In this document: positions 1 through 29,529 of the stretch, piece by piece
Numbering within the stretch: the first letter of the stretch is position 1
Layout of the letters: every line of letters begins with the position of its first letter
Translations under genes and position numbers: made by a program
Source of the DNA: a virus
Reading direction: 5' to 3' (one strand)
Length of the DNA stretch: 29,529 bases
Virus record (IMG/VR): IMGVR_UViG_3300013132_000186
Coordinates: 1 to 29,529 of that record
Notes under the pieces: model-generated
Databases searched by the model: none
Seen by the model: the letters and a program-made list of their open reading frames with translations, nothing else
What the model was told of the DNA's origin: nothing

Positions 1-1272
1 AGGATAGTTTTTAGTGTAAGATCCACCACCCCAATTTTTAAGCTCTGTCATATCTACTATACGATTTAAATATAAAGACACAGTAACTGAAGTATTTCCT
101 CCTAATAGGTTTGCAGGATCTTTGCTATTTAACATCCAGTCAATTGAGGTATTAGTTGTAGTGCCGTACTCTATGGCGGTGGGATTATAAGTAAATTTAA
201 ATCCCCAAATAGGTTGCTTACCCGTTTTATCTTTTTTATTAAGAGCTTTTGCGCCATCAGTAGATTGATATATTTTTCCTAGACGATTGTTTCTATTAGA
301 CAATGCTTCTTGTACATCTACAACAGAAGTAATAATTCGACCATTGCTATTTAATTGCTCTCTAGTTCGTTCTCCATGAGCAACACTTCTAGTGACATAG
401 TGATTAGGTGGGTTATATCTAACCTTATCTAGATTGGGTGGTGGAAGCACAGCGGTGTCTGGGACATCTGGGTCGTCATTAGAAAAACACTCTTGCGCTT
501 TTAACCTAATTACTTGTTTTCTACCAACTTCATAGTGATTGATTTTGTCTGGATTAGGTCCGCCATCTTTTCCAATATACTTTTGACTAACAAATGATCC
601 ATCTAACGCGTATGTTTTTACATAAACGTGTCTGCCATCTGACTTATCTTTAAGAACTAGCGCTACCCATCTGTTAGGTTTTGCACAGGTGTCACGAGTA
701 ATAAGATCTTGTAGACTACCAACAGCAGCCTCATCTTTTATGTTTTGAGGTACTTGTGAAGCAACATTGCCTTGAGTAAAAGTAATTGTTTTTGGTAAGC
801 CAGGTATTCCAGTTGCAGGAAAAATTTCTTTAGACACTGAACTATTATTTTCATCACTGTTGGGCTTTAATGTAACTAAAAATTTGGGGGTAAAAGTAAA
901 CCCAGATGTTTTTCCGTGAAATCCTACGATAAATAAGTTTTTATCTGAAAATAATAAATTTCCTTCGTTCGTGGTAACAATTGTGCCGATAGTTACGGCA
1001 TTAGCAACAGAATCTCTATAACTTTGTGGTATTGTTACTGAAACATTATTGTCATTTAATATTTGTGGTACTCCGGACACCAGTTTGTACGCACGAATAT
1101 AGTATTTTACTTCATGCTTTAAATTTACTCTTTTAGATGGACTACTTATTGCAACATACCCGTCTTCTGGGCTGCTGCCACCGGTTCCAATTTCTTCTTT
1201 TGTAACAACAGTCCAGTAATATAGGGATGAGGCATTTTGTACGGTTAAGTCATCTTCATATTTATATGCCAT
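1..1272 (-). CDS. Baseplate or tail-tip structural protein, partial (C-terminus beyond the left edge)
   Basis: The reading frame is open for all 424 codons from an ATG at 1272 to the edge of the window. The ATG overlaps the tape measure stop codon by one base (TAATG), so the two are translationally coupled. The N-terminal part has beta-rich, fibronectin-III-like stretches (KHEVKYYIRAYKL near residues 53-65). The last visible part (residues about 360-405) contains WGFKFTYNPTAIEYG, the F-x-F-x-YNP-x-x-I pattern seen in contractile-tail baseplate proteins next to the tape measure, some of which carry LysM-like domains. Gene order (sheath, tube, chaperone, tape measure, then this) also points to the baseplate. 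I do not see a catalytic motif. The exact family is uncertain; the coding call is sure. Confidence 0.8.
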   Translation of the reverse strand, partial: MAYKYEDDLTVQNASSLYYWTVVTKEEIGTGGSSPEDGYVAISSPSKRVNLKHEVKYYIRAYKLVSGVPQILNDNNVSVTIPQSYRDSVANAVTIGTIVTTNEGNLLFSDKNLFIVGFHGKTSGFTFTPKFLVTLKPNSDENNSSVSKEIFPATGIPGLPKTITFTQGNVASQVPQNIKDEAAVGSLQDLITRDTCAKPNRWVALVLKDKSDGRHVYVKTYALDGSFVSQKYIGKDGGPNPDKINHYEVGRKQVIRLKAQECFSNDDPDVPDTAVLPPPNLDKVRYNPPNHYVTRSVAHGERTREQLNSNGRIITSVVDVQEALSNRNNRLGKIYQSTDGAKALNKKDKTGKQPIWGFKFTYNPTAIEYGTTTNTSIDWMLNSKDPANLLGGNTSVTVSLYLNRIVDMTELKNWGGGSYTKNYP

Positions 1273-4200
1273 TAGTAACTACCAATTCCTTCCCCATACT
1301 TAAGTTTTTGTTCTAATCTTCTTAACACATCGTCTGCTAATTTATTAGCCTCAGATACAGATGCTCTTGCAATTTGAACATTCATATTTACCGAAACATT
1401 TACCTTTGAGTTAGAGTTTAAAGTAGCATTTCCTCGCATAACGGCGGTGCTAGAACCTCCAGTTTCTGTGGAAGAAAGTCCAGCAGACCCCATACCATCG
1501 CCGCCACCCATGCCAGTTTTCTTTGCTACAGTCTCTGCATCGTCTAAGAACTTAGTAAAAGCACCGGTGTTATAAGCTTCCCAAGGTTTCCAGTTAGTTC
1601 CTTTTTTACTTTTTACCCAAGCAGATTGGATATTGTAACGTGGGTCACGAAGACGAGTAGCATCTCTATAGGGATCGTTGTATGCTCTCCAATCTTTTAA
1701 AGAACGGATCTGAAAAATCCCATAACTGTTTCCCCATTTTTTATTTGCTAAATGCTCGTCTCCCACAGCTCCCGGTCTTCCACCAGATTCTGCTAAAGCT
1801 ACTGCAAAGGCTGTTTTTAAAGAATCTCCTCTAAAGCCTCCTTCATAAAGCATTTTCATAAGAGCAGATCGACTTCCTCCAGCTATTCCTGGAGGAGTTT
1901 CATCATACGAAGTATTAAAGTTATCCTTATATTTTTTACTATTAACGTTTATCCCACTAACCATTCTTCCAAGATTTACTGGTCCTCCACTAAACATCCG
2001 CAATAGTTCAGAAATAGAGGGGCTTCTTAGTTTTTTAGATACTGGCAGGGATGAGTCACTGTCTAGTGAGGAAGTAGAGCTGGAAGTCTTAATGTCATTA
2101 TTAATTCCAAAAACTCTGCCCGCCATGTTTTTTAAACCACTAAATGCTTTTCCAGCAATGTGTTTTATAAATGAAAATGCTCTTCCAAATAGTCCTTTAG
2201 GATCTTGACGTCCTTGAGCACCAACACCGCCGTGATCTCTGATTTCAAAGTGAAGGTGTGGACCAGTAGAGCTTCCTGCTCCTGGAGCACCTCTTTTACC
2301 GCCAGACTTAGCAATTTCTTGACCTTGTTTTACTTTTTGTCCTTTAGAAACAAGTATCTTACTTAGGTGAGCATACAAAGTTGATTTTTTTGCGTGTTTT
2401 ATAATTACATAATAGCCATATTGACGATGAGTTCCAGTTTCACTTACAATACCATCTGCAGCTGCAGCTACAGGGTTGCCTACACCAACTGCGTAGTCAA
2501 TACCGGTGTGATTAGAGCTAATGCCCGGATTTCTTTTTGCTGCATCTGGACGAGGTCCAAAAGGAGAACTTACTGGAGTACCTTTAGGCACAGGCGGTTG
2601 AAATACTTTTCCGGTAGCTCCACCGTCTCCACCAATGCCATGAGAACAACCCATGTGGCCATGAGCGCAATCTCCGCCACCCATTCCTCCGCCTAATAGC
2701 GTTTGTCCAAGACCAATACCCGTACCTATAAGGGCACCAATACCTGTTCCAAGACCAGGAATAAAGCTTCCTACAGCGGCTCCCGTAAGAGCCATGCTAC
2801 CTATGTTGGCAGCTGCTCTACCGGCAGTACGAACATTAGGGTTGACTTTATCTCCAAATAATGCGTCTAATGCTTCTGTACCTAAAGTGGCCGCAATAGC
2901 GCCGATTGTGAGTTTACCCTTTGAAGACTTTATTAATTTTAATAAGGCTGCTCGTTTAGATAGTGCAGCTGCACCAGTAGCAGCAGTTCCAGCTCCAACA
3001 GCAGCTGCTGTTCCAGCGCCCATAGTTGCTGCTGTTCCGCCTGCAGCTAAAGCACCTGTTCCCATAAGCCCTTTAGCGCCACCAACACCAAGCATTCTTG
3101 CAGTTAATCCTAGCTGCAGTGCGCTAGCGCCTGCACCCATGGCCATACCGCCTAAGCTTGATAAAGTTGCTCCCGTATTTCCAGCCCCAGGCATAGTTTG
3201 TAAAATACCTTTTAGGGTCATTAATCCATCATTGACTGGACCTAATATGTCAGCCATAGTGCTAAACGCATCGTTGACGGATGCCGTAGTACGAAGACCT
3301 ACGTTGTATCCACCCACTAAACCAGCTTCTGTTGATTCAAGCTTACGGGCCTCAGACGTGTTGTATCGGAACTGAGATCTTATTGGGCTTTCTTTACCAA
3401 CACCCATAAGATCAAGAGCTCGGTTAGGGTTAGACAAATCTTTTTTACTTAGGGCGCTTCCCTTACTTGCCCTAGCAATTATTCCCATTTGCAATTGACG
3501 CATTAATTCTGGATCCCCACCAGTTAGTTGCATTAAAGTTGCATAACCCCTAGATCCAGGGTTAAGAACCATCATTGCTTGTTCTTTAGTTATGGAGCGT
3601 GCGCCATATAAAAAGCGATAAGCTTGATTTATTAATTGATTAGGAGCTACTAGGTTTCCCTCTCTGTCACGAGCACGAATGCCGCCTCGCAAAAAAGTCA
3701 TTGCATTTATTCCAGCAAATGCTCCAGCAACTTGTTCGTTAGAGGAACCGGTTATTGCCGACATACCCCCAAGTTGTTGCATTATTCGCCTAGAGCCTAG
3801 GGTATTGGCTAAATATCCGCCTTGATAAGCTAGCGTTGCTGCAGCAGCTGTAGGACCGTATGCGCTAGTTGCGCCGCCACCTACTAAACGATTAGATTGA
3901 GAAATTAAGCTTGTAGCGCCCATTCCGCTGAGTCCAGCCACGGAATCTGCGTACATTCTTTGAGTTACTGCCGCCATAGTATTTGGCGCCATACTCATAC
4001 CTATTGCTGCAGTTCCAGCTGCAACTACTCCAAGACCTACGCCAATCTGTTGGTTGCGGGTCCCACTTCCAAAACTACCAAGACCTAAAGTTTGACCGCC
4101 AACGCCACCTTTTCCACCGTTAGAAATTTTGTTTACATACTCAGCAGCTTGTTTTAAATTTTTATTTATTTTATCGGTGTGTGCGACAAGTTTAAGCAGC

Positions 4201-4304
4201 CCAGTATCACCTTTAGACAATACTTTTTCCAGGATACCTGGCATTTGTCCAAAAGTGTTGTCGGTAGCACCGACCAAGTTTTGTCCACCGGGTGGGACTG
4301 CCAT
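1272..4304 (-). CDS. Tape measure protein with M23 peptidase and lytic transglycosylase domains
   Basis: The 1010-residue protein lies directly after the chaperone region, where a contractile-tail phage keeps its tape measure. Residues 85-120 and 380-540 are long hydrophobic Gly/Ala-rich helices typical of tape measures. Residues about 565-705 form an M23 (LytM-type) zinc metallopeptidase: NHTGID gives H599 and D603, YAHL gives H646, PHLHFE gives H683 and H685, so the metal set looks complete. Residues about 815-930 resemble a lytic transglycosylase fold, with E839 in ALAESGG as the likely acid and NSYGIFQI as the conserved strand. Together they would open host peptidoglycan during DNA entry. 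A short Cys/His cluster (CAHGHMGCSHG, residues 546-556) sits just before the peptidase. The C-terminal tail ends in a charged helix. The start is ATG after GGCGGTGA. Confidence 0.95.
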   Translation of the reverse strand: MAVPPGGQNLVGATDNTFGQMPGILEKVLSKGDTGLLKLVAHTDKINKNLKQAAEYVNKISNGGKGGVGGQTLGLGSFGSGTRNQQIGVGLGVVAAGTAAIGMSMAPNTMAAVTQRMYADSVAGLSGMGATSLISQSNRLVGGGATSAYGPTAAAATLAYQGGYLANTLGSRRIMQQLGGMSAITGSSNEQVAGAFAGINAMTFLRGGIRARDREGNLVAPNQLINQAYRFLYGARSITKEQAMMVLNPGSRGYATLMQLTGGDPELMRQLQMGIIARASKGSALSKKDLSNPNRALDLMGVGKESPIRSQFRYNTSEARKLESTEAGLVGGYNVGLRTTASVNDAFSTMADILGPVNDGLMTLKGILQTMPGAGNTGATLSSLGGMAMGAGASALQLGLTARMLGVGGAKGLMGTGALAAGGTAATMGAGTAAAVGAGTAATGAAALSKRAALLKLIKSSKGKLTIGAIAATLGTEALDALFGDKVNPNVRTAGRAAANIGSMALTGAAVGSFIPGLGTGIGALIGTGIGLGQTLLGGGMGGGDCAHGHMGCSHGIGGDGGATGKVFQPPVPKGTPVSSPFGPRPDAAKRNPGISSNHTGIDYAVGVGNPVAAAADGIVSETGTHRQYGYYVIIKHAKKSTLYAHLSKILVSKGQKVKQGQEIAKSGGKRGAPGAGSSTGPHLHFEIRDHGGVGAQGRQDPKGLFGRAFSFIKHIAGKAFSGLKNMAGRVFGINNDIKTSSSTSSLDSDSSLPVSKKLRSPSISELLRMFSGGPVNLGRMVSGINVNSKKYKDNFNTSYDETPPGIAGGSRSALMKMLYEGGFRGDSLKTAFAVALAESGGRPGAVGDEHLANKKWGNSYGIFQIRSLKDWRAYNDPYRDATRLRDPRYNIQSAWVKSKKGTNWKPWEAYNTGAFTKFLDDAETVAKKTGMGGGDGMGSAGLSSTETGGSSTAVMRGNATLNSNSKVNVSVNMNVQIARASVSEANKLADDVLRRLEQKLKYGEGIGSY

Positions 4305-4453
4305 TACTTCACCGCCTTAGGCCTATTAATTGCTTTAGTTAACCAAATCATTCTTTCCCTAAAAGATAGGGACTTGATGTCCTGTAAAGTCCATCCTGGA
4401 TAATAGTGCGCTAGTAAACTATACGCTTCTATAACCAGCTCGTAACTTGTCTC
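4304..4453 (-). CDS. Third segment of the tail assembly chaperone region, no normal start codon
   Basis: About 49 codons from GAG at 4453 to TAA at 4306-4304 encode a protein-like sequence (YELVIEAYSLLAHYYPGW, then a short helix containing FRERMIWL). The stop overlaps the tape measure ATG (TAATG). The frame has no ATG, GTG or TTG close to the start of the coding-like part; a TGA closes it upstream at about 4475. It starts exactly where the -1 chaperone frame stops (TGA at 4454-4452), at CGAGAGTGAGAC. Translation could pass from that frame by a +1 shift at GAG-TGA or by a -2 slip on GAGAG, or start at a rare codon. A sequencing indel is the other explanation. Helical segments like this follow chaperones in other contractile-tail phages, which favours a real product. 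Confidence 0.5.
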   Translation of the reverse strand, partial: ETSYELVIEAYSLLAHYYPGWTLQDIKSLSFRERMIWLTKAINRPKAVK

Positions 4454-4655
4454 ACTCTCGAAACAAATCTGCCAGGGTCAGTGGCAGTGATACCTCCGAA
4501 TCGCAAGAGGAGCAAGTTTTTTTGATTTCACTAAGTTGTGGGCCTGGGTTGCGGTCTGTTATATGCTTTATTAGATCTCTACGATCTTTTAAGCTTAAAT
4601 CCTTAATTTGTTGAACATTTAAATAGGCATTCCATTGATAGATTCGACACAGCTC
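4452..4655 (-). CDS. Frameshift extension of the tail assembly chaperone (-1 frame)
   Basis: After a -1 slip at the heptamer 4661-4655, the ribosome reads 67 more codons to TGA at 4454-4452, giving a 272-residue product. The segment is clearly protein-like: a charged helix (IKDLSLKDRRDLIKHI), the motif NPGPQLSEI, a CSSC pair, and the ending LADLFRE. The CSSC pair matches the CPDC pair (near residue 140) in the unshifted part, suggesting a zinc-knuckle-like site completed only in the long product. No start codon opens this frame independently just upstream, so frameshifting is the simplest route. This matches the known logic of tail chaperones (lambda gpG/gpGT, P2 gpE/E'), where a minor fusion product binds the tape measure. 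Confidence 0.8.
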   Translation of the reverse strand, partial: ELCRIYQWNAYLNVQQIKDLSLKDRRDLIKHITDRNPGPQLSEIKKTCSSCDSEVSLPLTLADLFRE

Positions 4656-5269
4656 TTTAAAAGAATAGTGTCTAGTTCAGCTGCATTTTTGTTAGTTGCA
4701 TTAACTAGTGCTTTTTGAGCACCGCCAGTTGGTAAATTTATTTTTACCTTTCCAACTTTGCAATCAACTATCAATGACCTATCTTCTTCTTTTTCTAACT
4801 TTTTAATTTTTACATCGGATGTGAGATCAATCTTAAAAGTTTGATCTTCTCCACAATCGGGACATACAGGACCAATAGTCACTTCTGGACCAAATGTGGC
4901 AACTCTAATAGCTAAAAGTAGTGCTTCTCTGTCTCCAGCTAAAAGAGCATCTAATGTTTCTTTATCGGCTGGTTTATCGCCAATTTTTATTGTTGCTCTT
5001 TCTAGTATGGATAATAGAGCTTTTCCAGGATCACCAATTCGAGCAATTATTTCTTCGTCAGTTCCTGTTAGTTCTCGTATTTCTGCGGTAGTTATGACCC
5101 CTTCAAAAGGATCAGTTAAGCCACCAGGTAGTTCTACCTGAGTATCAGGAGGTAACGGAGTTTCAACCTTAGGGGCTGGTGCCGCTACCTCCTGCTCAGA
5201 AAGTGCTTGTGCTGCTAGTTTATTAGCTAGAGCAGGGTTGTTTGTTGCGCTGATAGTTTCTGTAGACAT
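4619..5269 (-). CDS. Tail assembly chaperone, unshifted form (T4 gp26-like)
   Basis: The 216-residue protein lies between tube and tape measure, the usual place of the chaperone. It has a low-complexity Ala/Pro/Glu N-terminus (residues 1-55), then a helical domain with TAEIRELTGTDEEII that resembles the T4 baseplate gp26 family (Pfam T4_baseplate), then a CPDCGED pair near residue 140 and a beta-rich segment. A canonical slippery heptamer lies 11 codons before its stop, so it probably makes both this form and a longer one. The start is ATG with AAAGGT upstream. The role, keeping the tape measure soluble while the tube polymerises, is inferred from position and from the frameshift. Confidence 0.85.
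   Translation of the reverse strand: MSTETISATNNPALANKLAAQALSEQEVAAPAPKVETPLPPDTQVELPGGLTDPFEGVITTAEIRELTGTDEEIIARIGDPGKALLSILERATIKIGDKPADKETLDALLAGDREALLLAIRVATFGPEVTIGPVCPDCGEDQTFKIDLTSDVKIKKLEKEEDRSLIVDCKVGKVKINLPTGGAQKALVNATNKNAAELDTILLKSCVESINGMPI
4655..4661 (-). promoter_or_regulatory. Programmed -1 ribosomal frameshift site (TTTAAAG)
   Basis: On the minus strand the bases read T TTA AAG, an exact X XXY YYZ heptamer, and the spacing matches the chaperone's zero frame (codons TTA at 4660-4658 and AAG at 4657-4655). Slipping back one base gives TTT AAA and opens the 67-codon extension. The zero-frame stop follows 33 bases later. I did not find an obvious strong stem-loop downstream, so the shift efficiency cannot be judged. 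Confidence 0.75.
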
Positions 5270-5292
5270 TTAGTTTACCTTTTCGTTAGTTA

Positions 5293-5928
5293 TTAAAGAG
5301 CTGAGATTACTGTGTTGTCAAGCTTCTGTGCTGAACCTGCTTGTGTATAGTTACGAGCAAAGGTTACGTCAAAGCCTTCATGTACTAGAGTAAGTTCTTC
5401 AACCATTAGTGTGCTAGCTCCGGCGTCCAAGTTGCTGTAAGACAATGAAGTAATCCAGCAGTTGTGTACACGGAAACGCATAGATGCGTGATCTGTGTGT
5501 GGGCCTTCGGAAGCAGATCCATTTAATCCAACTAATCCAGCTGGATTTGGGTGGCTAAGCACTGCGATATCAAGGTCGCAGCGGAAGTCCGCACCAACTC
5601 CACTGGTTGCATTTGGGGTTAGCACTGAAAATAGGCGGCGCATCCAACGAGCATGAGCGTCATTTCCAAGCATTACGCCCTTTGAAAGAGTAATCGGGGT
5701 AAATGAGCTCTGACCAGGAATCTGGTGAAAGTTGGTGTTGTAGCCGCCTTCGCGGTATGCAATTGATTCAGTAGTGACGCTTAGGCCGGAAAGAGATACG
5801 AAGCCCATCTTTCCGAAAGAAGATCCCCACTTACCGTCGTCGCTCTGTTGATAAAACTCGACAACGAACTTAAAATTACGGACCGGATCCGTTTGGATAG
5901 TACTAAGTGTATGTCTAGGTTCAGTCAT
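5293..5928 (-). CDS. Tail tube protein (T4 gp19-like)
   Basis: The 211-residue protein follows the sheath gene. It begins with the pattern DPVRNFKFVVEF and continues with MGFVSLSGLSVTTESIAYREGG, the signature of gp19-type tube proteins, in which the tube subunit loops follow a first strand of the form F-x-V-E. The later part (residues about 70-110) has the ITLSKGVMLG strand and an amphipathic helix (HARWMRRLFSVL). Subunits stack as hexamers to make the rigid tube inside the sheath. The length fits, though it is somewhat longer than T4 gp19, owing to an extra loop near residues 110-150. The start is ATG behind AAGGAGATAAATAAAA. Confidence 0.93.
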   Translation of the reverse strand: MTEPRHTLSTIQTDPVRNFKFVVEFYQQSDDGKWGSSFGKMGFVSLSGLSVTTESIAYREGGYNTNFHQIPGQSSFTPITLSKGVMLGNDAHARWMRRLFSVLTPNATSGVGADFRCDLDIAVLSHPNPAGLVGLNGSASEGPHTDHASMRFRVHNCWITSLSYSNLDAGASTLMVEELTLVHEGFDVTFARNYTQAGSAQKLDNTVISAL

Positions 5929-5942
5929 TTTTATTTATCTCC

Positions 5943-7502
5943 TTAAGCCGTAGCTGTTCCGGTAATCTGACCAAGTTTGATTACAACAAACTCAGCAGGG
6001 AACTCAAGAGCAACGCCAACTTCAATGTTGACACGGCCATTTTGAATGTCTGCTTGGCTTGTTGTACTTGCATCTACCTTTACGTAGTAAGCCTTATCTG
6101 GGCTTGCTCCACGTAAACCACCTTGTTGCCAATAACCTCTTAAGAAAGAGCCTAAAGCAACACGGATTCGAGACCATAGACGTTCGCTATTGTTCTCAAA
6201 TATTGCAAAAGAGCTTCGATCAGTTAGCTCTTTCTTTATGTAGACTAGTGATCTACGTACATTTATGTAGCGATCACCTGGGGTGTTGTTAAGTGTGCGA
6301 CCACCCATAACAACAATTCCATTTCCTGGCACTGGGCGAATTGCATTAATTGGCGCAGTTCCAGTATTAAGAGAATCTAGTTCAGCATTTGTTAGTTGAC
6401 GTTCGGTAGCAACTGCTAACGCTACTCTGTTTGTAAGACCAGCTGGAGTCTTAAATACACCACGAGAAGCGTCTGTAGCTAAGAATTGACCCATCATTGC
6501 TGCTGCAGGAGCTTGAGTTCTAGTAGCTCCTCCGCTTGCACGCAAAGTGTCAGGGATAACAAGCCATGGATAATAAACCGCAGCGCATCCTCCATCTGAG
6601 TCCGGAGCCGCAGCCTTTACATCTGCAATAAAGGTTTTAGCTTCATTGACTGTCTGACCTGTTGGAACATCAACTATAGCGAACGCGTCTCCACGTAGTT
6701 CGCAATAATTAATTAAATCTCCATAAATATTTACAGCAAGAGTGCGCTCTTGAGTAGTTCCAGCAGGAGTATAAATGTATGCAGCTGCAGGAATTGTAAA
6801 TAGAAGTGGATTTTGGATAGCATCAAATGTGGTTAGCGCATCTGAGTAATTAGTACGAGTTGGAGCTGCTCCATTTGCACCGTCGCTTAGATCTTTCAAG
6901 CCATCAATTTCTGGCATATCATCTGGGGAAACAGACGCTGAATTTAGATCTGCAGCACGTATGTAAGCTGAGGAGGCGTTAATTACGGATACTACATATC
7001 TAGGATCTGTAGAATTCATACTTAGATCAGTAAACTGCTCTAATACATTTGAATTTGCAGCGCTTGTAATTGGAGCGCCATACACAGCTAAAGTAAAGCG
7101 AGTATCTGTTCCGGCTGCTAATACTTCTACAGAAAGATCATTTCCCCAAGCTCCTGGGCTTGCTGCAGAAATAGAAAGGGTGTTAAGAGCAGCTTGAGCA
7201 CGGTCAGTTAATATTACTGATGCTGAAGCTGAGGAGCTTCCTACAACTCGCTTTACGTATAGCTGACGGCCACCGTTAGCAAAAAAGTTATAGGCTGCCC
7301 ATGTGGTTGGATATGCGTCTTCAAGAGATCCAAAAGTTTTTACGAACTGTGTCCAAGAGTTAAGAAGCACTGGTTGATTAACAGGTCCACTAGATAGAGC
7401 GCCTACCAGGGCTCCAGCTGCAGTTCCTACATCCGCTAGTGCGACTTCTTGAGGAAGTTCGACTTCTTGGATAAAGACGCCTGGTCTACTGTATGTAGCC
7501 AT
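5943..7502 (-). CDS. Contractile tail sheath protein
   Basis: The 519-residue protein starts with SRPGVFIQEVELP, the classical N-terminus of phage tail sheath subunits, followed by a Gly/Ala-rich strand and FFANGGRQLYVKRVVG. The C-terminal part carries the conserved polymerisation region (PINAIRPVPGNGIVVMGGRT, then YINVRRSLVYIKKELT and a final beta strand VGVALEFPAEFVVIKLGQ). The ends of the protein fit the handshake strands that link neighbouring subunits. The length is usual for compact sheaths. The start is ATG behind AAGGAG. It is followed 14 bases later by the tube gene, as in most myoviruses. Confidence 0.97.
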   Translation of the reverse strand: MATYSRPGVFIQEVELPQEVALADVGTAAGALVGALSSGPVNQPVLLNSWTQFVKTFGSLEDAYPTTWAAYNFFANGGRQLYVKRVVGSSSASASVILTDRAQAALNTLSISAASPGAWGNDLSVEVLAAGTDTRFTLAVYGAPITSAANSNVLEQFTDLSMNSTDPRYVVSVINASSAYIRAADLNSASVSPDDMPEIDGLKDLSDGANGAAPTRTNYSDALTTFDAIQNPLLFTIPAAAYIYTPAGTTQERTLAVNIYGDLINYCELRGDAFAIVDVPTGQTVNEAKTFIADVKAAAPDSDGGCAAVYYPWLVIPDTLRASGGATRTQAPAAAMMGQFLATDASRGVFKTPAGLTNRVALAVATERQLTNAELDSLNTGTAPINAIRPVPGNGIVVMGGRTLNNTPGDRYINVRRSLVYIKKELTDRSSFAIFENNSERLWSRIRVALGSFLRGYWQQGGLRGASPDKAYYVKVDASTTSQADIQNGRVNIEVGVALEFPAEFVVIKLGQITGTATA

Positions 7503-7548
7503 TCGATTTTACTCCTTAATAGTTAGGTTTTTACGAGGGGTTCCGAGT

Positions 7549-8148
7549 TTATATTTCGATTGGTTCAAAGTCTGTAAATTGCGGGGCTAGTGTTATGTTT
7601 GGTGGCGTTAGCACTTGATAGATCTGATCCAATTCCTCTTGTAGGAATTCAGAACTGATCTGTACGTTATAGACATTACTAAACAGTCTTTTATCCTGTT
7701 CGGTAGTGTCTCTTTTTACGAACCCCAGCATATCTACCCTGCGTACAGTGCCATCTTCAGGGATCTCTAGAAGTCCGAATCTAAGTGGAAGTCTTCCTGG
7801 AGAAAACAGGGCATTTATAATTTGCCTGTCATGTCTAGGTTGACGTGAGTAAGTTGTTACCTGATAGTCTAAATTTACAGGTATCGGGTACCAACCTTCG
7901 TACTGTTCTTCTGGATTAGTTCCTTCTGGTGCGTAGACAAAGGGAACATATCCACGGTGTGCTCTATCAAAAGCTTCTGATACGCCCACCAATTCTATAG
8001 TAATATATGGGTAGCTTTGAGCTCTGATTTCTGTATCTGGCTGACCGAACCAAACCCCCACTGGTCTATTGGAGTTTCCAGAGTCAGATACTGTAATTCC
8101 AGTAAGTAAGCTTTTAAGAGCTTTATCTTCATTAATTATATATGGCAT
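7549..8148 (-). CDS. Probable tail terminator (neck) protein
   Basis: The 199-residue protein lies just upstream of the sheath gene and just after a HK97 gp10-like gene, the place of the tail terminator. It is an alpha/beta protein with an N-terminal helix, a strand with SYPYITIELVGVSEAFDRA, a central strand with PVNLDYQVTTYSRQPRHD, and a helix that follows (RQIINALF). This order resembles terminator proteins of the gpU / gp15 kind, which cap the tube and sheath and bind the head. I see no motif that proves it; the call rests on position and shape. The ATG overlaps the end of the upstream gene by one base. Confidence 0.6.
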   Translation of the reverse strand: MPYIINEDKALKSLLTGITVSDSGNSNRPVGVWFGQPDTEIRAQSYPYITIELVGVSEAFDRAHRGYVPFVYAPEGTNPEEQYEGWYPIPVNLDYQVTTYSRQPRHDRQIINALFSPGRLPLRFGLLEIPEDGTVRRVDMLGFVKRDTTEQDKRLFSNVYNVQISSEFLQEELDQIYQVLTPPNITLAPQFTDFEPIEI

Positions 8149-8471
8149 TAGATTAGCCTAGTCCGCTTTAGATGCTTTCCTACTTCTTCTTGCATGCCCG
8201 TATCTCTAATGTTACGAATAAAGGTTCGCATTGCTGGAAGTGGGGGGGTTTTTTGATTGCCGTATTCCAACCCTAAAACAGATTCTTTTGCATCTTTTGG
8301 GTATTGGACGACGTACTCGCCGTCTACATATTCTATGACAAGCTTATTTGAAACTTCTGAGGGCCAGCCCATATCTAAGGCTTGCGCTCTAACTTTAGTA
8401 GTAAGGTTAGCTACTGTATCCGCGACAGCTGATGCATAGGTGGTAGTTAAGAATTTAGATAGTGCGTTCAC
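8148..8471 (-). CDS. Tail completion / HK97 gp10-like protein
   Basis: The 107-residue protein starts with GTG, overlapping the stop of the upstream small membrane protein by four bases (GTGA). An N-terminal helix (about residues 1-35) is followed by a strand (KLVIEYVDGEYVVQYP) and the segment LGLEYGNQKTPPLPAMRTFI. The E-Y/F-G ... P-x-P ... R pattern with a closing helix is typical of HK97 gp10-like neck or tail completion proteins. Position between head closure and tail terminator agrees. Function is inferred from the motif and neighbours. Confidence 0.6.
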   Translation of the reverse strand: MNALSKFLTTTYASAVADTVANLTTKVRAQALDMGWPSEVSNKLVIEYVDGEYVVQYPKDAKESVLGLEYGNQKTPPLPAMRTFIRNIRDTGMQEEVGKHLKRTRLI

Positions 8472-8623
8472 TTTTTACGGAGCCTATTCGAGAGTAGATA
8501 CCCTGCAACAAGACCCACAAGAAGTGGCTTCTTAGTGTCTTTGAGGTTAGCTAAACCGCGAACAAACTCTTCTTTATCGGCTTGGGACTCAGCCCGATTA
8601 AGCCGGTTAATAAGTGAAATCAT
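8468..8623 (-). CDS. Small protein with a likely membrane segment
   Basis: The 51-residue protein starts at ATG 8623, which has a near-perfect ribosome binding site (GGAGGATTT then ATG). A longer reading from a TTG at 8689 is possible but runs through a hairpin and lacks a site as good. Residues 1-30 form a charged amphipathic helix. Residues about 33-45 (PLLVGLVAGYLL) are hydrophobic and end in a basic tail (SNRLRKK), as in a single-pass protein with its C-terminus inside. I do not recognise the family. It is coupled to the following neck gene by a four-base overlap. Confidence 0.65.
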   Translation of the reverse strand: MISLINRLNRAESQADKEEFVRGLANLKDTKKPLLVGLVAGYLLSNRLRKK

Positions 8624-8663
8624 AAATCCTCCATCAGAAGGCGCAGGGTAAAGCAGCAGGGTT

Positions 8664-8677
8664 CCGGGTTTCCCCGG
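8664..8677 (-). other. GNRA-loop hairpin in the leader of the small membrane protein
   Basis: The minus strand reads CCGGG GAAA CCCGG, a perfect five-base stem with a GAAA tetraloop, 41 bases upstream of the ATG at 8623 and just after the terminator at 8699-8721. GNRA loops are unusually stable, so it could protect the 5' end of a transcript that begins or is processed here. No promoter is clear between it and the terminator. Confidence 0.4.
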
Positions 8678-8698
8678 CGTCAAAAACAAGGATAAATG

Positions 8699-8721
8699 AA
8701 AAAACCCCCTTTTGGGGGGTT
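8699..8721 (-). terminator. Rho-independent terminator after the tiny Cys-rich genes
   Basis: On the minus strand a stem AACCCCC / GGGGGTT (one extra C on the 5' side) with an AAAA loop is followed directly by six T. It lies seven bases after the stop of the last tiny Cys-rich gene. It would end or reduce transcription between the upstream accessory genes and the tail genes, so tail genes may need read-through or a local promoter. Confidence 0.8.
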
Positions 8722-8727
8722 AAATCA

Positions 8728-8802
8728 TTACTTCTTTTCTTTTTTTTCGCAAGCGCAATTATTGCAACCGCAGGCCTTTTTGACCATAGGCAAATCTGTC
8801 AT
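8728..8802 (-). CDS. Tiny Cys/Lys-rich protein (24 aa) with a CGCNNCAC motif
   Basis: The last of a chain of four very small genes. The ATG overlaps the stop of the previous gene (ATGA). The protein is MTDLPMVKKA followed by CGCNNCACEKKEKK: four Cys in eight residues, then a Lys/Glu tail. The Cys spacing (C-x-C-x2-C-x-C) is what one would expect for a small metal-binding or disulfide knot. A nearly identical motif, CGCNDCAC, is found in the polyproline protein at 12586-14580. Function unknown. A terminator follows immediately, which supports this being the end of a transcript. Confidence 0.6.
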   Translation of the reverse strand: MTDLPMVKKACGCNNCACEKKEKK

Positions 8803-8924
8803 TTTTTGTCCTTTTTCTTTTTAGTTGCCTTCTTTTTAGTCTTGGCGTATTTCTTATTGGCAGCGGCTAGAGTCTTCTGGCCGTGCTTGTTCTTAGGCAT
8901 TCCGCATCCGCAGGTAGCGCACAT
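8799..8924 (-). CDS. Tiny Cys/Lys-rich protein (41 aa), MCATCGCG type
   Basis: The protein opens with MCATCGCG (C-x2-C-x-C) and then becomes very Lys-rich, ending in runs such as KKATKKKKDKK. It is two bases downstream of the previous gene and overlaps the next by four bases, so it is clearly part of a translated chain. A ribosome binding site (AAGGGGATGTAACG) lies before the ATG. The N-terminus is nearly the same as that of the upstream neighbour (MCAVCGCG), suggesting a duplication. The Cys head could bind metal and the basic tail nucleic acid, but this is inference; I do not know the family's role. Confidence 0.7.
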   Translation of the reverse strand: MCATCGCGMPKNKHGQKTLAAANKKYAKTKKKATKKKKDKK

Positions 8925-8926
8925 CG

Positions 8927-9100
8927 TTACATCCCCTTTCTAGATCTAAGGGTTTTAAAGTCAGCCCCGGTGATCTTTCCTTTAGGGTTTGCTGCAGCAG
9001 CAATCTTTTTTTGTTTTGGAGAAAGGCTCTTATTTTTGTTTTTGCCTTTTCCGTATCCTGGTTCGCCCTTTTTCTTACCACATCCACACACAGCGCACAT
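8927..9100 (-). CDS. Tiny Cys/Lys-rich protein (57 aa), MCAVCGCG type
   Basis: The protein starts MCAVCGCGKKKGEP, a C-x2-C-x-C head followed by a Gly/Lys segment and a short helix (SPKQKKIAAAANPKG), ending in a basic tail. The ATG overlaps the stop of the upstream gene by one base (TAATG). It is the longest of the three Cys-headed members and shares the head and the Lys-rich AAAN segment with the next gene. A different frame is open over the same bases, but the chain of overlapping starts and stops favours this one. Function unknown. Confidence 0.7.
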   Translation of the reverse strand: MCAVCGCGKKKGEPGYGKGKNKNKSLSPKQKKIAAAANPKGKITGADFKTLRSRKGM

Positions 9101-9237
9101 TATTTTTTCTTCTTTCTAGGAGCCGATACTTTGTCTTTGCCCTTACCTTCCGGCACACAGTTAGGGACTTTTTTACCATCTTTCGTTTTAAATCCTACTT
9201 GAACGTATCCGTCCCAGCAAGGTCCTTGTTTAGCCAT
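9100..9237 (-). CDS. Small Cys/Trp/Lys protein (45 aa), first of the tiny-gene chain
   Basis: The protein begins MAKQGPCWDGYVQVG and contains KDGKKVPNCVPEG, then a Lys-rich tail. The pattern PCWDGY ... GKKVPNCVP is a recurrent small motif in phages of aquatic bacteria, often seen as a short free protein or at the end of larger head-associated proteins. The ribosome binding site GAGGATAATAT lies before the ATG and overlaps the stop of the head-closure gene, so the chain is coupled to a virion gene. The two Cys are far apart and differ from the C-x2-C-x-C heads downstream. The role is unknown. Confidence 0.75.
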   Translation of the reverse strand: MAKQGPCWDGYVQVGFKTKDGKKVPNCVPEGKGKDKVSAPRKKKK

Positions 9238-9240
9238 ATA

Positions 9241-9819
9241 TTATCCTCTATTGTCTTTAGAAACAAAAGCAGTGTAGTTAGCATACTCTTGAAACTGTGG
9301 GTCATTTATTAGTTCTTCAGGGTTAACTTGATTACAATCAATTGTAAAAAGAGTGTAGTCGTCGGTAATAATTCCTTTAGGGAATATCTGCTTGACCGTA
9401 AACACCTGATTTCGGAAGACTATTCTATCCCTAAGATACGCATCTGGGTTGTTAGGCAGGTATTTAAGTTCTGGGATTGCTCTAGATTCCCCTCCAGAAA
9501 GGCTTGAACCATCTACTATGTCCATGTTTATGGTTACACGAAGAACGTCCGTGTTGTAGAAGCCTCGTTCACTTTGAACGGTAACGCCCTGAAATAAGGC
9601 TGCATTTACTACGGGGATAGTATGTGGGCCATGCCAACGCCTGCCCCCCGTATTGCTTCCTACATCATATATGGGGTCTACAACAGAGGTATCTTGATCA
9701 TAGAGCCACCAATCAATTTCATACCCTACAGTACGAACCACCTCTTTAGTAGTTCCCGATATGATAGATCCGCGTTCGTGTTGGATGCTAAATCGGCCTT
9801 CTCTTTGTTCTCCACGCAT
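9241..9819 (-). CDS. Probable head closure / neck protein
   Basis: The 192-residue protein is beta-rich, with VLRVTINMDIVDG in the middle and RDRIVFRNQVFTVKQIFPKG at about 130-150. The last pattern (a strand, then a turn, then V-x-x-I-x-P-x-G) is typical of the beta-barrel in head closure or stopper proteins. It lies just upstream of the gp10-like and terminator genes, separated only by the tiny genes. The ATG has only a weak ribosome binding site (AGGGA about 13 bases upstream), so a slightly different start is possible. Function is inferred from shape and position. Confidence 0.55.
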   Translation of the reverse strand: MRGEQREGRFSIQHERGSIISGTTKEVVRTVGYEIDWWLYDQDTSVVDPIYDVGSNTGGRRWHGPHTIPVVNAALFQGVTVQSERGFYNTDVLRVTINMDIVDGSSLSGGESRAIPELKYLPNNPDAYLRDRIVFRNQVFTVKQIFPKGIITDDYTLFTIDCNQVNPEELINDPQFQEYANYTAFVSKDNRG

Positions 9820-9866
9820 ATTTGAAGTATATCCCTAAAATACCCAGCCTATAGGGTTTACAAAAC

Positions 9867-10601
9867 TTACTTCTTTTGATGATCCGGAAAAGGGTTATTC
9901 CAGGCATCAGTACCCTGGAAATACTTTCTTCCAGCTGCGTGGGGCTTCAGTATGTCCTCTTGTTGCCGTTGTCTAGCTAATTCGGTTCCGGCCTTATATT
10001 CTAAATCAATTTCTTCAGGAGTAAACAGTTCGTCTGCATATTTGATTGTAAAACGATCCGCAAAATATCTAGGTATTGGGATAAAAGCTCCTATAGGATC
10101 TCCCGCCTTTATGGTCACATAAATGTTAGGTTTAGTAACTTTTAAATTAAAGGTAAAGTCACGACTAAGATTATCAGTCTCTATTACTCCAGTCATATGC
10201 ATAAGTCCGTGTTGAGGAAAATTAGGGGGAGTTATAGTCATTAAATTTACTCCAGGTGGGGTTCGATAATGCCATAAGTTTTGAACTGTTAGTATCCCAG
10301 AACCAAAATGACCATCAAATCGTTGACATCTAGAGTCTTCGTGTTTTTGATTTATTACAAGGCCGTGAATAGACTCTTCCCCATTCCAATGAACTGTTAT
10401 ATCTCGTTCAGCTTTTACTATAAATCCATAAATATTTCCTATAGAGAGGGGAAGGCAATAGTAAAAGTGCGAAGTAAACCAGTCTCTTTTTTTAATTTCT
10501 GTTAGGGGTATTAAAAGTTTATTAATATCTTCTTTGTCTATACCTGGTTGTGGTAGGACAACTAATGTTTGTGTTGGAACAGGGGTATCTTTATTAATCA
10601 T
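9867..10601 (-). CDS. DUF6065-like protein
   Basis: The 244-residue protein resembles the DUF6065 family: a first half with DITVHWNGEE, then FGSGILTVQNLWHYRTPPGVNL, then GVIETDNLSRDFTFNLKV and GDPIGAFIPIPR. Members occur in bacteria and phages; the biochemical function is not known to me. The C-terminal 50 residues are charged and helical and may be a linker or partner-binding tail. The gene overlaps the GT60-like glycosyltransferase by eight bases (the ATG lies inside PEHD-stop), so the two are made together and it may act in the same modification step. No signal peptide or membrane segment is seen. Confidence 0.65.
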   Translation of the reverse strand: MINKDTPVPTQTLVVLPQPGIDKEDINKLLIPLTEIKKRDWFTSHFYYCLPLSIGNIYGFIVKAERDITVHWNGEESIHGLVINQKHEDSRCQRFDGHFGSGILTVQNLWHYRTPPGVNLMTITPPNFPQHGLMHMTGVIETDNLSRDFTFNLKVTKPNIYVTIKAGDPIGAFIPIPRYFADRFTIKYADELFTPEEIDLEYKAGTELARQRQQEDILKPHAAGRKYFQGTDAWNNPFPDHQKK

Positions 10602-11487
10602 GTTCTGGCACGCCTATTTCTCTTATGTCTAAGGGAATTATGTACCCGGTTAATTCACAAAACTCATTTATAGTTTTTTTAGGAACACCATAAAAACCTT
10701 GAAGCTCTCCGCGTATAAACTTGTTTCCCCTAGAGGTATCATTTAACATGCTTAATTTGGGGTGACCGTCATTCCACGGTTTTATATTACTTTGTATAGC
10801 TACTCTATCTTGCGAGTAAAAATGAAAAAATACGGGGTTATTAAAAAAGACTATGGGGTATCTGTGATAAAAAGCTCTTATACTTAAGCACACCTCATCA
10901 CAAAAAAAATCTAATTCTGGATCTTGAGGTACCTCTAATAAAAATTCTTTTTTAGAAAAAACACAAGCTCCTTGTATATAATGATGCTCTGTTAAGTCTT
11001 CTGCTTCTTTATGGTCAGGCCAATTTCTAAAATGAGCGCCATTTAATACTGCATGAGACATACTTAAAACTGGCCCTTTTTTCCTATCTCCATTAGAATA
11101 TCTTTTATACATTGCTGGGTATGCGCTCAAAACTACGGGAGAATTAAATTTTTCTTTTGCTTTTTTATACACTTCTATTATGTCTACATCCCAATTTTTT
11201 ACAGAAAACATATGTGCGTCTATTTGAAGAAAATAATCGTAGTCGCTAAACATAGCTATTGCTATAGACCGTGCCCAAGTTAAACCGTAGGTTTCTTTTG
11301 GATCTACTTTTAGATATTTTAGATTTAAGGTAGGTATAAATGAAAGATCTGGATGTTCGTAGTCTTGAGATACTACAGAAAATAAAATACGATCTTTATA
11401 CTTAGCGTCTTCATAAAAAGAACGAACAGTATGTTCTAATTCTATCTCTCTATATGAAACAACCGAAATAAGTATTTTTTCATGCAT
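10594..11487 (-). CDS. GT60-like glycosyltransferase (Skp1 GlcNAc-transferase family)
   Basis: The 297-residue protein opens with ILISVVSYREIELEHTVRSF and reads FSVVSQ at 36-41, the nucleotide-sugar binding start of Pfam GlcNAc (PF11397). FLQIDAHM at 86-93 matches the family's Q-I-D-x-H metal site, followed by W99-D100. Later segments VLSAYPAMY, YIQGACVFSK and FFCDEVCLSIRAFYHRYP, then VFFHFYSQ, follow the family order. The Dictyostelium member adds GlcNAc to hydroxyproline of Skp1. The gene is immediately downstream of a prolyl-hydroxylase-like gene with a one-base overlap (TAATG), which makes hydroxyproline a plausible acceptor here too. Sugar and acceptor remain inferred. It is cytosolic; I see no signal or membrane segment. 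Confidence 0.75.
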   Translation of the reverse strand: MHEKILISVVSYREIELEHTVRSFYEDAKYKDRILFSVVSQDYEHPDLSFIPTLNLKYLKVDPKETYGLTWARSIAIAMFSDYDYFLQIDAHMFSVKNWDVDIIEVYKKAKEKFNSPVVLSAYPAMYKRYSNGDRKKGPVLSMSHAVLNGAHFRNWPDHKEAEDLTEHHYIQGACVFSKKEFLLEVPQDPELDFFCDEVCLSIRAFYHRYPIVFFNNPVFFHFYSQDRVAIQSNIKPWNDGHPKLSMLNDTSRGNKFIRGELQGFYGVPKKTINEFCELTGYIIPLDIREIGVPEHD

Positions 11488-12047
11488 TAGTACAACGCAT
11501 ATTCTTTAGATTTATCAAAAGTCCAAAAAGAAGCAATTGTGTACCTAGTGTTATCCTCTATTTTAGTTACGCCATGAAGATGTTCTGGATCTCCGGGGTG
11601 TATAGCTAAGTTTCCAGCTTGTGGTATAACCTCAAAGTTATGCTCCGGATAGTACGTATGACCTCCAGAATAATTATCATTTAAATAAATTATTGCTCCA
11701 AATACTCTATGTTCAAAACCTCTATGTTCTGTATTAGTCATGTCGTCTGCGTGAGGAGGTTGCTCCATGCCGGGAAACCAACGAATAATTTGAGTAAGGT
11801 CTGCGTAGACTTCTTTATCTAAGCCGTATTCAGACATGATGGCGTTTTTAACTTTTATAGTGGCTTCGGCAACAATATTTGCAACTTTAGGGTCTATGTT
11901 TCTTCTAAGGTTGGGAAGTCCTAAGGCCCTATTAGACCAAAAATCATTGCCGGCACCTTCCCAAGTATCAACTTTGGAGACAGTGCTTACTACATACTCG
12001 CAGCTCTCTTTAGAGAGAAAATTTGGTACTACTTTTGGATTAAACAT
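11487..12047 (-). CDS. Prolyl-4-hydroxylase-like 2-oxoglutarate/Fe(II) oxygenase
   Basis: The 186-residue protein shows the double-stranded beta-helix of 2-oxoglutarate oxygenases. H99 and D101 (PPHADDM) and distal H158 (EHLHGV) form the iron triad, and R168 (NTRYTIASFW) would hold 2-oxoglutarate. FGAIIYLNDNYSGGHTYYPE is the P4H-type strand-turn with the G-G-x-T-x-x-P motif. Family members hydroxylate proline in proteins with O2 and 2-oxoglutarate. The length is that of a compact bacterial or viral enzyme without extra domains. The start is ATG behind AGAGGGCGTAT. Neighbours, a polyproline protein upstream and a GT60-like enzyme downstream, suggest protein proline as substrate; another substrate is possible because the P4H fold is used widely. 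Confidence 0.85.
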   Translation of the reverse strand: MFNPKVVPNFLSKESCEYVVSTVSKVDTWEGAGNDFWSNRALGLPNLRRNIDPKVANIVAEATIKVKNAIMSEYGLDKEVYADLTQIIRWFPGMEQPPHADDMTNTEHRGFEHRVFGAIIYLNDNYSGGHTYYPEHNFEVIPQAGNLAIHPGDPEHLHGVTKIEDNTRYTIASFWTFDKSKEYALY

Positions 12048-12057
12048 ATACGCCCTC

Positions 12058-12318
12058 TTAATCTTCTGTTTTAGACCATTTTCCTACGGGACATTCTGCA
12101 AGTTTTAATTTAGTTTTTAGGTGCATTAAGCAACCGCATTTTTTACACTGATTTGTAGATTTTGTAAGAAATTCACAACCCTTACAAATGTTAAATCTAA
12201 GCTCAGCTATAGCATCGGTAGTATAATTATCTTTATTTAAAAGATGCCAGGGTCTAGTTTCTCCTTGAGCTTCCTTAATACCTTGAAGTTTTTGTTTATA
12301 TTCTTTCCATGCAGACAT
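12058..12318 (-). CDS. Small zinc-ribbon protein
   Basis: The 86-residue protein has an N-terminal charged helix (residues 1-25) and then two Cys groups: ICKGCEF and CKKCGCLM, with a final ECPVGKW. The five to six Cys with C-x2-C spacings fit a zinc ribbon. Similar small proteins with the closing C-P-x-G-K-W motif are frequent in phages of aquatic bacteria next to oxygenase or glycosyltransferase genes. The molecular role is unknown to me. It is only five bases after the preceding gene and ten bases before the oxygenase gene, so it belongs to the same operon. Confidence 0.7.
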   Translation of the reverse strand: MSAWKEYKQKLQGIKEAQGETRPWHLLNKDNYTTDAIAELRFNICKGCEFLTKSTNQCKKCGCLMHLKTKLKLAECPVGKWSKTED

Positions 12319-12322
12319 GCCG

Positions 12323-12559
12323 TTACCCTAAAGTAACTCCGCCAGGATTTGTAGCGGAAGTGGGTGGACTTACAAAACTATTATTTTCATAAGTCCATCC
12401 ATATACTACATCTAAGCCTGAAGGCACCGGAATAATTTTTGGATCTGAGTTATATGCAGCGATATGTCTTGGAACAGATGCAGCAGGATTTGTATCATCA
12501 ATGCTGATAGTTCCGGCTACATCACCATCAACTACTATAGCGAATTTGTGTACGGTCAT
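12323..12559 (-). CDS. Small hypothetical protein
   Basis: The 78-residue protein has a short beta-rich start (KFAIVVDGDVAGTISIDD) and the segment VVYGWTYENNSFVSPP near residues 51-66, a motif seen in small fibre-assembly or virion-associated proteins of phages (a W-x-Y-x-x-x-x-F-x-x-P-P ending). It follows the polyproline protein with a good ribosome binding site (AGGAGAATAA). It might be a chaperone or a second component of that fibre, but this is inference. No catalytic motif or membrane segment is seen. Confidence 0.65.
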   Translation of the reverse strand: MTVHKFAIVVDGDVAGTISIDDTNPAASVPRHIAAYNSDPKIIPVPSGLDVVYGWTYENNSFVSPPTSATNPGGVTLG

Positions 12560-12585
12560 TTATTCTCCTAAGTATAGTTCTAAGT

Positions 12586-14580
12586 TTAGCATAGACACTG
12601 TGCTCCATCGCAGAAGCATCCTAAGAACTCAGGACAGTATCCGCAACCTCCAGGAGGTGGAGGTGGAGGCGGAGGAGGCGGTGGTGGAGGTGGAGTTGGC
12701 TCAGCACAGCCTTCAAATTCGCAGAATCCAACATAGCACGCATAGCATGGCGGGCAACTAATACCAGCACAAGGATTTGTAGGTGGAGGAGGAGGTGGAG
12801 GAGGAGGTGGAGGAGGCGGAGGAGGCGGAGGAGGCGGAGGCGGAGGAGGCGGAGGTGTAGGAGTACAGCTATCTATACACTCATAAGTATAGGTAATGTT
12901 ACCGCAGCAGTTAATGTTTGCCCAGCGAATGGCTTGACCACAACATTCAGATCTAAACACCGAGCCAGAAGTTGGAATTTGATCACAATCTCCACAGCAC
13001 GCACAATCATTACATCCACAAGGAGGTGCAGGAGGCGGAGGAGGAGGCGGTGGTGGGGTACTACAGTTCAGTCCTGTGTAGTAAGGTGCTGAGGTATTTG
13101 TAGATCCGTCGGAACACCTAGGGTACCAAACTTGATGACTAGTACATCCAGGGCAAGATCCATCAGGGCAGGCACCAGGACCGACTGGTCCTTGAGTACT
13201 GCCATATTGCGTACCGCAGATTAATCCACAAGCAGTTCCGGCTCCGCCGCTACCACCGCAGCTAGATACGTTTTGAGCAAGACATGCGCCAAAACTATTT
13301 AACTCTGTTGGAGGACAGCCCGTAGTAATGTAGGACCCATCAGTGCAAGGTCTTCTATACCCAGTAAAGTTTCCAACATATGAGTCTTCACCATTACAAA
13401 CTGGCTGAGTAAATTGGTAAGGTTCGCAATTTTGTGAACAAGTAACTGTACAAGGACGAGGATCTACTGCAAAACTTCCTTGTTCGATAATTGTATTACC
13501 ACAAGGTATGCCTGTCCTTGATCTAGTGCTTGCTGTTCCAGACTCAAAACCATTTATACAGTTTCCGCTATAAGTAATATTACTGTAAATCCAGTCTGTA
13601 AAGCTAGTGTTAGTACATGGTCCAGGAGGAGGCGGAGGAGGAGGCGGAGGCGGAGGAGTAGGCGGAGGTGGAGGTGGAGCTACATATCCACAAGTAACGG
13701 AGTTTGCTTCTATTAATCTATTTGCTAAATACTCATTATTTGTTGCTCCCGATGAAGCGTATCTTACATACCCGACACGTTGTCTTCTATTTACCCCGTC
13801 GCAGTAAAGCTCGCTTGCACTAGATCCTACCTGATAAAAGGTGGGGATAGGATCGCTAGTAGGGGGAGTAGTTACATATATGTTATCTGCAATACTTCCC
13901 TGTTCTGCAGTGGTAGGAGTTTTTATAAGACCTATATATGTTCCCATATTTGGGGATGCAGCAGTGACTACTAGAGGTACAGATAGCTGTAAAGTCGCTA
14001 ATAAATCTGAATATCCTGTAACTCTTAAAGAACCATTATCTGCCTTTACAGAAATGCTATTTATAGATGTATATCCGGTAGCACTAAAGTTTATTACTGC
14101 GGAATATACGGTAGTTCTAGTTCCGGATACGTTTTGTACTACATCAATTGAAGAGGAATAAATACCGTCGGAAAATGAGTACCTAGGCACTGCGGCCCAC
14201 CAGTTATTAGAATCAACTACCCAGAATGCAAGACCGACACCACCACTGGTTCTTACTCGAGCATCAAAATTTGAACTGTATAGATCTATTACTGTTAATG
14301 CGTGATCGCTAGGAGAATTATCGCATGAGGCTTGCTGCGATCCATCTACTCTCCAGGTTCCTCCAAATGGCACCCACGTTTGATTGCTTTCCGCAATCCC
14401 TAAATCAGAGACTGTAGATGATCTACTAAATGTGTCTTCTATTCTTGAGGCATACCATTGACGCCATACTTCGCCAACTTTTATGTAAGCAGCAGTAGCT
14501 GTTCTCCATTCACCAGCTACTTTAACTGAAAGGCGAGTTGCAGCCCTCCATACACCACTTACCTTGGCTGAACCTGGCAT
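12586..14580 (-). CDS. Cys-rich polyproline virion protein, probable fibre
   Basis: The 664-residue protein has three parts. Residues 1-45 carry repeats ending in W-R (KVSGVWRAAT, KVAGEWRTAT, KVGEVWRQWY), a known phage fibre N-terminal pattern. Residues about 48-240 look like a beta-sandwich (LamG-like, with DTFSR and GLAFWVVDSNNWWAA). Residues 297-664 alternate Cys-rich segments, with more than 40 Cys in the whole protein, and polyproline runs of 6+11, 9, 25 and 14 residues. Polyproline makes stiff rods, and the Cys pairs would lock small knots between them. The prolines are encoded by mixed CCT/CCG/CCA, so the run is not just a slipped repeat. A downstream oxygenase and a GT60-like gene in the same operon make it a candidate for hydroxylation and glycosylation. 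The start ATG overlaps the upstream stop (TAATG). Confidence 0.85.
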   Translation of the reverse strand: MPGSAKVSGVWRAATRLSVKVAGEWRTATAAYIKVGEVWRQWYASRIEDTFSRSSTVSDLGIAESNQTWVPFGGTWRVDGSQQASCDNSPSDHALTVIDLYSSNFDARVRTSGGVGLAFWVVDSNNWWAAVPRYSFSDGIYSSSIDVVQNVSGTRTTVYSAVINFSATGYTSINSISVKADNGSLRVTGYSDLLATLQLSVPLVVTAASPNMGTYIGLIKTPTTAEQGSIADNIYVTTPPTSDPIPTFYQVGSSASELYCDGVNRRQRVGYVRYASSGATNNEYLANRLIEANSVTCGYVAPPPPPPTPPPPPPPPPPPGPCTNTSFTDWIYSNITYSGNCINGFESGTASTRSRTGIPCGNTIIEQGSFAVDPRPCTVTCSQNCEPYQFTQPVCNGEDSYVGNFTGYRRPCTDGSYITTGCPPTELNSFGACLAQNVSSCGGSGGAGTACGLICGTQYGSTQGPVGPGACPDGSCPGCTSHQVWYPRCSDGSTNTSAPYYTGLNCSTPPPPPPPPPAPPCGCNDCACCGDCDQIPTSGSVFRSECCGQAIRWANINCCGNITYTYECIDSCTPTPPPPPPPPPPPPPPPPPPPPPPPPPTNPCAGISCPPCYACYVGFCEFEGCAEPTPPPPPPPPPPPPPPGGCGYCPEFLGCFCDGAQCLC
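12652..12693 (-). repeat. Polyproline codon run (14 Pro)
   Basis: Fourteen consecutive proline codons of mixed CCT, CCA and CCG near the C-terminus of the Cys-rich protein. It connects two Cys-rich segments. Confidence 0.95.
12781..12855 (-). repeat. Polyproline codon run (25 Pro)
   Basis: Twenty-five consecutive proline codons, the longest run in the window. The codons CCT, CCG and CCA are mixed, with short local CCG-CCT-CCT repeats that suggest growth by replication slippage. Confidence 0.95.
13030..13056 (-). repeat. Polyproline codon run (9 Pro)
   Basis: Nine consecutive proline codons between a Cys-rich segment and the CGCNDCAC motif of the same protein. Confidence 0.9.
13624..13677 (-). 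repeat. Polyproline codon run (6 Pro, Thr, 11 Pro)
   Basis: Eighteen codons, all proline except one threonine, marking the border between the beta-sandwich part and the Cys-rich part of the protein. Confidence 0.95.
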
Positions 14581-14816
14581 TATATATACTGCACCCAGAT
14601 GTCTCCGTCTGCACCTTGTCCTGAAGAGGGAGCATTGGTAGAGACAGTGATATTACGAACTACAGTTGAAGAAGTGCTTGCAAGAGAAACGGTTCCGTTA
14701 TTTACGTTAACGGCACCAATAGATGTTGGGGTAATACCTAAACTTGCAGGATTTAACTGGGGACTTCCAAATGGTTCCCAAGTATTATTTGTAGAATTAA
14801 ATCGTCTTACCGCCAT
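14580..14816 (-). CDS. Small fibre-associated protein (78 aa)
   Basis: The protein starts MAVRRFNSTNNTWEPFG and ends with GADGDIWVQYI, the G-D-I/L-W-x-x-Y motif frequent in phage fibre modules. The middle is a low-complexity Ser/Thr/Asn segment. The start ATG overlaps the stop of the preceding gene by one base (TAATG), and its own stop does the same with the polyproline gene. It may be a base or adaptor for a fibre. The function is inferred from motif and position. Confidence 0.7.
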   Translation of the reverse strand: MAVRRFNSTNNTWEPFGSPQLNPASLGITPTSIGAVNVNNGTVSLASTSSTVVRNITVSTNAPSSGQGADGDIWVQYI

Positions 14817-15385
14817 TAGTTCACTCCATATATTAGGGCAGTACCACTTAAGGCTCCTGCGGAAGCTGATACAGTCATAGTTGTTAATGTGTTTGAAGAA
14901 TTATATGACGCAACGCTGTTTAGAATAGTTACTGAGTTAGATCCGTTTGTAAAACTACCCTCAATACGAGCCCACTTAAAGGCTTCGGCCTCAACATCTG
15001 GTATTTCTATAGACCAATGATTTGTAGTCACCCCTGTTTTTACATTTGATATTGTAAATAAAGCTGTTGGGCCTGGAGTGTAACCAGTGGCGCTGCCATT
15101 TAAAGTAATAGTAATGTCTGCGTCTGAGCTTGAACTAACGTTTCTGAATACAACAAAAACATCTTTATATAGTGGAGAAGAAATAGATAGGTTAGTAGAA
15201 GATCCTACTAAGCCGACGCCTGAGATAAAGTTTTTTCCAGCATTATTAAAAATGTCTGAATCTAACCATAGGTCACCGCTTGTAGGATTTGTTGGAGAAT
15301 TTTGACCAATAAAAATTCTTTTGCCAGGAAGCTCATCAGTGAACGAAATAGGTCCGACTGGCTGGCCGTTACTTTGTACGGCCAT
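14816..15385 (-). CDS. Fibre-like protein (189 aa)
   Basis: The 189-residue protein begins with MAVQSNGQPVGPISF and has NPTSGDLWLDSD near residue 40, the G-D-L-W-L-D motif of phage fibre modules. The rest is a beta-rich Ser/Thr/Asn sequence with ADITITLNGSATGYTPGP and a final Ala/Gly strand region, without enzyme motifs. It shares the G-D-x-W motif with the next gene. The likely role is a virion-surface or fibre-adaptor protein; no known family was recognised. The ribosome binding site is GAGG, ten bases upstream. Confidence 0.7.
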   Translation of the reverse strand: MAVQSNGQPVGPISFTDELPGKRIFIGQNSPTNPTSGDLWLDSDIFNNAGKNFISGVGLVGSSTNLSISSPLYKDVFVVFRNVSSSSDADITITLNGSATGYTPGPTALFTISNVKTGVTTNHWSIEIPDVEAEAFKWARIEGSFTNGSNSVTILNSVASYNSSNTLTTMTVSASAGALSGTALIYGVN

Positions 15386-15387
15386 AG

Positions 15388-15729
15388 TTATGAAACCTCA
15401 GATCCAAATGCCTGGAAGGTTAGGTTAGCTGTAGAAGCCACAACGGTAATTGCGTCTAAAGCAGACAGGGTAACTCCCAGAGTAAAGGTGGTAGTGGTAT
15501 AAGCCGGCACAGTTGCGTCATAAGCTAGGTATTGCTTATTGTCTAGAGCTGCGTTAGCTTCACGGATTGCAATACGGTAGGTGGAGGCACTAGCGCCTCG
15601 ATTACAAACCACTATGGTTGATACCACAGCTGAGCTGCCTGAAACTGACGGCACAGCATAAAGCTGGGTGCCACCTGATACGTTAGCTGCTGGGGCAACC
15701 TGGCCTAAAATTTTATAGATCGTTGCCAA
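15388..15729 (-). CDS. Small beta-rich virion protein (113 aa), TTG start
   Basis: The protein starts at TTG 15729, placed well behind GGAG, and overlaps the end of the preceding glycosyltransferase gene by 17 bases. It reads as a beta-sandwich: a first strand (QLYAVPSVSGSSAVVSTIVV), CNRGASASTYRIAIR in the middle, and two closing strands. The layout (V-P-S ... a strand ending in N/C-N ... strand) is shared with the 100-residue protein at 22953-23255, so the two may be paralogues. Small proteins of this type are often head or fibre components in large phages. The role is not established. Confidence 0.7.
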   Translation of the reverse strand: MATIYKILGQVAPAANVSGGTQLYAVPSVSGSSAVVSTIVVCNRGASASTYRIAIREANAALDNKQYLAYDATVPAYTTTTFTLGVTLSALDAITVVASTANLTFQAFGSEVS

Positions 15730-16789
15730 GAGAATGCTCCTTAGAGTAGAAAGCTAAATTTGCCGTAAGGCGTGGGTCATTTGGGTTTAATTCTACGGCT
15801 TTAGCTCCGTATTGAAATGCCTTATCGAACAAACCTAGGCGATAAGAGGCTATGGCTGCATAGTCCCAGGGAGCCGATCCCCAGGCAAATTCCTCGCACA
15901 AATACTCTAGCGGTTTTTCTACTATTTTTAAGGCATTTTCTGCAGCGTCCAGGCAGTCAAACCAGCTGTTATTTTCATAGTAAAGTTTAGATAGATCTAC
16001 ATAACCCTCTCTACGATCCGGGGCTTCCTCCACAGCTTTTTTTAACCATTTTTCTTTTTCTGCAAAGTTTTCTATCATCTTAGCAATATACCTCATCGAT
16101 GCTGCTCGTTCTGGTTTCCATACCGCTTTTGGTAGAGAAAGGTGTCTTTTAAACTCTTCTACTGATTCAGCAAATTTTCCGTAGAAGAAAAGTTCTCTGG
16201 CAAAGTAAAAAGCGTTGCGATCATCGTAGGGGTCTTCTTCTACAGACTGAGCGAGTAGGGGGAAGTATTGAGATCTGGGTTTTGTATCATCGGCGTGGTG
16301 ATGAATCTGTAGGGCTGTCCAACCCTGGACTTCATTTAGGCGATCGGTAATCAATACTTCATGGACTGGATGCTTCCACCTATAGCCGTGCCTTTTGTGA
16401 ATCTTATCTCCCCCATATTGTAACCCTGGGGCACCGTCAGGGTTCCAACTCCACGTATATTGATAACGTGGGCGAGTTATGTTTGTGTTGGAGAGTGCTT
16501 CTAGTTCTTTACGCCATCCAGGCAATAGGACTTCGTCCATGTCTAGGGCTATACAAAAATCTATATCATTAGGAAGCATTGCAAGAGCAGCATTGCGAGC
16601 GTCATCAAACCGCCAAGGCTTTACAGAGATATCGATGACATTTATGCCGTAGTTCTTGGCGTACTTCTTAGTGAGATCAGTAGATCCGGTATCTGCTATT
16701 AACAGATAGTCTGCTTCTTTTGCAGATTGATACCATGGTTCTACAAACTGAGCTTCGTTTAGTGCTATCGTATAGACGGCTATTTTCAT
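15713..16789 (-). CDS. GT2-type glycosyltransferase with C-terminal TPR-like helices
   Basis: The 358-residue protein starts at ATG 16789, with GGAG upstream; a TTG five codons earlier is less likely. Residues 1-90 are a GT-A fold of family 2: VYTIALNEAQFVEPW, ADTGSTD, FDDARNAAL and ALDMDEVL, where D-M-D-E is the metal site. Residues about 185-355 are helix repeats (FYFARELFFYGKFAESVEEF, then DYAAIASYRLGLFDKAFQYG) of TPR type, which could hold the protein acceptor. The gene lies between a collagen-like fibre and small fibre proteins, which suggests that it glycosylates virion proteins. Sugar and target are not known. It is a cytosolic enzyme. Confidence 0.85.
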   Translation of the reverse strand: MKIAVYTIALNEAQFVEPWYQSAKEADYLLIADTGSTDLTKKYAKNYGINVIDISVKPWRFDDARNAALAMLPNDIDFCIALDMDEVLLPGWRKELEALSNTNITRPRYQYTWSWNPDGAPGLQYGGDKIHKRHGYRWKHPVHEVLITDRLNEVQGWTALQIHHHADDTKPRSQYFPLLAQSVEEDPYDDRNAFYFARELFFYGKFAESVEEFKRHLSLPKAVWKPERAASMRYIAKMIENFAEKEKWLKKAVEEAPDRREGYVDLSKLYYENNSWFDCLDAAENALKIVEKPLEYLCEEFAWGSAPWDYAAIASYRLGLFDKAFQYGAKAVELNPNDPRLTANLAFYSKEHSLGNDL

Positions 16790-16804
16790 GCCCTCATGCT
16801 CCAA

Positions 16805-16915
16805 TTATTCTTCTAAATAAACTAAGTCGTAACCTACGACCACTCCTTCTTCATTCTTTACTTCAAATTTTTCTGCGCCAGTTTCTGGATCTATACCTAA
16901 ACTAGTCTTTATCAT
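16805..16915 (-). CDS. Very small acidic protein (36 aa)
   Basis: A short gene fits exactly between the collagen-like fibre and the glycosyltransferase. The ATG at 16915 overlaps the fibre stop (ATGA), and its stop is followed at once by the glycosyltransferase ribosome binding site. The protein begins MIKTSLGIDPETGAEKFEV and ends DLVYLEE, with an acidic, beta-like character. The chain of overlaps is the main evidence. I do not recognise a family. Confidence 0.6.
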   Translation of the reverse strand: MIKTSLGIDPETGAEKFEVKNEEGVVVGYDLVYLEE

Positions 16916-18690
16916 GAGAACCTTCCCCAAACGCTAATAGTACTTGACGACATTGAGCTTATAGATGTTGGTAGATCTGATTGTGCAGCCACTGCCCCCG
17001 TAATTCTTGGGGATAGTGTAGACAGAGTTCCAGGAACAGAACTCCACGCCATTTGTATAGATCCAGGAGTAGAAGCTAATACGATTAAACCAATCGCATA
17101 TCGTGTTCCAGCAACTAGAGCATAAGTTTCTGGATATCCGCCACTTAAATCCAGTGTTCGTGTATAAAGAGTATTGGTTGTAGAGAATATGGTCGTATCA
17201 GAAGCTGTTCTAGCTACTAGAGTTGCAGTATTGCCAGATACTGTATATAAACCAAAACGAATTAATGATGCTCCTGTAGTGGCTATAGTTGCAGCAGCTA
17301 CACTTATTGAGGAGATTGTAGTAGTCCAGGTAGGGGTAAACATTGTTAGGTATACGGTTCCGCTTGTTGGGGTTCCAGTAAAGTTACCAATACGTGGGTA
17401 TACATCTACTACAGACAAACTCTGATTTTGATTTCCTGCAAGGTTTCCGAATGCATCATTGTTTAGCTTAGCTGCAGTAACGCTTTGATCTGCAAGCTTT
17501 GCTGTAGTAACAGCTAGATCTGCTATCTTTCCAGTAGTAACATTTAGATCGGCTATCTTTCCAGTAGTAACATTTAGATCGGCTAGTTTAGCAGTTGTTA
17601 CGTTTAAATCAACAATCTTAGATGTAGTTACTGAATCCGCCGCTAGTTTATCTGCAGTAACGTTTTCATTTACAATCTTTGCAGTTGTAACTGTCCCGTC
17701 TGTAGGAGTACGCGTATCGGTAAATCTAGCGTCTGTGTTAATAGCTAGTTGTACCCAGTCGCCAGCGTGTGCATAATAAGCACCTCCAGTAGCATGGACA
17801 TGAGCAAACATTCCGTGGTTAGAGACTGCTGCTGGTAAATCTACTAAAGCATCAAATACAGACCAGGTAATATCATCTGAAGTAATTAAGGACTTATCTA
17901 AGCCTATTACCGCAGCGGTAGAAGTGCCGGTATTTGTTACAGGTTCTGTTACAGAAATAACTCCAGAAGGTCCTGTAGGTCCTAAATCACCCTGTGGTCC
18001 AGTTGGTCCAGTATCTCCTTGTGGACCAGTTGCGCCCACGATTTGTCCGGCGCTATACCATTGTGTTCCATCCCATACATAGACATCGCCGTCTGCATCT
18101 ACAATCCACGCATCATTTAAATTATTTTCTGTTGAGGGCAAATCACCAACAGTTGCTTTAGATCCTTTTAGTGTAATTGGAACGCCTTGAGGTCCTGTAG
18201 GGCCCGTTACACCTTGCGGCCCTGTTGGCCCAGTTACTGTTGAGTCCGCACCTGTTGGACCTGTAACGCCCTGTGGGCCAGTTGGTCCAGTTGCACCTAC
18301 GGGGCCGGTTGCGCCTTGTGGTCCTGTAACACCTCTAGGAATTCCAAAATCAAAAACAGCAACAGACGGAGTACCAGAATTTACAACAGTGGCATTTGAG
18401 TTAGGACTAAGAGTTGTTACTGTTCCTACGTTTACGATTGATGATGGTCCTGTAGGACCAGTTGGTCCTGTTACCGTGGATGCTGCACCTGTTGGGCCTG
18501 TAACTCCTATGGGACCAGTTGGCCCAGTAACACCAGAAGAATATGAAAGAGAGTTCCAAGGAGTTAATCCATTACCGACTTTAAATTTTCCGGTGTCGTG
18601 TTCATAGCCCGCTTCTCCCTGAGAAAGAATTGGATTTGATTGACTCCACTCAAGAGCAGTACCACGTCTAAACTGAATTTTTACGGCCAT
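16912..18690 (-). CDS. Collagen-like tail or head fibre with an Mtd-like N-terminus
   Basis: The 592-residue protein begins with KIQFRRGTALEWSQSNPILS and GEAGYEHDTGKFKVGNG, the N-terminal module of many phage fibres (Mtd_N-like). Collagen-like Gly-x-y blocks follow at about 53-82, 119-170 and 219-243, mostly Gly-Pro-Thr and Gly-Pro-Gln. A W-D-G-x-x-W module lies at 178-218. Next comes FAHVHATGGAYYAHAGDW (295-312), a motif known from phage fibres, then about eight tandem decapeptide repeats such as DLNVTTGKIA (333-410), and a beta-rich C-terminal domain that could bind the receptor. The start is ATG behind AGGAGTGTAA. The collagen blocks would form trimers. The location between other surface proteins supports a virion fibre. 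Confidence 0.88.
   Translation of the reverse strand: MAVKIQFRRGTALEWSQSNPILSQGEAGYEHDTGKFKVGNGLTPWNSLSYSSGVTGPTGPIGVTGPTGAASTVTGPTGPTGPSSIVNVGTVTTLSPNSNATVVNSGTPSVAVFDFGIPRGVTGPQGATGPVGATGPTGPQGVTGPTGADSTVTGPTGPQGVTGPTGPQGVPITLKGSKATVGDLPSTENNLNDAWIVDADGDVYVWDGTQWYSAGQIVGATGPQGDTGPTGPQGDLGPTGPSGVISVTEPVTNTGTSTAAVIGLDKSLITSDDITWSVFDALVDLPAAVSNHGMFAHVHATGGAYYAHAGDWVQLAINTDARFTDTRTPTDGTVTTAKIVNENVTADKLAADSVTTSKIVDLNVTTAKLADLNVTTGKIADLNVTTGKIADLAVTTAKLADQSVTAAKLNNDAFGNLAGNQNQSLSVVDVYPRIGNFTGTPTSGTVYLTMFTPTWTTTISSISVAAATIATTGASLIRFGLYTVSGNTATLVARTASDTTIFSTTNTLYTRTLDLSGGYPETYALVAGTRYAIGLIVLASTPGSIQMAWSSVPGTLSTLSPRITGAVAAQSDLPTSISSMSSSTISVWGRFS
17521..17580 (-). repeat. Two near-identical 30-bp copies coding for the decapeptide repeat
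   Basis: The two halves (17521-17550 and 17551-17580) differ in one base and encode the same decapeptide (DLNVTTGKIA). They are embedded in a longer array of degenerate ten-residue repeats, so unit duplication in this fibre is recent. Confidence 0.9.
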
Positions 18691-19056
18691 TTACACTCCT
18701 AGTACGTTACCACCATTGATTGTAATTCCTCCACCATAAACTGTATTGGGAACTCCACCATCAATGTTGTCATTTTCTGGGCCAGTAGGACCAGTTGCAC
18801 CTGTAGGGCCAGGAACTGTTGATATAGGCCCAGTAGATCCGGTTGGACCAGTAGGACCAGTAGGACCAGTAGGTCCTGGAATTATAGAGTCTGGACCTGT
18901 AGGACCTGTTGGTCCTATAGGACCTGTAGGACCTAAGTCTCCCTGAACACCCTCAGAGATTAGTAATCTCCATACAGAACCACTCCAGTACCACGTGGTT
19001 TGACCAACAGTAAACTGTTGATTTAATGTGGGGTTATCTGGAAAGTCTATGGCCAT
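18691..19056 (-). CDS. Short collagen-like protein (121 aa)
   Basis: An N-terminal module (residues 1-37) has [13 protein letters not shown], related to the W-x-G-x-x-W modules in the neighbouring fibres. Residues 38-95 are a collagen-like Gly-Pro-Thr segment with two short breaks (DSIIP, ISTVP). A short Gly/Asn C-terminus (GGGITINGG) follows. The gene starts with ATG but has a poor ribosome binding site, so its level may be low or coupled to other genes. It could be a short fibre or an accessory trimer for the 592-residue fibre directly downstream. Confidence 0.82.
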
Positions 19057-19080
19057 AGCAAGTCAGTGTATCAACGAAAT

Positions 19081-19758
19081 CTAGCCTTGTTTTTCTAAAG
19101 ATTCATAACCTTTAGAAACAGCATATTGGCGAAGTTCTGCTCCAAAATCAATCTTGTAAGGAATCACCATGTGTTCCCAAAAGGCAGTATTTGCGTTAAT
19201 TTCAATGGGTATTTCAGCCTTCTCTACAGCTAGACAAAAATTAAGATCTTGACTTACCTGCCCGGATTCGTCAGCAGTGGCATAAAAATACATAGGAATT
19301 TGTTCTATTACATCTTCTTTTATTTTATTAACTTTTACGACAAAATCTTCTATTCTAGAAAATACTTCTTTTTCTATTTTTATAAAATCAAGTGTGATCA
19401 ATTTTGCTGAGATTTCTTGATCGTCTTTAATTGTATTTAATGCTATTTTAAAAGGTTTTTGGGGAGAGTAAAAATCTTTTGTAGGAACACCCTCTATTAA
19501 AGAACTATTATTAATAATAGATATTAATGTCTCTGGCACCCATTGAATATGCGGTTGTATAAAAACAAGGGTATCAAAATTATTATTTAAGACTATTTCA
19601 GCCGCTTGATTTCTATAGGAACCCTCATCTGGAGACCAGTAGAACTGAAAAGAAATATCTTGTTTTTGTCCTTCTGCAAATGTTTCTGCGAGAGACTTTG
19701 CAAAAAATGCAGAAATAACGGGTTGAACTGAGCACGTTGCTATAAGTACTTTTTTCAT
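19081..19758 (-). CDS. Diverged glycosyltransferase-like protein
   Basis: The 225-residue protein starts at ATG 19758 behind GGAG; the TTG four codons earlier is less likely. It opens with KKVLIATCSVQPVISAFFAKSL and has RNQAAEIVLNNNFDTLVFIQPHIQW, which follows the GT-A layout of phage glycosyltransferases (R-N-x-x-A ... D-x-L-x-F-I-D-x-D-I-x-W). Here the metal site D-x-D is replaced by Q-P-H. The C-terminal part (SQDLNFCLAVEKAEIPIEI) also fits the fold. It may be an inactive or altered transferase, or simply a related fold. It follows a terminator-like hairpin, so expression depends on read-through. Confidence 0.55.
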   Translation of the reverse strand: MKKVLIATCSVQPVISAFFAKSLAETFAEGQKQDISFQFYWSPDEGSYRNQAAEIVLNNNFDTLVFIQPHIQWVPETLISIINNSSLIEGVPTKDFYSPQKPFKIALNTIKDDQEISAKLITLDFIKIEKEVFSRIEDFVVKVNKIKEDVIEQIPMYFYATADESGQVSQDLNFCLAVEKAEIPIEINANTAFWEHMVIPYKIDFGAELRQYAVSKGYESLEKQG

Positions 19759-19775
19759 TTTATGCTCCAAATAGA

Positions 19776-19803
19776 AATAGGCGGGTTTTTACACCCGCCT
19801 ATT
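19776..19803. terminator. Strong hairpin terminator between small acidic gene and glycosyltransferase-like gene
   Basis: A perfect eleven-base stem (AATAGGCGGGT / ACCCGCCTATT) with a six-base loop. On the minus strand it is followed by TCTATTTGG, a modest T-rich tail. The stem is nearly symmetrical, so it could act on both strands. It lies 12 bases after the stop of the upstream 93-residue gene. Confidence 0.7.
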
Positions 19804-19815
19804 CTATAGTAAATA

Positions 19816-20097
19816 TTACTCTTGTTCGGAAGACGCTTCGGTAGCTGCTTCAGCAGCGGCTTTTAGTGCGGCTTCATCCGCCTCAAAAGCAGCTTTTTTA
19901 GCAGCTTCATCCGCAGCTTTTGCAGCTTCTTCAGCCTCTGTTTGAATAACAAACGCATCTGCCCACTCTTGAGCTTTTGCATTTGATGCAAAGGGAGTAC
20001 TTCCCTCTTCACGAGGATCAAACGATTGAGTTAGAAAGGTTCCGCCATCACGAAGGATAGTGGCTACTTTTTTATCTATTTCTACAGTAAATGACAT
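19816..20097 (-). CDS. Small protein with an Ala/Glu/Lys coiled-coil tail (93 aa)
   Basis: Residues 1-50 are a small mixed domain with VEIDKKVATIL and SFDPREEGSTPF. Residues 50-93 are an Ala/Glu/Lys-rich helix (AAKAADEAAKKAAFEADEAA), which could form a coiled coil and trimerise or bind a fibre. The start is ATG behind AAGGAGGTC. It follows the large Kelch-like protein directly and precedes a terminator, so the two may form one transcript end. I do not recognise the family. Confidence 0.72.
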   Translation of the reverse strand: MSFTVEIDKKVATILRDGGTFLTQSFDPREEGSTPFASNAKAQEWADAFVIQTEAEEAAKAADEAAKKAAFEADEAALKAAAEAATEASSEQE

Positions 20098-20100
20098 TTA

Positions 20101-22950
20101 TTAGACCTCCTTAGATCTAACTAGGTAGTATACGTCATTTCGCCAAGTACGTACACCGTCGCCCTCAGAACCTCCAGCGATAATCTCTACGCCACCAAGG
20201 CAAGCCTTGTTGTAGGAGAAGTTAGACCAGTTGTTACCAATCGTACCAGAGTTAGCAGGTTGATATTGGGGGGTTGGACGAGAGTTAATTGGGATATGAG
20301 ACGAGATAATTTTAGGCTCAGACAAAAGGCTATCCATATCAAATACGTAATAACCTGTGCTATCTGGCTTTTCGCAAATAGCATAACGACCGTCAAACCA
20401 TACGTGAGGTGTACGGTGTATTGTTGTATCACCTGTCATATATGGGCTTGAAGTTGTATGCAAACGGCGCCATCCAGTCTGAGTGGCTGTAAATGGTGCC
20501 ACACCAGACTCTTGACTATATTGAGCAAGTGTACGGCCATCCCAGAAAATAGTTCCTTCTGGAATACCTGTACGACTTAGTCGACCGTTACCAAACTTGA
20601 CAACCTGAATGTAACGATTATCAATAGCATCATGACCAAAATTATAGACCTGTGGGTTTCTTCCGTCTCCTTGGTGCTGTGAGCTAATCCAGTTATAGCT
20701 AGTCCAGCGCCGCTTAATGGAGTATTCCCAGTTAAATAGGTTCCAAATGTTATTTGTTTCCCAAGCGTTGGCTTCGTATGGACGAATAAAGTGGAGACCG
20801 GGACGGTATGCCCTACCAGCTGACAAGATTTGGATTTCACCAGGAGCGTTAACAGATGAAGTATACGGTTGACCGCTGCTGGTCCAGGAATTGTCAAAGG
20901 AATCACCCTGATTGGTACCAGTTTGATTGTAGTCCATGTAATAGAATCTGCCGGTATCTTCTTCAATAACAGCAGAAGCTTGTCTCCAAGGAGATCTGCT
21001 GTAGAAGGAGTTGTTTGAGCTGCCATCATTCCAGTTGTTATGCAAACGAGATGGCAAGTAACCAGTTACATAGTAACGACGCATTTGAGGATCATAGATC
21101 GCCTGCACAATCGGCATTTGAGGCACTACAGGATAGACCTCTCCAGAGGTGGTGATTAATTCAGCACCCCAAGATTCAAAGTCATGTCTCTGCATTGCTG
21201 TAGTATCTGTAGTACTGCTGGCAGCTCGACCTCCACGAATTTCAGAATCGTGGGCGGTCTGCTCGTATCTTGCAAAGATCACTGGTACAGCAAATGGGTT
21301 TCTGTGGTAACCAAATGCTAGAACGCTATTTAGACCAACAGACATCTCTCCACGTGCACGAAACGCACCAATTACCTCAACTTTCTTTGGCTTTTGAGTA
21401 TCTACATAGTCGTGGTTGTAACGACCAAGTGCACTGCCACCGTAGTTGTTACGGAAACGCCAGAAACGACCGTCCCAATTAGTACCCACAGGTTGCCAAA
21501 TAAAGGTTGAGCCGTAGGTATCGTTTCCTGGACGCATTGCTAACGGGTAGAAGTTTTCCATTTCAAAGGATTTATCTAGCCAACGATCGAGTGATTGAGT
21601 AGCAGTATCGTAGATCCATAGACGACGACCCCAATAACGATCACCATTTGAAGGAGCTACGTTATCGGTTGTGTATGTACGGCGACCAATAACACCAAAT
21701 GAGGTTGAGTTATAGCGGAAAATCTGACCACCACGGAACCAAGTTGATGCTTCATTTAGACGTGATGGAGGAGTTACCTTTGCCCAGACGTTGTTAGTTG
21801 GATCGTAAATCTGATAATCAGTAGTACCACCATCAGTGTTAGCAATACCCTGAGTTGGGCTAGCAAGGAAGTAGTTATTTACATAAGAACCTTCGTGCCA
21901 AGTATCAGCTGCTGCAGTAATAGTCTCACGAGCACCTGTTGACAAGTTATAGCGGAAAAACCCGTTAGCCGAACGCTCTTGCTGCCAGTTATACCAGTAG
22001 CGAACTCCACCGATAGAGTGTGTGAAAGACATTTGAGGTCCATCACAATAGGAGTTATAGCCAGTCGCACCAATGTTCCATGCGCCATGGAATGTCCAAG
22101 TATCAGTTTCTTTTGTATATGTGTATAGGTAGGTATCTACTGAAGTGTAGTTAACAGAGTTAATTGTTTGAGTTCTGTTATCAACGCAACGGAACCATAC
22201 AATAATGTCAAGTCCGGTATCCCACATAACTGCACGGCGTAAACGCTGTTCAACAAATGTAGTTCCAGAGGCATCAGATAGTGGAGGAAGTGGAAGGTCT
22301 GCAAGACGAGTCCATGTATTTGTTGTGTTGTTAGTTGCTTTAAAAAAGAAGTTACCAGCAATACCTGAGAAGGTAGTTGCTGCTGTACCAATTCCTTGTC
22401 CTGGAGATGGTGTGTTACGGAAACGGTATATGCCATCTCCGGTAGAGTTGTATGTCCAGCAAACCCAAGCTGCAGTGTTAGCTGTTCCGTCAAGACGAGC
22501 AGTCATTGGTATACGGTTTGTATTCTGACCGTATCCCTCAAAAGATTGAAAGTCAGTTGACTTCTCTGTATGTGCGTATTCCTCGCCAAGACCATCAATT
22601 GTAGATCCTGTACGAGAAGGTATTGATGAGCTGTACTTGATAATTAAAAGAGTTGATCCGGTACCTGTGGTAGTTCCACCAGAAGTTGCAGTTAAAATGC
22701 GAATACGGGCGATAGTACCACTATGAGTAAATGTCTTACCTTTTACAAGGGACACTGTCTCAATAGGAGAAGTAAGAGCACCTACAGCGTAAATAGCAAC
22801 TGTTATTGGTTCTTCTTGTGCACGGAATTCATAAACTCCGCTAGCATTAAGTTCGGTGGTGTCATATTCTGCACCAGGAACGGCAGCAAAGCTATAGGTT
22901 AATGCACCTACGCCAGCGCCAGAGGTTGAAGGATATACTAGAGCACCCAT
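20101..22950 (-). CDS. Large Kelch-like beta-propeller virion protein (949 aa)
   Basis: This is one of the largest genes in the window. Residues 1-110 form a beta-rich head similar in style to the small structural proteins nearby. Kelch-like strands follow, for example NTWTRLADLPLP (211-222), TDTWTFHGAW (282-291), FFRYNLSTGAR (331-341), YQIYDPTNNVWAKV (379-392) and RLWIYDTATQSLDRW (443-457). The remaining 450 residues keep the same Trp/Tyr/Asn-rich, strand-turn style. Propellers usually bind proteins or sugars, so a receptor-binding or adhesion role is plausible. The start is ATG with GGAG overlapping the end of the preceding gene. No catalytic residues were noticed. Whether it sits on head or tail cannot be told. 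Confidence 0.75.
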   Translation of the reverse strand: MGALVYPSTSGAGVGALTYSFAAVPGAEYDTTELNASGVYEFRAQEEPITVAIYAVGALTSPIETVSLVKGKTFTHSGTIARIRILTATSGGTTTGTGSTLLIIKYSSSIPSRTGSTIDGLGEEYAHTEKSTDFQSFEGYGQNTNRIPMTARLDGTANTAAWVCWTYNSTGDGIYRFRNTPSPGQGIGTAATTFSGIAGNFFFKATNNTTNTWTRLADLPLPPLSDASGTTFVEQRLRRAVMWDTGLDIIVWFRCVDNRTQTINSVNYTSVDTYLYTYTKETDTWTFHGAWNIGATGYNSYCDGPQMSFTHSIGGVRYWYNWQQERSANGFFRYNLSTGARETITAAADTWHEGSYVNNYFLASPTQGIANTDGGTTDYQIYDPTNNVWAKVTPPSRLNEASTWFRGGQIFRYNSTSFGVIGRRTYTTDNVAPSNGDRYWGRRLWIYDTATQSLDRWLDKSFEMENFYPLAMRPGNDTYGSTFIWQPVGTNWDGRFWRFRNNYGGSALGRYNHDYVDTQKPKKVEVIGAFRARGEMSVGLNSVLAFGYHRNPFAVPVIFARYEQTAHDSEIRGGRAASSTTDTTAMQRHDFESWGAELITTSGEVYPVVPQMPIVQAIYDPQMRRYYVTGYLPSRLHNNWNDGSSNNSFYSRSPWRQASAVIEEDTGRFYYMDYNQTGTNQGDSFDNSWTSSGQPYTSSVNAPGEIQILSAGRAYRPGLHFIRPYEANAWETNNIWNLFNWEYSIKRRWTSYNWISSQHQGDGRNPQVYNFGHDAIDNRYIQVVKFGNGRLSRTGIPEGTIFWDGRTLAQYSQESGVAPFTATQTGWRRLHTTSSPYMTGDTTIHRTPHVWFDGRYAICEKPDSTGYYVFDMDSLLSEPKIISSHIPINSRPTPQYQPANSGTIGNNWSNFSYNKACLGGVEIIAGGSEGDGVRTWRNDVYYLVRSKEV

Positions 22951-22952
22951 TG

Positions 22953-23255
22953 TTAGTTAATCTCCATCCCTGAGACGTGAAGCTTAAGACCTGCCCCAGA
23001 CCCAATAGCATTTACGGTTTCTGATGCATCAAGTACTTGTTTAAGATCAAAAGCAAAAATTCCATTTGCAGGAACAGTTACTGCTGATAAAACATCGTGT
23101 GTCCCTAACTTTACTGTACCAGTTAACACGTTACTAGTTGTGTTAGTTAATACGATGTTAGTGATTACTGCGGTTGTAGCCGATGGCACTGTGTACACAT
23201 CTGCTGCAGAAGTTCCTACGTTGCCGCGGAACAGTTTCTTTACTGAGTTTGGCAT
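22953..23255 (-). CDS. Small beta-rich virion protein (100 aa)
   Basis: The protein reads as a beta-sandwich: ADVYTVPSATTAVITNIVLT, then a strand with GTVKLGTHDVLS, FAFDLKQVLDASETVNAIG and a final strand. It resembles the 113-residue protein at 15388-15729 in layout and in the V-P-S-x-x-x-A-V-I/V-x-x-I-V start, so the two may be paralogues. The start is ATG behind AGGAGGTAACAAGTA, one of the strongest ribosome binding sites in the window, which suggests high expression, as for a decoration protein. The role is inferred. Confidence 0.78.
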   Translation of the reverse strand: MPNSVKKLFRGNVGTSAADVYTVPSATTAVITNIVLTNTTSNVLTGTVKLGTHDVLSAVTVPANGIFAFDLKQVLDASETVNAIGSGAGLKLHVSGMEIN

Positions 23256-23297
23256 TACTTGTTACCTCCTAAGTAACTATTAGTTCTTACCAGTCGG

Positions 23298-24674
23298 TTA
23301 GAAAATTCCCATAACTGCTGCAAGCTGTTCTTGAGCCCGTATGTTGTCTACATAACCCTTGTTTGTAGCCTGTGTATCTGTAGCCGGGGAAGATACTAGC
23401 TCTACTTGATCTACCTTAATCTTATCGTAAGCAAGTCCTGCTTGTGAATAGTTGATAGTAGTAGTTGGTTTTGTAGTGATGTTAGAAACAAGGCTCCAAA
23501 CACCTGTGTCAGCATCCTTAGAGAATGCTGTCCACTTATCAGATCCATCTATAGTATATTCTCCAACAAAAGCAAAATCTAGTAAATTTGATGGGTTATC
23601 TTGCGCTGTAAAAATCATAGGCGCAACGATAGAAATGTTTTCTGTCTGAACTGTAGTTCCGCCACCTGTAAACTGAATAGTACCCGTGATGTTTACGTTA
23701 CCACCAACGTTTACGTTACCAGTTACGCCAAGACCACCGGCTACTACAAGAGCACCTGTTGTTGTAGACGTAGATTGTGTTGGAATCTCTACGTGAACTG
23801 TTTCATCTGGGATAATGATCATCTGAGTATTGTCAGATGCAAGACCACCAGCAGCAAAGACAATCCTGTTTTCAGTACCGTTGTCTGATGTTGCGAATAT
23901 TAAGTTACCCTTACCGGTAGTTCCAGCTACTGCATTTCCTACTGGAGATACTGCTAGGAAGGTTACGTCGCCATTTGTTTTAGCATATGTAAAACTTGTA
24001 GTTGTTGGAATGGATAAAATTGTATAAGTTCCGTTAAAGATACCATCAACACCAGTAATAACAACGGGCATTCCTACACGGAATCCGTGAGCTGTTGGAG
24101 TTGTAACTGTTGCTACGTTATTTGTTAAAGACTTTCCATTTATGGTAGATGTTAAAACTTTTGGTGCTTCAAAAAATATATAACCATCATTAGGGCCGGT
24201 AATTGTAAAATCTGGGTCAGAAAATACTCCCGAGGTAATACCCATGTCAATATATCCAGAATCATCTGTTCCGTTATTTGCATAGGCAATAAAGTCTGTT
24301 GAAGAGTTTGCACCATTTCCTTTATTTTGGAATGCAATCTGTGCATAGTCTGGAGTATCGATACTTGCAATAATTGCTGGATCTTGAAGACCAGCGGCTG
24401 TTTCAAATGCTTGTGCTTCAGCGCCTACGTATAACTTACCTACGTTTGCTGGTGCACTACCATCTAGAATTGCTTCTAGTTGATCATTGAGTTCAACTTG
24501 TGCAGCTGCAGATGCGGCTACTAGGTCATTAATGCCAAGTAGGTTGCCGAGCGTTTCAAGAGTCTTGGCAATATAAACCAAATCTTGAGCTGTATAAGTG
24601 CTTGCAGCAAGTGAAGAGGTGATTTCTGATTTGACCGCTTCAATTTGCGTATTAAGCGCTGAGTAGGTTGGCAT
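23298..24674 (-). CDS. Fibre or head-surface structural protein (458 aa)
   Basis: Residues 1-50 form a helical N-terminus (LNTQIEAVKSEITSSLAA, then DLVYIAKTLETLGNLLG) that resembles the start of the 238-residue protein upstream, suggesting a shared anchoring domain. Residues about 105-170 contain DYAQIAFQNKGNGANSSTDF and ITGPNDGYIFFEAP, a beta-rich module found in phage structural proteins. The middle carries a Val/Gly-rich repeat (VAGGLGVTGNVNVGGNVNI). The C-terminal segment from about residue 345 (LDFAFVGEY, WTAFSKDADTGVWSLVSN) looks like a globular tip. The start is ATG behind AAGGAGATAACGA. It is probably a trimeric virion protein. Confidence 0.8.
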   Translation of the reverse strand: MPTYSALNTQIEAVKSEITSSLAASTYTAQDLVYIAKTLETLGNLLGINDLVAASAAAQVELNDQLEAILDGSAPANVGKLYVGAEAQAFETAAGLQDPAIIASIDTPDYAQIAFQNKGNGANSSTDFIAYANNGTDDSGYIDMGITSGVFSDPDFTITGPNDGYIFFEAPKVLTSTINGKSLTNNVATVTTPTAHGFRVGMPVVITGVDGIFNGTYTILSIPTTTSFTYAKTNGDVTFLAVSPVGNAVAGTTGKGNLIFATSDNGTENRIVFAAGGLASDNTQMIIIPDETVHVEIPTQSTSTTTGALVVAGGLGVTGNVNVGGNVNITGTIQFTGGGTTVQTENISIVAPMIFTAQDNPSNLLDFAFVGEYTIDGSDKWTAFSKDADTGVWSLVSNITTKPTTTINYSQAGLAYDKIKVDQVELVSSPATDTQATNKGYVDNIRAQEQLAAVMGIF

Positions 24675-24740
24675 TCGTTATCTCCTTCGAGGGACTGTGC
24701 CCAGTAAGCTAGTATAAGTAAAATTTTTCATTTTTAGTCC

Positions 24741-25457
24741 TTAATTGTTATATTCAGTAGGACCAAAAATATTTAGGCCTAACCAGCGGTCATTTCTTAA
24801 GAAATTGATCTGATTAGTAACGTCACCTGAGGCACTGACAGCAGATATTGCCTGGTCTCTGGCTAGCTCAATGCCTTCTATAGAGTCTTCTTCCGCATTG
24901 ACTATTACGGTTAGGGAAGAATCTCTTGCTGTGTTTACCGCCCCGACAGCTGAGGTACCTGTTGCGGCAATGATGGTTTCTGCATCGCTCTTCAGCTGGT
25001 TTATGCTAGCAGTAGCATTGTTTGCTGCCGTAGTAATCTGCCCCAAAGACGCAGTAACAAGGTCAATAATGTCTTGAGTGTTGGTTTCACCCAACTCTTC
25101 TAATAAACCCTCGATTTCTTCTATAACTGGGTCAGCCACTGCATTAAATGATGCAATAGCTGCTGTTGCTGCAGAGTTTAGGTTTGTAGTGGCTGTATTT
25201 ACAACCGCAGTTAGATTAGTATTAGCGGTAGATACTGTATTGTTTAATGATGTAGAGGCTGCAGCAGCTGTTGAGGTTACCTGCCCTTGTTGATAAGTAC
25301 CCTCTGCAATAACTCGAGTAAGAGCTAGATTAGCTACTGCTGCTTCAAGAGCCTTCATTTGAATAAGAAGGTCTTTATTGTCAATATTGGTAGCAACTGC
25401 CTCTACCTTGGCAGTAATTACTGACTCAAGAGCAGAGAAGTTGGGATTAATTGGCAC
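24741..25457 (-). CDS. Coiled-coil fibre protein (238 aa), GTG start
   Basis: The start is GTG at 25457, placed behind AAGGAGACCCA and overlapping the upstream stop region. Residues 1-50 resemble the N-terminus of the 458-residue protein. The middle, about 55-210, is Ala/Thr/Ser/Asn-rich helix with repeated phases (STAAAASTSLNNTVSTANTN and similar), typical of a long trimeric coiled coil. The C-terminal 30 residues (VTNQINFLRNDRWLGLN) may fold back or bind a partner. It follows a collagen-like protein and precedes another fibre, so it is likely a stalk. No enzyme motif is seen. Confidence 0.78.
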   Translation of the reverse strand: MPINPNFSALESVITAKVEAVATNIDNKDLLIQMKALEAAVANLALTRVIAEGTYQQGQVTSTAAAASTSLNNTVSTANTNLTAVVNTATTNLNSAATAAIASFNAVADPVIEEIEGLLEELGETNTQDIIDLVTASLGQITTAANNATASINQLKSDAETIIAATGTSAVGAVNTARDSSLTVIVNAEEDSIEGIELARDQAISAVSASGDVTNQINFLRNDRWLGLNIFGPTEYNN

Positions 25458-25466
25458 TGGGTCTCC

Positions 25467-27354
<1,888 letters not shown>

Positions 27355-27362
<8 letters not shown>

Positions 27363-28449
27363 TAAAGTCTCCGTTTGTCTTGCTTACTTGTGCACGGGTA
27401 AATACTTTTCCAGTCAGATATGTTTTTACTTCTCCTAATGAAGAGGTTAATTGAATATCCCAAAAAGCAGTACGAGGTAAAGACGCAGTAACAGCATCTT
27501 CTAAAGAAAGCCTTAAACTATCTAAAATTCCACCAGTTTGTGAAGCAAATTTTTCTATTTCAAATGTAGCTACTATTACAGGGCCAACTTGATTTGCTGG
27601 GTAACTTGGAGAAAGGCGTATCTGAGATAGAGGGGTGTAAGTAGATAGGTCCATATTAAATTTAAGAATTAATTCAAAATCATCTCCAGCATACATAGAA
27701 AGATCTCGAGTAGTCACAGTACCTGGTGGGGTAATATCTCCATAGGTAGGTATAGACAAATATACTCTTTGCGGCAAAGAACGATCATCAATCTCTTTTG
27801 GTCTATATATTGGGACGTACGCATTTGTACGGCGGCTAGTGCGTCGTAGTGAAAATACTTCAATTTTATACATACCAATGCCGAGCATGTTACAAAGTTC
27901 TCGATATTGTTCTTTTCTATTTGCAATTATTTCAGATACTTGCCTAAAACGTTCTGAACGAGGAATAGAGACGCCATCCGGGGAAATAATGTCAATATCA
28001 AAAGCAGAATCTGTAGCTAATGTATAGAGAGCCATTGTAGAGGCTAAAATAACTAAAGGATATTCATCAATTGAGGGCAAGGTGGCAAGAGTTGCTAAAG
28101 CTCCGTTACTATCAGTAGTTGACCTTGCGTGCTCAAGAAAAGCGCTATTTACATAGTATTGAATTTCAGTGTCGGTAAAGTATTTATATGCTGTGCCTGA
28201 AACTGTTACTTGAGAGCCAGCAATAGGGGTAGAAGCAAGTTCTACCATACCCACAACTTCTTCTACTGTAGATGTTGAGGATACGTTTGTGTTTCCGACT
28301 TTAATTGTAAGGTTAGATCCTTTTATTGGAGCGTACTGTAATTGAAATCTTTTTGTAAGACCGTCAGATTCAAAGGTTTCTACAAATGATCGGCCTATAT
28401 CGCCAATCTCGGCACGAAGTCTGTCAGAAAGGGTTGTAAGCGTTGCCAC
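27355..28449 (-). CDS. Probable head-tail adaptor fused to a BppU-like domain
   Basis: The 364-residue protein starts at GTG 28449 behind CGGAGGATTTA. Residues about 1-200 have helices with [36 protein letters not shown] and [20 protein letters not shown], consistent with a neck or connector protein placed soon after the capsid gene. Residues about 245-360 have [20 protein letters not shown] and [20 protein letters not shown], the pattern of a BppU N-terminal domain (G-D-x-F, then W-D-I-Q ... T-x-L-x-G-K-V). That domain anchors fibres in lactococcal phages. The fusion would join the neck to the surface block that follows. The role of the first half is less sure. Confidence 0.6.
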
Positions 28450-28519
28450 TAAATCCTCCGGCTATATTTAATCTAATCATCCAAGTAATTTGGATATAAA
28501 TCTTGGTAAACAATAAGAA

Positions 28520-28555
28520 GCCCACTCCAACAGGAGGGCGTTTGTCGGAGTGGGC
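28520..28555 (-). terminator. Hairpin terminator after the capsid-downstream gene
   Basis: A nine-base perfect stem (GCCCACTCC / GGAGTGGGC), extended inside by three more pairs after one mismatch, with a nine-base loop. On the minus strand it is followed by TTCTTATTGTTT, a T-rich but interrupted tail. It lies 19 bases after the stop of the 121-residue gene and would separate capsid from adaptor transcription. The remaining 70 bases up to the GTG at 28449 hold a short inverted repeat (28479-28495) and no promoter I can trust. Confidence 0.65.
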
Positions 28556-28573
28556 AGCTTACTGGAAAGCTAA

Positions 28574-28939
28574 TTAAAGCCTGTCGTAAAGATACCCTTT
28601 TTCCTGAAGGTGTTGGGCTACCTCTTTCGACACTTTGTATTTCTGACCGGCTTTAAATGAGTAATGTTTACCCACACCGATAGTTACAAAGTCCAAATCT
28701 TCTGCTACTCGAATTACTGTTGACTCGTCAGCTGTGGTTACTCCCACACTTTCGACCTCATCAATAACAGTAGCTACGCCTGGAACTGTTTGATCAATTA
28801 CTTCGTTTTCTAGCCGATACGTATCTATTGCGGTTGCGATAGACATTTCTTCAGCTCTTTTTGCGAGAGCTTCAGCGTTTTGCTTAATTAGCTCTTCACG
28901 TTGACGTCCAGTGACGTCTGTTACTTTAGCTTTTGCCAC
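28574..28939 (-). CDS. Small protein downstream of the capsid gene (121 aa), GTG start
   Basis: The start is GTG at 28939 behind GGAGAATAATAATC. The N-terminal half is a charged helix (QREELIKQNAEALAKRAEEM). The C-terminal part ends with YSFKAGQKYKVSKEVAQHL and EKGYLYDRL, the short beta-helix pattern (strand, G-x-x-Y-x-V, then V-A-x-H-L-x-x-x-G) often found in small proteins encoded right after phage capsid genes. It may help head assembly or connector binding, but this is not proven. Terminator-like hairpins flank it on both sides. Confidence 0.75.
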   Translation of the reverse strand: MAKAKVTDVTGRQREELIKQNAEALAKRAEEMSIATAIDTYRLENEVIDQTVPGVATVIDEVESVGVTTADESTVIRVAEDLDFVTIGVGKHYSFKAGQKYKVSKEVAQHLQEKGYLYDRL

Positions 28940-28966
28940 GATTATTATTCTCCAATGTTTGTGTTG

Positions 28967-28990
28967 GGGGGCGGAGATAACTCCGCCCCC
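28967..28990 (-). terminator. GC-rich hairpin after the major capsid gene
   Basis: A perfect ten-base stem (GGGGGCGGAG / CTCCGCCCCC) with a four-base loop lies 12 bases past the capsid stop. There is no T-run after it, so it may be an attenuator or an mRNA-stabilising 3' end rather than a full terminator. Either would help keep capsid mRNA more abundant than the mRNA downstream. Confidence 0.5.
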
Positions 28991-29002
28991 AACGGAATTA
29001 AA

Positions 29003-29529
29003 TTAGTTGGTTTCTGCCAAGACTACAGACTGGTCAGTAATTAGACCTAGACCGTAGATTGCATACCAAGCAAGCGCATGCTCACGACCGAAGTCGAGGA
29101 TACCGCCATCGCGGAGCTCAACTGGGAGAGAGATTGCGTGACCAAATGCATTGTCACCAATAAAGATTGCTGTGTAGCGATCCTTGTTACCGTTACCGGT
29201 CTTTGTTACTGGGGTTGTGTAACCGCCACCAGTTGGATAAGAAATGCTTCCAGGAGCAACAGCGGTGTCTGTGGTGTAACCAGATCCAGCACCATTTGTT
29301 ACCTTCTGGATTTGAGTTGTCTCAATGAATACTGTGTCGTACAAACGACCGATTTCACCGAGCATGAAGTTACCTGGAGCAGCGTACTTGGTTACTTCGA
29401 TGAACTCTGGTAGATCACGAAGCTTACGGCTCTGGTGTGGGTGAATAAACGCAACGTAAGTCTCTCCAAGCCTTGGAATGTTCTTGGTTGATAGTGTCTC
29501 TACTGCATCCTTAACAGTTGCAGTTGTAA
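29003..29529 (-). CDS. Major capsid protein, N4 gp56-like, partial (N-terminus beyond the right edge)
   Basis: The frame is open from the right edge to TAA at 29005-29003, giving the last 174 or so residues. The segment YVAFIHPHQSRKLRDLPEF, followed by YAAPGNFMLGEIGRLYDTVF and IETTQI, is the conserved core of the N4 gp56 family of HK97-fold capsid proteins (the H-P-x-Q ... L-R motif and G-E-I-G). The C-terminal part has FIGDNAFGHAISLPVELRDG, the P-domain closing strands, and ends with QSVVLAETN. Position, with small capsid-downstream, adaptor and neck genes after it, agrees. The N-terminal arm cannot be seen. Confidence 0.88.
   Translation of the reverse strand, partial: TTATVKDAVETLSTKNIPRLGETYVAFIHPHQSRKLRDLPEFIEVTKYAAPGNFMLGEIGRLYDTVFIETTQIQKVTNGAGSGYTTDTAVAPGSISYPTGGGYTTPVTKTGNGNKDRYTAIFIGDNAFGHAISLPVELRDGGILDFGREHALAWYAIYGLGLITDQSVVLAETN

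Follow-up and report, generated by a model that had tools for sequence, protein, structure and literature searches.

Viral use of prolyl 4-hydroxylase (P4H) "remains cryptic" according to a recent survey (PMC9301287), and phage 2OG oxygenases, which are common in aquatic phages and for which other roles have been proposed (PMC3037559, PMC9599517), are usually filed as metabolic genes. What, then, does a phage do with a P4H-like enzyme encoded in one operon with a protein full of proline runs? We addressed this question for a 29,529-nucleotide stretch of viral DNA (the window), in which such an operon spans positions 14580 to 9867 on the minus strand. We judge it probable that the operon is a self-modification cassette, whose P4H and PF11397 glycosyltransferase would act on the polyproline product of its first gene.

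Genes and predicted proteins of the operon

The five open reading frames of an earlier note on this DNA were recovered at the same positions, all on the minus strand, and its account of a protein whose proline runs reach 25 residues, two small genes, an oxygenase, and an overlapping glycosyltransferase was confirmed throughout. From the polyproline gene to the last gene, which encodes a DUF6065 protein, the intergenic gaps are 26, 4, 10, –1, and –8 bases. The first gene (12586–14580, minus strand) encodes a 664-residue polyproline tail-region protein, the probable substrate, in which N-terminal KVxGxWR-type repeats are followed by a central domain and five proline runs (6, 11, 9, 25, and 14 residues) with Cys-rich segments between them. 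In 2000 composition-preserving shuffles of this protein the longest run was 6 residues, versus 25 observed, and the runs are encoded by a mixture of CCT, CCG, and CCA codons, unlike a simple slippage tract in the DNA. Threonine lies on both sides of the 25-residue run (12781–12855, minus strand; TPT-P25-TNP) and on at least one side of every long run, and is nearly absent inside the runs themselves. The protein had no match in a Pfam search; its N-terminus matches phrog_25859, and homologues with polyproline runs occur in L002/L043 (69%) and L050. From gene context, we infer that the protein is part of the virion.

Two small genes follow on the minus strand, the first encoding a 78-residue protein (12323–12559) related to an approximately 140-residue protein downstream of the repeat protein in relatives, and the second a small Cys-rich, zinc-ribbon-like DUF6171 protein (12058–12318; PF19668, E 5e-8), with which the cassette begins in most relatives. 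The next gene (11487–12047, minus strand) encodes a 2OG-Fe(II) oxygenase matching PF13640 (E 4.4e-8, 34.4 bits, cut-off 27). The H-x-D...H...R site and G-G-x-T motif that had been noted earlier correspond to H99-x-D101...H158...R168 and GGHT; H99, D101, H158, and R168, the metal triad and the 2OG-binding Arg, are invariant among the nine sequences compared. The best matches in a profile search of the PDB were to prolyl 3-hydroxylase 1 (E 1e-7), with bacterial P4Hs next (E 1e-6), and all 10 matches at E ≤ 0.1 were prolyl or lysyl hydroxylases. Judged by these profiles, the oxygenase is more similar to prolyl hydroxylases than to other 2OG enzymes, in agreement with the P4H type assigned in the earlier note, and we predict that it is a prolyl hydroxylase of proline runs. 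The P4H family had no relative in a set of one genome per bacterial or archaeal species and so gives no clue to a host or prophage.

The glycosyltransferase gene (10594–11487, minus strand) overlaps the oxygenase gene, tying a GT60-type enzyme into the P4H operon. Its product, a predicted protein O-glycosyltransferase, matches PF11397 (GlcNAc; E 6.6e-26, 92 bits, cut-off 21) and carries the motifs QIDAH at residue 88 and WD at residue 99. A PDB sequence search with the transferase alone gave no match. With its AlphaFold model (pLDDT 77, pTM 0.81) as the query, Foldseek found polypeptide GalNAc-transferases (ppGalNAc-T) to be the nearest solved structures (E 2e-9, TMq 0.53–0.60). The GT60-like assignment held in both the Pfam search and structure prediction, the modeled fold being GT-A and near ppGalNAc-T. 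The last gene (9867–10601, minus strand; PF19541, E 1e-36) encodes the DUF6065 protein, the constant partner of P4H, adjoining 46 of 59 distinct viral P4H genes. Its fold gave only weak dUTPase/beta-clip-like matches (E 4e-4, TMq 0.36–0.39), and it had no match when searched against phage records, nor did the window in a near-identity search of such records. Neither DUF6171 nor DUF6065 appears in the earlier note.

We propose that the P4H-like enzyme would hydroxylate prolines of the polyproline protein, supplying hydroxyl groups in a repeat that otherwise offers nearly none, and that the PF11397 transferase would then add sugar to hydroxyproline or to the Thr flanking the runs, with the DUF6065 and DUF6171 proteins serving as accessory proteins. 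The outcome would be a tail or fibre protein with a rigid, glycan-bearing polyproline-II rod, resembling a small extensin.

Covariation of repeat sequence and enzyme set in related loci

In 53 of 62 viral loci where this P4H has at least 3 kb of sequence upstream, a PP-repeat protein is encoded no more than eight genes before it, and among 945 genes surveyed the PP-rich ones are concentrated at position –2 from DUF6171 (37 of 51). When loci were picked by an unrelated upstream gene, all 12 with P4H had PP repeats, while 17 of the 32 without P4H lacked them (Fisher p 0.0012). A generic polyproline pattern search, used as a control only, matched mostly out of frame or in linkers; none of these oxygenases was found in the stretches examined of 39 viral contigs with generic polyproline ORFs, many of them short. 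The window's own group comprises about nine close contigs together with L050 and L111, and the covariation tests below draw mostly on relatives with a different N-terminus (VSPLxRxPSGIG).

Repeats in the relatives include polyP, PPPTT, PPVV, PVPV, PTPT, TTTTAAP, and others. For 36 loci sampled by the unrelated upstream gene, the composition of the cassette tracked the repeat sequence in Mantel tests, which correct only in part for shared descent (r 0.48, p 0.0005; r 0.43, p 0.001 in a thinned sample), but showed no such relation to the upstream gene (r 0.04), to the C-terminal domain that separates the repeat from the cassette (r 0.05), or to DUF6171 (r 0.10, p 0.06). The glycosyltransferases scored were those of families for which models were available. 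A second sampling, by N-terminal motif, gave r 0.42 (p 0.0002) for the repeat, 0.04 for the C-terminus, and 0.06 for the N-terminus. GT60 subclades sort by repeat type, whereas GT61 sequences track the upstream gene and not the repeat. The link between P4H and proline repeats put forward in the earlier note is strongly supported by this survey and these tests.

An oxygenase is present in 47 of 48 loci whose repeat is less than 50% Ser+Thr and in none of three above that value (p 0.0002). Only presence or absence separates the loci; Ser/Thr content showed no significant trend with how many types of oxygenase a locus has (rho –0.23, p 0.11). Because the cassette follows the repeat, and because Thr-only repeats lack oxygenases while repeats nearly free of Ser/Thr always have them, the oxygenases probably hydroxylate the repeats, which the glycosyltransferases probably decorate. 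Even PVPVPV and PPPVA repeats, with no Ser/Thr, are accompanied by oxygenases and sugar enzymes. Epimerases, UDP-Glc dehydrogenase, and carbamoyltransferase are also present in relatives. We propose that relatives swap repeat and enzyme set together as matched modules. We are evenly divided on the broader idea of a modular "repeat code" in aquatic phages, in which a tail-tip repeat and its matched hydroxylases, glycosyltransferases, and sugar-nucleotide enzymes would be exchanged together, yielding particles with extensin-like, Hyp-linked glycans and, as an oxygenase-free variant, Thr-linked mucin-like glycans.

Acceptor of the sugar and alternative substrates

The earlier note had placed the two enzymes in a Skp1-like order, P4H and then GT60 on hydroxyproline. 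The family calls, the pairing, and the link of P4H to the repeat stand, but this order is the least secure element. PF11397 is found in all 12 loci whose repeat is at least 26% Ser+Thr and in 1 of 39 below; TTTTAAP-repeat loci carry GT60 without any oxygenase, and PPPTT/PPPAT loci carry GT60 and P4H together. Within P4H cassettes the PF11397 slot may instead hold GT61, an unclassified gene together with UDP-Glc dehydrogenase, or nothing. GT60 accompanies P4H beside PPPTT and polyP repeats, but in L050 no GT60 adjoins the genes for the polyproline protein, P4H, and DUF6065, so the sugar step is not obligatory. Because PF11397 tracks Thr-rich repeats in relatives, its acceptor may be Thr; the window GT60 could act on hydroxyproline or threonine.

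These distributions lend weight to a reading that we regard as possible, if doubtful, in which the substrates are split: P4H would act on the proline runs and PF11397 would be a mucin-type Thr O-glycosyltransferase, making no Hyp-linked sugar and targeting Thr in the same polyproline protein or in GPT collagen-like proteins. The association with Thr-rich repeats and the oxygenase-free TTTTAAP loci speak for it, as do the nearest fold (ppGalNAc-T), the Thr flanking the long runs, the 55 GPT triplets in the window's collagens, and the precedent of T. cruzi GT60, which serves as a polypeptide GlcNAc-transferase in mucin-type glycosylation (PMC6939170, PMC8724618). Yet the window runs are nearly Thr-free and GT60 nonetheless overlaps into the P4H operon, and the joint occurrence of both enzymes at PPPTT/PPPAT loci also counts against this reading.

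It is unlikely that both enzymes act instead on the phage's collagen-like tail proteins. The window does encode three proteins with GPT repeats (16912–18690, 18691–19056, and 25467–27362) that are absent from the earlier note and are possible rival substrates; such modification has been suggested for bacterial collagens of the BclA type and demonstrated, as hydroxylysine, in mimivirus collagen, and B. anthracis P4H hydroxylates PPG peptides (PMC8968730). However, these genes are distant from the cassette, and in the DNA examined of 29 P4H loci that extend at least 5 kb upstream, a PP protein occurs without collagen in 16 and collagen without a PP protein in one, which weakens collagen as the main substrate. 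All 27 c4-anchored loci (oxygenase, at least 4 kb on each side) were without collagen in the stretches examined.

Slightly less probable still is that the cassette modifies the host surface (LPS or capsule) or makes a superinfection-blocking small molecule, with the proline-repeat gene a mere neighbour. Jumbo cyanophage clusters of glycosyltransferases, carbamoyltransferase, and 2OG oxygenases have been interpreted in this way (PMC7824862), and the sugar enzymes of the relatives would fit, but such a role does not predict that the cassette tracks the repeat and not the intervening sequence, or that P4H is restricted to PP repeats. A role of the oxygenase in nucleic-acid repair or nitrogen/2OG metabolism, as in some cyanophage annotations (the phrog_2297 label is DNA endonuclease; 2OG balance; PMC3037559), is very improbable given its place in the P4H/P3H fold family by PDB profile search and its gene's position within a tail operon, beside proline repeats.

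Comparison with known systems

Our results suggest that this lake phage and its relatives equip their own particles with sugar-coated repeats like those of plant cell walls. In plant hydroxyproline-rich glycoproteins (extensins and AGPs), as in the cassette that we propose, P4H action precedes O-glycosylation of PP-rich repeats, and the gene linkage expected of such a system, a PP-rich repeat with P4H and a glycosyltransferase, is found here; the plant pathway differs in its initiating glycosyltransferase families, its secretory setting, and the lack of a homologous substrate. The alga virus PBCV-1 also encodes a prolyl 4-hydroxylase (cited in PMC9301287 and PMC7019647), reportedly active on proline-rich peptides, and we know of no matched cassette in that virus. 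It counts against our reading that, according to an unpublished note (ref 162) as cited in PMC7019647, hydroxyproline was not detected in purified particles of this chlorovirus.

The Skp1 pathway of Dictyostelium and Toxoplasma (PhyA and Gnt1, GT60) shares with the phage a prolyl hydroxylase and a PF11397/GT60-family transferase, and Toxoplasma Gnt1 requires the hydroxyproline made by PhyA (PMC6939170). That pathway is eukaryotic and modifies a single proline of a folded cytosolic protein, whereas the phage has long repeats in a tail-region protein and its relatives carry PF11397 also beside Thr repeats without any oxygenase. Mimivirus L230 is likewise a viral 2OG hydroxylase and transferase for the virus's own structural repeats (PMC4691112), but it is one fused enzyme of a giant virus of amoebae and makes hydroxylysine in collagen; the linkage of a collagen gene to hydroxylase or transferase that this system would predict is not the pattern of the P4H loci counted above.

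For a large group of aquatic phages, a cassette of matched substrate and enzymes offers an answer that is concrete and can be tested, namely that these phages modify their own tail proteins. If so, hydroxyproline-type or mucin-type protein O-glycosylation would be placed in phages, the relatives would provide a natural series of repeat and enzyme pairs from which to read enzyme specificity, and variable glycan coats would be suggested where the particle recognizes its host. As for the transferase itself, its nearest solved folds are polypeptide GalNAc-transferases of GT27, but it belongs to PF11397 and, at 297 residues, is too short to accommodate the ricin-like C-terminal domain found in most metazoan GT27 enzymes.

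The polyproline operon and its two enzymes

We recovered all of the genes described in the earlier note, at the positions and in the order it assigned. On the minus strand, the polyproline gene (12586–14580) is followed by a 78-aa gene, a small Cys-rich DUF6171 protein (12058–12318), a P4H-like 2OG-Fe(II) oxygenase (P4H; 11487–12047), a PF11397 (GT60) transferase (10594–11487), and DUF6065 (9867–10601), with successive intergenic gaps of 26, 4, 10, –1, and –8 bases. The polyproline product has proline runs of 6, 11, 9, 25, and 14 residues, encoded by mixed codons, with Thr nearly absent inside the runs and present at their edges. Because the longest proline run in 2000 shuffles of the protein was 6, the runs are not explained by composition. 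Tail genes of this 29.5-kb virus record lie in contractile-tail order (sheath, 5943–7502; T4-gp19-like tube, 5293–5928), a context from which we infer that the polyproline protein is located in the virion. A tape-measure-like protein (1272–4304) bears an M23 peptidase and an SLT_3 lysozyme domain, and the sheath is closest to Streptomyces phages (34%), a hint that the host is actinobacterial.

Both family assignments of the earlier note held. The transferase clearly matches PF11397 (92 bits against a cut-off of 21), and its AlphaFold model, built with 14 phage relatives (pLDDT 77, pTM 0.81), retrieved polypeptide GalNAc-transferases as the top solved structures (E 2e-9), which makes it look like a protein O-glycosyltransferase. 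The oxygenase scores above the PF13640 cut-off; its HxD...H...R is invariant, and its best matches with a nine-member profile were prolyl 3-hydroxylase 1 and bacterial P4Hs (E 1e-7 to 1e-6). Its product may be either 3- or 4-hydroxyproline. Two cyanophage P4H relatives (NC_047718, NC_027130) are publicly labeled "DNA endonuclease," yet match prolyl-hydroxylase-type oxygenases.

Neighbors of P4H in other viruses

Close copies of the block occur on eight contigs, and the window's own subgroup is small. A P4H profile gave 165 viral relatives, the best 80 of which were retrieved and compared. All results here derive from sequence; the contigs are fragments, ORF calls were mechanical, and profiles cover part of the transferase families. 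Of the 62 loci that extend 3 kb or more upstream, 53 had a protein with at least 6 proline pairs (PP protein) within eight genes of P4H. PP proteins were almost confined to the position two genes before DUF6171 (37/51). Outside their repeats (polyP of up to 49, PPPIIAT, PPVT, PPVV, PPPTT, and others), these proteins are largely unrelated to each other. The most constant partner of P4H is DUF6065, adjoining it in 46/59 distinct cases and modeled with a weak dUTPase/beta-clip-like fold. Sugar genes beside P4H differ by locus (PF11397, GT61, UDP-glucose dehydrogenase, epimerases, carbamoyltransferase), and cassettes, the enzyme genes after the repeat protein, also include radical SAM/SPASM, JmjC, and additional 2OG oxygenases.

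The window's collagen-like GPT proteins are a fair rival as enzyme substrates; however, where P4H loci extended at least 5 kb upstream (29 in all), 16 had a PP protein but no collagen and 1 the reverse. One such protein (16912–18690), with an Mtd N-terminal domain, has a GT2 and TPR glycosyltransferase (phrog_13126; 15713–16804) directly downstream, possibly a separate modification pair.

Covariation of repeat and cassette

We drew a second sample by the immediately upstream tail gene c4, which avoids selection by P4H (36 distinct loci). In Mantel tests, which correct for shared descent in part only, cassette similarity tracked repeat similarity (r 0.48, p 0.0005; 0.43, p 0.001 after thinning), but neither c4 (r 0.04) nor the Cys-rich C-terminus between repeat and cassette (r 0.05). 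Correlations with the in-between gene and DUF6171 were 0.19 and 0.10, and correcting for either left a repeat effect of 0.53–0.56. A third sample, drawn by N-terminal motif (51 loci, thinned to 45) and partly dependent because it shares contigs with the second, gave r 0.42 (p 0.0002) versus 0.04 and 0.06 for the termini. Sequences within the radical SAM, JmjC, c0, and c5 families also tracked the repeat, while GT61 sequences did not in this within-family test. Linkage alone would favor the nearer sequence, but the repeat tracks better, which argues for a match between repeat substrate and enzymes. Alteration of the host surface, proposed for other phage oxygenase and transferase clusters (PMC7824862), does not predict such a match. 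A literature search of partial coverage found no paper that reports phage tail repeats with hydroxyproline or with P4H/GT cassettes; one survey calls viral use of P4H cryptic (PMC9301287).

Repeat type and the GT60 acceptor

This P4H family occurred only with PP repeats in the c4 sample (12/12 P4H loci), and PP was absent from 17 of 32 P4H-less loci. PPPIIAT repeats accompany P4H; single-proline TPIIAT repeats occur without it. TTTTAAP-type repeats (three loci) come with radical SAM and PF11397 only and no oxygenase. At Ser/Thr-free PVPVPV repeats, by contrast, an oxygenase is accompanied by genes for an epimerase or a carbamoyltransferase. These patterns fit oxygenases providing hydroxyls where the repeat itself offers none. 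A linear trend with Ser/Thr content of the repeat was not significant. The mucin-like TTTTAAP proteins, seen at loci L253, L268, and L280, may mark a form of this cassette in which the sugar is linked to Thr. A 340-aa cassette protein recurs at several loci (L018:2200–3228, L069, L243, L248), mainly beside PVPV/APTPVPV-type repeats; it contains a GLGNQ motif, calls fucosyltransferases to mind, and has no Pfam match.

PF11397 was present in 12/12 loci whose repeats were at least 26% Ser+Thr and in 1/39 whose repeats had less; GT60 subclades grouped according to repeat type, and PPPTT/PPPAT/PPPVT loci had all three of PF11397, P4H, and DUF6065. Because PF11397 tracks Thr, and the window's runs are Thr-poor inside with Thr at their edges, the acceptor of its GT60 may be hydroxyproline, the residue that Toxoplasma Gnt1 uses (PMC6939170), or Thr, the one used by the T. 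cruzi enzyme. The earlier note had P4H hydroxylating the polyproline protein and GT60 then adding sugar. Of this proposal, the polyproline protein as shared substrate of both enzymes stands a good chance of being correct, and the hydroxyproline–sugar bond is close to a toss-up. PF11397 is frequent in viral contigs (>560 loci), and in other phages its genes directly follow Thr/Pro-rich low-complexity proteins (loci L348, L351, L362, L370, L380, and L389).
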